Both the position numbers and the translations under genes were made by a program. A DNA stretch of 64,000 nt from an uncultured Flavobacteriales bacterium. GTDB taxonomy: Bacteria > Bacteroidota > Bacteroidia > Flavobacteriales_D > Crocinitomicaceae. Positions 1-64,000 of the stretch are shown piece after piece. A model generated the notes under the pieces. The model did not search any database and was not told the origin of the DNA. It saw only the letters and a program-made list of their open reading frames with translations. The stretch is taken from the NCBI GenBank assembly GCA_913054135.1, contig CAJXJK010000002.1:186001-250000 (forward strand), read 5' to 3'. The number at the start of each line of letters is the position of its first letter. Positions within the stretch are counted from its first letter, which is position 1.

Positions 1-194
1 CCAATAAATCAATTATTGGATCGTCTAACTATATTCCTAACAAGACAAAACTAAGAATAGGAATAACGGCTGGAGCCTCTTGCCCAAACTCGACCATTGA
101 AGAAGTGATCAAGAAATTACTTTCTTTTAAGAATGAAAATGTCGATATTCAAAGCGCTCTTTCAGCATTAAAAAATCGTATTAATGGATTTTAA
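1..194 (+). CDS. ispH: IspH (LytB), 3' end only
   Basis: Only the last 63 codons are visible, read from base 3 to a TAA at 192-194. IspH is the iron-sulphur enzyme that makes isopentenyl and dimethylallyl diphosphate in the last step of the MEP pathway. The piece carries the family's C-terminal signature GITAGASCPNSTIEEVI; the serine of AGAS corresponds to a substrate-contacting serine in characterised IspH. The stop overlaps the start of uvrB by 11 bases, so the two genes are probably translationally coupled. The N-terminal part and cluster ligands lie outside the window. Confidence 0.85.
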   Translation, partial: NKSIIGSSNYIPNKTKLRIGITAGASCPNSTIEEVIKKLLSFKNENVDIQSALSALKNRINGF

Positions 195-2229
195 ACTCGT
201 ATCAGATTACAAACCAACTGGAGACCAACCAGAAGCTATCAGACAATTGGTTGAAGGATTAAATGACGGAACTGAAGCCCAAACTCTGCTAGGAGTAACG
301 GGGTCTGGAAAGACATTTACCATGGCTAATGTGATACAAGAAACAGGACGTCCCACCTTGATATTATCGCACAATAAGACTCTGGCAGCTCAACTTTACG
401 GTGAGTTCAAACAGTTTTTCCCTGAAAATGCAGTTGAGTATTTCGTTTCTTATTACGATTACTATCAGCCCGAAGCGTATCTGCCAACTACCGATACCTT
501 CATTGAGAAAGACATGTCAATCAATGACGAGATTGAAAAGCTTCGTTTAGCCGCGACCTCTTCTCTACTTTCAGGGAGAAGAGATGTGATTATTGTGGCG
601 TCCGTCTCTTGCATTTACGGAATTGGGAATCCGAAAGAATTTGAAGAGAGTATTATTAACGTCAAGAAAGGAATGACGATATCAAGAAATAAGTTCTTAC
701 TAAAATTAGTCGAGAATTTATATTCAAGAAACGATACTGCACCTGAAAGAGGAAACTTTAGAGTTAAAGGAGATACTATAGACATTTATTTGGCCTATGT
801 CGATTATGCCTTGAGGATAATTTTTTGGGGAGATGAAATTGAAGAGATTTATACTTTCGAGCCGCTCAACAACAAGAAGATGGAAACCTTTGAAGACATC
901 AACATCTTCCCAGCAAACATCTTCGTTACTAGTCAGAAGACAATTAATAACGCTTTAGATGAAATCGCCCTTGACCTTGGCAAACATTTGACTATGTTAA
1001 GAGGAGAAGGCAAAGAGATTGAGGCCAAGCGTATTGAAGATAGAGTAAATTACGATTTAGAAATGATTCGGGAACTGGGTTATTGTTCAGGAATTGAGAA
1101 TTATTCAAGATACTTTGATCAAAGAGAGCCAGGATCCAGACCATTCTGCTTGCTTGATTATTTTCCAAATGATTTTGTTTTAATGGTGGATGAAAGTCAC
1201 GTGACAATGCCACAGATTAAGGCAATGTACGGAGGAGATAGATCTAGAAAACAAAACTTGGTTGAGTTTGGATTTAGATTACCAGCTGCTATGGATAACC
1301 GTCCACTCAAATTTGAAGAATTTGGTGAAGTAACTGGCCAAACACTTTACGTTTCGGCAACACCAGCCGATTATGAATTAGAGCAATCAGAAGGTGTTTA
1401 TGTAGAACAGGTAATTAGACCGACAGGTTTGTTAGACCCAATTATTGAAGTACGACCTTCAAAAAATCAAATTGATGATTTGATTGAAGAGATTCATTTG
1501 AGAATTGAAAAGGACGAAAGAGTTTTGGTGACCACCTTAACAAAAAGGATGGCGGAAGAGCTTCAAAAATATTTAGACCGCCTCTCAATCGCCTGCAGAT
1601 ACATTCACTCAGATGTTGATACTATGGAACGTGTTGAGATATTAAGACAATTGAGATTAGGAGAATTTGATGTTTTGATTGGTGTAAACTTATTGAGAGA
1701 AGGGTTGGATTTGCCTGAAGTTTCGTTAGTTGCAATCATTGATGCTGATAAAGAAGGATTTTTGAGATCAGAAAGAGCATTAGTTCAAACCGTAGGTAGA
1801 GCAGCAAGAAACATTAATGGTAGAGTTATTATGTATGCCGATAAGGTAACAGACTCAATGAAGAAGACAATTGACGAAACCAACAGAAGAAGAAAGCTTC
1901 AAGAAGAGTACAACAGAGACAATGGCATCACTCCTACACAAATAAAGAAATCAAAAGAAAGTATTCTTAAGCAAACCAAAGTTGCAGATGGAGATGGAGA
2001 AACTGGAGTTTATCAATTATCTGAAGAAACAGAAGCTGCCATGGCTGCCGATCCGGTAATTGAATACATGAGTAAAGATCAATTGGCAAATGCCATCAAG
2101 AAATACCAAAAAGACATGGAAGCAGCTGCTAAGAAATTAGACTTTGTTGAGGCTGCCAGATTAAGAGATGAAATGTTCTACATGCAGAAGAAGCTGTCGG
2201 CTTTGAATGCAAAGAGCAACATATTATAA
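184..2229 (+). CDS. uvrB: Excinuclease ABC subunit B (UvrB)
   Basis: UvrB is the damage-verifying helicase-like subunit of nucleotide excision repair; it is loaded by UvrA and recruits UvrC. The 681 residues match the usual family length. Visible are Walker A GVTGSGKT at about residues 37-44, the beta-hairpin stretch SYYDYYQPEAYLP that clamps DNA, the Walker B-like VDESHVT near residue 337, motif VSATPADYE, helicase motif VI region QTVGRAARN, and a C-terminal UVR domain (about 640-675) that contacts UvrC. The start is fixed by the conserved FKLVSDYKPTGDQPEAI beginning at residue 3. It overlaps ispH upstream. No odd substitution was noticed. Confidence 0.98.
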   Translation: MDFKLVSDYKPTGDQPEAIRQLVEGLNDGTEAQTLLGVTGSGKTFTMANVIQETGRPTLILSHNKTLAAQLYGEFKQFFPENAVEYFVSYYDYYQPEAYLPTTDTFIEKDMSINDEIEKLRLAATSSLLSGRRDVIIVASVSCIYGIGNPKEFEESIINVKKGMTISRNKFLLKLVENLYSRNDTAPERGNFRVKGDTIDIYLAYVDYALRIIFWGDEIEEIYTFEPLNNKKMETFEDINIFPANIFVTSQKTINNALDEIALDLGKHLTMLRGEGKEIEAKRIEDRVNYDLEMIRELGYCSGIENYSRYFDQREPGSRPFCLLDYFPNDFVLMVDESHVTMPQIKAMYGGDRSRKQNLVEFGFRLPAAMDNRPLKFEEFGEVTGQTLYVSATPADYELEQSEGVYVEQVIRPTGLLDPIIEVRPSKNQIDDLIEEIHLRIEKDERVLVTTLTKRMAEELQKYLDRLSIACRYIHSDVDTMERVEILRQLRLGEFDVLIGVNLLREGLDLPEVSLVAIIDADKEGFLRSERALVQTVGRAARNINGRVIMYADKVTDSMKKTIDETNRRRKLQEEYNRDNGITPTQIKKSKESILKQTKVADGDGETGVYQLSEETEAAMAADPVIEYMSKDQLANAIKKYQKDMEAAAKKLDFVEAARLRDEMFYMQKKLSALNAKSNIL

Positions 2230-2239
2230 AGGAATTGAA

Positions 2240-2635
2240 ATGAACGAGATAAACGAAAAACTTTTAGAACATTGTGATGAGTATGCAACCGACATGCTTA
2301 AAGAAACAGGCGAGTCATACCCATTTGGTGCCTACATTGACACCATTGACAATGTTCATCCTTTAGAAATGGAATTCGACCCTAAGAATATGCCGAAGGT
2401 TGGGGCGGTAATTGAAGGCTTGCAAAAATACTGCAAAGAAGAAATAGCTGCAGAAAGAATGAAAGCCTTTGCTATTTGCTATGAAGCAGATGTTGCCCTA
2501 TCTGAAGAAGAGATACTGACAACAGTTTGTATTGATATTCAAAATGAAGAAGAAGATACTCCCCTATTCTACTTGCCATACACCAAGTCAGAATTGGGAG
2601 TTGGAGTAAAGGAAATGTTTGCAGTGAAGAGATAA
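2240..2635 (+). CDS. Hypothetical acidic cytoplasmic protein
   Basis: A 131-residue acidic protein with no signal peptide or membrane segment; I do not recognise a family. The ATG at 2240 is chosen over an in-frame upstream TTG at 2207 that would overlap uvrB, because an AAAGGAATTGA stretch lies just before it. It starts 10 bases after the uvrB stop on the same strand and is probably co-transcribed with it. The two REP-like elements begin immediately after its stop codon. Confidence 0.75.
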   Translation: MNEINEKLLEHCDEYATDMLKETGESYPFGAYIDTIDNVHPLEMEFDPKNMPKVGAVIEGLQKYCKEEIAAERMKAFAICYEADVALSEEEILTTVCIDIQNEEEDTPLFYLPYTKSELGVGVKEMFAVKR

Positions 2636-2636
2636 T

Positions 2637-2708
2637 ATCCTTCACTTCGACTAAGCTCGGTGAACTCGTAAAGTTTAATTATGGACCCCGAGCGGAACCG
2701 AGGGGCCC
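2637..2708. repeat. REP-like palindrome pair, left copy
   Basis: Two imperfect palindromes of 20 bases, CACTTCGACTAAGCTCGGTG (2643-2662) and CCCCGAGCGGAACCGAGGGG (2686-2705), separated by 23 bases. The second is related to the first in inverted orientation (shared core TCGnCTnnGCTC). The same composite recurs as a direct copy at 3049-3131, with 11 extra bases between the palindromes there. The arrangement resembles a bacterial interspersed mosaic element made of two inverted REPs. It begins 2 bases after the stop of the upstream gene. Confidence 0.8.
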
Positions 2709-2713
2709 ATGAG

Positions 2714-3028
2714 TTATAACTTATAGTTATTATGATGTGTTTCATTTATGCATTCAGAAAGGAGATGAAGCTCATCCAAATCTCCTCGCACTAGAGCCCA
2801 TTTCTTTCTCTGACTCCATCCTTGAATCTGCTTTTCTCGCTTAAAGGCCATTGCGATATGTGAATACTCTTCTGTATAAAGCAATTGAATAGGCCTATAT
2901 TTTTTGGTATAGTTTGCACCCAAACCTTCTAAATGTTCAGAGATTCGTCTAGCCAAATCTATAGTGCTTCCTGTATATAATGTGTCATTATTACAAAGCA
3001 AAATATATACGAACCCTCTCTTATCCAT
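2714..3028 (-). CDS. GIY-YIG family nuclease, small stand-alone form
   Basis: A 104-residue single-domain protein of the UvrC/Slx1-like GIY-YIG superfamily. The signature VYILLCNNDTLYTGST occupies residues 7-22, here VYI...YTG. It is followed by the conserved arginine in DLARRISEH and a downstream KREKQIQGWSQRKKWALV segment typical of the small UPF0213-like group. There is no DNA-binding extension. Both flanks are REP-like palindrome pairs: one ends 5 bases after its stop, the other begins 20 bases before its start. This suggests the gene belongs to the repeat unit, not to the uvrB cluster, despite the shared fold with UvrC. Natural substrates of this subgroup are poorly known. Confidence 0.92.
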   Translation of the reverse strand: MDKRGFVYILLCNNDTLYTGSTIDLARRISEHLEGLGANYTKKYRPIQLLYTEEYSHIAMAFKREKQIQGWSQRKKWALVRGDLDELHLLSECINETHHNNYKL

Positions 3029-3048
3029 AGGTTAAATGTAATTCTTTC

Positions 3049-3131
3049 ATCCTTCACTTCGACTACGCTCAGTGAACTCGTAAAGCTTAATCATGCCCCA
3101 AGAATGGACCCCGAGCGGAGCCGAGGGGCCC
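3049..3131. repeat. REP-like palindrome pair, right copy
   Basis: Palindromes CACTTCGACTACGCTCAGTG (3055-3074) and CCCCGAGCGGAGCCGAGGGG (3109-3128). The first and the reverse complement of the second agree at 14 of 20 positions. At two paired positions (2/19 and 4/17) A-T pairs are replaced by C-G pairs, so base pairing is preserved. An internal TC/TC mismatch is kept in both, as is typical of REP stems. The element sits just upstream of the GIY-YIG gene and could also form its mRNA leader. Confidence 0.8.
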
Positions 3132-3242
3132 TCAGCCCAAAGGAAAGTGCACTGACCGCAGCCCGATCAACTTTTATCCAACATAAAAATAGGTTACCTT
3201 TTAAAACATCAGACATAAAGCATGTGAACAAATACAAATCAC

Positions 3243-4190
3243 ATGAAAACAACTTTATCTCTCTTCTTTTGCTTTTTAGCAATCAACTCAGGTTTTGCTC
3301 AGCAAGACAAACAATTCACTCATTTTGCTTTTGACAAGATGTCATTCAACCCGGCGGCAACTGGTTTCAAAGGAGTTTGCGGAACATTTATCTATAGAAA
3401 TCAATGGGACAGAGTGCAAGACGCTCCCAACACTTCATTACTTAATTTACAAGGCAATCTACAAGAAATAAATACAGGCATTGGAATTTCATTAGCCAAT
3501 GATGCCATAGGATTTCAAAGAAACAACTCGGCAATCATCAATGGAGCTTATCATTGGAATACTGGTTATGGAATATTATCGGGTGGTATTGGTATTGGCA
3601 TTATTAATGTCGGTTTCTCTCTTGATTGGATTCCACCTCAAACTTTCCAAGACCCACTTCTCCCAGACCCAATTTCTGGAACAGCTTTTGACCTCAATGC
3701 AGGCTTGATGTGGCATGGGAAAGATTATCCTTACTATGTGGGAGTATCATCAACTCACCTAGCACCTCAAACTTTAGACAATATCAACTTTTCGGTTGCC
3801 AGACATTATTATGTTTTAGCAGGATACGACTTCAGAGTAGGCACTTATAGACAGATTGACATTCAACCAAGCTTCCTTTTAAAAGCAGATGGCGCAACTG
3901 CTGTTTTCGACCTCAACGTCAATGCCAACATTTGGCTGAACTCTTACTCCTATGCATGGGGAGGATTCACCTACAGGCTAAAAGACGCAATTGCCTTAAG
4001 TGCGGGGTGGGCTTTTGCCCCAAAACAACTTCCCAATGTTAGCATGATGAAGATCGGATATTCATTTGATATTATGACAAACCCACTCAAAACTTATGGT
4101 AAGGGAACACATGAGTTAATGCTGAACTTCTGCATTTTCCCTCCTAAAAAACCAATTACAAGATTTGGGAATCCGCATATATTGCAGTAA
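3243..4190 (+). CDS. PorP/SprF family outer-membrane protein
   Basis: A 315-residue protein with a signal peptide (about residues 1-19, cleavage after SGFAQ). The family hallmark DKMSFNPAATGFKGVCG near the N-terminus is followed by alternating beta strands ending in HELMLNFCIF. PorP/SprF proteins are outer-membrane barrels; some partner with T9SS substrates such as adhesins, others are orphans. No adhesin gene is adjacent, so the partner is unknown. The intact region SSTHLAPQTL near residue 178 is useful for comparison, because the second PorP-like locus at 56985-57884 has a stop codon at the equivalent place. It ends at a strong bidirectional terminator. Confidence 0.88.
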   Translation: MKTTLSLFFCFLAINSGFAQQDKQFTHFAFDKMSFNPAATGFKGVCGTFIYRNQWDRVQDAPNTSLLNLQGNLQEINTGIGISLANDAIGFQRNNSAIINGAYHWNTGYGILSGGIGIGIINVGFSLDWIPPQTFQDPLLPDPISGTAFDLNAGLMWHGKDYPYYVGVSSTHLAPQTLDNINFSVARHYYVLAGYDFRVGTYRQIDIQPSFLLKADGATAVFDLNVNANIWLNSYSYAWGGFTYRLKDAIALSAGWAFAPKQLPNVSMMKIGYSFDIMTNPLKTYGKGTHELMLNFCIFPPKKPITRFGNPHILQ

Positions 4191-4213
4191 AGTCTCCATC
4201 TTTAAAAAATCTC

Positions 4214-4258
4214 AAAGCTGCACAATAAGACTTCATTTGTGCAGCTTTTGTTGTTTAA
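4214..4258. terminator. Bidirectional rho-independent terminator
   Basis: A perfect 12-bp stem, AAAGCTGCACAA (4214-4225) with TTGTGCAGCTTT (4237-4248), 11-base loop, A-rich on the left and TTTTGTTGTTT on the right. It lies between two convergent genes and can serve both; the right side runs over the stop codon of the minus-strand gene. Confidence 0.85.
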
Positions 4259-5397
4259 AAATCCTCACATCTAAATACGGCTAGCGGTCCTTCTTTAAAG
4301 CCTCTATCAAACTCAGTGAATATGTAAATTTCTGGGCTAGCTTCAGTTTCACAGAAATGACTAGCCACTTTTTTAAACACTCTAGTTTCGGGATAGAACG
4401 GAATATTGAGTTCATCCAATGTCCATTCATTTAAGCTAATCATTACGCCATTATTGAGACCTTCAGGGGCCCAGCAATATGGCGCCAAGCTAGGATCAAC
4501 CTTATGGGCATTCGCATTATCAACACAGATATAGAAAAGATGTGTCTTCCCTGAGAATAATTTAAACGAGAGATAATTATCCCAATTATTGAAGAGAGAT
4601 AAAGCAGGCATTAGAATGAACAACATGATGGCTTTGAAATTCAAGAATCTAATTAGGTTTGGTTGCCCATTCCAAAGCTTTAAAGGTTCAGAGTTTTTAT
4701 AAAACAATACTCCCGTAAAAAGAACCATGGCAATATTCCAAGGATAGAGAATAGTATTACTGTCAATACTTACCAAGAAGACAAGGATAAAAAGATGAGT
4801 TATTACAACTCCTATAACTCCCAATAATCTTGTTTTTGGAAAGATGAGTAGAATGGCAACAGCTAACTCAACAAGAGGAATGCTATACCCCATCCAACCT
4901 AAGTTTTGAATGGTCTCGGCACTCTCGAAGCCAAACATATCCATTAAAATTGTGAGGTAGGTGTTATCAATGAATTCAGCACTAAACTTGTGAATTCCTC
5001 CCCATAAGTAAACCCCAATTATCAGTATCTGAAAGTAGGTGACAAGCTTCTCTTTGTCTAACTTAAAGGCAAAAGGAACCAACATTAAAAAGTACATATA
5101 GGCCCATGGCTGCCATCTCATCTGATCTTGTAAAAACAGTAAGAGGAACACAGCAATCAACAAGACGAAGATTATTCTACGTTTAAAAATCATTCCTCCA
5201 GCAAGCAAGAGCAGAGCCATACCAACAACAATCACATCTACTACAACAGGAGATTCTGGAACTAAATCTGAAACAGGGCATAGCGGAAATGTTCTATCGG
5301 TGATCCATAAATTGAAAGACATGACGATTCCAATAAATAAAAAGAAAGAAGTCAAAACCCGAATAGATCGGACACGGTTGTCAAGCAATTGTTTCAT
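4255..5397 (-). CDS. Multi-pass membrane protein, HTTM/DoxX-like
   Basis: A 380-residue protein with about nine hydrophobic segments in the first 280 residues and a soluble C-terminal tail of about 100 residues. The segment GVYLWGGIHKFSAEFIDNTY resembles the corresponding helix of the HTTM (vitamin K-dependent carboxylase-like) and DoxX superfamilies. I cannot see catalytic residues that would support carboxylase activity. The tail (from about residue 285) carries several Cys and acidic residues and no recognised motif. It converges with the PorP-like gene at a shared terminator and is not in an obvious operon. Function is not assigned. Confidence 0.7.
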   Translation of the reverse strand: MKQLLDNRVRSIRVLTSFFLFIGIVMSFNLWITDRTFPLCPVSDLVPESPVVVDVIVVGMALLLLAGGMIFKRRIIFVLLIAVFLLLFLQDQMRWQPWAYMYFLMLVPFAFKLDKEKLVTYFQILIIGVYLWGGIHKFSAEFIDNTYLTILMDMFGFESAETIQNLGWMGYSIPLVELAVAILLIFPKTRLLGVIGVVITHLFILVFLVSIDSNTILYPWNIAMVLFTGVLFYKNSEPLKLWNGQPNLIRFLNFKAIMLFILMPALSLFNNWDNYLSFKLFSGKTHLFYICVDNANAHKVDPSLAPYCWAPEGLNNGVMISLNEWTLDELNIPFYPETRVFKKVASHFCETEASPEIYIFTEFDRGFKEGPLAVFRCEDF

Positions 5398-5483
5398 ATC
5401 GAAGTCATGAAAATACGAGAATAATTAAGAAAGTCTACCGGTTTCTTCAATCTTACTATCTTTAAGCATCAACACAAAGACCA

Positions 5484-6023
5484 ATGCTAAAAACAATCCT
5501 TAAGGCCAAACTAAATAAAGACTACGAGAAAATCATTGTAGCCAGAATCAATGAAATTGCAAAAGAACGAAAGTCGGTAGCAACTGTACCTGGCAGCCAT
5601 TACAACCTTTATTTACAGGCAACAAGTTTGAACGGATTCAATTATTTGGCATTTACTATCGTTTGTTCTGAAGAAATGAAATCAGTAAGCGGTTGTACAC
5701 TTACATTCAAAACTCAGGATAACGAATATGTTTTAAAATCTGAATCTGACAATATTGACAGTGATTATTCTCACAAGAGTTCAATTGGCGTAACCTTGGT
5801 TGACACAGATCTATTAAATGATTTTGAAGCCTTTGTAAAGGCAAATAAATTCAATGAAATAAAGATTGACAGTAAGGTAGGTCAAGTATTTAAGAAAGAT
5901 GTGACTTTCAGTTTTACAGAAGTTAACATGGATGCTTTCAGGAATTCAATGATTCCGAAAGAAGCTGAATCTACAGGTGATTTGACGAACCCTGTTGGAA
6001 GTGGATCGAGCACAGGTTTGTAA
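5484..6023 (+). CDS. Hypothetical cytoplasmic protein
   Basis: A 179-residue protein with no signal peptide or membrane segment. The N-terminal 35 residues are basic and helical (KLNKDYEKIIVARINEIAKERK); the rest looks beta-rich and ends in a low-complexity GSGSSTGL tail. I do not recognise a family. It precedes the STAS-like and histidine kinase genes on the same strand with a 39-base gap, so it may belong to that signalling cluster. A near-consensus -7 box TATCTTTA lies about 27 bases upstream of the start. Confidence 0.7.
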   Translation: MLKTILKAKLNKDYEKIIVARINEIAKERKSVATVPGSHYNLYLQATSLNGFNYLAFTIVCSEEMKSVSGCTLTFKTQDNEYVLKSESDNIDSDYSHKSSIGVTLVDTDLLNDFEAFVKANKFNEIKIDSKVGQVFKKDVTFSFTEVNMDAFRNSMIPKEAESTGDLTNPVGSGSSTGL

Positions 6024-6062
6024 ACAATTAAACTCTTTTGCTTAAATTTATAAGAGAACAAT

Positions 6063-6440
6063 ATGGTAGACCCTAAAGACCACATATACATTGCAGATTC
6101 TGAAAAGTTGATTATTGTTTACAGAGAAGCTGACAAGCCAAACACTGAACAAGTGATTAGTTTTTTTGATTACGTCAATGAGCTAGCTCAAGGTCGCGAA
6201 TTTGATATGATCCTGAATTTATCAAAGGCGTCTCCCCCATCTTCAGCAGTAAGGCATGAATTCAAAAAAGGCTTTAAAGGCTTAGATAGATTTGTGAAGT
6301 CGTACACCATCTTTTTCGGTAAAAACTTCTTACTCAAAATTACAGCCAAATTTGTTGGCTCATCTATCGGCTTAGAAAATTACTCGAGCTGTAATTCAAT
6401 TGAACAGGCAATTGAAGATCTATCAAAGAATGGAGAGTAA
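6063..6440 (+). CDS. STAS/SpoIIAA-like protein
   Basis: A 125-residue soluble protein with the alternating pattern of the SpoIIAA-like/STAS fold: a strand (KLIIVYREA), a helix (TEQVISFFDYVNELAQ), a strand (FDMILNLSKA), a helix (SAVRHEFKKGFKGLD), a strand (SYTIFFGKNF), and a final helix (SIEQAIEDLSK). Such proteins bind lipids or take part in phospho-signalling. Its stop overlaps the start of the PAS kinase gene by 11 bases, so the two are probably made together. The family assignment rests on pattern and length and is moderate; no phosphorylatable serine motif stands out. Confidence 0.6.
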   Translation: MVDPKDHIYIADSEKLIIVYREADKPNTEQVISFFDYVNELAQGREFDMILNLSKASPPSSAVRHEFKKGFKGLDRFVKSYTIFFGKNFLLKITAKFVGSSIGLENYSSCNSIEQAIEDLSKNGE

Positions 6441-7647
6441 TGAATTAGTCAAACATTTAGCTTCTGTATTAGGAGACCACTTTAGCCTCACACTTGAGGA
6501 TATTGAAAAGGAAGAAACTGAAGCAGATAAAGAAATTGTTTACGGATTAATTTGTCTTCATGACGATTTAAAATATTACAAAAGCAAGAGTGACCATCTT
6601 CTAGAGAACATGAAGAACACTCTATTCAGCTCTGCAGCTATCACGATTACAGGTAAGAGTGGAGTAATTAAAGAGGTGAACGACTCATTCGCTTTACTTT
6701 CAGGATATTCAAAAAAAGAGTTATTTGGTAAGAACCTTGGACTCATTGATTCACCGAATAATCAGAATCCCCATTATCAAAATATGAGGTCTGATTTAAA
6801 CTCTGGTAAAACTTGGAGAGGCGAAATATGTTGTCTTACGAAAAGTGGTGAGACCTTTTGGCTAAGCACTCACATTTTCCCAATCAAAAATGAAGAAGGA
6901 AATGTTTACGAATTTTGGTCGGTTAGCACAGATATTTCGGAAAGAAAGCAAATTGAAATTGATTTTATCAATAAGAATAAAGAGTTAGAACAATTCACTT
7001 ATATGCTGTCACATGATTTAAAGGCGCCGGGAAGACAAATAAATTCTATTATTGAATTCATTCAAGCCGATTATGGTGATACCTTTGATGAAGATTGCAT
7101 GCACATGTTCTCATTATTGAAAACGAGCGCACTCAAACTCAATAATCTAGTTGACGGAATCTTAGAATACTCAAGAGCAGAGCACGACAACTCATTTGAT
7201 AACAAGATAGATCTCCATGAGGTTGTTGACCATTATGTCAAGACAACATCTATACCTGAAAACATTAGCATAAAATATAATGACGACCTTCCTGTAGTAA
7301 CTGGTAACAGTGTCAAAATGGATCAAATCATTGATAACCTCCTTGGAAATTCAATAAAATATATGCACAAGGAAAAAGGTGAAATAATTATTCGTTCTAG
7401 TTCTACAGCCGAAGGATTGCATCTCATTGAAATCAGTGATAACGGGATTGGTATAGGTGAAAAACATCTAGAAAAGATTTTTGAAATGTTCTATACAGCA
7501 CATGGCACTGTTCGTAAAGACAGCACAGGTATTGGGCTAGCCGTGATTAAAAAAATCATTGAATCTTATGGTGGCGAAATTGGCTGTAAATCAAAGCTTG
7601 GTGAGGGTTCAACTTTCTGGTTTACATGGCCCAAGGCAGCTGCTTAA
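6430..7647 (+). CDS. PAS domain sensor histidine kinase
   Basis: A 405-residue cytoplasmic kinase. An N-terminal helical region (1-65) is followed by a PAS domain (about 65-165, ending in the PAC-like WSVSTDISERKQ), a HisKA-type dimerisation helix with phospho-acceptor H195 in YMLSHDLKAP, and a HATPase domain with N box DNLLGNSIKYM, G1 box ISDNGIGIG, F box KIFEMFYTAH and G2 box STGIGLAVIKKI. There is no membrane segment, so it senses an internal cue or works through a partner. ATG 6430 is preferred because it gives the compact overlap with the STAS-like gene; an in-frame ATG at 6400 would add 10 residues. No response regulator is adjacent. The stop lies 4 bases from the convergent helicase gene. 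Confidence 0.9.
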   Translation: MESNELVKHLASVLGDHFSLTLEDIEKEETEADKEIVYGLICLHDDLKYYKSKSDHLLENMKNTLFSSAAITITGKSGVIKEVNDSFALLSGYSKKELFGKNLGLIDSPNNQNPHYQNMRSDLNSGKTWRGEICCLTKSGETFWLSTHIFPIKNEEGNVYEFWSVSTDISERKQIEIDFINKNKELEQFTYMLSHDLKAPGRQINSIIEFIQADYGDTFDEDCMHMFSLLKTSALKLNNLVDGILEYSRAEHDNSFDNKIDLHEVVDHYVKTTSIPENISIKYNDDLPVVTGNSVKMDQIIDNLLGNSIKYMHKEKGEIIIRSSSTAEGLHLIEISDNGIGIGEKHLEKIFEMFYTAHGTVRKDSTGIGLAVIKKIIESYGGEIGCKSKLGEGSTFWFTWPKAAA

Positions 7648-7651
7648 TGCT

Positions 7652-8794
7652 TCAACTCTTCCCAATCTCAATATCATTACCGTCAATTCTATCAACTTTG
7701 ATTTTCATTTTCTTTTGAATGATCTTGAAATGATGCTCGTCTTCAGGTGTAATTAAACTAATAGCTTCACCACTTGCTTCTGCCCTACCCGTTCTTCCTA
7801 TTCTATGAACATAATCTTTGGGTGAACGCGGTAACTCATAGTTAATCACATGTGGTAAAAACTCAATATCAATTCCTCTTGCAAGCAAATCTGTAGCTAC
7901 TAAAACTCTGATTCTACCTTCTTTAAAATCTTTCAATGCCTGGTTTCTGGAATTCTGATTCTTCTTTCCGTGAATGGCTCTCGCATCAATTCCATTTTTT
8001 CTAAGCTTGTCAGCAACATTATCAGCCTTGTAAGTTGATGCAGTAAATACTAAAACTTGCTGCATCTCTTTTGACTTAATTAAATATCTTAAAAATGGTC
8101 CCTTTTTGTCTTCATCAATTGAATATGAAATTTGATTGATTTGCTCAATATTCCATTCCTCAGTATTGACCTTAACAGTAATTGGGTTTTGCAACAAAAC
8201 AGTATTCAAACCGTCTAACTTCTCACTCAAAGTTGCTGAAAACAATAGGTTTTGTCGTTTCTTTGGCAACATGTCAAAGATGCGATTCATCTCATCTTTG
8301 AATCCCATGTTCAGCAATTTATCTGCCTCATCTAAAATCAGTATTTGCACTTTATCAAGATGAACCGCATTTGAATCTACCAAATCCAACAAACGCCCAG
8401 GGGTTGCTACAATTATCGAAACTCCAAAAAGAGATTTCATTTGAGGATTAATAGAGACCCCTCCATATATGGCCATGGTTTTTACATCATGTTCAAATCC
8501 TCTTTCAAATAGATTGAATACATCTTTCACCTGCTCTGCCAACTCTCTTGTCGGAACCAAAACCAAAACATCTGGCTTTCTATCTTTTGGTTTATCTAAC
8601 CCTTTCAATCGAGCTATAACTGGTAAAACGTAAGAGGCCGTTTTACCTGATCCGGTTTGTGCAATACCAAGAACATCTTTCCCATTTAGAATTTCAGGAA
8701 TAGCCTGTTCTTGAATTGGATAGGGCTTATCATATTTTTCTCTTTCAAGAATGGTAACTAAAGATGGTGGTAAACCTAAGGCTTCAAATGACAT
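7652..8794 (-). CDS. DEAD-box RNA helicase
   Basis: A 380-residue minimal DEAD-box helicase: Q motif (PYPIQEQAIP), motif I AQTGSGKT (45-52), motif Ia PTRELAEQ, motif II DEAD (DEADKLLNMGF), motif III SAT, motif IV region VLVFTAS, motif V ATDLLARGIDI and motif VI HRIGRTGRA. After motif VI only about 40 residues remain, so it lacks the long basic tail of RhlE or DeaD types. The expected role is RNA remodelling, for example in ribosome assembly or cold adaptation. It is transcribed alone; a TACCTTCG box lies about 30 bases upstream of the start. Confidence 0.95.
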   Translation of the reverse strand: MSFEALGLPPSLVTILEREKYDKPYPIQEQAIPEILNGKDVLGIAQTGSGKTASYVLPVIARLKGLDKPKDRKPDVLVLVPTRELAEQVKDVFNLFERGFEHDVKTMAIYGGVSINPQMKSLFGVSIIVATPGRLLDLVDSNAVHLDKVQILILDEADKLLNMGFKDEMNRIFDMLPKKRQNLLFSATLSEKLDGLNTVLLQNPITVKVNTEEWNIEQINQISYSIDEDKKGPFLRYLIKSKEMQQVLVFTASTYKADNVADKLRKNGIDARAIHGKKNQNSRNQALKDFKEGRIRVLVATDLLARGIDIEFLPHVINYELPRSPKDYVHRIGRTGRAEASGEAISLITPEDEHHFKIIQKKMKIKVDRIDGNDIEIGKS

Positions 8795-8950
8795 AATTGA
8801 TTTTCAGTTTCTAAACGCGAAGGTAGTTAGATTATCATTTGATTTGATGCTCTCAAATAAACAGCTCTCGAATACAATAATGAGATTTTTCTGAACAATT
8901 TCGCTCGAAAGTTCTTCTTATATTTAGTGCTTGTAAGGTTATTGCTTTCA

Positions 8951-8982
8951 TTTTGTCAAAACTTAGAAGCCGTCTTATTTTG
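8951..8982 (+). promoter_or_regulatory. Near-consensus promoter for the subtilase gene
   Basis: TTTTG (8951-8955), 19 bases, then TTATTTTG (8975-8982), one mismatch from TAnnTTTG. Only 5 bases separate it from the chosen ATG at 8988, implying a very short or absent leader. Confidence 0.4.
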
Positions 8983-8987
8983 TGCAT

Positions 8988-11900
8988 ATGAAAAATATAC
9001 TTCGATTACTTCTCACCTTTGGCCCACTTCTGATTACGCTCATAAGCTTTTCTCAAGGTCAAAACACTCTGAAACTTAAGTCAGGAGATTATAAATTGGA
9101 ACTCAATACGCAAGAGTTCATCAAAGATCAAGATATCCTGGCTGATGAAATAATTGAAAATCACTACTACCGAATTATCTCTTTCTCTAAAACTCCAACG
9201 ACTGAAGAGAAAATATCATTAAAATTAAAGGGCATTGAATTGTTAGATTTTCTACCCGAACACTCTTTTTATGCCAGAATTCAACTAGATGCCGATCTTT
9301 CTATTCTAGCAGAGTCAAATGTAATTTCTGTAGTAAGGATTAAGAGAAACTTCAAGTTACTCAAAGACTTGATCAATGAAGAATATGCTGATTGGGCGAT
9401 AGGCTCAGAAAATGAACTGAGTTTAAATTTAGTTTTCTTTTCGACAGTTTCTAAAGATTACGCTAAAAACGCAATTGAAAAAACAGGAGCCACAATCTTG
9501 TCTGATATTTTTCCTGAGACAATGAGCGTGAGTGTCAACCTAGATAGCCTTGAGGCACTTTATAAATTGCCGTTTTGTTACTATTTCGAATTTATAGATG
9601 CACCTGAAGTCGCAGAAGGATATTCGGACGTAGCAAACCACCGATCAAGTTGGTTGCATAACCCAATGGGCAGTGGAACTTCATATACCGGTGAAGGAGT
9701 CACTGTGATGATGCAAGATGATGGACCTATTGGACCTCACATTGATTTTGAAGGAAGAATTACCTTGGAAACTACCGGTAATTTTGGAGATCATGGAGAT
9801 CACGTGGCAGGCATCATCATGGGAGCTGGAAATAAAGATGAAGAGGTAATAGGAAATGCTCCTGCGGCTCATTTGCTCGTATATTCTTCAGGAAACGGAA
9901 ATTTTGGTTTAGTTCCAGAACTGGTGGATAGCTCAGGTTTAGTCATTACTTCTAAAAGTTATGGAGATGGAAACAATGCTGGCTATACAAGTTTGGCGCG
10001 GTCGTTAGATGAACAATGCAGAGATTATGATCAACTAATGCATGTATTTTCTGCTGGTAACTCTGGTACGTCTAATTTTGGATATGGTGCTGGAAGTGGT
10101 TGGGGAAATATAACGGGAGGACATAAACAAGGAAAGAACGTGTTGGCAGTTGGTAACCTTTCATCAAACGACAACCTTAATAACAGCAGTAGTCGTGGAC
10201 CTGCTGATGATGGTAGAATCAAACCAGATATTTGTGCTGTAGGTACTAGTGTTAATTCAACTATTGATGACCATACCTATGATATTAAAAGTGGAACTTC
10301 AATGGCATGTCCTGGTGTTGCAGGCTCATTAGCTCTTCTATATGAAGCTTATAGAGATTTAAATAACGGACAGAATCCATCTGCAGCTTTGATGAATGGT
10401 GTCATTTTAAATTCTGCAGATGACATGGGGAATCCGGGGCCTGATTTTAAACATGGTTGGGGAAGAATAAATGTTCGTAAGGCCTATGAAATTCTAAAAT
10501 CTCAAAATTACGAGAGCTCGCAAATTTCACAAAATTCAGTTAATGCACACACATTGGTAATTCCATCCAATACTAAACAAGTCAAAATCATGATTTATTG
10601 GACAGATTATCAAGGAAACCCTTCTGTCTCTAAAGCATTGGTCAATGACTTGAATATGACAGCAACTGGCCCTGACGGTTCTTTTTATGAACCTTTAGTG
10701 CTGAACCCTACTCCTAACCCTTCTTTACTAGATCAAGATGCCGAGCCAGGTACAGATGATTTAAATAATGTTGAGCAGATTGTAATTGATAATCCTATAC
10801 AAGGGCCTTATAATTTGAGTATCGAAGGATTCGACATTCCTCAAGGTCCACAAGAGTATTATTTAGTGTATGAAATAGTTCAAAATGATCTTGTAGTAAC
10901 TTACCCTATTGGAGGAGAAAGCTTAAAACCTGGTCCTATGTTATTGCGTTGGGATGCCATTGGTGATGATGTAAATTTCTCTTTAGATTATACTACTGAC
11001 GGAGGCACAAACTGGGAACCGATTGGAGGAACAGTTCCTGCTGATTGGAGAAGATATCAATGGAGCGTTCCTTCTGATTTAGCGACTGGGAAGGTGAAAT
11101 TTAGAGTAAATAGAGGTTCTGAATCAGTTGAAAGTGAAGAGTTCAGTATTATGGAACGACCAGAAAATCTTAATGTTGAATGGGCATGTCCAAACTCTTT
11201 CAATTTCTCATGGGATTCAATTCCTGGAGCGGTGGCATATGAAGTATATCTCTTAGGAGAAAAATATATGGATTCAGCCGGTTACACCATCACAACCAAC
11301 GCCACAGTTTATGCAAACTCTTTAGAAACACAATGGGTAAGTGTGAGAGCAATCTCAGCAGATGGAGGACGTTCTAAAAGAGCCATTGCCCTTGAAAAAT
11401 CACCAGGCCTTTCAGGATGCACACTAGATGACCCCATTGCAATTTTTTCTGCCTCCTGTTCTGAAACCGGACCCGGTTCATGTGTTCAATTTGAAGATGC
11501 ATCTACCAATGCTGGACAAGGAGCAGCCTGGGAATGGTATTTTGAAGGTGGCACGCCTCAATATTCTAATCAAGAGAAACCAAGGGTCTGTTATGAAAAC
11601 GAAGGTTTGTTTGATGTTCAATTGATTGTGAGAAATGGTGTTGGTGAAGATTCTGTGATGATTAATCAACTGATCACTATTTCACAGAGAGAGTCTCTGC
11701 CCTTCTCTGAAGATTTTGAAGCAGCACAATTATCTGATGAATGGACTTTTGTCAATCAAGGCAATTCAGTTTGGGGATTAAATGCTGACGCTAGTGCTTA
11801 TGGTTTCGGTGAAGGAAGTTTTTTCTTTGATAACTATAGCAGTGCAAATGGAGCCATCATGAGTTTCATGACAGAGCAATACGACTTCACTGAAGAAGAT

Positions 11901-12467
11901 GTCATCTACGAACTTCAATTTGATGTTTCTTACGCTCTAAATGGCACTCAAAGCGACTCTTTGAAAGTTTATGCAACTAATGATTGCGGAAATACGCGTT
12001 ATCTTCTGTACAATTCTGGCGGCTCTACGCTATCAACATCTGATCAAACTGCTCCTTTATTTATCCCAACCAAAGATGAATGGAGAAATGAAAGTATATC
12101 GTTAGAGGAATTCACAGATTGGTCTTCATTGAGTTTTATTTTTGAAGGTGAATCTCAAGGAGGAAACACAGTTTATGTTGACAACATCAATGTGCTCGTA
12201 TCCAGAGAGAATTTTTCAGATTATTTGATAACGACCTTTCCTAACCCTTTCTCAGACGAACTCAATATTGCAGGTTTAATTGAAGGAGAATCAACATCAA
12301 TTCAAGTTCATAACGCAAGCGGCCAATTAGTTTATTCTAACGAAGTGACCGCTACCGGGGGGACTCAAATCTTAAACACAGCCAACTGGGCAGATGGGGT
12401 TTATGTAATAAAAATCCTAAGTGAATCAAAGAATCATAAGACGAAATTGGTTAAGACTGATAATTAG
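8988..12467 (+). CDS. Subtilisin-like protease with T9SS sorting domain
   Basis: A 1159-residue secreted S8 peptidase. The ATG at 8988 starts a clear signal peptide (MKNILRLLLTFGPLLITLISFSQG); a GTG six bases upstream is unlikely. A propeptide-like region (about 25-225) precedes the catalytic domain with D244 (QDDGPIG), H269 (DHGDHVAG, where most relatives have HGTHVAG), the oxyanion region SAGNSG, and S438 (GTSMACPGVAG). Then come a beta-sandwich region, a fibronectin-like stretch, a PKD-like domain (FSASCSETGPGSCVQFEDAS), a jelly-roll/MAM-like segment, and a C-terminal T9SS type A sorting domain from FPNPFSDELNIAG to the end. It is expected to be secreted or surface-attached and to degrade protein. 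Confidence 0.95.
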   Translation: MKNILRLLLTFGPLLITLISFSQGQNTLKLKSGDYKLELNTQEFIKDQDILADEIIENHYYRIISFSKTPTTEEKISLKLKGIELLDFLPEHSFYARIQLDADLSILAESNVISVVRIKRNFKLLKDLINEEYADWAIGSENELSLNLVFFSTVSKDYAKNAIEKTGATILSDIFPETMSVSVNLDSLEALYKLPFCYYFEFIDAPEVAEGYSDVANHRSSWLHNPMGSGTSYTGEGVTVMMQDDGPIGPHIDFEGRITLETTGNFGDHGDHVAGIIMGAGNKDEEVIGNAPAAHLLVYSSGNGNFGLVPELVDSSGLVITSKSYGDGNNAGYTSLARSLDEQCRDYDQLMHVFSAGNSGTSNFGYGAGSGWGNITGGHKQGKNVLAVGNLSSNDNLNNSSSRGPADDGRIKPDICAVGTSVNSTIDDHTYDIKSGTSMACPGVAGSLALLYEAYRDLNNGQNPSAALMNGVILNSADDMGNPGPDFKHGWGRINVRKAYEILKSQNYESSQISQNSVNAHTLVIPSNTKQVKIMIYWTDYQGNPSVSKALVNDLNMTATGPDGSFYEPLVLNPTPNPSLLDQDAEPGTDDLNNVEQIVIDNPIQGPYNLSIEGFDIPQGPQEYYLVYEIVQNDLVVTYPIGGESLKPGPMLLRWDAIGDDVNFSLDYTTDGGTNWEPIGGTVPADWRRYQWSVPSDLATGKVKFRVNRGSESVESEEFSIMERPENLNVEWACPNSFNFSWDSIPGAVAYEVYLLGEKYMDSAGYTITTNATVYANSLETQWVSVRAISADGGRSKRAIALEKSPGLSGCTLDDPIAIFSASCSETGPGSCVQFEDASTNAGQGAAWEWYFEGGTPQYSNQEKPRVCYENEGLFDVQLIVRNGVGEDSVMINQLITISQRESLPFSEDFEAAQLSDEWTFVNQGNSVWGLNADASAYGFGEGSFFFDNYSSANGAIMSFMTEQYDFTEEDVIYELQFDVSYALNGTQSDSLKVYATNDCGNTRYLLYNSGGSTLSTSDQTAPLFIPTKDEWRNESISLEEFTDWSSLSFIFEGESQGGNTVYVDNINVLVSRENFSDYLITTFPNPFSDELNIAGLIEGESTSIQVHNASGQLVYSNEVTATGGTQILNTANWADGVYVIKILSESKNHKTKLVKTDN

Positions 12468-12530
12468 ATTTAATCGATTTTTAAGTAGGTTATAGATACC
12501 TAATGGCACACAAATTGTATATTCATAGCC

Positions 12531-14003
12531 ATGAAACTATCTTTTAATTCTAGAAATCTCAATTCGATTTTAGCGATAACTTTTCTTTTGGGATTATCAT
12601 GTAGCACATTTGCTCAAAGCCCTCAAAAATATTTTGATAACGGCATGTATGAGCAGGCCTTTGTTGAGGCAGCTTATAAGCAGAACAAAAAGGTCAAGCT
12701 TAAAGAGAAATATACAGATGTCATTTACAAAAGCTACGACATCATATATGCTGATCACCAAAAAACCATTGTTGCTCCCGAATCCAATTGGAAAAGAAGT
12801 TATAATAGATTTATTAGGCTTGGGAAGTTCAGAGCAAAAATCAGACACGAAGGGGTTAAACCAAAAATTAAAGACTCCTATTATGATGAGAATTTATTGA
12901 ATCCTCTTGCTATCAAGTTCAACAATACCAATCAACTTGACTTAGATCAAGCAAGAATTTATGAAAACAACAATGAGCATAATAAAGCTTTACCGCACTA
13001 TCAAAAAATAAAAATAAGACATAATGAAGTGAAGTCAATTACTGAGTTGATTCCAAAACTGAACATTTTTGATTACCAGTCAATGATGGATGATTGCAAT
13101 CAGATAATTGGCGATAAATACATTGAAGAAGCGGTTCTTATTCTAGGAGAATCTGAGCACAGTGCTGAAGCAGCAATTGACTTAGTTAATTTAGCGGCGG
13201 CCTACCGACCACTAAGTGTTGAAGAAAAAGAAATTATCACATTGGCAAACCTAATCAAAGGTGAAGCCTGGATTAAAGAAGCTAAGAAACTAGTAGAATC
13301 AGGAGACAAACATAATGGTAGAATGGCTTTTGAATTAGTTGAAAAAGCTAAGAAAGTGAGAGCACTTACAGCTGAAGAAGTTGAATTAGGAAAACAAGCT
13401 GAATCACTTGGAATGACAAGAGTTTTAATCAGTTTAGCCAGTGAAAACATTCACACTGCAGCATCTCTATCGGCTGACCTGAATTCTAAAGTAAAAGAAA
13501 AGTGGGTGACTTACTATTTTTCAGATGAGGGTTCAGAAAAAATGGACTTTGAAATGTTATTGACTGAATCTGCAGCAAAAGTTGTTTTAGGTAAAGTGGA
13601 TAAAAAAGTAGAACAGACCACACGTGAAGTAGTTTATTATGAAGACGTGGTAGATGCAAATGGCAAGACGACAAAAGTCAAGAAAACAAGACAAGCTGTA
13701 GGTATTGTAGCCACCTTAACACAAACTAAGACAGCAACTGTTAAATGGTCTGCTATGCTCAAAAACTTGTCTGACAATCAAATGGCATATAATGAATCAA
13801 ACGAAACAATAATTGAGCTTACACATCAGTACGCGTCTGTCATTAGCGGAGACGCTTTGGCACTACCTGAAAACACAACTCCTGATGTAGACCTCAGTTC
13901 TCAACCGTTCCCTACTGACCAAGAAATGAAAAAACAAATTGAGGACAAGTACAAGTTGGAGCTGAAAAACCTAATTAAAGGTTGGCAAATTCCTTGGATG
14001 TAG
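12531..14003 (+). CDS. Secreted helical repeat protein of unknown function
   Basis: A 490-residue protein with a signal peptide (cleavage near STFAQ, residue 29). The region from about 30 to 330 is helical with tetratricopeptide-like spacing, including three related units built around AxxLxExxExxxEAAIDLVxLAxxxxxLSxEEKE and similar segments near residues 200, 240 and 275. The C-terminal third is beta-rich and contains a KKVEQTTREVVYYEDVVD stretch. I do not recognise a named family. It is transcribed alone, downstream of the subtilase gene with a 63-base gap. Periplasmic or outer-membrane-associated location is inferred from the signal peptide. Confidence 0.8.
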   Translation: MKLSFNSRNLNSILAITFLLGLSCSTFAQSPQKYFDNGMYEQAFVEAAYKQNKKVKLKEKYTDVIYKSYDIIYADHQKTIVAPESNWKRSYNRFIRLGKFRAKIRHEGVKPKIKDSYYDENLLNPLAIKFNNTNQLDLDQARIYENNNEHNKALPHYQKIKIRHNEVKSITELIPKLNIFDYQSMMDDCNQIIGDKYIEEAVLILGESEHSAEAAIDLVNLAAAYRPLSVEEKEIITLANLIKGEAWIKEAKKLVESGDKHNGRMAFELVEKAKKVRALTAEEVELGKQAESLGMTRVLISLASENIHTAASLSADLNSKVKEKWVTYYFSDEGSEKMDFEMLLTESAAKVVLGKVDKKVEQTTREVVYYEDVVDANGKTTKVKKTRQAVGIVATLTQTKTATVKWSAMLKNLSDNQMAYNESNETIIELTHQYASVISGDALALPENTTPDVDLSSQPFPTDQEMKKQIEDKYKLELKNLIKGWQIPWM

Positions 14004-14042
14004 TATGCCCAATGCAAGGCAAGAAAAAATTGATCATTCATC

Positions 14043-14076
14043 TTTGCCATGTGCCCACTCACATTTAATATATTTG
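14043..14076 (+). promoter_or_regulatory. Promoter, TTTG-N22-TATATTTG
   Basis: TTTG at 14043-14046 and an exact Bacteroidota -7 box TATATTTG at 14069-14076, with 22 bases between. It lies 28 bases upstream of the PLP enzyme start codon. Confidence 0.55.
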
Positions 14077-14104
14077 CATTCCTTTTTAATTAGGAATACA
14101 AACC

Positions 14105-15931
14105 ATGGATCAATACATCAAAGACGTTTTGAAGAACATGCCATCTGACTGGCTGCGCTTAACAACTCACAGACTAGACATTTACAATGAAAGCTTAGCT
14201 AAGACTCAGTTCTTAGAGCAATTTGAAAAATTGTTTGCTGAAAACAATTCTGAGACAAGCGCATTGATTGAATTACCTACGGCATTTGATTACATAAGAT
14301 TAGGTCATCCTTTATCTTGTCTTTATGAATGGACAATTGCAAAAGCACAGAGTATTGATGCTAATGCGGTAATCAGTTTTTCTTCATCAACAGTGCCAGT
14401 ATTGGCTGTATTGAGAAAGAATCTATTCGCTAAAAAGAATACACAAATTTGCTTTAAAGGTGAAATGCCTAAGGCTTTTGATGCTGATACCGTGCGCAAG
14501 ATTTACAATTATCAATTTGATCTTGTTCAAGTTCAAGGACAGAATGAAATCGAAGATTTTGACGGATCTACGATTTACTTAACTAATGATATTAATTTAT
14601 CAGAAATCAAAATGAATGATAAGGTTGATTTTTACATTAACCTTCAAGCAGGCCTGGGTTCTGTTCTTTTGTTGAACGGATCTGAGAACACTAATTATAT
14701 TTCAGAAATTCAGCACGTAAGAAGACGTGAAACGATTGCTATGACACCAGCAAATTGTCTTGACGCTCTTAAAATGCTTATTGGAGAAGATAGCTCTGAA
14801 GCCAAGAGTCACGGAGGCGCGAATAAAGCCACAGTAATTAAATCAATTAATGAAGTATGCGGAACAGATACCAATGCACTGATTTCATCAAGCGGACTTT
14901 CAATTCAATATGCCATTTTGATGGGACTGGTGGATAATGCTGTGCAGAATCATGCTGGTAAAGCAATCAAAATTGTGGTTCCACCTAACTGTTATGGCGG
15001 AACAAACGATCAAGCAAGAAGAGTTGCTGCTTGTCTAGAAAATGTTGAAGTAGTTGATCTGCCTGTTGATGGAGATCATGATATGGTTCAATCAATTGAT
15101 TTGGTTCTAAATCAAATTGCAGCTCAAGATGCTGTTCCATATATTATTGCAGAGATCCCTACAAACCCTAGAGTTGAAGTACCTGAACTTAATAAACTGA
15201 GAGATGTTTTAAGTCAAGAACGAAAAACAACTTCAGGTGAAACGGCTGTTGACCCTGTGTTTATTCTGGACCAGACATTTTGCCCGAACGTTCACTTCTT
15301 AGGTGACAATGATATTCTCTCAAAAGTGAGAACAATTTCATTTGCGAGCGGCTCTAAGTTTCCTTCAGGAGGAAAATGCACTGCTGGATATTGCTTAGGG
15401 AATAAGAAGGCTGAAAGCTTGGTTGAGATTATCGGTAAGCACCTAAAGATGTGCGATAATGAAGCTACAGAACTTCAGGTTGAAATATTGGCAAAACAAA
15501 TGCCTTCAATGATTCAAAGAATTGCGGGAGCTTACAAAAACACAAGAGAGTTCGTTTCTTTCATTGAAGAGAAATTACCAACTGCAAAAATCAACTTCGT
15601 TTCAAAAGAGTTAGCTGAACAAGGGTTTACACCTTCAGTATTCTCATTGGATCTTCCAACTAAAGGAAACTCTGACGAAGAAAGAGAAACTTACAAAAGA
15701 AAATTGAATTTGAAACTCATCAATATGATGATCACAGAGATTCCTGATGAAAGCAAGTATTGTGTTAGTTACGGTCAATTAAAAGGATGCTACTGGACGA
15801 TTCCAGCCACATCAACTCAAGGAACAACCAAAGAGGGTGATAAAGATTATATCGCTCGTGTTGCCCTATCGGCTGATATGGACTTAGAGAAACACAAAGA
15901 AGTGTTTGCGAAGTTTGTTGAGGGGATTTAA
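14105..15931 (+). CDS. PLP-dependent Cys/Met metabolism-type enzyme
   Basis: A 608-residue cytoplasmic enzyme. The C-terminal 370 residues resemble the cystathionine gamma-synthase/lyase fold: GLSIQYAI phosphate-binding loop, VPPNCYGGTNDQ, PTNPRVEVPEL, FILDQTFCP with the Asp that contacts the pyridine nitrogen, and the likely PLP-binding lysine K418 in ASGSKFPSGGKCTAGY. The first 230 residues or so are an additional N-terminal region not present in the usual 380-400-residue enzymes. The substrate cannot be read from sequence; sulphur amino acid trans-sulphuration or gamma-elimination is the family expectation. It stands alone with its own promoter and a hairpin after the stop. Confidence 0.82.
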   Translation: MDQYIKDVLKNMPSDWLRLTTHRLDIYNESLAKTQFLEQFEKLFAENNSETSALIELPTAFDYIRLGHPLSCLYEWTIAKAQSIDANAVISFSSSTVPVLAVLRKNLFAKKNTQICFKGEMPKAFDADTVRKIYNYQFDLVQVQGQNEIEDFDGSTIYLTNDINLSEIKMNDKVDFYINLQAGLGSVLLLNGSENTNYISEIQHVRRRETIAMTPANCLDALKMLIGEDSSEAKSHGGANKATVIKSINEVCGTDTNALISSSGLSIQYAILMGLVDNAVQNHAGKAIKIVVPPNCYGGTNDQARRVAACLENVEVVDLPVDGDHDMVQSIDLVLNQIAAQDAVPYIIAEIPTNPRVEVPELNKLRDVLSQERKTTSGETAVDPVFILDQTFCPNVHFLGDNDILSKVRTISFASGSKFPSGGKCTAGYCLGNKKAESLVEIIGKHLKMCDNEATELQVEILAKQMPSMIQRIAGAYKNTREFVSFIEEKLPTAKINFVSKELAEQGFTPSVFSLDLPTKGNSDEERETYKRKLNLKLINMMITEIPDESKYCVSYGQLKGCYWTIPATSTQGTTKEGDKDYIARVALSADMDLEKHKEVFAKFVEGI

Positions 15932-15949
15932 ATGGAATAGTCGCTCCAA

Positions 15950-15985
15950 TTCTTTGAATTATTTCAAATCAAAGAACTTATTTTT
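15950..15985 (+). terminator. Likely terminator after the PLP enzyme gene
   Basis: An 8-bp perfect stem TTCTTTGA (15950-15957) with TCAAAGAA (15969-15976), 11-base loop, followed by CTTATTTTT. The stem is AT-rich, so strength is uncertain. The rest of the intergenic space up to 16148 shows nothing else clear. Confidence 0.5.
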
Positions 15986-16148
15986 GGAATCAACATTCAC
16001 TATTCTTATATTGCTATTCTCTACTACCGAATCAACTTAAAAATTAGTTCCTTACGACTATTAGCCATTTAAATGGTTAATCGTTAACCTAAGAGCTTAA
16101 TACTGCTGATCAATTATTTTCAGTTTGATTTTTTTTATTTGTCCAATT

Positions 16149-17777
16149 ATGAAGTTTTTATTTGCATTTTTTATTTTGCTATCTCAAAGCTCGACGGTAT
16201 TTTGTCAACCAGCAGGTTACGGATTTGGAAAACAGTTCGTAATTGACCCTTCGCAAGTATCCGGAACAGCTCCATTGACGAATTTCCCGGTCATGATTTC
16301 AATGACAGATACTGATCTGAGGAGTTCAGCGAACGGCGGAAATGTAGAAAATGCCAACGGATTTGACATCATTTTCACATTAGGTGATTGCGCCACTCTC
16401 TTGGTTCATGATTTAGAACATTACGATCCAGTAAGTGGAGAAATAGTAATTTGGGTGCAAATTCCGACCTTAAACAATTCAATTAGCACTCCATTCTTCA
16501 TGTTTTATGGTAACAATGCTGTAGTAGCAGATCAATCTAGCACAAACGTATGGACAGATATTGGATATGACGGAGTGTGGCATTTACATGACGATTTTAC
16601 AGACGCCAGTGGTTCTGGAAATAATGGAATCAATAATGGCTCATCTGACCTTTCTCCAGCTCAAAATTTATCAGATGGACAAAGCTTTGTGGACCCTAAT
16701 CATTGGATTCAGCTCGACAATCACCCCACAAGAGTCAATGACTTTTCTTATTCAGCGTGGGTTAGAACCAACAACAATGCTTCAGCCGGACAACGCATCA
16801 TTTGTGATGATGCTAGTAACGGTCAAGGGTGCCATGCAATTAGTATTGGAGACCCGGGAACAGGTAGAATAAGATTTTATATAAGAAACATGGGGCCTGT
16901 TAGTCTTGATTCTCCGGCAGGAGTAATTAGCAATAATACTTGGCACTATATTGCAGCTACGTTTAATGATGTTACTAATCTTAAATCACTTTATGTAGAT
17001 GGCGTATTGGTTAATTCAGCAACTGTTGGCGGAAACTTAGGTGTGGCTGCTGGCAGTGCTTCAATTGGAGGAGAAGTGGCTGCTGGAGAAAATGGTAACC
17101 GATTGAACGGCGACTTAGAAGAAGTCAGAGCATCAAACTCCTTACTTTCAGGAGACTGGATTGCAACAGAATTTAATAATCAGAACTCTCCCAATACCTT
17201 TTATTCACTTTCAGCTGAAATGACAGCAACCTTGCTCTGTGTTACACTCCCCATAGAGCTCATTGAGTTTAATGCAAAAACAAATGAAAATAGAGAAGTT
17301 GAGTTAGATTGGCTAACTGCCTCTGAGGCATCTAACGATTATTTCACGGTTCAAAGATCGAGAGATGGCATCAATTGGACGAACATTCAAAAAATTGACG
17401 GAGCCGGCAATTCATCAATACTACTAAGTTATCAGGCAACAGATCATCTTCCTTTCATTGGACTTTCTTATTACCGATTGAAACAAACTGATTACAATGG
17501 AGAGTTTGCTTATTCTCAAATTAGATCTGTAGAAATTAATGGAGAAGAGCTGATTTCACTTTATCCAAATCCTGCAAAAAATATACTATTCATTGGAGGT
17601 TCAAGTTCTGAACTAGAAAGTATTAGTGTGTCGTCATCCCTAGGAAAACAAGTGAACAATTTGATTGAGATTTCTTATGAAAGTGATACTGAAATAAAAA
17701 TGGACATTAGTAAGTTACCAGCTGGAGTTTACTTCATTAAATCAAGAACTGCTGTAAGCAAACTCACAAAAGAATAA
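16149..17777 (+). CDS. DUF2341/LamG secreted protein with T9SS sorting domain
   Basis: A 542-residue secreted protein. ATG 16149 begins the signal peptide (MKFLFAFFILLSQSSTVFCQ); an upstream TTG would add eight residues. A DUF2341 domain (about 30-150, FPVMISMTDTDLRS to FFMFYGNNAV) is followed by a concanavalin-like LamG domain (about 150-350, with SYSAWVRTNNNAS and TWHYIAATFND), a linker containing the common Bacteroidota module LPIELIEFNAK, and a T9SS type A sorting domain starting at SLYPNPAKNILF. DUF2341-LamG pairs usually bind glycans or other surface ligands; no catalytic motif is visible. Confidence 0.9.
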   Translation: MKFLFAFFILLSQSSTVFCQPAGYGFGKQFVIDPSQVSGTAPLTNFPVMISMTDTDLRSSANGGNVENANGFDIIFTLGDCATLLVHDLEHYDPVSGEIVIWVQIPTLNNSISTPFFMFYGNNAVVADQSSTNVWTDIGYDGVWHLHDDFTDASGSGNNGINNGSSDLSPAQNLSDGQSFVDPNHWIQLDNHPTRVNDFSYSAWVRTNNNASAGQRIICDDASNGQGCHAISIGDPGTGRIRFYIRNMGPVSLDSPAGVISNNTWHYIAATFNDVTNLKSLYVDGVLVNSATVGGNLGVAAGSASIGGEVAAGENGNRLNGDLEEVRASNSLLSGDWIATEFNNQNSPNTFYSLSAEMTATLLCVTLPIELIEFNAKTNENREVELDWLTASEASNDYFTVQRSRDGINWTNIQKIDGAGNSSILLSYQATDHLPFIGLSYYRLKQTDYNGEFAYSQIRSVEINGEELISLYPNPAKNILFIGGSSSELESISVSSSLGKQVNNLIEISYESDTEIKMDISKLPAGVYFIKSRTAVSKLTKE

Positions 17778-17803
17778 GTGCGTCCTTCGGACCATTTAAC
17801 GAT

Positions 17804-18757
17804 TCAAAACTTTTGTAAAACCTCCTCCATCAACCTCAAACTATAGCCATTCAATTTTTGATGAGTTGGCATCCATCCTAACAAAAAGCGTGTAAAATCT
17901 GTCCATGCGATTGGATATATTCGTCTCCACTCCTCCTCTACTGCCTCAAAGTCAAAATCACCATTTATCGCTTTTTCAAGCTCTAAAAAATAGAAGTTAA
18001 GTAGCTCTTCTTCATACAGCTCACATTCATTTGAAGATAGACAGCTACCTAAAAAGTAGGCCACATCTTTCATTCCACAGCCACCGCCAACATACTGAAA
18101 ATCTACGGCAGCAATTGATTTCCCGTCTTCAGAAAAACAGAAATTAGCCAACTTAGCATCTCCATGAACTATGGTTTTGAACCGGCATGCATTCAATTGA
18201 TCATCTAACCAACTGGCTTTTGATTTCAACTCTTGATTCTCTATTTTCTCCCATTCATCCGAGCGAGTATCTAAGTGCCAATAAGTTCCAACTTCCCACA
18301 ATCCTTCTGGATCTTGCCCCATAAAAGTAGCGTGGAAATTGGCCAACCATTTCAAGCCAACCTTTACTTCACTAAAAGACACCTGGCTTTTTCTAATTGG
18401 AAAGTGCTCATCCAAATCTTCCATAATTATCCACTGTTCCTCCCCTTCTTTATAGCTTCCCAAAAACTCCGGAATCTTGCAAGCGGCACTGACTTTCTTG
18501 CTCCATTGTTCATACCAGCATGTTTCCACTTCATACGATTTCACCTTCCGATTATGAGATTTGTCTGTATTCCATCCTCTCGGATGATTACTTGCCTGAT
18601 CTAAGGATATATATTTTACGACAACAGAACTGTTACCAGAAAATTCGTATCGGTCAATCTGGCCATAACCACTCCATAAGGATTGAATAACTTCTGTTTT
18701 CACAAAATCCGAAGATTCCGTTAGGTCTAAAAGATAATTTTTAAAGTTGGAATGCAT
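17804..18757 (-). CDS. Aminoglycoside phosphotransferase-fold kinase
   Basis: A 317-residue cytoplasmic kinase of the APH/choline kinase fold, closest in appearance to the ecdysteroid-kinase-like (EcKL/CHK) branch. The catalytic loop is TIVHGDAKLANFCF (catalytic Asp in HGD) and the metal-binding Asp is in AVDFQYVGGG. An N-terminal lysine in SVVVKYISL and a WIIMEDL hinge are also visible. The substrate is a small molecule that cannot be inferred. It converges with the LamG gene 26 bases away and diverges from the SDR gene. It should not be read as an antibiotic-resistance gene without evidence. Confidence 0.8.
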   Translation of the reverse strand: MHSNFKNYLLDLTESSDFVKTEVIQSLWSGYGQIDRYEFSGNSSVVVKYISLDQASNHPRGWNTDKSHNRKVKSYEVETCWYEQWSKKVSAACKIPEFLGSYKEGEEQWIIMEDLDEHFPIRKSQVSFSEVKVGLKWLANFHATFMGQDPEGLWEVGTYWHLDTRSDEWEKIENQELKSKASWLDDQLNACRFKTIVHGDAKLANFCFSEDGKSIAAVDFQYVGGGCGMKDVAYFLGSCLSSNECELYEEELLNFYFLELEKAINGDFDFEAVEEEWRRIYPIAWTDFTRFLLGWMPTHQKLNGYSLRLMEEVLQKF

Positions 18758-18861
18758 AATGAGAGTAAAATTAATGATTCTGGTTTTGAAAAAGAATTCT
18801 AGATTTAAGGCCTATCAAATGTCTGAAAGAACTATTAGTTTATGGAGCTGTTCTTATCGTA

Positions 18862-20289
18862 ATGAAAGTTCTCTTAACAGGTGCCACTGGATATATTGGA
18901 AAAAGATTGCTGCCTATTTTGGTTGAGAACGGGCATGAGGTGATCTGCTGTGTCCGCGATAAAAATCGTTTCACCCCCCCCGAAACTTTAAAAAAGCATA
19001 TTTCTATTATTGAAATTGATTTATTAGTAGAAGAAAGCCTATCAAGAATTCCGAAAGATATTGATGCCGCCTATTACTTGGTTCATTCTATGTCAGTAGC
19101 TAAAAACTATCAAGAATTGGAAGAGAAATCAGCCAAAAACTTCGCGGCCGCACTAAACAAAACGAATGCAAAACAATTGATTTACTTAACGGGAATCGCT
19201 AATGAATCAAATCTATCCAAACACCTTGAATCTCGCCTAAATGTAGAAGAGGTATTGTCAAACGGAACTTTCGCCTTGACTAGTCTACGAGCAGGAATCA
19301 TAGTAGGATCAGGTAGTGCTTCTTTTGAGATTATTAGAGATTTGGTGGAGAAATTGCCTATAATGATTACTCCAAAGTGGCTAAAAACCAAGTGCCAGCC
19401 CATTGGTGTTTCAGACGTCCTTTCCTTTCTCATAAAATCACTCGGAAAAGAAGAGTTGTATGATACGAACTTTGATATTGGATGCAATGACATTCTTACT
19501 TACAAAGAAATGTTATTACAATTTGCAGAAGTACGAAATCTGAAAAGACGTATTTGGATTGTTCCGGTAATGACACCGAGACTCTCATCTTATTGGCTTT
19601 ATTTCGTGACTTCAACCTCCTATAAACTGGCAGTATCGTTAGTAGATAGTATGAAAATAGAGGTAGTATGTAGAAATAATGATATCAATAAAATTCTAAA
19701 CATTGAACCCAGTTCATACAAGGCGGCATTAGAAAAAGCCTTTAGTAAAGTAGAATCTAACGCTATAGTTTCTAGTTGGAAAGACTCTTATTCAAGTAGT
19801 GATATAAATTTTGAAATAACAGATTTCATTGAAGTTCCAGCCTTCGGGGTGTTCAAAGACGAACGAGCTAAAAAAATTGAAAATCAAGATTTCACATTGA
19901 ATAAAATATGGAGTATTGGCGGAAAAAACGGCTGGTACTATGGAAATTGGTTGTGGCGCATAAGAGGCTATCTTGATAAACTAGCAGGTGGAGTTGGTTT
20001 AAGGAGAGGCAGAACCAATCAAACTCAAATTAACGCAGGTGATTCACTAGATTTTTGGCGTGTTCTCTATGCTGATAAATCTGAGGGAAGATTACTTTTA
20101 TTTGCAGAAATGAAATTGCCAGGAGAAGCTTGGTTAGAATTCAAAATGCACGACGGAAGCCTTGAACAAACAGCAACTTTCAGACCTTTAGGTCTAGCCG
20201 GTAGACTCTATTGGTATTCTGTTTGGCCCTTTCATGGGTTTATTTTTAGAGGTCTTCTAAGAAAACTTACGAAAACTCAAAAGCCATAA
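18862..20289 (+). CDS. SDR-family NAD(P)-binding protein with DUF2867 domain
   Basis: A 475-residue protein. The N-terminal 300 residues form an atypical short-chain dehydrogenase/NmrA-like Rossmann domain: the glycine motif GATGYIGKRL at residues 7-16 is clear, followed by YYLVHSM and YLTGI. The catalytic YxxxK of classical SDRs is not evident. The C-terminal 160 residues match the DUF2867 pattern, with WSIGGKNGWYYGNWLWRIRG and LRRGR, ending in RLYWYSVWPFHGFIFRGLL. Function is unknown; a cofactor-dependent role on a lipid or quinone has been suggested for relatives, but nothing here proves it. An inverted repeat follows the stop. Confidence 0.88.
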   Translation: MKVLLTGATGYIGKRLLPILVENGHEVICCVRDKNRFTPPETLKKHISIIEIDLLVEESLSRIPKDIDAAYYLVHSMSVAKNYQELEEKSAKNFAAALNKTNAKQLIYLTGIANESNLSKHLESRLNVEEVLSNGTFALTSLRAGIIVGSGSASFEIIRDLVEKLPIMITPKWLKTKCQPIGVSDVLSFLIKSLGKEELYDTNFDIGCNDILTYKEMLLQFAEVRNLKRRIWIVPVMTPRLSSYWLYFVTSTSYKLAVSLVDSMKIEVVCRNNDINKILNIEPSSYKAALEKAFSKVESNAIVSSWKDSYSSSDINFEITDFIEVPAFGVFKDERAKKIENQDFTLNKIWSIGGKNGWYYGNWLWRIRGYLDKLAGGVGLRRGRTNQTQINAGDSLDFWRVLYADKSEGRLLLFAEMKLPGEAWLEFKMHDGSLEQTATFRPLGLAGRLYWYSVWPFHGFIFRGLLRKLTKTQKP

Positions 20290-20294
20290 TCAAC

Positions 20295-20336
20295 TTAACC
20301 TTTGAACAGCTTAAGACTAAATAAGGCAAAGGTTAA
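20295..20336. repeat. Perfect 10-bp inverted repeat after the SDR gene
   Basis: TTAACCTTTG (20295-20304) and CAAAGGTTAA (20327-20336) with a 22-base loop. It lies 5 bases after the SDR stop and lacks a T run, so it may be a weak terminator, an RNA-stabilising stem, or an operator for the next gene. Confidence 0.5.
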
Positions 20337-20343
20337 CCAAGGA

Positions 20344-20398
20344 TTTACACTATTTTACACTGTTTAATATGCCGGCAAGAGATGTGCTCATACATTTG
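20344..20398 (+). promoter_or_regulatory. Lipoprotein promoter with TTTACACT direct repeat
   Basis: A direct repeat of exactly 10-base period, TTTACACTAT then TTTACACTG (20344-20362), is followed by an exact -7 box TACATTTG (20391-20398), 14 bases before the ATG at 20413. No good -33 TTTG is present, as would suit an activator-dependent promoter. A near-identical repeat lies upstream of the membrane winged-helix regulator at 42437-42454. Confidence 0.45.
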
Positions 20399-20412
20399 AA
20401 ATAAAACAAATT

Positions 20413-21318
20413 ATGAGAAATCAAATCACAACAGTTATAACCTTTTTATGTCTGGTTTCAATCACCGCTTGTTCACAAGAAGAGAAACCAGAAATTGAAG
20501 AAAATGGTAACACTCCAATTGTAGAAGTAGAAGAAACAGTTCAAGAACCACATCAGTATGGTGGATGGTATTGCCCTGATAATTTAAATGGTTTTCCGGC
20601 AGTTGATTTAGAAAACTGGAATGATGTCCCTGTTGTGAATGGTAGACTCTGTAATCAAGAAGAAAGTAGAAATGGTACTTCATTAATATTCATTGACACA
20701 GCTGAATATCCGAACGCAAAACCTCTTGATATTCAAATGCCTCAACTTGCAAGCTTTTTCAATCACTCTTCTCAAAGAGAAGAAGTCGTAATCATATTGC
20801 AGGCAATTCAGGTGCAGGAAGATTCGATTGTTGGATTCAGATATTTGAATGGAGGAAATGGAAGCGCACGTTTAAATGAAGTTGATTTCATTTCAGAAAA
20901 TGCGGCCGCTAAAAAAACCGAAGGAAAGTTTATTTCACTTAAAGTTGACGTGCAGGCCACGCAAGATGAGATTTGGGAAGTGATTACTAGCAGAGACAGA
21001 ACCGAAGAGCTGACCGCAACCTTTGATACTGATAATCTATTGGGAGAGAATTGGAGAGCCAAAACAAATGTCAATTTTGCATACCCAAAAGCAAATGAAG
21101 CGACCGCTCATTTTGGAGACATTCATTTTGGGAGCTATTATGTCCAAAATGATTACAAGAGTAATGGCTACAGTGAGAAAATCTTTTTGGGTGAAGACAT
21201 AGAAACACATGAAACTGAATTAATCATGGTATGTGGTCCTTTCACTGATGATTATCAGAAGCAATTGAGTATTATGCAAAACTGGACTCAAAAAGTAAAA
21301 GAATTGAGTGAAAACTAA
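20413..21318 (+). CDS. Lipoprotein of unknown function
   Basis: A 301-residue protein with a lipoprotein signal: the lipobox SITAC places the lipidated Cys at residue 20. An acidic linker (EEKPEIEENG...) precedes a mature domain of about 250 residues with mixed strands. It contains a conserved-looking WYCPDN, a second Cys in NGRLCNQEE and a third near the C-terminus (MVCGPF). I recognise no family. It stands alone between the SDR gene and a small gene, with its own promoter and a hairpin 38 bases after the stop. Confidence 0.8.
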   Translation: MRNQITTVITFLCLVSITACSQEEKPEIEENGNTPIVEVEETVQEPHQYGGWYCPDNLNGFPAVDLENWNDVPVVNGRLCNQEESRNGTSLIFIDTAEYPNAKPLDIQMPQLASFFNHSSQREEVVIILQAIQVQEDSIVGFRYLNGGNGSARLNEVDFISENAAAKKTEGKFISLKVDVQATQDEIWEVITSRDRTEELTATFDTDNLLGENWRAKTNVNFAYPKANEATAHFGDIHFGSYYVQNDYKSNGYSEKIFLGEDIETHETELIMVCGPFTDDYQKQLSIMQNWTQKVKELSEN

Positions 21319-21356
21319 GAATTGACAAAAGCTTAACAATTGATTGAAGTTCAGGC

Positions 21357-21394
21357 AAAATGGTTTGATTTACTTTGTTTAAACAAACCATTTT
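21357..21394. terminator. 11-bp hairpin with T tract
   Basis: AAAATGGTTTG (21357-21367) pairs perfectly with CAAACCATTTT (21384-21394), 16-base loop, and a T continues. It may terminate the lipoprotein transcript. It ends only 4 bases before the ATG of the next gene, so it could equally be an operator or a leader stem controlling that gene. Confidence 0.5.
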
Positions 21395-21398
21395 TGCT

Positions 21399-21647
21399 AT
21401 GAACGAATTAAAAGAAGTTGAATACTTCACTCCTCAGCCTACCTTATCTGAAGTACTCGGAGAATTGCTACCCACTTATGATTTAAAGCTCTACAAAGAA
21501 CTAGGTCAAAGAGCTATGATGAATGGTACAAAACCAAGTGCTATTGTTTGGTTTACAAAGGGACTTTCAATTGCTAGAGAAAAAGGTAATGAAGACGATA
21601 TTCAATTTTTTAAGACAATGATCTTAAGAAATATTGATATAGGTTGA
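21399..21647 (+). CDS. Small hypothetical protein
   Basis: An 82-residue soluble protein (MNELKEVEYFTPQPTLSEVL...). No family recognised; the second half is helical with a TPR-like look (AIVWFTKGLSIAREKGNEDD). The ATG at 21399 is chosen because the upstream in-frame TTG at 21375 lies inside the loop of an 11-bp hairpin. Probably a genuine gene: no overlapping alternative is better. Confidence 0.6.
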   Translation: MNELKEVEYFTPQPTLSEVLGELLPTYDLKLYKELGQRAMMNGTKPSAIVWFTKGLSIAREKGNEDDIQFFKTMILRNIDIG

Positions 21648-21737
21648 TAACCTAAAATTAAAACATATCCTGAAAGAATTGCATTTTGTTAATCTAGGAT
21701 TAACAGACTAATTACAATCATGTTAGACCTTAGTAGC

Positions 21738-22283
21738 ATGAAAGCAATAATTCTTATCAGCTCTGTATTTTTCATGATTTCTTGCAGTGAAAAATCATCA
21801 CAATTTTCTCAAGACAATAATTATTCTGAAGGAAAGGATTTACCAGTAGCCGCAAGTCAAGACATCCAAATCAACGAAATTTCATTTAAATCAAAGGATG
21901 AGAATGAATTCGGAAAGAAATCTGACTGGATAGAACTACATAACACAACTGATCAAGATCTTTTACTTTCTTCTGGTGACTGGACGATCAGTGACAAATT
22001 AGAGAAGCCTAACAAATTCTCAATTCCAGAAGTAAAAATTGAAGCGAATGGTTATTTGTTAATCTGGTGTGATAAATCAAAACTAAGTGGTGATGACATA
22101 CATGCCAATTTTAAAATATCATCTAAAGGAGAGACCATCTCTCTTTATCACAATCAAAATAAGGTGGACGAAGTGACGTTTGATTCTACCATTGCCGACC
22201 TAGGATACTTCAAACGAATTGAAAATGACTACCAAGCTTGGCAAGAGACCAGCGAGTCTACCCCTAATTCTGAAAACCTCTAA
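21738..22283 (+). CDS. Lamin-tail domain lipoprotein
   Basis: A 181-residue lipoprotein; the lipobox FFMISC puts the lipidated Cys near residue 16. ATG 21738 is chosen over the one 18 bases upstream because it gives a normal signal peptide. The mature part is a single lamin-tail (LTD) beta-sandwich: IQINEISFKS, SDWIELHNTTDQDLLLSSGDWTISDK, then ANGYLLIWCDKS and GETISLYH. LTD domains occur in many Bacteroidota surface proteins, often beside nucleases or phosphatases. Here the domain is alone, attached to a membrane by lipid. Confidence 0.8.
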   Translation: MKAIILISSVFFMISCSEKSSQFSQDNNYSEGKDLPVAASQDIQINEISFKSKDENEFGKKSDWIELHNTTDQDLLLSSGDWTISDKLEKPNKFSIPEVKIEANGYLLIWCDKSKLSGDDIHANFKISSKGETISLYHNQNKVDEVTFDSTIADLGYFKRIENDYQAWQETSESTPNSENL

Positions 22284-22434
22284 ATCAAAACTTAGAGAGC
22301 AGTTGGTTCCCTAAATTTTCCTTCTCTACATATCCCGCTTGATATTGCTCAATTTAACTTAACGACTTTCATTACATCTTTTATGCCGATATTCAGATCT
22401 AGATTGAAGGCCAAGTAATGATTAAAAGTATATA

Positions 22435-22683
22435 ATGACAAGTAAGGAATTTGACAACTATCTACGAAATGGTGAGCTGGAAAAGGCTTATAAGGCATTC
22501 ACTCATCTCAAAAAAAGAAAAGGAAACTCAAAGGTGTTAATGGAGCAGTCAAAAAGGCTGTCCAGTGCTCTCAGAAGCAAATGTCAAGAGTTGGCAAATC
22601 AGAGAGCAGAAAGAGAAGCCATTCGATACGAAAAACTCTTAAAAGAAGTGATTAAGTTTAACGGTGAAACTATCTACAAGTAG
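22435..22683 (+). CDS. Small basic helical protein
   Basis: An 82-residue, lysine-rich, mostly helical protein without signal peptide. No family is recognised. The helix pair NYLRNGELEKAYKAFTHLKKRK followed by a second long helix suggests a coiled hairpin. It lies between the LTD lipoprotein and the PadR operator on the same strand; its own promoter is not evident. Confidence 0.5.
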   Translation: MTSKEFDNYLRNGELEKAYKAFTHLKKRKGNSKVLMEQSKRLSSALRSKCQELANQRAEREAIRYEKLLKEVIKFNGETIYK

Positions 22684-22786
22684 AAATTCGAATCCTAATT
22701 CAGAAAAAAATCAATGACTTAACCCCTATTAACAGAGGGATTACATAATACATTAGAAAGCAATACATAATTTTCTTAGGTATTTA

Positions 22787-22830
22787 TTTGGAATACATAA
22801 GAAACCAATGTATATTTGTTCTATGTATTC
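22787..22830 (+). promoter_or_regulatory. PadR promoter with overlapping palindromic operator
   Basis: A consensus promoter, TTTG (22787-22790), 20 bases, TATATTTG (22811-22818), ends 4 bases before the PadR ATG at 22823. A perfect 9-bp inverted repeat, GAATACATA (22791-22799) and TATGTATTC (22822-22830), encloses the -7 box. Extra ATACAT half-sites lie upstream at about 22749 and 22763, and ATGTAT at 22808. PadR-family operators are usually built from ATGT/ACAT half-sites, so autorepression is likely. Confidence 0.7.
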
Positions 22831-23167
22831 TTCAGAACTAATAAAAGGAACATTAAAAACCATTATCCTAAACCTGTTGAAAAATGGGGACAAAATGTAT
22901 GGTTATGAAATCACTCAGAAGGTCAAAGAGTTGACATCTGATAAAATTCAAATCACTGAAGGGGCACTTTATCCAACACTCCATGCGCTCGAGAAGCAAG
23001 GAGATGTGATTACCGAGAAGGTATATATTGGGAAACGCGTTCGCAAATATTACATTCTTACCGATCAAGGAAAAAAGACCGTCTCAGAACGCGTTAGTGA
23101 GTTGACAGATTTTATGAAAACCATGAAATTTTTGTTGGATATAGACGGATCAGTACAAAATGCATAA
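22823..23167 (+). CDS. PadR family transcriptional repressor
   Basis: A 114-residue winged-helix regulator. The PadR N-terminal domain is plain: LIKGTLKTIILNLLKNGDKMYGYEI, the recognition helix region ITEGALYPTLHALEKQGDV, and the wing KRVRKYYILTDQGKK. The protein ends shortly after a dimerisation helix. ATG 22823 is preferred to 22808 because 22808 lies in the promoter, upstream of the -7 box. The stop overlaps the start of the membrane protein gene by 8 bases, a common arrangement in which the PadR protein controls its partner. Autoregulation is indicated by a palindrome over the promoter. Confidence 0.92.
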   Translation: MYSSELIKGTLKTIILNLLKNGDKMYGYEITQKVKELTSDKIQITEGALYPTLHALEKQGDVITEKVYIGKRVRKYYILTDQGKKTVSERVSELTDFMKTMKFLLDIDGSVQNA

Positions 23168-23939
23168 AGTCACTGATAGTCAGGTAGATTTTATTTTAAA
23201 TGATATAGAGGAAAGAGGAGTTAAAACTGAAGACGTCAGGTATAACATCTTAGACCACGTCTGCTGTATCATAGAAAATGAAATGGATAGTGATATGAAC
23301 TTCAAAGAGTTCTACAGGAAAACTATTGCCCGATTTTACCAAAAAGAACTAGGTGAAATTGAGGAAGAAACGCAAGTATTATTAAAATTTAAAAACTTTC
23401 ATGCTATGAAACGCACATTAAAAATATCAGGAGTAATCAGTATCATCTTATTCATAAGTGGAATCATATTCAAAACCTTGCATTTGCCAGGTGCTGCAGT
23501 TATGATTCTGTTAGGACTAGTCTTTTTTAGTCTAGTATTTATCCCTTTAAACATTGTCTTAAAATTTCAAGACGATAAAGAAAAGAGCAATCGATTAATC
23601 ATGACACTTGGCCTATTGACGGCGAGTGTAGCATCAATTGGAGTATTGTTTAAAATCATGCACTGGCCAATGGCGAACATCTTAATGTTCTCAAGTCTTT
23701 TGGTATTTATGGTTGTCTTCATTCCTATCTACTTTATCATTAAGTATAAAAATCCGGAGACTAAATTCAATGCTATCATTAACACCACATTTATGTTGGC
23801 GGCTGCAGGAATGATGTTTGCTTTGGTGAGATTGAGAGGACCTCATCCTCCACAAGACAATCATCAGCAACAGGAACAAGTTGAATCAACAAATGAAACT
23901 ACATCAACCTCAGACAAGAATCTTCGTTGGGAGGCCTAG
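23160..23939 (+). CDS. PadR-partner membrane protein with HLPG/MHWP motifs
   Basis: A 259-residue protein: a soluble N-terminal helical domain (1-80, with YNILDHVCCIIENEM), then five or so transmembrane helices (about 85-215), and a polar, glutamine-rich tail. Two helix-loop motifs, IFKTLHLPGAAVM and LFKIMHWPMANIL, repeat one theme and recall the KxMHWPG motif of GldL and related Bacteroidota membrane proteins. The GldL likeness is local and does not imply a gliding-motor role. It is co-transcribed with PadR by overlap and followed by a strong terminator. The signal controlled is unknown. Confidence 0.78.
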   Translation: MHKVTDSQVDFILNDIEERGVKTEDVRYNILDHVCCIIENEMDSDMNFKEFYRKTIARFYQKELGEIEEETQVLLKFKNFHAMKRTLKISGVISIILFISGIIFKTLHLPGAAVMILLGLVFFSLVFIPLNIVLKFQDDKEKSNRLIMTLGLLTASVASIGVLFKIMHWPMANILMFSSLLVFMVVFIPIYFIIKYKNPETKFNAIINTTFMLAAAGMMFALVRLRGPHPPQDNHQQQEQVESTNETTSTSDKNLRWEA

Positions 23940-23962
23940 CCTTTTAACCTTATTTAACTGAT

Positions 23963-23997
23963 TCCGCAGTGGCAGCAAGCTGCTGCGGAGTTTTATT
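23963..23997 (+). terminator. Rho-independent terminator of the PadR operon
   Basis: Stem TCCGCAG with CTGCGGA, continued by an inner CAGC-AA-GCTG stem, followed by TTTTATT. It ends at the stop codon of the convergent lipoprotein gene and may serve both strands. Confidence 0.8.
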
Positions 23998-23998
23998 A

Positions 23999-25255
23999 CT
24001 ACAAGTCTGTCTCAATTTCAGCTGTATCAAATACTTCTTTTTGAGTAGTAAACAAATACTCTTTTCCGCTATCAGGATAAGTAAAAAGATACACGCTTTT
24101 GTTTTCAGAAATCAGCTTGATTTTCAATTCCATAAAAGCCATTTTTTTCTCAGATTCTGCTAAGGCGGTTAGATCTGTTACCTGTCTATCACTATTTAGT
24201 CCCGCCTCTCTTTTATATAAGGTAAAACTTGCTTCACTCTCTTTTTCAAACCCAATGATTAAAAATAAATCTTGCACAAAGTAATCAGCCTCATCAGTAA
24301 AAGCACTTTCTTGATTTGCATATTGAGATTGTACTATTTTGAAAGTACTTCCATTGTACAAGGTGTCGGCGCCCTCTATTACCAGTTCAAAAAAAGATTT
24401 TGGTACTTCAGCAAACTCTGTTGAATTGACAAAGTCCATAACAAAGAACTCTGGAACTTCAGGAGGTGGTCCACCTTCTTTGGCAAAAAGAATATGTCCC
24501 TCTGAATATCCCTTTTTGTAGTTTAACGACTGTAATAGATTGCATTCTTGATCATAAATGTTCTCTTCTCTTTCTATCATTACATGATAAGGGTCGTGTC
24601 CTAAAACAAATCTTTCCTTGAATCCTTTGAATTTTTCACATTCTCCACCTTCGCCCATTGTTTGGGCGAACATTGGTTTTGGTTCAAGTTCAGAATGGAG
24701 AAAATAAAATTGAGATGTTGATTCATAATGGGTATTTCGATTATTGTCTTTAGTCAAAAGCAAAGATTGATAATCTACCAATTGATAAGCAGGTGCCTTT
24801 TCAAAATTGCCCAAGTAAAAAGCTGTGTTTTCTGGAAAGGATTGTTTCAAAAAATCAGTCAAACCTCCATAATCATTCATGTCCTCTTCTATCAAATCAT
24901 TTCTCATCCTCACTGCCTTAGTCACAATTGCATACTTAATGTAATCTACTCCCCAATATTCGACAAAATTATATATTACGATACCACCATTGGTGTGAAA
25001 ATAATTGCCTTCAACAGATACATTATATTCGACTTTTTCTTCTTTATAATTTGCTTCTAAGAATGCTACTCGTCTTTGTTTATAGATATATGAAACAGAA
25101 TCTATATTAGAAATATCGATAATTTCTTCAGCTGAACTAGAATCAATTTTTACTTCATCATTTTCAGAATGCATTTCGGTAGAGTCTTCGCCAGAACATC
25201 CAATTAAAAGAAAAGATAAGAGAGAGAAAAAGACTATTGGTTTGTACATGGGCAT
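23999..25255 (-). CDS. Large lipoprotein of unknown function
   Basis: A 418-residue lipoprotein; lipobox FLLIGC gives a lipidated Cys at residue 20. ATG 25255 or the one six bases inside are both possible starts. After an acidic Ser-rich linker the mature domain is mixed alpha/beta with no motif I recognise. A Cys pair (GGECEKF and YDQECN) could form a disulphide. A -7 box TAAATTTG lies 15 bases upstream of the start (25271-25278). It precedes nothing in operon and follows the GldK-like gene on the same strand with about 40 bases between them. Confidence 0.78.
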   Translation of the reverse strand: MPMYKPIVFFSLLSFLLIGCSGEDSTEMHSENDEVKIDSSSAEEIIDISNIDSVSYIYKQRRVAFLEANYKEEKVEYNVSVEGNYFHTNGGIVIYNFVEYWGVDYIKYAIVTKAVRMRNDLIEEDMNDYGGLTDFLKQSFPENTAFYLGNFEKAPAYQLVDYQSLLLTKDNNRNTHYESTSQFYFLHSELEPKPMFAQTMGEGGECEKFKGFKERFVLGHDPYHVMIEREENIYDQECNLLQSLNYKKGYSEGHILFAKEGGPPPEVPEFFVMDFVNSTEFAEVPKSFFELVIEGADTLYNGSTFKIVQSQYANQESAFTDEADYFVQDLFLIIGFEKESEASFTLYKREAGLNSDRQVTDLTALAESEKKMAFMELKIKLISENKSVYLFTYPDSGKEYLFTTQKEVFDTAEIETDL

Positions 25256-25294
25256 TTATTTTGGGCTAATCAAATTTAGCAATTCCTTGATAAT

Positions 25295-27181
25295 CTATTT
25301 CTTATAAAAATGAACAACATATCTGAATAGCGGACTTGGATAAGCTATTTGCTCTCCTTTATATTCAATCTTCTCACCCGCTTGAACCTTTCTAAACTCA
25401 TCTTCAGAAGGAACGAGATCATCATAAATGGCAGTTTCTGAATCTTTGAAGACATTTTGTTTTTGATACTTCCAATTGTAATAAGCTAAGGCTTGATGAT
25501 AAGTTAGATTTTGAATTAAGCCTTCTGGATTTGTGGTGAAATCATAGGGCTCAAGTTCTTTCTTGAATTCTTCATTCGTACAATTACCGCACTCAATATA
25601 GTTGCCGTCTTTGTCAGTGTGCTCATCATTTCCATCACACAGAACATTGCAGAGAATAGTATGATTTCTACAATTAACTCCAGGATATAGCATCACACTT
25701 TCCTCAATAATAAATCTTGCATTATCTTCATTTCGCCTCACTCCGTTTGACATATCATAATCTCGACATCCTTTATAGAAGTCTTTACATTCATAATATG
25801 AGTATGACTCAGGGCCGTTATTTACCCATTCAAATTCACCCCATCTTGATCGGCGCTCGTAATCTATCCAATAATACTTGTACTTATACCTATCTCTTTT
25901 GAATTCAGACCCTTCATAGGCTCTCTCTAATAGAGAATCCCTCTTTGCTTTTTCAATTTTCTTCTTCCAATCAAAACTCTTATCCATATTGAAAATATGA
26001 CGATTGATAAAAGGTTTTGATTGATCAAATTCTGACCAGTCTAGGTTCACTTCGTCATAATACTCATCTGTGTATTTCAACATCTCACCAACAGTTTCAA
26101 TAGGTATTTGGTCAAAATCATTACGATAGATTAGCTCTCGGCAAATAGAATCTTCAAGCCATGAAAGAAACTCAGAATAATCTTTATTGGTGATACGCCA
26201 TTGCTCAGTCATATTTTTTGATGGAGTACTAAGTCCAAAGAAACCTTCATCCAATTTCACTGACGCAGCTGATAATTCATTCTCTGATGGTAGGCTGACA
26301 AATACTTTATATGGCAAGCCATTGTGGTCTATTTCACTTTGAATTTGTTCTCTTTTGTAATCTAAATAACCTTTGATTTGAGTTCCGAGAACACCAACAA
26401 CAGGCTTGTTTTCGTAGTGAGATGACTTTCCGTAGTAATTTGTGAAATTATATGACATATCAAAAGTATGCTTAGAATTTGCAGCCCAAACATCATGATC
26501 TCGAGTGGCGCATATTTCATCATATTCAATTCCCATTACAGGCTGGTACTCCTTACCCACTTTAGTATTAAATTTATAATGGATTTTTCGTTCTTCAATT
26601 ATTCTACCTCTCCAAAAGCGTTGACTGGGACTGGTATACATGTCTGACAGCAATGGAATGTAATCACGTGAATCCATTTTCTTACGCCAATCAAAATCAT
26701 AATTATGATTACTTCTGGCAACATGTTGGTAGTATGTTGTGAGGTCTTCTCCAGGTCCATCTTTGTACTTAGGATCTACATCCCTCAATTTGAATAAGTA
26801 GCTTTTAGCTGAGCCTTTAGAAGTTGGATCAGTATGTAGATAAATCTTTTCACGCATTACAGAATCCATTACTCTGTCTTGATATTCATTCCATTCTTTA
26901 TTTGAAACAAAATCAGTTTTGAATAATTTGAAGAGTTCGTTCTTATAAAAAGTAATGCTGTCTTTGAAAAGCAAATATTCAGAACCATTACTCACACCAG
27001 TAGTGTCGCCTTTTTTCGTCCAAGATGGATAGAAAGTGTTTTTAGAAGAAGGAGCCAACTCATAATCCTCACCTACTTTCAAATCTTTAAAATCATCCCC
27101 AATTATTTTTGAGACTTTTTTAGGAACTTGACCATAAGAATTGATGCAATAAAAAAGAACCAATATTGAGAATAGTTTCAT
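25295..27181 (-). CDS. Secreted GldK-like protein with two tandem FGE-like modules
   Basis: A 628-residue protein. The ATG at 27181 begins a signal peptide (MKLFSILVLFYCINSYGQ); an upstream ATG would add 12 residues. Two modules share the GldK/formylglycine-generating-enzyme plan. Module A (about 91-310): VSNKEWNEYQDRVMDSVMRE, then DFDWRKKM, then NKPVVGVLGTQIKGYLDY and VSLPSENEL. Module B (about 330-610): ITNKDYSEFLSWLEDSICRE, then FDWKKKI, then NLTYHQALAYYNWKYQ and LVPSEDEF. The latter parts match the PVxGVxWxxAxAYxxW and LPTExEW motifs of the FGE fold. GldK is a T9SS ring lipoprotein with one module; this protein has no lipobox and is not beside gldLMN. A Cys-rich insert (about 505-540) lies in module B. 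Confidence 0.7.
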   Translation of the reverse strand: MKLFSILVLFYCINSYGQVPKKVSKIIGDDFKDLKVGEDYELAPSSKNTFYPSWTKKGDTTGVSNGSEYLLFKDSITFYKNELFKLFKTDFVSNKEWNEYQDRVMDSVMREKIYLHTDPTSKGSAKSYLFKLRDVDPKYKDGPGEDLTTYYQHVARSNHNYDFDWRKKMDSRDYIPLLSDMYTSPSQRFWRGRIIEERKIHYKFNTKVGKEYQPVMGIEYDEICATRDHDVWAANSKHTFDMSYNFTNYYGKSSHYENKPVVGVLGTQIKGYLDYKREQIQSEIDHNGLPYKVFVSLPSENELSAASVKLDEGFFGLSTPSKNMTEQWRITNKDYSEFLSWLEDSICRELIYRNDFDQIPIETVGEMLKYTDEYYDEVNLDWSEFDQSKPFINRHIFNMDKSFDWKKKIEKAKRDSLLERAYEGSEFKRDRYKYKYYWIDYERRSRWGEFEWVNNGPESYSYYECKDFYKGCRDYDMSNGVRRNEDNARFIIEESVMLYPGVNCRNHTILCNVLCDGNDEHTDKDGNYIECGNCTNEEFKKELEPYDFTTNPEGLIQNLTYHQALAYYNWKYQKQNVFKDSETAIYDDLVPSEDEFRKVQAGEKIEYKGEQIAYPSPLFRYVVHFYKK

Positions 27182-27325
27182 AGTGAAGATTTGAGTTGTT
27201 AAAATAACGATTCCCATTTAATTGGTAACTGATTGCGCTTACTCCTATTCTTATTTAATGACAACAATCAACTCTTAAGATGATGAAGATGGTGCATATA
27301 AGACCTCATAGAAGTTGATAAAACA

Positions 27326-27333
27326 TAACTTTG
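27326..27333 (+). promoter_or_regulatory. -7 box TAACTTTG for the symporter gene
   Basis: An exact TAnnTTTG match, 20 bases before the ATG at 27354. No convincing -33 TTG lies at the right distance. Confidence 0.4.
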
Positions 27334-27353
27334 CATTCAATTCAATAATTAAG

Positions 27354-28655
27354 ATGTTAGAGTTTAGACCACTTAATAGTTTAACTGTTTATTTAGATCG
27401 CTTGATCCAGGGCAGACTGTGGTTAAAGGTGATTATTGGTTTAGTATTAGGAGCTGGCGTTGGTGTTCTCTTGAATCCCTCTTCAGGCTTGATATCTGAG
27501 GATGTAAGTTTAAGAATTGCAGATTGGCTTGATTTACCAGGTCAGATTTTCATGCGACTGGTTCAAATGATTATGATTCCGCTCATCTTCACTTCAATTT
27601 TAACCGGAATCGTCAGTAATACCTCTGAAAATCTGAAATCTTTTGGATTAAAACTACTTCTCTACTTCATCTTCACAACTGCTGTTGCCATCATTATTGG
27701 ATTGGCTGTCACCTTGATTTTGAAGCCCGGTAAATACATTTTTGAACTAGGTGGCTTCCCAACGAGCGGCGAATCTCAGGTCGTTTCAACTGAACCGTCA
27801 ACCGTAATGGAGAATATCCCTAATGCGATATCAAATCTAATTCCTAACAATCCGCTTGAATCAATTCTAACCGGGGAAATGTTGGGAGTAGTCATCTTCA
27901 CAGTCATTATTGGCGTAGCTATTACTCAGCTTAAACAAGATACAGCTCACCCTATCATCCGATTTTCAGAAGCTATTCAAAAGGTTTGCATGATTGTAGT
28001 TTCTTGGGCTATGATACTCATTCCTTATGCCGTATTTGGATTGATTGCAGCATTATTATCAAGAACAGGAATTGAAATTTTCTTAGCTCTTGGCTTTTAC
28101 ATTATGGTGGTTCTAATCGGCTTAGTCTTGCTTATGGCCTTCTATTTATTGATGGTTTGGACAATTACAAAGCAAAGTCCTTGGAGCTTTTTAAAGGCCA
28201 TTAAAGAACCTCAACTACTTGCTTTCTCAACTGCTAGTTCGGCCGCGGTAATGCCGCTTTCAATGAAAACTGCTGATGAAAAGCTGGGTGTTTCTTCTAG
28301 GATTAGTGATTTCGTAATTCCGATAGGTGCCACAGTAAATATGGATGGCACTGCCCTATTTCAATGTGTCACAACTTTATTTATGGCCCAAGCTTACGGC
28401 ATAGAATTAACGGTTTTAAATATATTATTAGTGACTGTGACAGTTGTTGCCGCTTCAATCGGAACTCCCGCAATTCCAGGGGGCGGAGTGATCGTATTAG
28501 CCTCTGTTCTTCAAACAGTGGGTATCCCAATAGAGGGATTAATTGTAATCATTGGAATAGATAGAATATTGGGAATGTTCAGAGCTGCAGTCAATATCAC
28601 TGGTGATTTGGCCGCGAGTGTCATCTTTAATAAATTCTTTAGCTCAGATAAATAA
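27354..28655 (+). CDS. Dicarboxylate/amino acid:cation symporter (DAACS)
   Basis: A 433-residue inner-membrane transporter of the GltP/DctA/excitatory amino acid transporter family. Signature elements are present: the first hairpin FSTASSAAVMPLSMK, the TM7 NMDGT motif in GATVNMDGTALFQ with LFMAQAYG, and the second hairpin SIGTPAIPGGGVIVLA, then DRILGMFRAAVNITGDLAAS. These residues bind the co-transported cation and the acidic substrate. ATG 27354 is chosen over an upstream TTG. Glutamate or aspartate with Na+ or H+ is the family expectation. It is monocistronic and converges with the esterase gene 8 bases away. Confidence 0.93.
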   Translation: MLEFRPLNSLTVYLDRLIQGRLWLKVIIGLVLGAGVGVLLNPSSGLISEDVSLRIADWLDLPGQIFMRLVQMIMIPLIFTSILTGIVSNTSENLKSFGLKLLLYFIFTTAVAIIIGLAVTLILKPGKYIFELGGFPTSGESQVVSTEPSTVMENIPNAISNLIPNNPLESILTGEMLGVVIFTVIIGVAITQLKQDTAHPIIRFSEAIQKVCMIVVSWAMILIPYAVFGLIAALLSRTGIEIFLALGFYIMVVLIGLVLLMAFYLLMVWTITKQSPWSFLKAIKEPQLLAFSTASSAAVMPLSMKTADEKLGVSSRISDFVIPIGATVNMDGTALFQCVTTLFMAQAYGIELTVLNILLVTVTVVAASIGTPAIPGGGVIVLASVLQTVGIPIEGLIVIIGIDRILGMFRAAVNITGDLAASVIFNKFFSSDK

Positions 28656-28663
28656 CTCTTGAT

Positions 28664-30193
28664 CTACTTTTCACTATCAATTCTCTCTTGACATTGCTTC
28701 AAGACGTTCATGTGAGAATAGATCGCACAGTGACCTTCTCCGGCAGCAAATTCAAATTCTGCATTAGACTTTGGATTGGACAATGTCTCAAAGTAATCGG
28801 CCAACACTCTTGCAGATTGATTCAAGTAAAAGTGATCCATATCTCCCATCCAAACATAAATTTTACCATCCAATTTTGGACCTATGTCATTCCAGTTTTC
28901 TTCAAGGTACAACTTGAAATCGTACTTCTTCCAATAATCGGCAACTTCTTTATCCAAATCACCTGATACAGGATCAATCAATGGTTTGGGCAGCCCATTA
29001 TCTCCTTTCGGGCTATATAGAGCGGCATGTGCCGAAAACTGTCCTCCTGAATTCAAATAAGTGTTAGATGCACCCAACACATTTTCATATTGCATGAAAG
29101 TTTCTAGAGAAATCATAGGTTCCCCATCAGGCATTCTCATTACTGGCCTTGGGTATCCAAATTCATTTTTATAGGCATTTCTATCTCTATAAATGTTAAT
29201 CAGCTGATAGTTCTCAAACTCAACAGCATCAGGACTGTATGAGAAACAACCATCAAATACTTCGGGATAGTAAATTTGCAAACCTAGTGACACCCATCCT
29301 CCGGTAGAACATCCATCTACAAATCTATTCTCAGCAGAAGTGGTGCCTCTATACTTATTTTCAATGAACGGAATTATTTCAGTGACTAAAGATTCTCCAT
29401 AAGGACCGCTATTGTCAGAATCCATTTGATAAGAATCTCCAAATGGTCCTTCGCCATCCAGATAAACGGTAATAATTTGTGGAGCTGAACCAGATGTCCA
29501 CCAATTCATAAAAGAAGTATCTCTTAGCTGACGATTGATTCTGGTATAGCGCCCGCCATATCCCGCTACGTTATACCTGATTGGATAAACTTTTGTACTA
29601 TCATAGTCATTCGGCAGCAAGACCGACATTTTAAGATTCATTGGCTTGTTCCAAAACTTGGTCAATAGATCTGATTTTAAGATTTCAACTTTTGCCAAAG
29701 GATGCTCCTCAATGACTCTTGGTGCGATCACTTCACTAATGGTTAAGTCTAGTTCGGCATCTTTGTCTAAGATCACCGTTTGCTTAACACTGAACAAATT
29801 GCCGGCTGCCTCAATTCTTGATTCGCTATTGTCATGATCCCAAAGAACCTGAACATTATATTCGCCAGCAGGAACATCATCCAAAGTCCATTCAGCCGTG
29901 CTAATCCATTCGTCATCTGCATTCAGCTCAATTCCCTCTTTCACATTGAAATCAGCTATGTTTTTAGCACAAAAAAATGACGAAGTCCAGGGTGTTGGAA
30001 AGGTTTTGGTGTATGGCTCTCCTCTTCTATCGGTGGTCATGAAAAGAAAGATTCTTCCTTCTTCTACAAAGTCTTTTTTTAGAGCTTTGTCTACTTGAAC
30101 GTTAAGTGAAATCTTGTGAGTTTGCTTTTGAGAATAGCCTGCAGAAAGATGCACTAAAAGAATAAGAAAGGCAGTAATTGATTTTAAATTCAT
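28664..30193 (-). CDS. Secreted alpha/beta-hydrolase esterase
   Basis: A 509-residue protein with a signal peptide (MNLKSITAFLILLVHLSAGYSQ). After an N-terminal beta-sandwich of about 170 residues lies an esterase-D/enterochelin-esterase-type domain. Its nucleophile elbow is GCSTGGW (Ser near residue 295), oxyanion neighbourhood YNVAGYGGRY, and candidate triad acid and base GDMDHFY and GEGHCAIYSH. The substrate is unknown; secreted relatives act on acylated carbohydrates or phenolic esters. No T9SS domain is present, so it is probably periplasmic or released another way. It is transcribed alone. Confidence 0.85.
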   Translation of the reverse strand: MNLKSITAFLILLVHLSAGYSQKQTHKISLNVQVDKALKKDFVEEGRIFLFMTTDRRGEPYTKTFPTPWTSSFFCAKNIADFNVKEGIELNADDEWISTAEWTLDDVPAGEYNVQVLWDHDNSESRIEAAGNLFSVKQTVILDKDAELDLTISEVIAPRVIEEHPLAKVEILKSDLLTKFWNKPMNLKMSVLLPNDYDSTKVYPIRYNVAGYGGRYTRINRQLRDTSFMNWWTSGSAPQIITVYLDGEGPFGDSYQMDSDNSGPYGESLVTEIIPFIENKYRGTTSAENRFVDGCSTGGWVSLGLQIYYPEVFDGCFSYSPDAVEFENYQLINIYRDRNAYKNEFGYPRPVMRMPDGEPMISLETFMQYENVLGASNTYLNSGGQFSAHAALYSPKGDNGLPKPLIDPVSGDLDKEVADYWKKYDFKLYLEENWNDIGPKLDGKIYVWMGDMDHFYLNQSARVLADYFETLSNPKSNAEFEFAAGEGHCAIYSHMNVLKQCQERIDSEK

Positions 30194-30254
30194 AAAACTC
30201 GTTTGAATTGCGAGTTGTGAAGATAGTTAGAATAAAGAATTACTCTTTGCAACC

Positions 30255-30935
30255 TTACCCTCTAATCACTTCGCCATCCAAGAGCTCGATAATTCTATCA
30301 GTATTCTCTGCGAATTCATTATCGTGAGTAACCACCAATAAGCTTTGATTGAACTCTACTGAAAGCTCTTTGAAAATATCAAATACGATTCTACTGTTTT
30401 TGAAATCTAAGTTACCCGTTGGCTCATCTGCCATGATAATAATTGGATCATTAATCAAAGAACGAGCAATAGACACTCTTTGCTTTTGACCTCCCGATAG
30501 CTGATTTGGCTTTTTTAAAGCTTCGTCCTCAATGCCCAGAATCTTAAGCTTTTGATAGGCGTTTTCTCTTACCTCTTCAGTAGACAATTTCTCTAGCTTT
30601 AAGCCAGGTAACATGACATTAGTGATAACATCAAATTCATTTAGCAGATAATGGAATTGGAATACGAAGCCAATTTTCTCATTTCGAATAGCAGCAAGCT
30701 CTTTATCTACCTTTGATTTTAAGTTCTCACCATCAATAATGAGTTCACCCGTGTAATCAGTATCCATGGTAGATAATATATAGAGCAAGGTAGACTTACC
30801 ACATCCTGATTTTCCTATGACCGATACAAACTCACCTCTATCTATAGAGAAGCTGATATCCTTCAAAACCTGAAAGGTTTTTGGATTATGAAAAAACTTG
30901 GAAATATTAACCGCTTCTAGAACTTTATCTGTCAT
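30255..30935 (-). CDS. ABC transporter ATPase, MacB/LolD type
   Basis: A 226-residue ATPase: Walker A GKSGCGKST (41-49), Q loop VFQFHYLLNEF, signature LSGGQKQRVSIARS, Walker B IIMADEPTGNLD and H loop VVTHD. The sequence type is that of LolD/MacB/FtsE-like exporters that power mechanotransmission and not direct transport. It is the last gene of a three-gene operon after the adaptor and permease and adjoins the permease with no gap (30935/30936). Confidence 0.95.
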   Translation of the reverse strand: MTDKVLEAVNISKFFHNPKTFQVLKDISFSIDRGEFVSVIGKSGCGKSTLLYILSTMDTDYTGELIIDGENLKSKVDKELAAIRNEKIGFVFQFHYLLNEFDVITNVMLPGLKLEKLSTEEVRENAYQKLKILGIEDEALKKPNQLSGGQKQRVSIARSLINDPIIIMADEPTGNLDFKNSRIVFDIFKELSVEFNQSLLVVTHDNEFAENTDRIIELLDGEVIRG

Positions 30936-32195
30936 CTACTTTCCTCTTATTATTTCTACCGGATCAACCTTACTTGCTTTTCTTGAAGGAAAATATCCTG
31001 CTAAATAGGTAGTAACCACAGAGAATATTCCTGCTATTATGTAGTATCTCACCCCGTAATCGATTGGATAGGTTGTAACTGTAGGTAAAGCCTCTGTATC
31101 AAAAGGGATGTTATCAATTACATTGCACAAACCAAATCCGATTATCAACCCAAGAGCCCCACCTAAAATACCAATAGTTAATGCTATCATGATAAATACA
31201 TTACTGACATCTTTCCCTGAAAACCCTGTTGCCTTTAGAATAGCAATTGAATCCATTTTCTCATAAATAAGCATGTTAAGTATGTTGTAGATTCCGAATC
31301 CGGCCACTATCAGTAAGGTTATTCCAACAGCATATGAAATCAAGCTACGGATTGAACTACCCGTATCAAATTGAGCGTTTGCAGATTGAATATCACTAGC
31401 ACTTGTACCAAACAACTCTTCATACTCTTTCGCTACCTGTGGCGCTATACTCATATCTTTCAGTTTGATCTTAATATCCGTCAAGTAGTCACCTGAAACG
31501 CCTAATATTTTTTGTGTTGTCTCAACTGATGCATAACTCTGTACCTTGTCGATATCGGCCATGCCTGATTGATACATACCCACCACTTTTAGTTTTATTA
31601 TTTCACCTCTTGAATTGGTAACTTGAATGATATCACCTACTTCAGCCATTAAGTTATCTGCAACACCAGTTCCAACAATAATGCTGTTTGAAACAGTTTC
31701 TATATCAATTGAGTTACCGGCCACCATGTAGTCGTCAAATGCATAAAACTCCTTCTCTCCCTCTACATCAATTCCGTCAATTACACCATTCAAACGAACG
31801 TTACCAGCATTGTAAAAAACCTGTGATGAAACTTTAGGACAAACCCCCAACACCCTGTCATCTGCATTCAGTGCATGAATGATACCTATGCTGTTCTTAA
31901 TATCTAAATTTTCATTTTTAGGTTTGAGTGAACGCACAAAATTGTAATCTTCGTTATACTCAACAGATTTATCCATTGGTTGTTCTGATGTGATTTTGAC
32001 TTCATTATACAATCGAACATGAGGAGTTCTATTGGTAACCAAACCATCTAATAAACCATTGAGACCGTTCATGAACCCAAGCAAGGTAATGAACATAGCA
32101 ATACTAAAGGACACACCAATTCCTGCAACAAGAGTTTGTTTCCACCTTGCTAAAAGAAGAGCCTTAGAAATTTGTATGACCAACTTATACTTCAC
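30936..32195 (-). CDS. ABC permease, MacB/FtsX family
   Basis: A 419-residue permease: TM1 near residues 20-42 (LVAGIGVSFSIAMFITLLG), a periplasmic MacB_PCD domain (about 45-290) and three C-terminal transmembrane helices in an FtsX domain ending in YFPSRKASKVDPVEIIRGK. The start is GTG (32193-32195), which overlaps the adaptor stop in the sequence TAGTG, so translation is coupled. Together with the adaptor and ATPase it forms a tripartite pump; the outer-membrane channel is not in the window. The substrate is unknown. Confidence 0.92.
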   Translation of the reverse strand: MKYKLVIQISKALLLARWKQTLVAGIGVSFSIAMFITLLGFMNGLNGLLDGLVTNRTPHVRLYNEVKITSEQPMDKSVEYNEDYNFVRSLKPKNENLDIKNSIGIIHALNADDRVLGVCPKVSSQVFYNAGNVRLNGVIDGIDVEGEKEFYAFDDYMVAGNSIDIETVSNSIIVGTGVADNLMAEVGDIIQVTNSRGEIIKLKVVGMYQSGMADIDKVQSYASVETTQKILGVSGDYLTDIKIKLKDMSIAPQVAKEYEELFGTSASDIQSANAQFDTGSSIRSLISYAVGITLLIVAGFGIYNILNMLIYEKMDSIAILKATGFSGKDVSNVFIMIALTIGILGGALGLIIGFGLCNVIDNIPFDTEALPTVTTYPIDYGVRYYIIAGIFSVVTTYLAGYFPSRKASKVDPVEIIRGK

Positions 32196-33271
32196 TATTC
32201 GGGCTTTCTTAGCTCATCTGATAAAGTGAGTCCGGATAACACTTCAATCATTTTGTAATCTTTCAATCCTGTCTCGATATCAATTGTGTCTCCTTTTGAA
32301 TTCAATACTTGATTGCCATTGATTACATAGTTTCGAGGAATAAGCAATGCCTCCTCTTTTTCTTGGATCACAATGTTAGCCTCAAAATTCATATTTGGAT
32401 AAAGAATTTCTGGCTGCTCAACAAATTCTGCTTCTAACAAAAAAGTCTTTGTTTGCTCATTCATGATTGGATGGATCTTAGTGATTTTAGCGTCAAATGA
32501 CTCATCAGAATAACTGTCCAAAGTTACTTTCACGTCCATCCCTAATTGAATTTTCAGGATGTCATCTTCGTCTACTTGCATTTCAAGAACAAACTTCTCT
32601 GCATCTCCCAAAACTGCTATTAGTGTTTGCTGGTTTACCATTTCACCTTTATTCACATCAAGACTATACACCTTACCTGTAAGCTCACTAAAAACCGTAA
32701 AGTCTTTTCGTGCATTCCCTAAAATTTGAAGATTCTTTTTCGACTGAGCAGAGTTATACTTTAGTTGTCTTTCATATTCATTGTATTTACGAATAGAATT
32801 CTCATAGTTGTTTTTCGAGTTCTCATAGGCTAATTGGCTTCCTTCAAATTCAACCTCAGTGGCGGCATCTTCTTCTTTGAGTCTCATTTGACGATCAAAT
32901 TGAGTGGAATCATTTCGCATTTTTTTCTCGGCAATTTGAATTTGGCTGTGCATCTCATTCAACTGCTCTACATTAGAATGGAAATCATAAAACTTAGCTG
33001 TCAGTGCTGCGTTTTCACTATTGAGTCTTTGCGTCTCATCATAAATAGAAATCAAGGGGGAACCGTCAATCACTAAATCTCCTGACTGTACATACACATT
33101 TTCAATTACGCCTGCCACTTTTGGAAAAACCATGTATTGATTGTCAGAGTGAACTGAACCTGATGCGTAAATTGATTCGGTAATGTTTTGTGTTATCGGT
33201 TTCGTTTTTTCATACTCTTCAGAGCATGAGAACAGAACTAAAACTGAAAGAAATGAAATAATTTTTCTCAT
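32195..33271 (-). CDS. Efflux adaptor lipoprotein (HlyD/MacA-like)
   Basis: A 358-residue membrane-fusion protein. The signal ends in a lipobox (VLFSC; Cys16), so it is a lipoprotein. A first half of the lipoyl domain (GVIENVYVQSGDLVIDGSPL) leads into a long alpha-helical hairpin (about 75-180, with coiled-coil heptads), the second half of the lipoyl domain (LTGKVYSLDVNKGEMV), and beta-barrel and membrane-proximal domains (VTLDSYSDESFDAKI). It is the first gene of the adaptor-permease-ATPase operon. A promoter ends 4 bases before the ATG. Confidence 0.92.
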   Translation of the reverse strand: MRKIISFLSVLVLFSCSEEYEKTKPITQNITESIYASGSVHSDNQYMVFPKVAGVIENVYVQSGDLVIDGSPLISIYDETQRLNSENAALTAKFYDFHSNVEQLNEMHSQIQIAEKKMRNDSTQFDRQMRLKEEDAATEVEFEGSQLAYENSKNNYENSIRKYNEYERQLKYNSAQSKKNLQILGNARKDFTVFSELTGKVYSLDVNKGEMVNQQTLIAVLGDAEKFVLEMQVDEDDILKIQLGMDVKVTLDSYSDESFDAKITKIHPIMNEQTKTFLLEAEFVEQPEILYPNMNFEANIVIQEKEEALLIPRNYVINGNQVLNSKGDTIDIETGLKDYKMIEVLSGLTLSDELRKPE

Positions 33272-33275
33272 GCCA

Positions 33276-33303
33276 CAAAAATATAGGAAACTGAAACCAT
33301 CAA
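33276..33303 (-). promoter_or_regulatory. Promoter of the tripartite export operon
   Basis: Read on the minus strand: TTG (33303-33301), 17 bases, TATTTTTG (33283-33276), then only 4 bases to the adaptor ATG at 33271. The short gap implies a leaderless or nearly leaderless mRNA. Confidence 0.55.
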
Positions 33304-33325
33304 TTATGAAATATATCAGTATTCA

Positions 33326-34600
33326 ATGAAACTTAGCTCAGAACCTATGAAGGCTACTTTTAAATATGCTAACTTCGTCCAACAAATGATAGAACTACCA
33401 AATATCCCTACCTCTAAAATTGCTTTTAAGCTAAAACCAGCTTCTGAAATCTTGGTAAAAAAAGGTCACCCTTGGGTATTTGATGGCAGTATCACTAAAC
33501 AAAACAAAGAAGGAGCTTCGGGAGATTTAGCAATCATTTTTGACAACAAGAAAAACAAGTTTTTAGCCTGTGGCTTTTACGACCCAAATTCTCCTATTAG
33601 AATTAAAATACTACAAGCCAACAAACCAGCCAACATCAATGCTGATTGGTTTAAACATAAAATTGAAGAAGCTTACGAGAAGAGATCAGAGCTCTTAAAA
33701 ACAGATACCAATAGTTATCGATTAGTTTATGGAGAGAACGATAACCTCCCTTCATTAGTAGCTGACGTATATGACAAGGTTTTAGTGGTTAAGCTTTATG
33801 CCTCTTACTGGTTTTACCATTTGAAAGACATTCTTCCTGCTCTAATTGAGACAAGTAAAGCTGAAAGCACTGTTCTACGGTTGAGCAGAAATGTTCAAAA
33901 AGATGGTAATGAATTTGGCTTTTCAGATGGTCAAATTCTGGATGGCGAACTCACAAATGAAGTTGTCATTTTCAAAGAACATGGTGTCAACTTCTCAGCA
34001 AACGTGATTCATGGTCACAAAACAGGATATTTCTTAGATCATAGAGCAAACAGAAAAAAGGTCGGTGAATTGTCAAAAGGGAAAAAGGTATTAGATGTAT
34101 TCTCATATGCTGGTGGATTTTCAGTTCATGCATTAGTGGGCGGAGCAAAATCTGTAACAAGTCTTGACATTAGTGGACCTGCTCTAGAAATAGCGAAGAG
34201 TAATGCTAGCTTAAATTCATATGACGGAACCCACGACACAATCGTTGGTGATGCATTTGTAGAAATGAATTTATTGGCAGATCAGGGTGAAAAATATGAT
34301 GTGGTGGTGATTGACCCACCTTCATTCGCAAAGAGCGCAGCCGAAGTTGAAAAGGCCTTAGCGGCTTATAAAAAACTTGCTTTGATAGGACTAAAAGTGA
34401 CAGCCAAAGGCGGGATTTTGGTGCTGGCATCTTGTAGTTCAAGAGTAACCTCTGATGTGTTTTTTGAATTAATAGATTCAGTTCTTGGCAGTCAAGGTGT
34501 GAGTTTTGAAGTACTAGAAACAACTGCTCACGATAGCGACCATCCTATTGGATTCAAAGAAGGTGCCTATTTGAAGTGTATTTATTTGAGGATCAATTAG
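33326..34600 (+). CDS. Class I 23S rRNA methyltransferase, RlmI-like
   Basis: A 424-residue protein with an N-terminal PUA domain (about 28-105, LKPASEILVKKGHPWVFDGSI), a central EEHEE-like domain, and a C-terminal SAM-dependent methyltransferase domain: GHKTGYFLDHRANRKKV, motif I VLDVFSYAGGFSVHAL, motif II SLDISGPALEIAKSNA, motif IV VIDPPSFAKS and ASCSS. RlmI methylates C1962 of E. coli 23S rRNA to 5-methylcytidine; the catalytic Cys is consistent with LASCSS. Alternative starts at 33347 and 33386 exist; the last begins right before the conserved region. Its 3' end overlaps that of the next gene by 8 bases. Confidence 0.88.
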   Translation: MKLSSEPMKATFKYANFVQQMIELPNIPTSKIAFKLKPASEILVKKGHPWVFDGSITKQNKEGASGDLAIIFDNKKNKFLACGFYDPNSPIRIKILQANKPANINADWFKHKIEEAYEKRSELLKTDTNSYRLVYGENDNLPSLVADVYDKVLVVKLYASYWFYHLKDILPALIETSKAESTVLRLSRNVQKDGNEFGFSDGQILDGELTNEVVIFKEHGVNFSANVIHGHKTGYFLDHRANRKKVGELSKGKKVLDVFSYAGGFSVHALVGGAKSVTSLDISGPALEIAKSNASLNSYDGTHDTIVGDAFVEMNLLADQGEKYDVVVIDPPSFAKSAAEVEKALAAYKKLALIGLKVTAKGGILVLASCSSRVTSDVFFELIDSVLGSQGVSFEVLETTAHDSDHPIGFKEGAYLKCIYLRIN

Positions 34601-35414
34601 ACTCTTCAAGCTTTTCATTACAGAGGGTAATTTGATCTTTTGGATAGGTTTCTTCAAGATTTAAACTCAAAGCCTTTTGATACCAATTCTTCGCAACTTC
34701 GTAGTTCTCATTTGAAAAAGCCTCATCAGCATTAGAGATTGCCGTTGAAAAATCAGTTTCAGTTTCCAAGCTATCTAGGTTTTCAATAGATTTAAAAACA
34801 GGGATTTCGAAAGTGGATGACATCCAAATATCTCTCATTTCGTTTCCTTTAACATCATTTGTATAAGTGAGATGAACAGCAAAATCATAACCATTTATGT
34901 AGGCATTATAAAATTCTTGCTGCATCACGAAGTCACCTCCTTCTTCAAAAACTTCAATGTTATAAACCATGAAATCAACCCCATCAATTGTCTCTGTTCT
35001 ATTATCACTTATTTCTGTACTCAATCCTTCACTGGCATAAGTCATTTCGAATATTTCTTTGAGTAATTCATTCGTCTCTTCCCATTCTCCTTCATATTCT
35101 ATGAGAAACGGTTCAGCAGATGATCCAAAAACAGTGGTTTCGTCATATCTAAAATTGAGTAAGTTCTCTAAATGATCATAAACAATATCTTCTTCTAAGA
35201 CGCCTTCAATAACGTCTTCACCTCTTTCATTTCGGTCAGCCACCTCCTGCTCTTCAATCAACTCCCAACCAGCAGGAACTTCTACTTTCCAACCAAAACG
35301 TTCATATGAATATTGGTATGGCTCAGTTAATGCATTCGGATTTGTTTTATCGGCTGGCTTACATGCCATGAATGTTAGGCAAAAAAGTAAAATAGAAAGG
35401 AATTGGGTTTTCAT
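34593..35414 (-). CDS. Lipoprotein with C-terminal TPR-like segment
   Basis: A 273-residue lipoprotein; the ATG at 35414 gives a normal signal with lipobox FMAC (Cys18). An upstream ATG at 35477 would leave 21 non-hydrophobic residues in front. The central part is a PsbP/MOG1-like alpha/beta domain by appearance (YERFGWKVEVPAGWELIEEQE... FVMQQEFYNAYINGYDFAVHLTY). A C-terminal pair of helices (NADEAFSNENYEVAKNWYQKALSLN) looks like one TPR. Function unknown. It diverges from the next lipoprotein gene. Confidence 0.75.
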   Translation of the reverse strand: MKTQFLSILLFCLTFMACKPADKTNPNALTEPYQYSYERFGWKVEVPAGWELIEEQEVADRNERGEDVIEGVLEEDIVYDHLENLLNFRYDETTVFGSSAEPFLIEYEGEWEETNELLKEIFEMTYASEGLSTEISDNRTETIDGVDFMVYNIEVFEEGGDFVMQQEFYNAYINGYDFAVHLTYTNDVKGNEMRDIWMSSTFEIPVFKSIENLDSLETETDFSTAISNADEAFSNENYEVAKNWYQKALSLNLEETYPKDQITLCNEKLEESN

Positions 35415-35533
35415 GTTTTTAGGTTTGAGTGATAAATTTACGGATTCCTTCCAATTCTTCTCAAATAATAAATCCATCTGAACAATGTTGATTGAAATGC
35501 ACTTTAATCATTCAATCTTCATACATTCAATTC

Positions 35534-36574
35534 ATGAACTCAAATAGAATAAAACTAATAGGGATATGTTTAATTGTTGGTCTCTCATTTATAGTACAAT
35601 CATGCAGCTCTTATGCCAATGAGGGTACCGAAAGAGATGAATATTATGTAGTGCCAAATGTTGAGAACGTGATAGAAAAACAAAGAGAAGAAGTTGCTCC
35701 TGCTCCCATCACTTCTGATACAACTGCTGTCCATGATATCCGGTTACGAGAGGGCTTTTTCTTAAGAGAAGGTAATTATCTCATAATAGATGACATTCTT
35801 GAAAAAGGTGATTTAATCACTTCAGAACTTTTTTGTCAAAGCGACTTTGATTTAGATGGGAATTGTGTCACTATTCATCATTATCATTCTGCGAATGCTA
35901 ATTCTAAACAACAATCATTATTGGATCAAAACATTGTTATCGGAGACGAAGGTTTAGATGTATTCAAAGGGCGTACTCTCTCATTCAGAACTTTAAATGA
36001 AGAATTAAAAGACAGCCTAGAAGGTATTTGGTTGCCAAGTGACTTTTGTGAATCTTCTTTTTATTGGAGAGGCGGTGAAGAAGCTTTCACTGAAGATCAT
36101 TCCGTGATTCATATTGAAAGTAATATTGACGAAGACAAAGGATTCTCGGATGCCGTTCAATGGGCATTAATGGGAAATCAATCGCCAATAATTTATTCAT
36201 CAGAAACATTAGGAGGCGAAGCGAAGTCAGAGATGTACATAAAAGTTACCGGAGAAGAATACATTGAATGGGATAGTAATGTCGCAATATTCAAATCTGA
36301 CAAAACTGAACTGATTGTTACCTATTCCATTTATGATGAATGTGGTCATGAATACTTTGACAACATCAAGCTATGGTCATCATATAATGGCAATTACGAA
36401 TTAATTCAGGATCTCAAAGAATTTCCTCTCATCATATTTGATGTGGATCATGATGACGACTTTGATATTCTTTACGACACTCATGAATTGTACTACTCAC
36501 ATGATTTCATTGGCGTAGATTATCCAAGCTGTTACATTGATGGCACTGATACTGTTTATGTTTGTGGGTGCTGA
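35534..36574 (+). CDS. Lipoprotein of unknown function
   Basis: A 346-residue lipoprotein. The ATG at 35534 gives the signal MNSNRIKLIGICLIVGLSFI with lipobox VQSC; an upstream ATG at 35492 seems unlikely. The mature part is acidic, rich in Asp near the C-terminus (FDVDHDDDFDILYDTHELYYSH), and contains several Cys, including a final CYIDGTDTVYVCGC. The acid-rich stretch could bind calcium. No family is recognised. It stands in a run of envelope genes. Confidence 0.75.
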   Translation: MNSNRIKLIGICLIVGLSFIVQSCSSYANEGTERDEYYVVPNVENVIEKQREEVAPAPITSDTTAVHDIRLREGFFLREGNYLIIDDILEKGDLITSELFCQSDFDLDGNCVTIHHYHSANANSKQQSLLDQNIVIGDEGLDVFKGRTLSFRTLNEELKDSLEGIWLPSDFCESSFYWRGGEEAFTEDHSVIHIESNIDEDKGFSDAVQWALMGNQSPIIYSSETLGGEAKSEMYIKVTGEEYIEWDSNVAIFKSDKTELIVTYSIYDECGHEYFDNIKLWSSYNGNYELIQDLKEFPLIIFDVDHDDDFDILYDTHELYYSHDFIGVDYPSCYIDGTDTVYVCGC

Positions 36575-36695
36575 TTAACAGCAAGTTTTTCTTCAACTTA
36601 AGGTAATCAATCATCTAATTTCTTCGTGGATTTCCAATGCCCCCCTATTCTGAATTATTAATTCTGAATTCATAATTATTAATTACATTAGTTAG

Positions 36696-39398
36696 ATGTC
36701 AGAGAATCAGGATAAAATTGATGAATTATTAAAGAAGTTAGATCTGTTAATTAGTCAGCATGATGATTTTTCAAAAGAGATTGACTCTTTGAAGGCCGAG
36801 ATAAATGCCATCAACCCTAATCCTCAAAAAGAAAGCCCTGTCATAGAATCAGCTCCACAAACAATTGTAGCTGAAACTGAAAAGCTTGTTGAGATAACAC
36901 CAAAAGTTACAGCAAAAGTATTCCCGAACAGTACCAGTAGAATCAGCTGGCTGTCAGATAATCCTCTTGACGGCATAAATGATGAAGGCATAACTCTCCA
37001 AAGCAAAACAACTTCTAAAGGCACGCCATATTCAAGCTTTCAAATCAACTTTGAAGGTTCAGAATATGAAATGTGTTTTGTAGCAAAAGGAAAATGGTTC
37101 TTAAGAGCAATGGACGGAACTTCATTGCTTCATGGCCTATTCAAAAACTCAGGTACATCTATACAAATTGCATTCGGTCAGCACAAAGACACTGTGATTC
37201 AGTCAGACTCAGTTGTAGCGAATACATTAAAAATGTTGACGCTTTGTAAAGCGGATTTAGCTAGACAATTAAAAGCAGCAGGCAGTGAAAGTTCTGAGTC
37301 TAAAGTTGCTAAAGCGCCTAAGAAAGTTAAGGAAAAGTCAGATCTTGAAAAGTACATAGGTGAAAACCTTATTACTGTTATCGGTATTATCATACTCTTC
37401 ATTGGAGTGGTGTTCGGAGTAAAGTATTCAATTGATCACAACCTAATCAATCCGTTAACAAGAGTGATTTTAGGATACATTCTTGGAATTGCGGTATTCT
37501 CAGTTGGGTTCATCCTCAAGAAGAAATATGATTATTTCTCAGCCGTGATGGTGAGTGGTGCTATGGCCATCATGTACTTTATCACCTTCATTGCATTCAA
37601 TGAATTTCACTTGATTCACAAAATGATGGCCTTCGTACTGATGATCATCTTTACAATCTTCACTGTATTCGCGGCCATTTCTTACAATCGTCAAATCATT
37701 GCTCACATTGCCTTAGTTGGATCATATGCCATTCCTGTGCTTCTGAGTGACGGAACAGGAAACATCCGTGATCTCTTTATTTACATCACCATTGTCAATA
37801 CCGGAATTCTCATTACCGGAATAAAGAAAGATTGGAAACCACTTTACTATGTTGCCTTTTCTGCGACTTGGATAATATTTGGTGCATGGTATCTTTCAGG
37901 ATTGTATACGCAATCTGAACATTTCGAAATCGGAATGACCTTTGCCACTATTTTCTTCATTCTATTCTACATTACATTTTTGGCTTACAAGCTTATCAAG
38001 AAAGAACAGTTCGTTAAATCAGACATTGTTTTGATTGTTCTCAATTCAACTGTATTCTATGCTGTTTGTTTTGATATGTTGGATGGACATGCTATCGGAA
38101 CTCACTACTTAGGAATTTTCACTTTGGCAACCGCCTGTATCCACTTCGTTGTGAGTGTGATTTTATTTAAAACCAAACTGGCCGACAGAAACTTGTTCTA
38201 CCTATCATCAGGAATGGTGCTTGCCTTTTTAACGATTGCTATTCCTGTTCAATTAGAAGGAACATGGATTACACTTTTATGGTCAATAGAGGCCCTTGTT
38301 CTATTCTGGATTGGACGAACAAAAAATGTGACCACATACGAGTACCTCTCCTATCCTATCATGGCCATTGCAATTGGCGGATTGGTGTCGGACTGGATGT
38401 CTTTCTATCAGTACGATTCTTCGGTAGTTGAGAGTTATCAACCATTCATGAACGTGACCTTCTTGACTTCTATCATTTTGTGTATTTCGTTTGGAGCCAT
38501 CATGTACATCAACATGAAAGAACAATTTGGTGAACAACTAAGAGCTAATCGCCCTGGTCTTATTCAGGGAATGACTTCAGTTCTCACAATTCTTTTAATT
38601 GCTGTGGTTTACTTTACGTTCAGATTAGAAATTGACTTGTATTGGAACAAACTGAATTATACTTCGGCATTTATTGCAAACGAAACTTTGGATGAATACA
38701 GTTTCCCTATTTTCAATCCTGATGTGGTACGTTTCAGAGGTGTTTGGGGAGTTAATTTCACCCTCTTTTTCTGTTTAGCTCTACTCAGCTTAAATAGTTT
38801 CAAAATTAAAAACAAGGGACTTTCAATTGCAGCAATGTCACTTTCTGCTCTTAGCATCCTCGTTTTTCTAGTATACGGATTGCACGAACTATCAGAGTTG
38901 GTTGAAGAATATAAATACGCTTATCAAGACGAACGCTTTTTACACGGCACAATGAATGTCGCCATTAGGTATATCTCTTACGTCTTCGTCATAGCGTTGC
39001 TGGTGAAAATGTACCATACAGTCAAAAATGAACTCACAGGACTAAAAATGTACAGTGATTTATTTATTCACTTGGTTGTTTTATCAATGCTTGGTGGCGA
39101 ACTCATGAACATCTTTGAGCTAGCAAACCTTGCCGGAGTAGATAAATTAGGAATCAGCATCCTTGCAGGTCTCTATGCCATCTTTTTGGTGGCCGTTGGA
39201 ATTGCACGTAAAAAAGCATATCTCAGAATTGCAGCCTTTATCGTATTCGGTATTATGCTAGTAAAACTGTTCTTTTATGACCTGAGACATCTTTCTACTA
39301 TTTCAAAAACAATTGTTTTCATTGCACTTGGAATCATTTTACTAATTATCTCATTCATGTACAACAAATACAAACATACCTTTACCAATGAAAAATAG
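36696..39398 (+). CDS. DUF2339 multi-pass membrane protein
   Basis: A 900-residue protein. An N-terminal coiled coil (1-45) is followed by a soluble domain of about 120 residues that most DUF2339 proteins lack (RISWLSDNPLDGINDEG... ADLARQLKAA), and then by the DUF2339 core (from about 220), starting LEKYIGENLITVIGIIILFIGV and continuing through some 20 transmembrane helices. Function is unknown for the family. The stop overlaps the DUF3999 gene by 11 bases; DUF2339-DUF3999 pairs are common in Bacteria, and this supports a shared envelope complex. A near-consensus -7 box TACATTAG lies 4 bases before the ATG. Confidence 0.9.
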   Translation: MSENQDKIDELLKKLDLLISQHDDFSKEIDSLKAEINAINPNPQKESPVIESAPQTIVAETEKLVEITPKVTAKVFPNSTSRISWLSDNPLDGINDEGITLQSKTTSKGTPYSSFQINFEGSEYEMCFVAKGKWFLRAMDGTSLLHGLFKNSGTSIQIAFGQHKDTVIQSDSVVANTLKMLTLCKADLARQLKAAGSESSESKVAKAPKKVKEKSDLEKYIGENLITVIGIIILFIGVVFGVKYSIDHNLINPLTRVILGYILGIAVFSVGFILKKKYDYFSAVMVSGAMAIMYFITFIAFNEFHLIHKMMAFVLMIIFTIFTVFAAISYNRQIIAHIALVGSYAIPVLLSDGTGNIRDLFIYITIVNTGILITGIKKDWKPLYYVAFSATWIIFGAWYLSGLYTQSEHFEIGMTFATIFFILFYITFLAYKLIKKEQFVKSDIVLIVLNSTVFYAVCFDMLDGHAIGTHYLGIFTLATACIHFVVSVILFKTKLADRNLFYLSSGMVLAFLTIAIPVQLEGTWITLLWSIEALVLFWIGRTKNVTTYEYLSYPIMAIAIGGLVSDWMSFYQYDSSVVESYQPFMNVTFLTSIILCISFGAIMYINMKEQFGEQLRANRPGLIQGMTSVLTILLIAVVYFTFRLEIDLYWNKLNYTSAFIANETLDEYSFPIFNPDVVRFRGVWGVNFTLFFCLALLSLNSFKIKNKGLSIAAMSLSALSILVFLVYGLHELSELVEEYKYAYQDERFLHGTMNVAIRYISYVFVIALLVKMYHTVKNELTGLKMYSDLFIHLVVLSMLGGELMNIFELANLAGVDKLGISILAGLYAIFLVAVGIARKKAYLRIAAFIVFGIMLVKLFFYDLRHLSTISKTIVFIALGIILLIISFMYNKYKHTFTNEK

Positions 39399-40632
39399 TT
39401 TTCTAATCATAGCGCTAATTAGCTGCTCGTTTGCGTTTGGTCAATCTTCATCATACAGTTTCAAAAGAGAATTGAAAGGCATTAGTGAAGACTGGCATTC
39501 AATTGAATTGCCACTTGATATTTATGAAAAAGTGAGTCACGATTTAAGTGATATCCGAATATTTGGAGCTGATCTAAAAGGGAATGAGTTTGAAGCTGCT
39601 TACATTTTAGAAACCAAGTTTGACGAAATCACAACCGAAGAAGTTGACTTTAAAGTGATTAATTCATCATCACAAGCTGGCGGATACTTCTACACTTTGC
39701 AATTGTATTCAGATGAGATCATCAATGAAATGAGCTTAGACTTTGCCGAAGACAATTATGATTGGAACATTCGCCTTGAAGGAAGTCAAGATCAAAAGGA
39801 ATGGTTCATGATTCAAAATGATTACAGAATCCTTTCTATTCAAAATAGCCGCATGAATTATGGCTATAATCGAATGAAGTTCAATGATTCGAAATTTAAA
39901 TACTACAGAATATTTGTTCCTGCCAAGACAGATCCTGGCTTTATTTCGGCCAGAATATCTCACAAGGTTGTAATTGAAGGAAAGTCAAATGATTATAAAA
40001 TTGTTTCTCAAACTGTTGAAGAAGACAAAGAGAAGAAGGAAACTACCATCACTGTGAAGTTAGATAAGTTTGTACCGGTTCATAAAATTAAAATTGAAGC
40101 TGATGATGACTTTGATTATTACCGCCCAATTCGAATATTATGCCCATCAGACAGTTCTAAGTCTGAGAAAGGATATATCGTAAATTACTATGAACCATCT
40201 AATGGAATATTCAGCTCTTTTGAAGAAAATGAATTTGAGGTAAGTAACGTCACTACAAAAGAGTTAAAGATTATTATCTCTAATGATGACAATCAGCCGC
40301 TAAACATCAGTAATATTTCGGTGAGTGGATATGTTAAACAATTAGTTGCACGCTTTACCGAACCTGCCGATTACAGCTTGACGTATGGCAATAAAAATGA
40401 TCATGGAGCGATATACGACCTCGAACATTTCAGTGAATCAATTCCTGAAGAGTTGATTTCTTTGAAAGTTGGAGAAGAAATTAGCATTGCCTCTTCTGAA
40501 GAGGCTCAAGACAATTCAAGCTTTTTTGAAAACCCAATGTGGCTATGGGGAATCATGGGGTTTATGATTCTACTTTTAGGCTTTTTCACCTTTAAAATGT
40601 TAGGCTCGGAGAAAGGTAAAAGCGAAGATTAG
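39388..40632 (+). CDS. DUF3999-like protein with C-terminal membrane anchor
   Basis: A 414-residue protein: signal peptide (MKNSFLIIALISCSFAFGQ), a periplasmic beta-rich domain (about 25-380), and one transmembrane helix near 386-405 (MWLWGIMGFMILLLGFFTF) followed by a short cytoplasmic tail. The opening YSFKRELKGISEDWHSIELPLDIYEKVSHDLSDIRIF is the family's conserved start and resembles a galactose-binding-type beta-sandwich. Its start overlaps the DUF2339 gene, so the products are probably made and function together. Biochemical role unknown. Confidence 0.82.
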   Translation: MKNSFLIIALISCSFAFGQSSSYSFKRELKGISEDWHSIELPLDIYEKVSHDLSDIRIFGADLKGNEFEAAYILETKFDEITTEEVDFKVINSSSQAGGYFYTLQLYSDEIINEMSLDFAEDNYDWNIRLEGSQDQKEWFMIQNDYRILSIQNSRMNYGYNRMKFNDSKFKYYRIFVPAKTDPGFISARISHKVVIEGKSNDYKIVSQTVEEDKEKKETTITVKLDKFVPVHKIKIEADDDFDYYRPIRILCPSDSSKSEKGYIVNYYEPSNGIFSSFEENEFEVSNVTTKELKIIISNDDNQPLNISNISVSGYVKQLVARFTEPADYSLTYGNKNDHGAIYDLEHFSESIPEELISLKVGEEISIASSEEAQDNSSFFENPMWLWGIMGFMILLLGFFTFKMLGSEKGKSED

Positions 40633-40720
40633 TTAGTACTAAGAGAGACTTAGAGATGTATATAATTGGATTTGTTTTTTCCAACCCAATCAATTTTTAT
40701 TTCGTGAACTAAGGTAGATT

Positions 40721-41482
40721 ATGAAATATACAATTGCCCTCTTGTCAATACTACTTTTATTTGGATCATGTCGTAAAGACAAGACTGAACCATTTCCTGA
40801 CACTGCTCCTTTACCTTTAGCAGAATCATCTCCTGAAATTATAATTGGAGATACGACAGGGATGAAAATTAAGAGTGTTAATTACACTTTATACTATCCT
40901 GAATATTACACACAACATCTAAGCATTCCTATCTGGCATCAAGACACCAATGACTTCATCCCTACTTCAATAATCAATCATGGTCCAGGTCCTTGGGCGT
41001 CATATGGGCTAACCTTTACAAGTAATTCTTCGCTTGAATTCATGCAAACAGAGAACGGATTTATAACGTATGAGATGTCAGATTCATTTTATAACAACAC
41101 AACTCCCGTTCAAGAAGTTCATGTTAACGGTTACACTTGTAATATAGGTGAATCTAACACTATCATCCATGAAATGAAGGATCAGCTTCTATATTTAAAT
41201 GAAGGCGACATGCTATCGGTAGATGATTACTCTTCAAATGTTGCTGATGTAATAAGAGCAGAACCTTATAATCAACCCTCTTACGATTATTCGAATCCAG
41301 ACACAACAGTGATTAGCGGTCAATCTAAGAAGATTTCTTGCAACAACATGACAGTGAATGAGGCCCACATTGGAATAAAAATGGACATTCAAGGAGCGAA
41401 TAAATTGGGTTGGATCAAAATTAGCAATGGAGGTGGAAACGGCATTGCCATCAATATTGATCAAATTGCAATTCAGAGGTAA
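40721..41482 (+). CDS. Lipoprotein of unknown function
   Basis: A 253-residue lipoprotein with lipobox LFGSC (Cys17) and a short polar linker (RKDKTEPFPDTAPLPL). The mature domain is beta-rich, lacks Cys except a few late ones (YTCNIGE, KKISCNN), and ends in strands NKLGWIKISNGGGNGIAINID. No family is recognised. It converges with the membrane regulator gene. Confidence 0.75.
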   Translation: MKYTIALLSILLLFGSCRKDKTEPFPDTAPLPLAESSPEIIIGDTTGMKIKSVNYTLYYPEYYTQHLSIPIWHQDTNDFIPTSIINHGPGPWASYGLTFTSNSSLEFMQTENGFITYEMSDSFYNNTTPVQEVHVNGYTCNIGESNTIIHEMKDQLLYLNEGDMLSVDDYSSNVADVIRAEPYNQPSYDYSNPDTTVISGQSKKISCNNMTVNEAHIGIKMDIQGANKLGWIKISNGGGNGIAINIDQIAIQR

Positions 41483-41506
41483 TATTAGCTGAAACAAGCA
41501 GAAGCA

Positions 41507-42376
41507 TTAGACAATCATCTTATACCCTACCCCTCTAACATTCACAATTCTCACATTCTCATCAGACCCTAGCTTCTTTCGAAGTTTAGAAATAAAGACA
41601 TCTAGAGTTCGGCCTACATAAGCTCCTTCATCTTCCCAAACGATTTTTAGAATAGATTCTCTTTTAAGTGTGTTGTTGGCAGATGAATAAAGTAAGTTGA
41701 GTAAGTCAGCTTCTTTGGTAGAGAGTTCTATTTCATCTTGTCCTAAAGTCAAAAGTAAATTGCGCTTATCAAATTGATATTTACCAATCATGATCAAATC
41801 AGGATTGATCTCAGCACTCAGCACTTTTCTTCGTCTTATAAAGTAAATAAGAATGAGCAAAGCCGAAACTATCAGTGTAATCAAAGAAACTATTTGAAGT
41901 CCAGTCATTTTGGTTTCAACTGGTGCGACAACTGTTGCCAAGTCTTCATCTTCATCCAAAATATTAATTTCAATGATGTAACAATCTGGAGGCACAATTC
42001 TTCCTGAACAAGCCTGCATTGATTCTTCCTGTATCTCGTGCACTTCATAACTATGAATAATATCCTTCGTTTCACACTGAATGACCTCAACCAAATAGTT
42101 GTTGGCAATATCATGATGCAACATGATGCTGTCAGTTTTGTAAGTCAAAGTTCCTGGGTCAAACACAAATGGGCCGTCAAAAGATATCTTATACAGATTA
42201 TCGCTTCTTTCAATCGGTAAAACGCGTGTTGTAAAATCACCTGAACTTAATAAAAGCTCGTGCCCAATTAATCGCATAGCAACTTTGGTGTGCTGCTCAT
42301 CTTGTTTGCTCACCCCAAAAACATTTGTTGAAATCAACAAACAAATAATCAAATACGAAAAGTGATTTTTGGTCAT
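41507..42376 (-). CDS. Membrane-anchored winged-helix regulator (inverted ToxR-like)
   Basis: A 289-residue protein: signal sequence (1-21), a periplasmic sensor-like domain (about 22-155, with two Cys in the ACSGRIVPPDCY segment), one transmembrane helix (about 159-180), and a C-terminal OmpR/PhoB-type winged helix (about 197-289, ELSTKEADLLNLLYSSANN, GRTLDVFISKLRKKLG, IVNVRGVGYKMIV). ToxR has the opposite order, DNA-binding domain first. With a periplasmic N-terminus the winged helix is cytoplasmic, so the protein can sense outside and bind DNA directly. Its upstream region contains a TAAATTCG box 4 bases from the ATG and a TTTACACT direct repeat. Confidence 0.85.
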   Translation of the reverse strand: MTKNHFSYLIICLLISTNVFGVSKQDEQHTKVAMRLIGHELLLSSGDFTTRVLPIERSDNLYKISFDGPFVFDPGTLTYKTDSIMLHHDIANNYLVEVIQCETKDIIHSYEVHEIQEESMQACSGRIVPPDCYIIEINILDEDEDLATVVAPVETKMTGLQIVSLITLIVSALLILIYFIRRRKVLSAEINPDLIMIGKYQFDKRNLLLTLGQDEIELSTKEADLLNLLYSSANNTLKRESILKIVWEDEGAYVGRTLDVFISKLRKKLGSDENVRIVNVRGVGYKMIV

Positions 42377-42380
42377 AGAA

Positions 42381-42454
42381 CGAATTTAAACTAAAGTGAG
42401 CTTCTAAAAAATCTTTTCTTCTCAATTTTAAGTCATTTTACACTAATTTACATT
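42381..42454 (-). promoter_or_regulatory. Regulator promoter with TTTACACT direct repeat
   Basis: A near-consensus -7 box TAAATTCG on the minus strand (42388-42381) ends 4 bases before the ATG. Upstream, on the plus strand, TTTACACTAA then TTTACATT (42437-42454) form a direct repeat of 10-base period. The same repeat occurs upstream of the lipoprotein gene at 20413. Confidence 0.4.
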
Positions 42455-42520
42455 CTGACGTTCACCATCAATCTCTTCACAACTGCTATAATTACTGAAG
42501 AATCACTATATTGGATTTTG

Positions 42521-42730
42521 ATGGAGATTATTGCTGAGATACTTACTGAATTCATTGTTCCAATCCTTTTCTTCTATCCGGGAGGGTTCATTCTTTGGCT
42601 GATTTCTCGCCTTTGGTTTTCTAAAAAACCACTCTCATCATTTGTTGACCGTCAAGAAGAAAACCTAAACATAAATTGGATTGTTGCTTTGATTGCAATC
42701 ATTGCGATAGTGGTTTATTTACTTGCCTAA
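42521..42730 (+). CDS. Small two-helix membrane protein
   Basis: A 69-residue protein with two hydrophobic segments (about 7-28 and 50-68) joined by a polar loop with charged residues (SKKPLSSFVDRQEENLN). The ATG at 42521 is preferred to a TTG three bases upstream. No family is recognised. It begins a run of three genes on the same strand. Confidence 0.6.
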   Translation: MEIIAEILTEFIVPILFFYPGGFILWLISRLWFSKKPLSSFVDRQEENLNINWIVALIAIIAIVVYLLA

Positions 42731-42761
42731 AATATTTATAGTTTTGTCAAAAAACTTTTTA

Positions 42762-43307
42762 ATGAATACTATTGATTCGAAAATTCTAGGAGCTTTAACA
42801 CAAAATGAAACCATGGAAAATTGGTGGACAAGTGAGCTTAAAACGGTTCCACTAGTTGAAAAAGATCTGCCTTTCACGTTTATGGCCGTTGATTTTGAAG
42901 AGGATCAGAAATTCTTGGCTGATGCAGAAAAGGCCTTAGAGAATTTTCTTGATCTCAACAGTTTTTATAAACTTCAAATTGCTCCACATATTTTTGAAAA
43001 TTTCGTAGAGTATTGTTCTTACATATCTGAATCCGACATTCCCGAAAATATGAAAGGAGCGCAACCATTGAGTATTTGGAATCACGTTCATTGCAGCCAA
43101 GTGTTTTTAAGCCGCAGAGAGAAAAATGACAAAGACATTTATGTGGTTCTGGCTTGTGAATGTGAATGGGAGAAAGAACATGGGCTTCAATTAGTTTTCA
43201 GACAAGGTAAAAAACTCACGAGAGTAAGCGATCAAGATGGACATTTGACCGATTCAGATGCTTTTAATTTCCCTGACCATGAGGATAAACTCTTGGCTGG
43301 CTTTTAA
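42762..43307 (+). CDS. Uncharacterised soluble protein, DUF6985-like
   Basis: A 181-residue soluble protein. The ATG at 42762 is chosen over an upstream TTG that overlaps the previous gene. The motif series WNHVHCSQVFLSRR, YVVLACECEWEKEHGLQLVFRQG and TRVSDQDGHLT is distinctive and resembles an uncharacterised family annotated DUF6985 in other Bacteroidota, where it is sometimes considered an immunity-type protein. That match is from memory of motifs and is tentative. No toxin gene is nearby. The next gene starts 3 bases after its stop. Confidence 0.6.
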   Translation: MNTIDSKILGALTQNETMENWWTSELKTVPLVEKDLPFTFMAVDFEEDQKFLADAEKALENFLDLNSFYKLQIAPHIFENFVEYCSYISESDIPENMKGAQPLSIWNHVHCSQVFLSRREKNDKDIYVVLACECEWEKEHGLQLVFRQGKKLTRVSDQDGHLTDSDAFNFPDHEDKLLAGF

Positions 43308-43310
43308 TAG

Positions 43311-44117
43311 ATGCGTTCGTTTCTATTCATAGCTGTTATCCTATTTATTTCTTGCGAAACAACTAATGACTCAATTGAAAGCCAAACAACCAATGACTCT
43401 TTAGAAGTAGAAAAGCTCTTCAATGAAGATTCAGTCTACTATTGGGTGAGTACAGATTATCTCGAAAACTTAGCCGACACCTTTTCTATCTGTGATTGCT
43501 GGCGAAAAACACAATTCCATCTCCTTGAAATTGATACTATTGAAATGAATCTTCACATTCAGTCTAACTTATTTCATTTTGGAATGGATAGCGAAGCTGA
43601 TTTTGCTTTACTTAGAGATGACATCAGCTTTAGAAGTGATACCAGCCATGAAAATTTTATCAATGATATAATTTCTTTTGAATATCCATTCTCAAGATCT
43701 CTAGTCTTAAAGGTTGGTGATAAGGTATACAAATTTGCTCAAAATGCCTACCCAAAAATAAAGAATGATGAAGGTCAATATTACACCAGATGGGACTTAT
43801 GGGACCAAAGCGCGATAATGAATTCCACAGCACTTTTAAAATATGACAAAATTGATTCTATCAATTCTACTCAACATTTCTTCTCTGTTGACTCTCTTGA
43901 ATCAATGATTACTTCTGGTAAAATTAGAAGTGGATGCTCTGATGATTATAATTACAATCACATGAGCTATAAAAATGAAGATGGTGAACTGATTCATTTC
44001 CATCTTCAATTCTTTAAAGAAGAACTTCGAGTTTACAAGGTACCCGGAAGAGATCGGCATGTTGAAGTTGAGTTAGATTCAAACGAAATGCAAATTCTCA
44101 TAAATTCATCTTATTAA
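43311..44117 (+). CDS. Lipoprotein of unknown function
   Basis: A 268-residue lipoprotein: signal MRSFLFIAVILFISC with Cys15 in the lipobox FISC. It is acidic, without other recognised motifs; two Cys (ICDCWRK) lie near residue 63. It follows the DUF6985-like gene after 3 bases and may be translated with it. Downstream lies the decayed rhodanese copy. Confidence 0.7.
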   Translation: MRSFLFIAVILFISCETTNDSIESQTTNDSLEVEKLFNEDSVYYWVSTDYLENLADTFSICDCWRKTQFHLLEIDTIEMNLHIQSNLFHFGMDSEADFALLRDDISFRSDTSHENFINDIISFEYPFSRSLVLKVGDKVYKFAQNAYPKIKNDEGQYYTRWDLWDQSAIMNSTALLKYDKIDSINSTQHFFSVDSLESMITSGKIRSGCSDDYNYNHMSYKNEDGELIHFHLQFFKEELRVYKVPGRDRHVEVELDSNEMQILINSSY

Positions 44118-44211
44118 TAGCTGAAAATGTACTGCTAATGAGCAAAATTGAAAATCTCATCACAGAATTAGAAGCAGCCGAAAAATACCTCTCTGAATTT
44201 TCTGGTGGCTA

Positions 44212-44318
44212 GTCGACCTGAAAACTCACCTGGTGATCTTACATCAACTATTACCGCTCCTTGGGCAATCAATTCTTTTACGTTCTCCACCTCCTAAAAT
44301 TCTTCCTAATAATCCCTG
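44212..44318 (-). pseudogene. Remnant of a rhodanese-like gene
   Basis: On the minus strand this segment is a partial copy of the intact rhodanese gene at 57976-58281. Over the first 66 bases compared, 59 are identical. The remnant covers the region equivalent to the first 36 or so codons. It lacks the ATG, has a deletion of about 4 bases within the GGGSENV region that shifts the frame, and stops at the equivalent of GEFSG; the catalytic Cys part is missing. Its 5' end overlaps the 3' end of the membrane protein gene at 44306. Confidence 0.8.
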
Positions 44319-45100
44319 CTTCTCGAAAGTTTTTTTGAGAAGTATTCAAATTGCAATCCGCTTTTAGAAAATAACAGCTCAACAAGTAATAAGGCAGGTA
44401 TTAGCCCGTGAGGTAATCTGTAAATACAATTTGGGAGATCAACAAGAACAAAATCAAGCCCAATAACAGGAGGATAAATTCGTGCAAGTGATGTCAAAAC
44501 ACCCCAAACTAACATGTAACAATATGCTAATTGATTAAGAATGGGAACAAAAATTAAAACTGCGAGAACAACATCCAAAAGCCCAACCCAGAATAATAAT
44601 TCAATAGCTCCTGAATCAGAAAGTGACATTATTCTCGTGGTCATCTCAATGAAGTTATCGGGAACTCCATTTATTCCCAATGCAAAAAAGCCATGCCCAA
44701 TGAAGGTTAATGCTGTCAAAATTTCTAACGATTTTATAGCATTCTTTTTTTTAAGTTTGTTTTGAATCAACATTCCGAAAACTACAGGTAAGCCCAGTTG
44801 CAAAGCATGTTCTACCATTTGCTCAGGCAAAAAGTGGGAATCAATAAAAGCACCAACAGAACTTAGAAAAAGCAAAAAAGTCGCACCATAAAGTAAAGCA
44901 GGCAAAATTTTGGTAAACCTTTGATAAAATAAAACCACTAGAGAAGTGAGAAATAAATAAACCGCGAATAATGGGTTCAATAAAGCCAAACTGTCACTAA
45001 GTGCATTTAAATGCATGCTCTGTGTGGCAAACAGCATTGCTTTTCCAAACAACAGTAAAAAAGTTAACCACTTTAATATGATTCTAAAATTTACTTTCAT
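44306..45100 (-). CDS. Multi-pass membrane protein
   Basis: A 264-residue protein with seven or eight hydrophobic segments and no soluble domain. It vaguely resembles DoxX/MauE-type proteins (AMLFATQSMHLNAL; GHGFFALGINGVPDNFIEMT) but I cannot assign it. The last few residues (RDY and stop) are encoded within the rhodanese remnant, so the C-terminus may have been created by that rearrangement. Its start overlaps the stop of the upstream PD40 gene by 4 bases (ATGA), so the pair is translationally coupled. Confidence 0.7.
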   Translation of the reverse strand: MKVNFRIILKWLTFLLLFGKAMLFATQSMHLNALSDSLALLNPLFAVYLFLTSLVVLFYQRFTKILPALLYGATFLLFLSSVGAFIDSHFLPEQMVEHALQLGLPVVFGMLIQNKLKKKNAIKSLEILTALTFIGHGFFALGINGVPDNFIEMTTRIMSLSDSGAIELLFWVGLLDVVLAVLIFVPILNQLAYCYMLVWGVLTSLARIYPPVIGLDFVLVDLPNCIYRLPHGLIPALLLVELLFSKSGLQFEYFSKKLSRSRDY

Positions 45101-46383
45101 TGTCCATTTTCATTTCCCAATTTGACAATTTTTAAGTCGTAGTTCATTTCGCTTTTTCTGATTAGCGGTTTAAACCTCATTTGAAAGATATCGCCTCTCC
45201 AACTACCGCGCTTAACTACAAAATTATTTTCTATAAAATCAATACTCACCTCATCATCATTCGTATTTATTGGTTTTCCCAAATTAAAAACAGAACTTGG
45301 ATAGATTATACCATTAACGATAACATTATCTGGTGTTTTGTAGATATCTGTGCCTCCAAATCCAGGATATCCATCCGAACAGAAATAGAAAACACCATCT
45401 TTAAATGCAGGAGAAAATTCATCTTTATCGGTATTGATATCCTTTAATGGATCCAATTGCAAAGTTTTAAAGTCATCTGAAAGTTTAGCTACAAAAATGT
45501 CCTTATTACCGTTTCGAGTAGAAACAAAATATAGCAATCTCTCTTTCTCTAAATAAAAGCAATCGGCCGCAAAACTTCCATCATTTATTTTATCATCCAA
45601 CAATTGCATTTCAGACCATTTCTTTCCATTTTTCTTAGAGACGAACAAATCTTTCCCAGAACTTAAAAATCCTACAGACTCAGACTCAAATTGAAGCTTG
45701 AATTGCTTTTCAAATGATTTCACATTTTTTTTCTTCCATTTTGCCTTCTTCAAAAAATACTTACTCCATCCATCATTTTCAAAAACATAGAAGTCTGTTT
45801 CATTGTTTGCGGTTGAATAAAACGGCAATGTATCAAGAAGATATGCATTTGGTTTCCAATAATTATAATCACCAATAATCGCTAAAGAACCTAAGACTTT
45901 TTCGTAATCATCAACGTCATAAGGAAATGCTTCTTCATACTTGCCATGATCAACATTACCAAAGAATTTTTTGAAGTGTTTTGCATTGTGTTTCACATAA
46001 CCATATTCTCCCATTCTGAATCCCTGTTCAAACATTAGAAAATATACATGAGCCTTTTGTTCAGTATGAAAATCAATTCCACTATTTAAGAAATAAAATG
46101 CCGAATCTATCTTATTCTCTTCGAGCATAATTTTGCCCAAAAAAAGTTGAGCTTCAGTCAAGGCAAAACTTGTATTAATGGCTTCTTGTAAGCTTCTTTT
46201 TGCTTGATTTATTTTACCATGAGCATAGTATTCGCATGCCTCATTATAAAAAGGTAATGCCAATTTTTGAGTTGCAACATTACCTGTCGGATGCTCTGGT
46301 TCTGAATGTGGCTCTTGTGCACCTAAATGGTTTGAGAAGAATGTAAACAGGACAACAGTTAATATCAGCTTAATACGATTCAT
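45097..46383 (-). CDS. Secreted TPR plus PD40 (WD40-like) protein
   Basis: A 428-residue protein with a signal peptide from the ATG at 46383 (MNRIKLILTVVLFTFFSNHLGAQ). TPR-like helices lie at about 30-140 (FYNEACEYYAHGKINQAKRSLQEAI), followed by a PD40-type beta-propeller segment (about 230-400) with VGFLSSGKDLFVS, LYFVSTRNGNKDIFVAKL, DEFSPAFKDGVFYFCSDGYPGFGGTDIYKT. The same TPR-PD40 order occurs in PorE-like T9SS proteins, but the OmpA-like C-terminal domain is absent. It is followed by a coupled membrane-protein gene and preceded by a clear promoter. Confidence 0.75.
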   Translation of the reverse strand: MNRIKLILTVVLFTFFSNHLGAQEPHSEPEHPTGNVATQKLALPFYNEACEYYAHGKINQAKRSLQEAINTSFALTEAQLFLGKIMLEENKIDSAFYFLNSGIDFHTEQKAHVYFLMFEQGFRMGEYGYVKHNAKHFKKFFGNVDHGKYEEAFPYDVDDYEKVLGSLAIIGDYNYWKPNAYLLDTLPFYSTANNETDFYVFENDGWSKYFLKKAKWKKKNVKSFEKQFKLQFESESVGFLSSGKDLFVSKKNGKKWSEMQLLDDKINDGSFAADCFYLEKERLLYFVSTRNGNKDIFVAKLSDDFKTLQLDPLKDINTDKDEFSPAFKDGVFYFCSDGYPGFGGTDIYKTPDNVIVNGIIYPSSVFNLGKPINTNDDEVSIDFIENNFVVKRGSWRGDIFQMRFKPLIRKSEMNYDLKIVKLGNENGQ

Positions 46384-46389
46384 AGAAGT

Positions 46390-46420
46390 CAAAAGTATCT
46401 GATTCACTCAAATATTTCAA
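46390..46420 (-). promoter_or_regulatory. Promoter, TTG-N20-TACTTTTG
   Basis: Minus strand: TTG (46420-46418), 20 bases, TACTTTTG (46397-46390), then 6 bases to the ATG at 46383. A full consensus match with a very short leader. Confidence 0.65.
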
Positions 46421-46587
46421 GACCAAACCAGAGACTTAATAGAATCTTAACACCGATTACATTTACTTAGTAATTCCTTAAAATTGGTAAACTTCAATTG
46501 ATGAAATCTTAATAGAAGAATACTTTTCAATTAATTGATTGAGAGATGGCTGAATGTAATTTTACACCAAAATATTATACCTCAACC

Positions 46588-49500
46588 ATGAAACAACTTA
46601 GCCTTCTTATTACCGTCTTAATTTTAGGACAATCTGCATTCTCAAGTACAGACAGATATCGTCTTATGTTCAATGATGATCCATCTACTATTATTACCAT
46701 AGGATGGGAACAAGTTTCAGGTTCAAACCCTGAAGTATATTATGGAACTGTCGATCATGGCACGAATTGGGCAGCTTACCCCAACAGTATAACCCCTTAT
46801 AAAACAACAAATTATATGGGTATGACAAATAAGTTTGCAGTGCTTACAGGCTTAACTCCAGACACTGAGTATTACTTTGTTATTAAAGATTCAGATGGAG
46901 CTGGTAATAGGTATTGGTTTAAGACTTGTCCAAATGTAAATACTGAAAAACTTTCATTTGTTTCAGGTGGTGATTCAAGATCTGGTCAAACTCAAAGACA
47001 AAATTCAAATAAGATGGTAGCCAAAATTAGACCTCATGCTGTTTTATTCGGCGGAGATTTGGTAAACACACCTGGCAACTCTTCAGTACAAACATGGTTT
47101 GATGATTGGGCTTTTGCTACAACTTCAGACGATCAAATGATCCCATTAGTTCACTCTTTTGGAAATCACGAAGAGTATGGTTCTGGTGGTGCTTATTTCT
47201 TAAGAGAGTTGTTTGATGTAACAGATGATGCTTATTATAATGTGATTTTTGGTGGAGATTTGTTCTCAATGTATACATTAAATGGTGAAGTTCTTCCTGG
47301 ACATACTATTGCGAATTCAACCGTGAGATCTCAGCAAACTGCATGGCTTTCGTCTACCTTACCGTTAGACAACTCAATTTGGAAAGCAGCACAATATCAC
47401 AGACCAATCGTACCTCACTATTCAGGAAAAGGAGAAGGAGCGGATGAATTTGATGACTGGGCACAGCTATTTTATGATAACGGAGTTCGTGTAGTTATGG
47501 AGAGTGACGCGCACGTGGTAAAGTTAACTGAAGAAGTTAAACCAGTTAATCCTACAGCCTCAGGAAATTCTTCGAACTGGTTCACTACAGCCGGAATTGC
47601 TCCTGACCAAGGAATCACCTTTATTGGAGAAGGAAGCTGGGGAACTATTCGTCCTCCTGATGATTCACACCCTATGACAATTGGAATGGGAAGTTTTTAC
47701 TCATTTAACTGGATTACAGTTGATGCGTGTAAAATACAAATTAGAACCATAGATACTCAAAGCCCAAACTCGGTTCCTGAGCATTCACCAACTGATTTAT
47801 TCTCAATTTCGGCTGGCTTAGATGCGGTAATATGGAAACCATCAGGCTTGCCTACAGGAGTTACAGAAATTGTAAAATGTAATCCTCCTGATGCTGATTT
47901 CAATGGAACACCAACAACAATTTTTACCGGACAAACGGTAAACTTTACTGACCTTTCTACCAACACACCAACCTCATGGAGCTGGGTGTTTGGAGATGGA
48001 AACACTTCTACTGCACAAAACCCTTCAAACGTGTATAACACTGCAGGCACTTATACTGTAAGTTTGACTGCAACAAACATTGAAGGTTCAGATACTGAAA
48101 CTAAAACAGCATATATAATAGTTAGCGATCCGATTGCTCCAACTGCAGACTTTGTTGCCGATAACCTTACCCCTTCAGTCGGACAAGGAGTTAACTTCAC
48201 TGATTTAACTATTGATAATCCAAGTGGATGGAGCTGGAACTTTGGAGATGGTGGAACGTCTACTGCTCAAAACCCAACACATGTTTACAATACTGCAGGT
48301 GTTTATACAGTGACATTAACAGCATCAAATATTTATGGATCAGATGATGAAATCAAAACAGCATATATTGATGTGCAAAATGGGGGTTCTGTTTCTGTTC
48401 CGATTACATCTGGAAGTGATGATGCAGAGGAGGATATAGGCGGAACCGCTGGTGATATGTACCTCACTAGTTCCGATCTTGAAATAGGAAATGATTTTGG
48501 AGATGAGCAATATATGGCACTTAGATTTAACGGAATCAATGTTCCCCAAGGAGCGACAATCTCAAATGCAAAAATCACTTTTAGAGCAGATGAGACTGAC
48601 CTTTTCACAAGCCAGTTAAATATCTATATTGATGTGGAGGACAATGTGAATGCCACAACATTCTCATTAACTCCTTTCGACATTTCAGGCAGAACGTGGA
48701 TGACTCAATCAACATGGCCAGATGGATCTGTTCCAGGGTGGACTTCTGGAAATATTTATGACACTCCTAACTTATCATCTCAAGTTCAATCAGTAGTAGA
48801 TAAAGCAGGATGGCTAAGTGGAAATTCAATGGCCTTTAGATTTTACAGTGATATGGGTGAATCTTCAGAAAGAGTTGGTGACTCTTATGAAGGAGGTTAT
48901 CCAGCAGTATTGTCTTTTGATTGGTCGGTACCTAACCCACCAGCACCAGTTGCTGCCGCAAGTTCTTCTGCTACAAGTATTTGTTCTGGAGAGAATGTGA
49001 CTTTCACTGACAACTCTACCAACGGTCCTACAGGATGGGCTTGGGACTTTGGTGATGGTGGAACTTCTACATCTCAAAATCCAAGTCACACCTACACATC
49101 TGCTGGTACATACACCATTTCATTAACGGCTACTAACGGCGGTGGGTCTGATATCATCACACTAACTAATCACGTTACGGTAACACAAACTCCAACGGTT
49201 GATGCTGGAACCAATTCAACTCTATGTGAAGGAAATTCAGTAAACATTACGGCTACTGGTGCCAGTTCTTATACATGGGATAATGGACTAGGTGCAGGAG
49301 CTGTGCATACAGTTTCACCAATTTCTACTACAACTTATGAAGTAACAGGATCTAACGGAAGTTGTACTGATGTTGACCAAATTACAATCACAGTTTCAGC
49401 TGTACCAACTGTTGATGCTGGCACAGATAATACTATTTGTGAAGGAAGTTCGGTTAGCTTAAATGCAAGTGGTGCATCTACCTATTCATGGGACAATGGA

Positions 49501-51036
49501 CTTGGTGCTGGAGCTACACAATCTGTAAATCCAGCCTCAACCACCACATACGAAGTAACTGGATCAAATGGAACTTGTTCTGATGTTGACCAAATTACTA
49601 TCACTGTAAATCCATTGCCTGTGGTAAATGCAGGAACAGATGCTTCAATTTGTGAAGGAAACTCTATTAGTTTAAACGCAAGTGGCGCAACAACTTACAC
49701 ATGGGATAACAGTTTAGGAGCAGGAAGTGCTCAATCTGTGAGTCCTGCCACAACAACTACGTACGAAGTGACAGGAACTACAGCAGGATGTTCAGATATA
49801 GATCAAATTACAATTACAGTAGATCCTTTACTAAGTACAGGTACCGCAGATCCTCAAACGGTTTGTATTAATAATACTGCGGTTGATTTGTTTGATGCAA
49901 TTTCGGGCGAAGATGCTGGAGGTAACTGGATTGATGTTGACGCGACATCTGCTTTAAGTGGATCTGTACTAAACGCTACTTCTCTAACTGCCGGTAACAC
50001 TTACAATTTTGACTATGAGATTCCAGCTAACGGAGCTTGTCCTCAAGTAATTACTTCAACTCAAATAACGGTTGAATCAATAGTGAATGCTGGAACGGCA
50101 AATGCTCAAACTATTTGTATTGATGAAACAGCATTTGATTTAAGCAATGGATTAACTGGAGAAACGGCAGGGGGAAGCTGGACTGATGATGACGCCTCAG
50201 GTGGATTGACTGCCGGTGAATTTAACGCTAGTATCGTTACTCCAGGATCTTATGACCTAACATACTCAATAAGCAGTCCTGGCTGCGGTTCAGATACAGA
50301 AACACTCACAGTAACTGTTGTTGAAAATCCTGTTGTAATAACTTCTGGAGATTTAACTATTTGTGAAGGTGAAAGCACTGACATTACGGCTAGCGGAGCT
50401 GACACCTATGATTGGGATAATGGACTTGGATCTGGAACAACTCATTCAGTATCTCCGACTTCGACTACTACTTATGAAGTTATCGCTACTGATGTAAACA
50501 GCTGTACAGCCAATGAAAGTTTAATTGTAACTGTAAACCCAATACCTACTGTTACACTTGAGCCATTGGATGCCGATACGATTTGCAGATCAACTACTCC
50601 AATTACAATTCCTAACGGCCAGCCGGCAGGAGGAACCTATTCAGGAACAGGAGTTTCTTCAAACATCTTTGACCCAACTGCTGCTGGCATTGGAACACAT
50701 GAAATAGTATATACATTCACTGATGTAAACGGATGCTCAAATGAAGACAATCAAATAATTGAAGTTGTAGAATGTTTAGGAATAAATGTTGGAGACAAAA
50801 CAATCTTCAATTTATACCCTAACCCTGCAAGTTCATATATTATGATTGAAAGAGAGCAAGCGTCTGAGTTCAATAATGTCAAGATTTTTGACCCTAATGG
50901 TAAGGTTGTGTACAGTGGAATACTGATAAACAATCCTGAGGAAATCAGAACAGAAAATTGGGCTAAAGGGGTTTACTTAATTCAGTTATCTGACAAATCG
51001 AACAGAACTATTCAAAAGAAAATTCTAATCAACTAA
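46588..51036 (+). CDS. Giant secreted metallophosphoesterase with PKD repeats and T9SS domain
   Basis: A 1482-residue secreted protein. The ATG at 46588 opens the signal peptide (MKQLSLLITVLILGQSAFS); an upstream ATG at 46546 is unlikely. A purple-acid-phosphatase-type fibronectin domain (about 20-120) precedes a calcineurin-like phosphoesterase domain with metal motifs GGDSRSG, LFGGDLVN, GNHEEYG, AQYHRPIVPH and ESDAHVV. Then come two PKD domains (WSWVFGDGNTSTAQNPS; WSWNFGDGGTSTAQNPT), a DNRLRE-type domain, a third PKD, four Ig-like repeats built on DAGT..(L/I)CEG and TWDNGLGAG, two TxxICI repeats, and a C-terminal T9SS type A domain (FNLYPNPASSYIM). It is expected to release phosphate from extracellular substrates. 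Confidence 0.92.
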   Translation: MKQLSLLITVLILGQSAFSSTDRYRLMFNDDPSTIITIGWEQVSGSNPEVYYGTVDHGTNWAAYPNSITPYKTTNYMGMTNKFAVLTGLTPDTEYYFVIKDSDGAGNRYWFKTCPNVNTEKLSFVSGGDSRSGQTQRQNSNKMVAKIRPHAVLFGGDLVNTPGNSSVQTWFDDWAFATTSDDQMIPLVHSFGNHEEYGSGGAYFLRELFDVTDDAYYNVIFGGDLFSMYTLNGEVLPGHTIANSTVRSQQTAWLSSTLPLDNSIWKAAQYHRPIVPHYSGKGEGADEFDDWAQLFYDNGVRVVMESDAHVVKLTEEVKPVNPTASGNSSNWFTTAGIAPDQGITFIGEGSWGTIRPPDDSHPMTIGMGSFYSFNWITVDACKIQIRTIDTQSPNSVPEHSPTDLFSISAGLDAVIWKPSGLPTGVTEIVKCNPPDADFNGTPTTIFTGQTVNFTDLSTNTPTSWSWVFGDGNTSTAQNPSNVYNTAGTYTVSLTATNIEGSDTETKTAYIIVSDPIAPTADFVADNLTPSVGQGVNFTDLTIDNPSGWSWNFGDGGTSTAQNPTHVYNTAGVYTVTLTASNIYGSDDEIKTAYIDVQNGGSVSVPITSGSDDAEEDIGGTAGDMYLTSSDLEIGNDFGDEQYMALRFNGINVPQGATISNAKITFRADETDLFTSQLNIYIDVEDNVNATTFSLTPFDISGRTWMTQSTWPDGSVPGWTSGNIYDTPNLSSQVQSVVDKAGWLSGNSMAFRFYSDMGESSERVGDSYEGGYPAVLSFDWSVPNPPAPVAAASSSATSICSGENVTFTDNSTNGPTGWAWDFGDGGTSTSQNPSHTYTSAGTYTISLTATNGGGSDIITLTNHVTVTQTPTVDAGTNSTLCEGNSVNITATGASSYTWDNGLGAGAVHTVSPISTTTYEVTGSNGSCTDVDQITITVSAVPTVDAGTDNTICEGSSVSLNASGASTYSWDNGLGAGATQSVNPASTTTYEVTGSNGTCSDVDQITITVNPLPVVNAGTDASICEGNSISLNASGATTYTWDNSLGAGSAQSVSPATTTTYEVTGTTAGCSDIDQITITVDPLLSTGTADPQTVCINNTAVDLFDAISGEDAGGNWIDVDATSALSGSVLNATSLTAGNTYNFDYEIPANGACPQVITSTQITVESIVNAGTANAQTICIDETAFDLSNGLTGETAGGSWTDDDASGGLTAGEFNASIVTPGSYDLTYSISSPGCGSDTETLTVTVVENPVVITSGDLTICEGESTDITASGADTYDWDNGLGSGTTHSVSPTSTTTYEVIATDVNSCTANESLIVTVNPIPTVTLEPLDADTICRSTTPITIPNGQPAGGTYSGTGVSSNIFDPTAAGIGTHEIVYTFTDVNGCSNEDNQIIEVVECLGINVGDKTIFNLYPNPASSYIMIEREQASEFNNVKIFDPNGKVVYSGILINNPEEIRTENWAKGVYLIQLSDKSNRTIQKKILIN

Positions 51037-51059
51037 GAATTTCAAGATACCAAAAGAAG

Positions 51060-51086
51060 GCAGCCCGTAAGGGCTGCTTTTTTTTT
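51060..51086 (+). terminator. Strong rho-independent terminator
   Basis: Perfect 7-bp GC-rich stem GCAGCCC-GTAA-GGGCTGC followed by nine Ts, 23 bases after the stop of the phosphoesterase gene. The 190 bases beyond it to the next gene contain nothing I can support. Confidence 0.93.
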
Positions 51087-51273
51087 GTAATAAACTTTCA
51101 ATGACCTTAGTTGCGCACTCAATCATTTAAAAGAACTTTGGTGAATGAATGGAATCTCTACAGCACATTGAGTGCTTTATGAAATAATAAAAGTAATTGC
51201 ACTAATAAAAGTCAAAGATGTGGTAAAGCACTTCGGCTACTATTAAAATATTGCTGACCTTTGGTTAAGTACC

Positions 51274-53214
51274 TCAAAGCTTCACTCCGAAAAGGCAAAC
51301 ATCATCTAATTGATCTGCTTCCATTTTCCAACTATCAAAGCTGTCTTCCGTAGCCTTAAGCTGATCTTCCATTTGTAAATCTCTTACCGAAAAGAGAAGT
51401 TCTTTCAGCTTCGCATACTTGAATTTCTTATTGAACTGTCCTCCAAATTGATCAGAATATCCATCAGAAAACATATAAATCATGTCATTTGCCTTATAAG
51501 GGATAACATTGGAAGTAAATCTCTTATTAACACCATAAGTTGCGTCACCTACAGGGAATTTATCTCCTCTGATTTCATTCATTGTGTCGCCGCTCACATG
51601 AATCAAGGGTCTCTGCGCTCCGCTAAATAAGAGCTCTTTCTTCTCCAAGTCAATAGCTACTATTGCTATGTCCATACCATCTTGAATTTTGATTAAGACA
51701 TCAACATCCTTTTCAATTTCATTTTGACCTAAAGATGTTGAAACCGCTACATTGATATAGTTCAAAATTAAATCGGGCGATTCAAGTCCCTTTTCGTTGA
51801 TTGCCTGGTTTAGGAAATTATTGCCCATAATACTCATGAATGCCCCAGGAACACCATGCCCCGTGCAGTCGGAAACAGCAATGAAAACTTTGCTTTCTGT
51901 GCGCTCGACCCAATAAAAATCTCCCGATACAATATCCTTAGGACGGTAAAAGATAAAATAATCATTCAGTAATTGATCAATAAATTTCTTTTTTGGAAGC
52001 ATTGATTCTTGAATGCGTTTTGCATACCTGATACTATCCAAAATATCTTTATTTTTTGCTTCAATAATCTCTTTATGATCTTCTAATTTTTCTTTTTGAG
52101 TAATGATTTCTTTAGTTCTTCTCTCTACCTTTTTTCTGTAATGAGTAAAATGAATGACAATCTCATTTTCTAATAACTTCATGTTTTTAGCCAACTCACC
52201 TATCTCATCATTTGCTTGAATATCAGAATAATCTGCTGTCTCTTTGTAATTACTATTTACAAAGTTATTCATGTTTCTAGAGATAGTCTTCAATCGTTTG
52301 GTCATGTTTGAAGAAAGCTTGAAACTTAGATAAATGATCAATAAGATGAAGATCCCAAGCGCAATGTAAAACTTCTTGTTTAATGCAGTCATACTTGTCT
52401 TTTCAGCAGTAAGAACAGAAGATCTAACTTCATTTAGCCCAAGTATTATGCGAGCTACATCTTGATCCAAATTACCAATCACTCCTTCCCCTTTCTTTTG
52501 TCCAATTAATGAAATAACATTAACCAATTCAGAAAAATTCTTTTGATACTCAAATAAGGTATAAGAGATTTTTGACTTCAAAAATTTGCTCATTGACAAA
52601 TCAGCATTTAAATTGTGTTGCATCAAATCGATCTGATAGTTAAACTTATCCAAATACTTTTGATCATTTCTTAGCAAGAAATCTTTTTCGTGCCTTCTCA
52701 GCATTAGGATGTCGGATTTGTCCACATACCCAACAAATTCTTCTTCTACTTGATGAGCGTAACTTCTCATTTCGCCTTCTAAACCATAATCTTTAAACCC
52801 TCTTCTTAGCATCAACGAAACCAAATAATTCAAATCTCTTTCAAAGAATCCAACTTCTTTTTGCAGCTCAGTAACACATTCAACATCATTGTTTTCACAC
52901 AAGAATTCGTTTGATTTAATAGCCTCGAGCTTTTCGTTTATTCGTTCAGAAAGGGAATCACATCTAGAAATATATTCACTTTGACTAGATGAATAAAATG
53001 CTTCATTTGTACCTTCTAACAAAAGAAAATCTGACTTAGCTTTAAGCAAACGCATTACATCCAATTCGATTACAGAAATCTCTTCAGAAAGATATTCTAT
53101 TTTTAGCTTCTTGTTTTGGTAATAAGAGGTTAAGCCTAAAATCGAGAAGGAAAGTAAAATAAAAGACAGAAGTATTACAAGCAACTTCGTTCGGATAGAA
53201 ATCTTAAATTTCAT
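51274..53214 (-). CDS. Membrane SpoIIE-family protein phosphatase
   Basis: A 646-residue sensor phosphatase: TM1 (about 10-30), a helical periplasmic domain (about 31-280) of the kind seen in chemoreceptors, TM2 (about 281-299), HAMP-like linker (about 300-353), coiled coil (about 355-395) and a PP2C-type SpoIIE domain (about 396-646). The metal-binding motif VSGDFYWVE, then SDCTGHGVPGAFMS and FSDGYSDQFGG, are intact. Such enzymes dephosphorylate anti-sigma or STAS-type proteins; the STAS-like protein at 6063 is a conceivable but unproven target. A -7 box TAAATTTG lies 12 bases upstream (53234-53227, minus strand). It is transcribed alone. Confidence 0.9.
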   Translation of the reverse strand: MKFKISIRTKLLVILLSFILLSFSILGLTSYYQNKKLKIEYLSEEISVIELDVMRLLKAKSDFLLLEGTNEAFYSSSQSEYISRCDSLSERINEKLEAIKSNEFLCENNDVECVTELQKEVGFFERDLNYLVSLMLRRGFKDYGLEGEMRSYAHQVEEEFVGYVDKSDILMLRRHEKDFLLRNDQKYLDKFNYQIDLMQHNLNADLSMSKFLKSKISYTLFEYQKNFSELVNVISLIGQKKGEGVIGNLDQDVARIILGLNEVRSSVLTAEKTSMTALNKKFYIALGIFILLIIYLSFKLSSNMTKRLKTISRNMNNFVNSNYKETADYSDIQANDEIGELAKNMKLLENEIVIHFTHYRKKVERRTKEIITQKEKLEDHKEIIEAKNKDILDSIRYAKRIQESMLPKKKFIDQLLNDYFIFYRPKDIVSGDFYWVERTESKVFIAVSDCTGHGVPGAFMSIMGNNFLNQAINEKGLESPDLILNYINVAVSTSLGQNEIEKDVDVLIKIQDGMDIAIVAIDLEKKELLFSGAQRPLIHVSGDTMNEIRGDKFPVGDATYGVNKRFTSNVIPYKANDMIYMFSDGYSDQFGGQFNKKFKYAKLKELLFSVRDLQMEDQLKATEDSFDSWKMEADQLDDVCLFGVKL

Positions 53215-53295
53215 AATCTAGGGTTTCAAATTTAGATCAAATTCGTCTGTCGTGAATTAGCGAATTGTTACCAATAAGTTATATCAGATGAAATA

Positions 53296-55161
53296 CTACT
53301 TTTGTCCGATAAACAGGCTTTGTTTGTAGTTATAATCTCCTAATGAAAGATTAAGAATATATTGACCTTGCGCCAATTCTGGTAGAGGATACCTCTCGAT
53401 ATATAATCCTTCAATTTTTGAAGAAGCCTGCTGGTAAACCATACGTCCGGATAAATCATATAAAGAGATCATAAAGTCATTTGATTCGTGAGCATAAAAT
53501 TGAATCATTACAAAATCTTGGGCAGGATTTGGATAGAGCGATAATACAGTCAGTTTTTCTTCTTCAAACGAAACATCATCAATTGGATCTTCACCAATTC
53601 TTGGACAAAGGTCTCCTTGGATAGAAGCCACCAAATCTGCTGGCGGAATAGTAACTGAAGCCGAAGATGTTAGGTGATTTGATTCGTCAACACAAAACCA
53701 ACTTGCGCCATGGCTATATTGATTTGACTCTGTATCAATGGTGTTAACATAGAACCAATCTCCTTGTACTTTATCTTCACCAACATCTAACACAATAAAA
53801 CCATGCTGAGTTAAATCAATAAATTTCATATGTGGATTAGCCGCTTGAATAACACTGGTTCCGAAACCAATTGGAAATCCAGGTGATGTTACAGAAGGGG
53901 TTACGAATTCAACTCCCATTGAACCGGCTCCACTTCCGCTAGAATAACTATCCCCTGGTAAATCATTAGCCCAAGAAGTGTGAATATCACCTGTGACAAC
54001 GACTAAATTATCAATGCTATTGGTTTCTAAAAAGTCATACAGTTTATCTCTTTCTGCCGGGTATCCATCCCATTGATCTCCATTTACGCCAACTCCAGCG
54101 ACTTCTAAAGGCGCTATCATGACTTGTTGCACTAAAATTTTCCATTGTGCTTCACTATTCAATAATTCGTCATTCATCCATTGTCTCTGATCTTGACCCA
54201 GTAATTCTCGAAATTCACTGTCAACAGTGCTTCCGGTTGTTCCGTCCTGTTCATCTCTACCATTAAGTCTGGTATCAAGCATAACTAAATCACAAAGTGG
54301 ACCGTAATTTATTGAACGATAAATCTGATAAGGATCAGTTACAGAAGTCTCTCGAATGGGCAACCATTCAAAATATGCTTGTTTTGAACATTCTTTTCTT
54401 TCATTCCAAACCCCTTCGGTTCCTTCAGTGTGGTTTTCAGCACCATCAAGCCAAGAATCATTAGCGGATTCATGATCATCCCAAACACAAATCCAAGGAT
54501 ACAATTGATGATTTCTTTTTAAGTCACGATCTAAGTGGTATGTTGAATATCTCATTCTATAGTCAGCCAAGGTGACTATTTCAGTTGAAGGTTCGAAAAA
54601 GCGCTGAGTTGAAGAGTTGGGTGAATATCCTCCAGATTCATATTCATAGATGTAGTCACCTAAGCACATAACAGCATCTACATCATTTCTTTCATTAATC
54701 ACTTTGTAAGTGTTAAAATAACCTGCTTCAAGATTAGCGCAAGAAACAATTGCAAATCTCACATTCGTCCGTGATGAATTCTCATTAGGTGCTGTACGAG
54801 TTCTTCCTATCACGCTTCTTCTTCCTAATGCCTCAAATTCGTAATAATAGAATGTTTCGGACTCTAGATTTTCTAAATCCACTTTGACTGTGTAATCTTT
54901 CGTTTGATCGGTTAAGACACTTCCACTACTCACTATGCTTGTGAATGAGGTGTCTTCTGAAACTTTATAGCTTACTAAAACTTGACCGCCGCTAATTGAA
55001 TCTGGTGTCACACGTGTCCAAATAATCACCCTATCTTCCATTGGGTCACCTGAAGCCACTCCATGATAAAATGGATAAGTACAGGTATCAATCTCTAGAT
55101 TACCTTGTGCATCAGATTGAAAAGCGTTGATGAAAATAATGAATACCAATATAAATCTCAT
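53296..55161 (-). CDS. phoD: PhoD-type alkaline phosphatase with T9SS domain
   Basis: A 621-residue secreted phosphatase/phosphodiesterase of the PhoD family: signal peptide, a Fn-like N-terminal domain (FYHGVASGDPMEDRVIIWTRV), and a metallophosphatase core with FAIVSCANLE, MCLGDYIYEYESG, WDDHESANDSW, MLDTRLNGRDEQ and VTGDIHTSW. The C-terminus is a T9SS type A sorting domain (LSLYPNPAQDFVMIQFYAH to the end). PhoD uses Fe3+ and Ca2+ to hydrolyse phosphate mono- and diesters. Its gene follows the glycine-rich protein gene with a 1-base gap, so they form an operon. Confidence 0.93.
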   Translation of the reverse strand: MRFILVFIIFINAFQSDAQGNLEIDTCTYPFYHGVASGDPMEDRVIIWTRVTPDSISGGQVLVSYKVSEDTSFTSIVSSGSVLTDQTKDYTVKVDLENLESETFYYYEFEALGRRSVIGRTRTAPNENSSRTNVRFAIVSCANLEAGYFNTYKVINERNDVDAVMCLGDYIYEYESGGYSPNSSTQRFFEPSTEIVTLADYRMRYSTYHLDRDLKRNHQLYPWICVWDDHESANDSWLDGAENHTEGTEGVWNERKECSKQAYFEWLPIRETSVTDPYQIYRSINYGPLCDLVMLDTRLNGRDEQDGTTGSTVDSEFRELLGQDQRQWMNDELLNSEAQWKILVQQVMIAPLEVAGVGVNGDQWDGYPAERDKLYDFLETNSIDNLVVVTGDIHTSWANDLPGDSYSSGSGAGSMGVEFVTPSVTSPGFPIGFGTSVIQAANPHMKFIDLTQHGFIVLDVGEDKVQGDWFYVNTIDTESNQYSHGASWFCVDESNHLTSSASVTIPPADLVASIQGDLCPRIGEDPIDDVSFEEEKLTVLSLYPNPAQDFVMIQFYAHESNDFMISLYDLSGRMVYQQASSKIEGLYIERYPLPELAQGQYILNLSLGDYNYKQSLFIGQK

Positions 55162-55162
55162 C

Positions 55163-56722
55163 TTATTGTTTTATGAAGTTAATGGTTGAAATTGCAGACT
55201 CGCTAACAACTTTTACTACATACATTCCAGAAGAAAAATCAGAAACATTAATCGTATTAGTCAATTGGGCTCCCGTTTCAGAATATACCTGTTCTCCTTG
55301 CAAATTGAAAATACTAATGGCAGTGCTTATATCAATCTGATCTAAAGATATTTGAATAATGTTTTGTGCTGGATTGGGATAAAGTTCGATCGCCAAAGTT
55401 TTTTGATCGTCTAAACTTGCGTAATCGCAATTCAACTCAACTGTGCCGTCTTCACCTTGAGCAATGCTTTGGCCTCCTTCAACATTTGTAACGGGAGTTA
55501 CGATTGAAACAGAACAATCAGAATAGAAGATTTTAATTCTTCCACCTCCACCAGCTCCACCAGCACTTCCGGCTTCTCCATCACCACTGGTGATCGCTTG
55601 ATCATTTCCGCAGCCAAAACCTGCATCATAATTACATCCAGTCCCATAGCCTTCAGTTCCTCCTAGACCTCCATCTCCGCCGGTAACGCTCAAATCTCCG
55701 GTCACCTCAATTTCATCACCAACTTCAATATAGATCCCACCGCCTGAACCACCGCCTGCACCTGAACCTGCGCCAGCTCCGGCTGAGACAGTTGCTTCTC
55801 CGCAATCATCACATAAATCAGAACAACATTTTGGGCTAACTCCACCAGAACCTGCACTTCCACCATTTTCTCCAACTTCTCCGTTAGCGCTAATAGAGCC
55901 GCTCATTACTAAGTCTTCGTAAGCTACCAATTTGATCATTCCTCCACCAGCACCTCCTTTTCCGCCATCTAAACCGGTATCGAAAGATCTTCCTCCGCCT
56001 CCAGCTCCTGCTCCTCCAGAACCTAAATCAATATCATTACCAGTTGCTGTACCATATATTGCAGAAGTTAATCCACCCAATCCTCCATCTCCTTTTTGAA
56101 CAGCATATGCACCTGAAATTGAAACTTCAGAAACAGTATAATCTTCAGAACCACTCCCTCCGTTTTGTCCTGCAGAACCAAGTCCTCCATAAGAACCGCC
56201 TGATCCCCCACCAGCTCCAGCAGCTCCGGCAATCATTCCCGCTTCATCTCCAGACATACATTGTTGTTTCGGCCCAGCGCCTTGTTCTCCGTTCTCTCCA
56301 GCTAAACCTCCACCGTTACCATGTCCATCTTCTCCGGCAAACCCACCTTCAACTTCTACTCGGCCTGCATCATCTTTGTTTTGACAATCTGTGAGTGAAT
56401 TCAAATGACCTGTAATTGAACTAATTACAGTTCCCTTCAAACCTCCTTCTCCTCCTTCGTAACCTGCAAAATCTCCATTAATCGCGCCATAAATCTCTAT
56501 GTTATTGGCAAAAATTACGAGACTACCACAGGCTCCAAATTCGAAACTTTCTAAGTAAACTGTTGATGCAGTTGATACAATAAAATCTCCATCAACGTAA
56601 TAAACACCTGACATGATCTCATCTGAATTGACATTATAGTCTCCTACTATATAATTAGTGTCGCATTGAGAAAAGGAAAATTTAAGGGTCAAGAGTGCTG
56701 TTAAGAGTAATAATTCTTTCAT
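55163..56722 (-). CDS. Glycine-rich secreted protein with T9SS domain
   Basis: A 519-residue secreted protein: signal peptide (MKELLLLTALLTLKFSFSQ), a first domain with CDTNYIVGDYNVNSDEIMSG, then about 350 residues of glycine-rich sequence (GGLGSAGQNGGSGSEDY, GAGAGGGGRSFDTGLDGGKG) that looks like irregular beta-helix or collagen-like turns, and a T9SS type A domain (LYPNPAQNIIQISLD). Six or more Cys cluster in CCSDLCDDCGEA. No catalytic motif is visible; a structural or ligand-presenting role is possible. It is the first gene of an operon with phoD. Confidence 0.85.
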   Translation of the reverse strand: MKELLLLTALLTLKFSFSQCDTNYIVGDYNVNSDEIMSGVYYVDGDFIVSTASTVYLESFEFGACGSLVIFANNIEIYGAINGDFAGYEGGEGGLKGTVISSITGHLNSLTDCQNKDDAGRVEVEGGFAGEDGHGNGGGLAGENGEQGAGPKQQCMSGDEAGMIAGAAGAGGGSGGSYGGLGSAGQNGGSGSEDYTVSEVSISGAYAVQKGDGGLGGLTSAIYGTATGNDIDLGSGGAGAGGGGRSFDTGLDGGKGGAGGGMIKLVAYEDLVMSGSISANGEVGENGGSAGSGGVSPKCCSDLCDDCGEATVSAGAGAGSGAGGGSGGGIYIEVGDEIEVTGDLSVTGGDGGLGGTEGYGTGCNYDAGFGCGNDQAITSGDGEAGSAGGAGGGGRIKIFYSDCSVSIVTPVTNVEGGQSIAQGEDGTVELNCDYASLDDQKTLAIELYPNPAQNIIQISLDQIDISTAISIFNLQGEQVYSETGAQLTNTINVSDFSSGMYVVKVVSESAISTINFIKQ

Positions 56723-56984
56723 GTAGTAATGTTATAAAGTGTCTAATTTAGCGCCACTCAGAAAAGTTATCAGCTCTGTAACTCGCCAATATCCAATCCA
56801 TTAGGTTACCAAATTTTAATGCAAACGACCTCACAGTTGTCTTTTTAAAATGTTAGACAAAAATACCTTGGGAATTGAAATTTGGAATTAAATGAATATT
56901 ATGAATTCCTTAGTAATTCTTAGTGAAAGTGCACTTAGAGTTAGTATAGTGTTAAAATAGCGTTGCTAAATTATTATAGAATAA

Positions 56985-57884
56985 TTAAAGCTTGTTTTTA
57001 CCAGCCTTATCCACAATAAATGAAAGTCGAATTTGGTGAGAGCCTTTGTTAATACTACCTAAAGGATTCTTGACTAAGTCATAATTGTAGGCGATTTTGA
57101 ACCATTTATATCGAGCCGTAGCGGCAAACAAAATGTCCCATCCTCCACCGAATCCAATCCCAACAGAGAAAATATCCTCTTTGAATTGAAAATAATTTAG
57201 ATTCCAAAAACCAAATGTGGCTCCATCAAATGCCGTTCTCAACTGTGGAAAGATGTAATGTTGTCCAATTTTGAACCTATACCCGCCATGTAGATAATAA
57301 TGTCGGGCTGACTGAAAACTCAATTCATCAAATCTGGGAGCAGTCAATTAAGTTGAGGACATGCCTAAATAAAACCGTTCTCCATACCAGAAAATACCAG
57401 CATCTAATTGAAAAGTAGCTTGTTTACCATCAGGAATGAGTGGGTCCGGAGTAGGAGATGGAGTAATCCAGCCAACATCCGAAAAATCTAATCTTCTGAA
57501 CCCTGGTGAGAATCCGAATGAAAGTGCTGAGTTTTTAACTTGGATTTGATAATTCAATGGAACTTGAAAAATCTGTTGCCGGACACCTCCGTGAGATGTA
57601 GCGATAAAGTTCACACCACCACCAATTTCAAATAATGAATTTGTATTCATCAATTCTCCTGCAGGAATGGCGAATTCAAAATTCGTCATTAATCTTTGTG
57701 GAGGTTGAGAAAATCCGTTTGGCTGTATTGACCCAACAGCATTCACAGAAAATCGATTCCAACTTCCAAATGAAGCCGGATTGTTCCAGAAAGGAGAAAA
57801 ACCTTCAGAAACGAAGTTAGGGTCCTGCTGAGCTTGGACACTAGCAAACGTAAAAACAAGAAGAGCTGTAAAAACATTTTTCAT
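56985..57884 (-). pseudogene. PorP/SprF-family gene with an in-frame stop
   Basis: Two adjoining reading frames lie in the same frame: 57884-57348 (signal peptide, then WNNPASFGSW, GFFGFSPGFRRLDF-like barrel strands, ending GMSST) and 57347-56985 (starting LTAPRFDELSFQSARHYYLHGGYRF). Together they make a 299-residue PorP/SprF-type protein. They are separated only by a TAA at 57350-57348. The intact paralogue at 3243 reads GVSSTHLAPQ at this place, so the stop replaces one residue. A terminator abuts the start codon. It is most simply a recent pseudogene; sequencing error or readthrough are alternatives. Confidence 0.82.
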
Positions 57885-57950
57885 AAAAAAAACCTTGGGT
57901 TAAATGTATAACATTTTGGCACATGTTAAAGTTACATTTATCCCAAGGTC
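57885..57950 (-). terminator. Terminator of the Crp-DUF983-rhodanese locus
   Basis: On the minus strand ACCTTGGGATAAATGTAAC pairs with GTTATACATTTAACCCAAGGT (one substitution and a 2-base bulge), loop about 18 bases, followed by eight Ts. It lies downstream of the rhodanese gene. The T tract runs directly into the ATG of the PorP-like pseudogene. Confidence 0.85.
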
Positions 57951-57975
57951 AATCCTTAGTTTGAAATGATTTAAT

Positions 57976-58281
57976 CTACACTAATCCATTCACTTTCATC
58001 CAGCCTCCGCCGTTCTCACATTCTAATCCTTTTGCTTTCATTTGTGAAGTCGCTTGTCCACTTCTCATTCCTGAAGCGCAACAAAATACTACCGGTTTGT
58101 TTAAAGCCATAATTTGCTTTTCTTTCTTAGCGTCTAATGGTAACGGAAAGTTCTTTGAACCCGCTACATGTCCACCTGAAAATTCACCTGCTGATCTTAC
58201 ATCAACTATCACTGCTCCTTGTGCGATCAATTCTTTTACATTTTCTGATCCGCCACCTAAAATTCTTCCTAATAATCCCAT
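57976..58281 (-). CDS. Rhodanese-like sulphurtransferase domain protein
   Basis: A 101-residue single-domain rhodanese: VIVDVRSAGEFSGGHVAGSKNFPL, and the active-site loop CASGMRS with catalytic Cys68. No signal peptide, though the N-terminus GLLGRILGG is hydrophobic. Such proteins carry persulphide sulphur, often under redox control. It lies 2 bases after the DUF983 gene on the same strand and both follow a Crp/Fnr gene. A decayed partial copy lies at 44212-44318. Confidence 0.93.
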   Translation of the reverse strand: MGLLGRILGGGSENVKELIAQGAVIVDVRSAGEFSGGHVAGSKNFPLPLDAKKEKQIMALNKPVVFCCASGMRSGQATSQMKAKGLECENGGGWMKVNGLV

Positions 58282-58283
58282 TT

Positions 58284-58685
58284 CTAAATTTTTTTGTTTA
58301 TCATTTTCTTTTCCGGATTTGCTTCATACTTAACAAAAGCATTGATCCATATTTTTCTTGATAATCGAAATGAGAGAGGCGCTAAAGCCAAAACAATAAA
58401 GAGTACCCATGCAAATACGACAGCAGGATGAGAATCAACCCCCAAAACAATAAGCGCTACCCAAGTAGCAACAAACTGAGCTACTCCTAGGCCATAGCTC
58501 ACATACATTGCTCCAAAGTAAAAACCTGGTTCAGGGTTAAAAGATTCACCACATACAGGACATTCGTCATGCATGGCCATAGTCTTTGTTAAAATGTAAG
58601 GGTTTCTAGTCTCAAACATATCACCTTCATGACATCTCGGACATTTCCCTCTAAAAACTGAATATAACTTAGTTCCTTTTTTCAT
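58284..58685 (-). CDS. DUF983 zinc-ribbon membrane protein
   Basis: A 133-residue protein: an N-terminal zinc-ribbon with CPRC (Cys15, Cys18) and CPVC (Cys42, Cys45), then two transmembrane helices (about 57-75 and 84-105) and a basic tail. This is the DUF983 pattern. Function unknown, possibly linked to respiration or cytochrome assembly. It is followed directly by the rhodanese gene. A CRP-like palindrome lies 46 bases upstream of its start. Confidence 0.9.
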   Translation of the reverse strand: MKKGTKLYSVFRGKCPRCHEGDMFETRNPYILTKTMAMHDECPVCGESFNPEPGFYFGAMYVSYGLGVAQFVATWVALIVLGVDSHPAVVFAWVLFIVLALAPLSFRLSRKIWINAFVKYEANPEKKMINKKI

Positions 58686-58731
58686 CTTAATTATCTGTCA
58701 ACAAATTTCGGTAGATAGAAACTAACTTGGC

Positions 58732-58745
58732 GTGACTGATGTCAC
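58732..58745. promoter_or_regulatory. CRP/FNR-like palindrome GTGAC-N4-GTCAC
   Basis: A perfect inverted repeat, equivalent to GTGA-N6-TCAC, the spacing of Crp/Fnr sites (TGTGA-N6-TCACA). It overlaps the stop codon of the Crp/Fnr gene and lies upstream of DUF983-rhodanese, about 22 bases before a GAAATTTG box. Confidence 0.5.
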
Positions 58746-59371
58746 AATAGCACTATTCTATTTCTGTGAAGCTCAATCTTTTCGTTCTTTTCAAGGATTT
58801 TTAGAATTCTTGAAACAACTTCTCTTGAAGAGTTTAAATCATCAGCAATTGCTTGATGTGTCAACTTTACTTCATTTGCTTCATGCACTTCTGCTTTATC
58901 TTTTAAGTATTGTAACACTCGCTCATCTAACTGTTGAAATGCAATTCCGTCAATGGTATGCAACATCTCTCTGAATCTTAACTGATAAGTATTCAAAATA
59001 AAATCTCGCCATTCAGGTAAATCTGACATCCATCTTCCGGCAGAATCACCAGGAATTGAAATGAGAACAGTATCTTCTTCTGCTGTCGCCCTAACTTCAC
59101 TCGCCTTGCTCATCAAACAACAGTTAAGTGACATGGCACAAGTTTGTCCTTCGGTTAGGTAGTATAGAAACAATTCATTTCCATCATCATCTTCTCTTAC
59201 TACCTTGATTGAACCGTCAACAATTACGGGAATGGTTTTGAAAGCCCCTCCGATAGACATGAGTTCTTCTCCGGCTGCAACCTTCATAAGACGACCTGAA
59301 TTCACTAATTGATTCTTAAAGTCTTGTGACTGATTTGGAAAAGTAGATGTTACGTAATCAACAATTGTCAT
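58742..59371 (-). CDS. Crp/Fnr family transcriptional regulator
   Basis: A 209-residue regulator: cyclic-nucleotide-binding-like beta-roll (about 20-125), long dimer helix (about 127-150), and a HTH_Crp domain (VKLTHQAIADDLNSSREVVSRILKILEKN). The PBC-type cyclic AMP motif is not obvious, and there is no N-terminal Cys cluster like Fnr; two adjacent Cys at about 103-104 (SLNCCLMSK) might sense redox. It precedes DUF983 and rhodanese on the same strand with a Crp-like site between. A palindrome TTTGTACAAA lies 15 bases upstream of its start (59386-59395). Confidence 0.92.
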   Translation of the reverse strand: MTIVDYVTSTFPNQSQDFKNQLVNSGRLMKVAAGEELMSIGGAFKTIPVIVDGSIKVVREDDDGNELFLYYLTEGQTCAMSLNCCLMSKASEVRATAEEDTVLISIPGDSAGRWMSDLPEWRDFILNTYQLRFREMLHTIDGIAFQQLDERVLQYLKDKAEVHEANEVKLTHQAIADDLNSSREVVSRILKILEKNEKIELHRNRIVLL

Positions 59372-59542
59372 GAGCTATTAATTTCTTTGTACAAATATCG
59401 GAAACAAATAGATATTTCACCTCAGTTTTTATATGAATGCGTTACTTCTATCAACGAACAAATGAAATCAATAAAAAATGACATTGTTGAAAACATTTCA
59501 CCTCTTCAATCGTTCTACTTTAACGAACTAAACAATTAATTT

Positions 59543-59550
59543 TAGATTTG
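59543..59550 (+). promoter_or_regulatory. -7 box TAGATTTG, 4 nt from the ATG
   Basis: An exact TAnnTTTG match that ends 4 bases before the glutathione peroxidase ATG at 59555. The -33 element is weak (TTTA at 59519-59522, 20 bases upstream). Confidence 0.5.
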
Positions 59551-59554
59551 TTTT

Positions 59555-60031
59555 ATGAATAACATCTATGAAGCTGAAGCGAAAGCTTTGAACGGAGAGG
59601 ACATTGATTTTGGAAAGTATAAAGACCAAGTAATGTTGATTGTTAATACTGCCAGCAAGTGTGGATTCACTCCTCAATATGAAGGTCTGGAGACATTGAA
59701 TAAAAAACATGCTGATAAGGGATTGGCAATTTTAGGTTTCCCATGTGATCAATTTGGACATCAAGAGCCAGGCAGTGATTCAGACATTGCTGAAGGTTGC
59801 GTTATAAACTATGGCGTATCATTTCAAATGTTTTCAAAGGTAGAAGTTAATGGCAAAAATGCGCATCCACTCTTTGATTATTTGAAAGATCAAAAAGGAG
59901 GATTTCTCGGTAAAAAGATAAAATGGAATTTTACGAAGTTCTTGGTCGATAAAAATGGAAAGGTCGTTAAGAGATATGCTTCTACAACAACGCCTGAAAG
60001 CATTGAGTCAGATATCACTGCATTGCTTTAA
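59555..60031 (+). CDS. Glutathione peroxidase family thiol peroxidase
   Basis: A 158-residue cytoplasmic peroxidase. The peroxidatic residue is Cys36 (TASKCGFTPQY), with the conserved Gln-containing GFPCDQFGHQEPG and the Trp-Asn motif in KWNFTKFLVD. The Cys in GFPCDQF is the likely resolving Cys, which would make the enzyme thioredoxin-dependent, as in most bacterial members. It reduces peroxides. It diverges from the Crp/Fnr gene with about 180 bases between them. Confidence 0.95.
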   Translation: MNNIYEAEAKALNGEDIDFGKYKDQVMLIVNTASKCGFTPQYEGLETLNKKHADKGLAILGFPCDQFGHQEPGSDSDIAEGCVINYGVSFQMFSKVEVNGKNAHPLFDYLKDQKGGFLGKKIKWNFTKFLVDKNGKVVKRYASTTTPESIESDITALL

Positions 60032-60059
60032 TCCAAAATTTAAAAGGCTACTCTAATTA

Positions 60060-60359
60060 TTAATGCTCTATCATTTTGCCTTTTAAAGTCTCTAGTTGGC
60101 TGCTTAATTGATGTATGCTAGAGTTAACTGCTTTGTTAAAGTTGGCCTCATTAGAACTTGCAAAAACCGATTGACCTGGTACCGATAGTTTTATTTCGCA
60201 CACACAATTTTCTTCATTAGGATGTTTTTCACTTTTGAAAAAAACGGTGGCATCCATTATCCAATCATATTTGCGTTCTAAACCATCTAACTTCGTTCCC
60301 AATTGCTCTTCTAGTGCATCATTTTGCACAGCTTCAACGTATCTTATTTCTGTTTTCAT
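60060..60359 (-). CDS. Ribosome hibernation factor, short HPF/RaiA type
   Basis: A 99-residue single-domain S30AE protein: IRYVEAVQNDALEEQLGTKLDGLERKY, then CVCEIKLSVPGQSVFASSNEANFNKAVNSSIHQLSSQLETLKGK. Short HPF or RaiA proteins bind the 30S decoding region and silence ribosomes in stationary phase or stress. It lies 28 bases from the convergent glutathione peroxidase gene. No C-terminal dimerisation domain is present. Confidence 0.85.
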   Translation of the reverse strand: MKTEIRYVEAVQNDALEEQLGTKLDGLERKYDWIMDATVFFKSEKHPNEENCVCEIKLSVPGQSVFASSNEANFNKAVNSSIHQLSSQLETLKGKMIEH

Positions 60360-60412
60360 AAAATCTTTTCTTACTTATGAATTTACGAAGAATTATTTGC
60401 TAGAACAAGATG

Positions 60413-60446
60413 TTTGTGTTTTTCACGTTCATTTTTCATAAATTTG
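60413..60446 (+). promoter_or_regulatory. Promoter, TTTG-N22-TAAATTTG
   Basis: TTTG (60413-60416), 22 bases, TAAATTTG (60439-60446), 18 bases before the lipoprotein ATG at 60465. Confidence 0.6.
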
Positions 60447-60464
60447 AACAAACAACTATTCAAA

Positions 60465-60848
60465 ATGAAAAGATCAACTATACTTTTTACTGCTGCTATT
60501 TTAGGTGCGGCTGCAATCGCATCTTGTGAAAAAGAGCAACCTGCTGTTAATGTTGAAGGCAATTACACTGGCGTATTTCAAGGTGTAGTAGATGGTGAAG
60601 ACACTATTAAAAGTGACTATCCTGTATTCGCGTCTTCTACCACAAAAAACAAGGTTAAAATTGAAGGCTCATTATTTTCAAGCTTTGAAGTATTGGTGAC
60701 ACAGCAAGGAATTAATGTAGATCCTGTTTCAACTGACGAAAATGTAGGAGCATTTTTATACCAAGGAGATGTAAATGGAACGAAAGAGCTTTCTTTTAGC
60801 TATTACAAAAATGGTGACACTGCTCACTATGTAGGTATTAAGCCTTAA
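60465..60848 (+). CDS. Small lipoprotein
   Basis: A 127-residue lipoprotein with lipobox AIASC (Cys21). The ATG at 60465 gives a normal signal; the upstream TTG is inside the promoter. The mature domain is a compact beta sheet (NYTGVFQGVVDGEDTIKSDYPVFAS) with no named family that I recognise. It converges with argS 7 bases away. Confidence 0.8.
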   Translation: MKRSTILFTAAILGAAAIASCEKEQPAVNVEGNYTGVFQGVVDGEDTIKSDYPVFASSTTKNKVKIEGSLFSSFEVLVTQQGINVDPVSTDENVGAFLYQGDVNGTKELSFSYYKNGDTAHYVGIKP

Positions 60849-60855
60849 TACTTTC

Positions 60856-62742
60856 TTACATTCTTTCAGGAACTTGGATTCCTAATAAACCCATTGCGGT
60901 TTTAATAACTGAACCAACATTTTGACTCAGTACTAATCTCATGTTCATTTTTTGAGCATCTTCTTCTTTGAAAATTGATACCGACTGATAAAATGAGTTG
61001 TACAACTTCACTAATTCGTATGAATAGTTAGCAATCAATGCTGGTGAGTATTCTTTTCCTGCCATTTGAATCAATTCAGGATAATCAGCTAAATGCTTGA
61101 TTAGTTCTCTTTCTGATTCATGAATATCTATTGTAGTTTGAACTTCTGAAATATTCTCAGCTTTTCTCAACAATGAAGATATACGAGCATGAGCATATTG
61201 AATGAAGGGACCTGTATTACCATTTAAATCAACTGATTCTTCAGGGTTAAATAACATTCTCTTCTTTGGGTCAACTTTCATTAGGTAATACTTAAGACCT
61301 CCTAATCCGATCATTCTGTAGAGAGCAGTTTTCTCATCCTCGCTCATGCCTTCAATATGACCTCTTTCTTGAGTCATATCTTTAGCTTTTTGAACCACAT
61401 CATTAATCAAATCGTCAGCGTCTACTACGGTTCCTTCTCTTGATTTCATCTTACCTGTAGGTAAATCAACCATTCCGTAAGAAAGATGATAACAGTTTGC
61501 TGCCCACTTAAAACCTAATTTTTTAAGAATTAAAAAGAGTACTTTAAAGTGGTAATCTTGTTCGTTACCTACTGTATAAACGATCCCATCTAATTTTGGA
61601 TAATCTAAGAATCTTTGATAAGCCGTTCCAATATCTTGCGTCATGTAAACTGCGGTACCATCTGCTCTTAGAACTAATTTTTCATCTAAGCCTTCATCTG
61701 ACAAATCAATCCAAACTGAACCGTCATCTTTCTTAAAGAAAGTACCCGATTCTAATCCTTTTTCAACTAATTCTTTTCCAGTGATGTAAGTATCAGACTC
61801 ATAATAGAGTTTATCAAAACTAACGCCCATAGACTCATAAGTAACATCAAAGCCTTTATAAACCCATCCGTTCATTTTCTCCCAAAGCGCATAAACTTGT
61901 GACTCTTTAGCTTCCCACTTTAATAACATTTCCTTCACATCTTTCATGATCTGAGTTTGGTTATTAAGTAGCTCCTTTATCTTACCTTCAATTGCTTTTC
62001 TGGCCTTGTCATCTTCTTTTTCGGCAGATGCTTCGCTCAATCTTTGATATTCAGCAATTGCTTTTTCATCTCCGTTTCCGAAATTACCTTCAGCCCACTC
62101 TTTAGACAATACTGCTAGCTCTTCTTTTAGCGCCTTATCAAAAGCAACATAGTACTTACCAACGAGTTTATCGCCTTTCATTCCTGATGACTCAGGGGTT
62201 TCTCCCTCTCCAAAACGTTCCCAGGCCAGCATACTTTTACAAATATGGATTCCTCTATCATTAATGATTTGAGTCTTCACCATTTCGTATCCGTTTACAC
62301 CAAGTATAAGTGAAACCGAGTGCCCTAAAAAGTTGTTTCTTAAGTGTCCTAAATGCAGTGGCTTGTTTGTATTCGGAGATGAATACTCAACCATTTGAAT
62401 TTTAGATTCAGAAAGATCTAATCCATAATTCTCTTGAGCATTTATACCCTTCAACTGCTCTAACCAGTATGAATCAGCAATTTCGAAATTCAGAAATCCT
62501 TTTACGGTATTGTAAGCAGTTACAAGATCAATTGATTCCATCAATTTCTCTGCAATTTCGGCACCTGTTTCTTCAGGCCCCTTTTTAGAGATTTTTAAGA
62601 ATGGAAATACCACTAATGTTATATCTCCTTTAAAATCTTTCCTTGTTTTTTGAAGTTGGATTTGTGCTGGATTTACATCTACACTATAAAGTTCACTAAT
62701 AATTTTAAGCAAGGCCGGAGCCAATTTTGATTCCAAATTCAT
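60856..62742 (-). CDS. argS: Arginyl-tRNA synthetase
   Basis: A 628-residue class I synthetase: the N-terminal Arg-specific domain (1-110), the HIGH-type motif SSPNTNKPLHLGHLRNNF (HLGH at 130-133), VGNEQDYHFKVLF, a KMSKS-like GKMKSREG, and a DALR anticodon-binding C-terminus (YELVKLYNSFYQSVSIF). It charges tRNA-Arg. It begins immediately after the arginase stop (0 bases), so translation is likely coupled. Its length is slightly above the common 550-600 residues owing to an inserted helical segment near 210-260. Confidence 0.96.
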   Translation of the reverse strand: MNLESKLAPALLKIISELYSVDVNPAQIQLQKTRKDFKGDITLVVFPFLKISKKGPEETGAEIAEKLMESIDLVTAYNTVKGFLNFEIADSYWLEQLKGINAQENYGLDLSESKIQMVEYSSPNTNKPLHLGHLRNNFLGHSVSLILGVNGYEMVKTQIINDRGIHICKSMLAWERFGEGETPESSGMKGDKLVGKYYVAFDKALKEELAVLSKEWAEGNFGNGDEKAIAEYQRLSEASAEKEDDKARKAIEGKIKELLNNQTQIMKDVKEMLLKWEAKESQVYALWEKMNGWVYKGFDVTYESMGVSFDKLYYESDTYITGKELVEKGLESGTFFKKDDGSVWIDLSDEGLDEKLVLRADGTAVYMTQDIGTAYQRFLDYPKLDGIVYTVGNEQDYHFKVLFLILKKLGFKWAANCYHLSYGMVDLPTGKMKSREGTVVDADDLINDVVQKAKDMTQERGHIEGMSEDEKTALYRMIGLGGLKYYLMKVDPKKRMLFNPEESVDLNGNTGPFIQYAHARISSLLRKAENISEVQTTIDIHESERELIKHLADYPELIQMAGKEYSPALIANYSYELVKLYNSFYQSVSIFKEEDAQKMNMRLVLSQNVGSVIKTAMGLLGIQVPERM

Positions 62743-63699
62743 TTATAATCGATTTTCGATATGTTGGGTAAATTCTTCTAATATGTCGTAAGCTACTTCA
62801 GCCATGCGATTAATCTTTTCGTCTAAACAGGGATTGATTTCAACCACTTCAATGCAGTTTACTTTATCCCATTTAGCAAATTCATTTAAAAAATGTTGTG
62901 CCTCTTCAGGAGAAAGTCCATTCTCAACAGGTGTTCCTGTTCCTTTTGACACCATGATGCAATCCATTGAATCAACGTCAAAAGAAACATACACCATATC
63001 ACAATCAGCCAATTTTGATTTGACTTCTTCTGATACTAACTGCATGCCCTTGCTCCTGATTTCATCTACAGAATAGTTTTTAACTCCATTCCTCTCAATA
63101 AACTCATCTTCAGGTTTTTCGGTGTCTCTAACTGAAATAAAAACCACATCTTCTGTATTCACTTTAGGGCTAATTCCACCCATGTCTTTCAACTTATTCC
63201 AATGATCAACAGTATTCGTTTTCGGTTGGTTAATCTGAGAATCAAGATTGTCTGTACCCAAGGCAGTTGCCAATGGCATACCATGAATATTACCTGAAGG
63301 AGTTGTATAAGGTGTATGAATATCAGCATGAGCGTCAATCCAGATAACACCTAAACGTTTATTAGGGTATTGTTTTTTTATGCCTGCAATGGTTCCACCT
63401 GCACAAGCATGATCACCTGAAAGCACCAAAGGAAAATCATTCTCACTTAAAACATGTGAAATAACGTCTGCAGTATTTTGGTAAACATTCACCAATCCGT
63501 CAATACGCTTGGCAAATTCAAAATCAGTTGGTTCGTTTAATAAATCATTCTCATGAGCTATTTCAAACCTTTCAAACTTCCCGAAGTATCCACTATTCTT
63601 GTTATGAGCGACAACCTTCAAGGCTCCGACACCAAGGCTTGCGCCACGAGTTCCTGCACCTATTTCAGAAGTGTTTTCAATGATTTTGATTTGAGGCAT
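62743..63699 (-). CDS. Arginase-family ureohydrolase
   Basis: A 318-residue binuclear manganese hydrolase. Metal ligands are visible in GDHACAGG, WIDAHADIHTP and SFDVDSMD; the loop TTPSGNIHGMPLA follows the first Asp cluster as in arginases. The C-terminal ENGLSPEEAQHFLNEF is typical of arginase more than agmatinase. Arginine to ornithine and urea is the expected reaction; agmatinase or formimidoylglutamase remain possible. It is the first gene of an operon with argS. Confidence 0.88.
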   Translation of the reverse strand: MPQIKIIENTSEIGAGTRGASLGVGALKVVAHNKNSGYFGKFERFEIAHENDLLNEPTDFEFAKRIDGLVNVYQNTADVISHVLSENDFPLVLSGDHACAGGTIAGIKKQYPNKRLGVIWIDAHADIHTPYTTPSGNIHGMPLATALGTDNLDSQINQPKTNTVDHWNKLKDMGGISPKVNTEDVVFISVRDTEKPEDEFIERNGVKNYSVDEIRSKGMQLVSEEVKSKLADCDMVYVSFDVDSMDCIMVSKGTGTPVENGLSPEEAQHFLNEFAKWDKVNCIEVVEINPCLDEKINRMAEVAYDILEEFTQHIENRL

Positions 63700-63717
63700 A
63701 AATTAGTTTTAAGAAAG

Positions 63718-63725
63718 CAAATTTA
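63718..63725 (-). promoter_or_regulatory. -7 box TAAATTTG for the arginase-argS operon
   Basis: An exact match on the minus strand, 18 bases upstream of the arginase ATG at 63699. A weak TTTA -33 element lies 19 bases further up. Confidence 0.45.
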
Positions 63726-63750
63726 ATCTTTTTCAAGGGGATATTAAACA

Positions 63751-63785
63751 TTTGGGCAGAAGGTCTGAATAAAATGATATATTTG
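63751..63785 (+). promoter_or_regulatory. Promoter, TTTG-N23-TATATTTG
   Basis: TTTG (63751-63754), 23 bases, TATATTTG (63778-63785), 24 bases before the ATG at 63810. It diverges from the arginase promoter. Confidence 0.55.
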
Positions 63786-63809
63786 TTATTCAAATTCCTG
63801 AAAACGAGA

Positions 63810-64000
63810 ATGAAGAAATTACTACCATTACTAGCATTGCCATTACTTTTTGTAACGAGTTGTGGAAAAAGCAAAATCAAAGAAGGTGAACTTACTTATG
63901 ATGTTACTTATCCTTACATGGAAGTGACTGGCCTGATGTCTGCTATTTTACCAAAAGAAATGACAATCGTTTTCAAAGGAACTAAAATGATGACCACTAT
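63810..64000 (+). CDS. Lipoprotein, 5' end only
   Basis: The first 63 codons of a lipoprotein that runs off the window. The signal MKKLLPLLALPLLFVTSC puts the lipidated Cys at residue 18. The mature start KEGELTYDVTYP followed by ILPKEMTIVFKG resembles DUF4412-like Bacteroidota lipoproteins, which is tentative. A full promoter precedes it. Confidence 0.75.
   Translation, partial: MKKLLPLLALPLLFVTSCGKSKIKEGELTYDVTYPYMEVTGLMSAILPKEMTIVFKGTKMMTT

Follow-up and report, generated by a model that had tools for sequence, protein, structure and literature searches.

The small GIY-YIG nuclease encoded in the window, which is the whole 64-kb stretch of DNA analysed here (G000:C2:186001-250000, from a genome of 4.05 Mb in 24 contigs), is very probably the cognate hairpin nuclease of the repeats on either side of its gene, and the two would form a repetitive extragenic palindromic (REP) system that operates without a RAYT. 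The association between such hairpins and nuclease genes is real, general in this subfamily and beyond chance. A first-pass annotation of the window had placed the gene between two direct copies of a palindrome-pair element and had proposed a REP system with a GIY-YIG enzyme in the place of a RAYT. Its coordinates and spacings were right, and each unit does consist of two imperfect palindromes in opposite orientation, with opposed cores on the minus and plus strands (Table 1). The direct repeat has two parts, D1 (63 nt, 83% identity, ungapped) and D2 (28 nt, 96% identity). All four hairpins carry a G at position -7, and the closing pair of the left outer hairpin, L-A, is a C.A mismatch.

Table 1. 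Repeat units, hairpins and nuclease gene in the window (classes are defined in the text).
Feature	Positions	Strand	Remarks
Left repeat unit	2637-2708	plus	head-to-head hairpin pair; ends 5 nt past the stop codon
Hairpin L-A	2641-2664	minus	core 2647-2658 GAGCTTAGTCGA, one base off class I; 5/6 pairs; G at 2665 (minus)
Hairpin L-B	2684-2707	plus	core 2690-2701 GAGCGGAACCGA, one base off class I; 5/6 pairs; G at 2683
GIY-YIG nuclease gene	2714-3028	minus	104 aa, stand-alone
C-terminal tail, residues 91-104, SECINETHHNNYKL	2717-2758	minus	CxNxS/T motif; position counted from the translation
Right repeat unit	3049-3131	plus	same hairpin pair; 11 nt longer than the left unit; starts 20 nt before the start codon
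Hairpin R-A	3053-3076	minus	core 3059-3070 GAGCGTAGTCGA, class I; 6/6 pairs; G at 3077 (minus)
Hairpin R-B	3107-3130	plus	core 3113-3124 GAGCGGAGCCGA, class I; 5/6 pairs; G at 3106

The nuclease gene lies beyond a 681-aa ORF, which we read as uvrB from its translation, and a 142-aa ORF. PF01541 was the sole Pfam family matched by the 104-aa protein at E <= 0.001 (65 bits against a cut-off of 22.6), and PF01797, the tyrosine Y1 transposase family that characterises RAYTs, was not found in it at that threshold. The protein has the domain and the catalytic Tyr, Arg and Glu of the GIY-YIG superfamily: Y8, Y18, R28 and E65, together with G20 and H32, are invariant in both alignments (31 and 32 rows). 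An AlphaFold2 model (mean pLDDT 88.9) gives a confident GIY-YIG fold, and its confidence is low in the C-terminal tail, a candidate for the part that recognises the hairpin loop. Sequence matches in the PDB at E <= 0.1 were limited to the UPF0213 proteins BH0048 and EF2693 (1zg2, 1ywl), and structure comparison found that Slx1, HIGLE and UvrC resemble the model with Z of about 5 to 7. The enzyme has the same fold as the UPF0213 proteins, Slx1, HIGLE and the N-terminal domain of UvrC; that other fold families did not appear in these comparisons is given no weight here. We know of no UPF0213, Slx1, UvrC or HIGLE domain that serves as a REP-associated enzyme. Slx1 differs further in acting with Slx4 on branched DNA, according to PDB entry titles.

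The anatomy of the hairpin was derived from the flanks of relatives, with GAGC-N(2-6)-GTCGA as a first core, and other loops in the same frame were seen in the flanks that lack this core. Most flanking hairpins follow a common plan: the stem is made of about 6 pairs, the closing one usually Y-R, after which GAG stands on the 5' strand and YCGA on the 3' strand, with an apical part between them. Class I is GAG-C-GNA-G-Y-CGA, class II is GAG-C-YT-G-Y-CGA and class III is GAG-G-NN-C-Y-CGA, and class IV has a longer apical hairpin whose first base is T and whose last base before YCGA is A or G. By the chemistry of nucleic acids on which the G.A reading of GAG/CGA rests, GAG and YCGA would form two sheared G.A pairs and then a G-C pair, with the Y bulged out.

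The stem of class I covaries. In a sample of 222 unique sites from 59 loci, picked by core and not by stem, Watson-Crick pairing at pairs -1 to -6 was 98, 92, 83, 86, 73 and 63%, compared with 71, 55, 35, 44, 56 and 42% after shuffling; each of these pairs exceeded all 500 shuffles, and each position showed two to four pair types. Position -7 is a G in 97% of class I, 84% of class II and 94% of class III hairpins, and pairing at this position is not above chance. The stem therefore tends to end at a fixed place, next to the conserved G. Predicted folding was of less use: single hairpins folded weakly better than shuffles (mean z of -0.81 for class I, -0.74 for class II and -2.02 for class III), for the units of the window, folded as single-stranded DNA, shuffled sequences did equally well (z 0.33 to -0.15), and the two strands differed little. 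Stable folding was therefore dropped as proof of the hairpins. An RNA reading of the repeats was likewise dropped because the one Rfam match fell below the gathering score and did not lie over them.

A descriptor of the family (GAG, 4-50 nt and YCGA, with at least 5 of 6 flanking positions complementary) matched the whole window five times. Four of the matches are the compact hairpins around the nuclease gene, and the fifth, at position 46050 and with a long insert, looks spurious. The bare 12-mer TCGACTACGCTC alone is hardly remarkable, since its four matches at up to two mismatches were equalled in 3 of 100 shuffles of the window. Across the window genome, the CCCC/GGGG palindrome at up to two mismatches occurs twice, both times at the nuclease locus (control 0), and the CACT/AGTG form has six exact occurrences, two of them at that locus; at up to three mismatches the latter form gave 11 matches, which is not above its reversed control (10). 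For TCGACTNCGCTCAGT there are seven occurrences, and for the class I core plus its closing pair there are 11 (control 0 for each). In this genome the hairpin appears to be a low-copy repeat and not an abundant REP, and the small set of this species may be old or newly arrived.

Two further observations concern the same genome. Copies of the TCGACT.CGCTCAGT core at G000:C2:138106-139844, 272778 and 280283 (L001, L002, L004, L005) adjoin mutually similar sequences, which look like the ends of a repeated gene family. A second GIY-YIG gene (L010, G000:C3:67773-68021) has an in-frame stop codon and class II hairpins on both sides that point at the interrupted gene; it is probably a decaying nuclease.

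For comparison across genomes, relatives were picked from genome contigs by protein sequence alone, and the best 80 of 108 were kept. The first core lies within 300 bp of the gene in 54 of these 80, at a density of 4.2/kb within 250 bp as against about 0.1/kb beyond 1 kb. The set was then taken to 114 loci, made up of the 80 named relatives and the window together with four paralogues from the window genome and 29 loci found in genomes of the order; they are not fully independent, since some come from one species or from close ones. When an exact stem of 5 or more pairs was required, the descriptor gave 311 near matches at 91 of the 114 loci (4.62/kb), compared with 51 beyond 1 kb (0.085/kb), and nine altered descriptors used as controls gave 0-5 near matches. 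Some family hairpin was present within 350 bp at 100 of 113 loci, the window and its own paralogues included. The proposed non-RAYT REP system is supported in this respect, and the possibility that homologues of the gene usually lack flanking repeats can be rejected for the subfamily.

The descriptor and the tail motifs described below were written after the discovery loci had been viewed. For the descriptor we therefore also used 59 held-out loci, none of which had contributed to it. Ordered by falling relatedness, 9/20, 3/19 and 0/20 of them were flanked, with 19 near matches and none beyond 600 bp. The last of these sets, made up of GIY-YIG proteins of other subfamilies, served as a negative control, and the family hairpin was also absent at all 14 small GIY-YIG loci fetched from 10 repeat-rich genomes that have no strong relative. 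The flanking hairpins thus depend on the subfamily.

The hairpins are also arranged with respect to the gene. Of 169 nearest hairpins, 137 point at the gene, so that, as in the window, these genes have the placement between two inverted REPs that is characteristic of RAYTs. Median distances of the nearest hairpin from the coding match are 53 nt upstream and 31 nt downstream. Neighbours on the same side within 120 bp (n=263) are head-to-head in 104 cases, tail-to-tail in 40 and in one direction in 119. Single-hairpin arrays of constant period occur beside the GIY-YIG gene at L030 (about 41 bp), L100 (about 69 bp), L126 (about 54 bp) and L038 (about 91 bp), and L030 (G179:C1:1112496-1113572) has 14 cores within 400 bp, counting its two sides together.

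Hairpins are present on both sides at 71 of the 114 loci, and the nearest ones converge in 48 of those 71. These counts would suit an arrangement in which the gene and its two hairpin units constitute one whole mobile element with the hairpins as its ends, and the uvrB-ORF142 loci of three congeners (L136-L138), which yielded no descriptor match, would agree with it. We nevertheless regard a whole element as unlikely. The downstream sequence of the congeners looked unalignable, and their flanks are too rearranged to show an exact empty site. Moreover, the number and spacing of flanking hairpins differ between loci, an unsystematic look met no gene-plus-hairpin copies with shared outer boundaries, and no relative is encoded in the 10 stretches of viral contigs that matched the peptide pattern. 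A phage origin was dropped as well, given this result and the 23 matches in phage records, all of which were below 60% identity.

The C-terminal tail of the protein corresponds to the apical loop of the hairpin. Tails with CxNxS/T go with C-GNA-G loops, AYRD with G-NN-C, AKKxF with long loops and NYTQ with C-YT-G. In a table of 113 loci (L012 was left out), each assigned its majority hairpin class and 13 having no scored hairpin, tail and class agreed where both were scored at 58/58 CxNxS/T loci for class I (3 more unscored), 20/22 AYRD loci for class III (the other two being ties with class II, and 2 more unscored), 7/7 AKKxF loci for class IV (4 more unscored) and 4/4 NYTQ loci for class II. 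Tails outside the four motifs accompany class II in eight cases and class I in one, with four unscored; consequently, 8 of the 12 loci with mostly class II hairpins have a tail that fits none of the motifs. The CxNxS/T motif, which was written after 31 rows had been viewed, is found in 60 of 61 class I proteins versus 1 of 53 others when L089 and L110, two loci with longer core variants and CxNxS/T tails, are set to class I by hand, and in 58 of 59 versus 3 of 55 when they are not. The one remaining exception, L103, has the hairpin GAG-C-GCGA-G-C-CGA, a loop closed by C-G and close to class I.

Tail motif and hairpin class could both be assigned at seven held-out loci, with agreement at every one (four class IV, two class II, one class I), although the AYRD, AKKxF and NYTQ motifs were written after all rows and the held-out output had been viewed. 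Among the held-out AKKxF tails, 12 of 16 had no scored hairpin, and one class IV hairpin stands beside an unrecognised tail. With a looser core and a distance of 400 bp, L169 and L181 of the same set lack the class I tail despite a class I-like core.

Hairpin class might merely follow the protein tree, and the tree of full proteins does cluster the classes (18 changes versus 48 when shuffled; the class I label by itself needs 7). L056, L087 and L049 nevertheless have class I tails and hairpins although they fall outside the main class I group of that tree. In a tree of the catalytic domain with the tail removed and L009-L012 left out, class I requires 25 changes versus 36 when shuffled, a value reached in 0 of 500 shuffles; this tree is poorly supported, with one independent tail-class pair on supported branches. 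When Flavobacterium is compared with other genera, domains of one class are no more alike (identity 0.725) than domains of different classes (0.728); inside Flavobacterium the values are 0.830 within and 0.784 across. The loose fit of class I to the domain tree and the equal identities between genera weaken the explanation by descent. Because the catalytic domain tracks class I only loosely, we place the emphasis on the tail. That the tail changes together with the hairpin loop suggests, from these sequence comparisons, that the enzyme recognises the repeats.

Copies away from the gene were counted in 30 of the 80 named genomes, hand-chosen to span the classes, with cores beside the gene excluded. 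Class I cores had a median of 16.5 where the gene was of class I (n=14) and of 1 where it was of class II (n=8) or of class III (n=6), and the two class IV genomes had 14 and 65. Copies of a genome's own class exceeded those in other genomes for class I (p 0.0017) and class III (p 0.0016); class II copies were not tied to the class of the gene in these 30 genomes (p 0.48). In one genome labelled Spirochaetota, a Treponema MAG (contig locus L061, G201), the nuclease is of class I and flanked by hairpins, and class I cores number 50, by horizontal transfer or because the genome is misbinned.

The first-pass annotation had held that palindromes abundant in genomes without the gene would speak against a functional link. 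Across the order, 44 genomes have a strong relative (E <= 1e-26), and 20 of them hold at least 5 class I cores; of the 155 without one, 24 do (odds ratio 4.5, p 7e-5), and when cores beside the gene are removed the counts are 18/44 and 24/155 (odds ratio 3.8, p 0.0006). Repeat-rich genomes without the gene therefore do occur, at a lower rate than among genomes with it. Inspection of 14 of the 24 found four in which GIY-YIG is present only in ORFs of at least 220 aa, of which G017 is given as 100% complete and G164, G178 and G182 as 85-88%. The repeats can therefore outlast this nuclease or do without it. In genus code g51, G119, G164, G178 and G182 have 29 to 92 class I cores each and no subfamily nuclease at E <= 1e-8; their repeats are either orphans or served by another enzyme.

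Repeats that are numerous in the absence of the subfamily could mean that the hairpins are mobile repeats spread by another enzyme, with the GIY-YIG genes as passengers or targets in repeat-rich intergenic spaces. G017, which has two long GIY-YIG frames only, offers some encouragement for such a view, in that its hairpin cores are opposed at distances of 40-50 bp. We consider it improbable all the same, given that the less related GIY-YIG genes examined are unflanked (0/20, and 0/14 small loci in repeat-rich genomes), that the nearest hairpin converges on the gene, and that tail type predicts loop class, which would not be expected of a passenger. The least credible alternative is that the hairpins regulate the gene itself, as terminators or as mRNA hairpins limiting the amount of a harmful nuclease, and are maintained by autoregulation: the coding match is indeed within tens of bases of them, and the left unit of the window follows the stop codon at 5 nt, but there are copies elsewhere (381 class II cores in the actinobacterium Plantibacter, and at least 10 class I cores in 13 of the 14 named genomes with class I genes), and head-to-head pairs and arrays occur on either side of the gene.

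A cognate hairpin nuclease of this kind has a reported counterpart. Ssn enzymes are said to be site-specific single-strand nucleases of the GIY-YIG superfamily that go with the NTS/dRS3 repeats of Neisseria (reportedly described in Nature Communications in 2025). In Neisseria, Ssn reportedly binds and cuts dRS3/NTS, several Ssn homologues are said to cut their own matching sequence in single-stranded DNA, and incoming single-stranded DNA that carries the repeats can reportedly be cut as well. The 'independent solution' suggested by the first-pass annotation would accordingly be known in part already. As in the Ssn case, a small stand-alone GIY-YIG protein is accompanied by a hairpin repeat, which here flanks the gene at most loci examined and in several genomes has many copies. 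Unlike the Ssn repeats, the hairpin is differently tagged, its stem measures about 6 bp and encloses a GAG/YCGA internal loop, and it exists in several apical-loop classes that are matched by the C-terminal tail. By the reported features of Ssn, the likeliest place for the window system is as a branch of that kind.

RAYTs, according to the available text of Nunvar et al. 2010 (PMC2817692), are IS200/IS605-type tyrosine transposases (PF01797) whose gene lies between inverted palindromes. The present loci share with them, as far as that text describes, a nuclease gene between inverted palindromes of a type found elsewhere in the genome, an unpaired 5' tag, and flanking palindromes that differ between orthologues yet stay palindromic (PMC2817692). 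They differ in having a GIY-YIG enzyme (PF01541) and no GTAG tag. The system would work like a RAYT-REP system and is not one, because its enzyme belongs to another family.

A further resemblance is offered by the CGTC-tagged REPs, dRS3 of Neisseria among them, which the available part of the survey by Di Nocera et al. 2013 (PMC3733652) describes as apparently lacking a dedicated transposase. Both kinds are 5'-tagged hairpins found mostly as head-to-head dimers, and the CGTC-type ones differ in a CGTC, TGTC or CCTC tag, a stem of 8-9 bp and a loop of 4-5 nt. In the window hairpins the -7 G stands in a context other than CGTC, and the stem has 5-6 pairs. A plasmid collection contained 42 records with a relative. 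At 15 loci chosen from it, CGTC/TGTC hairpins lay within 350 bp of the gene in six (15 sites, 1.43/kb), compared with two sites elsewhere (0.06/kb); the CGTC-type hairpins inspected at plasmid loci have no GAG/YCGA internal loop. At two Sinorhizobium loci, hairpins of similar form but tagged CCTC were read by eye, and among further loci both alphaproteobacterial ones had CGTC-type hairpins and one cyanobacterial locus had none. CGTC-type REPs thus stand beside a GIY-YIG gene at 10 of the 14 alphaproteobacterial loci read, with three same-genus pairs (Shinella, Sphingobium and Sinorhizobium) among the ten. On Planktothrix plasmid p1 (L270), a GIY-YIG gene has no CGTC-type hairpins and is flanked instead by a type IIL restriction enzyme gene (MmeI) on one side and by DISARM drmA on the other.

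If the enzyme is the cognate nuclease of its repeats, the repeat would fold in single-stranded DNA so that a short stem, immediately preceded on its 5' side by the G, carries a GAG/YCGA internal loop topped by a small apical hairpin. The catalytic GIY-YIG domain may then read what the hairpins share, namely a stem of fixed length, the conserved G beside it and the GAG/YCGA loop, and the apical loop, C-GNA-G in the window, may be read by the C-terminal tail. The predicted cut is a nick in one strand of the hairpin, whether extruded or in single-stranded DNA. Nicking could also cut incoming single-stranded DNA that carries the hairpins, as Ssn reportedly does, but its most likely consequence would be that hairpin pairs are copied to new places. 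Copying of REP pairs has been proposed for RAYTs, in the available text of Nunvar et al. 2010 (PMC2817692). The copies found genome-wide lead us to favour the copying of hairpin pairs over the screening of incoming single strands.

A search of mostly open-access literature found no paper joining GIY-YIG with 'repetitive extragenic palindromic', and the link may be in print elsewhere; searches with the repeat letters and combined terms, judged by titles and the beginnings of abstracts, brought up nothing that we recognised as bearing on it. As far as the literature was searched, the hairpin plan, the tail-loop correspondence and the CGTC REPs beside alphaproteobacterial GIY-YIG genes are new, and the Ssn paper may contain some of this.

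On balance, we lean towards a broader view in which short GIY-YIG proteins, alongside RAYTs, form a second and widespread class of REP partner. They would serve GAG/YCGA hairpins in Bacteroidota and other phyla as well as CGTC-tagged REPs, with a swappable C-terminal tail of 5-10 residues that reads the apical loop in a compact tail-loop code. The GIY-YIG link provides a candidate enzyme for the CGTC-tagged REPs, a question left by the 2013 survey in the part available (PMC3733652), and the tail-loop correspondence predicts the preferred hairpin from about ten residues. If this is true, these proteins would make up a natural set of hairpin nucleases whose specificity can be read, and a genome's nuclease could be used to find its repeats.
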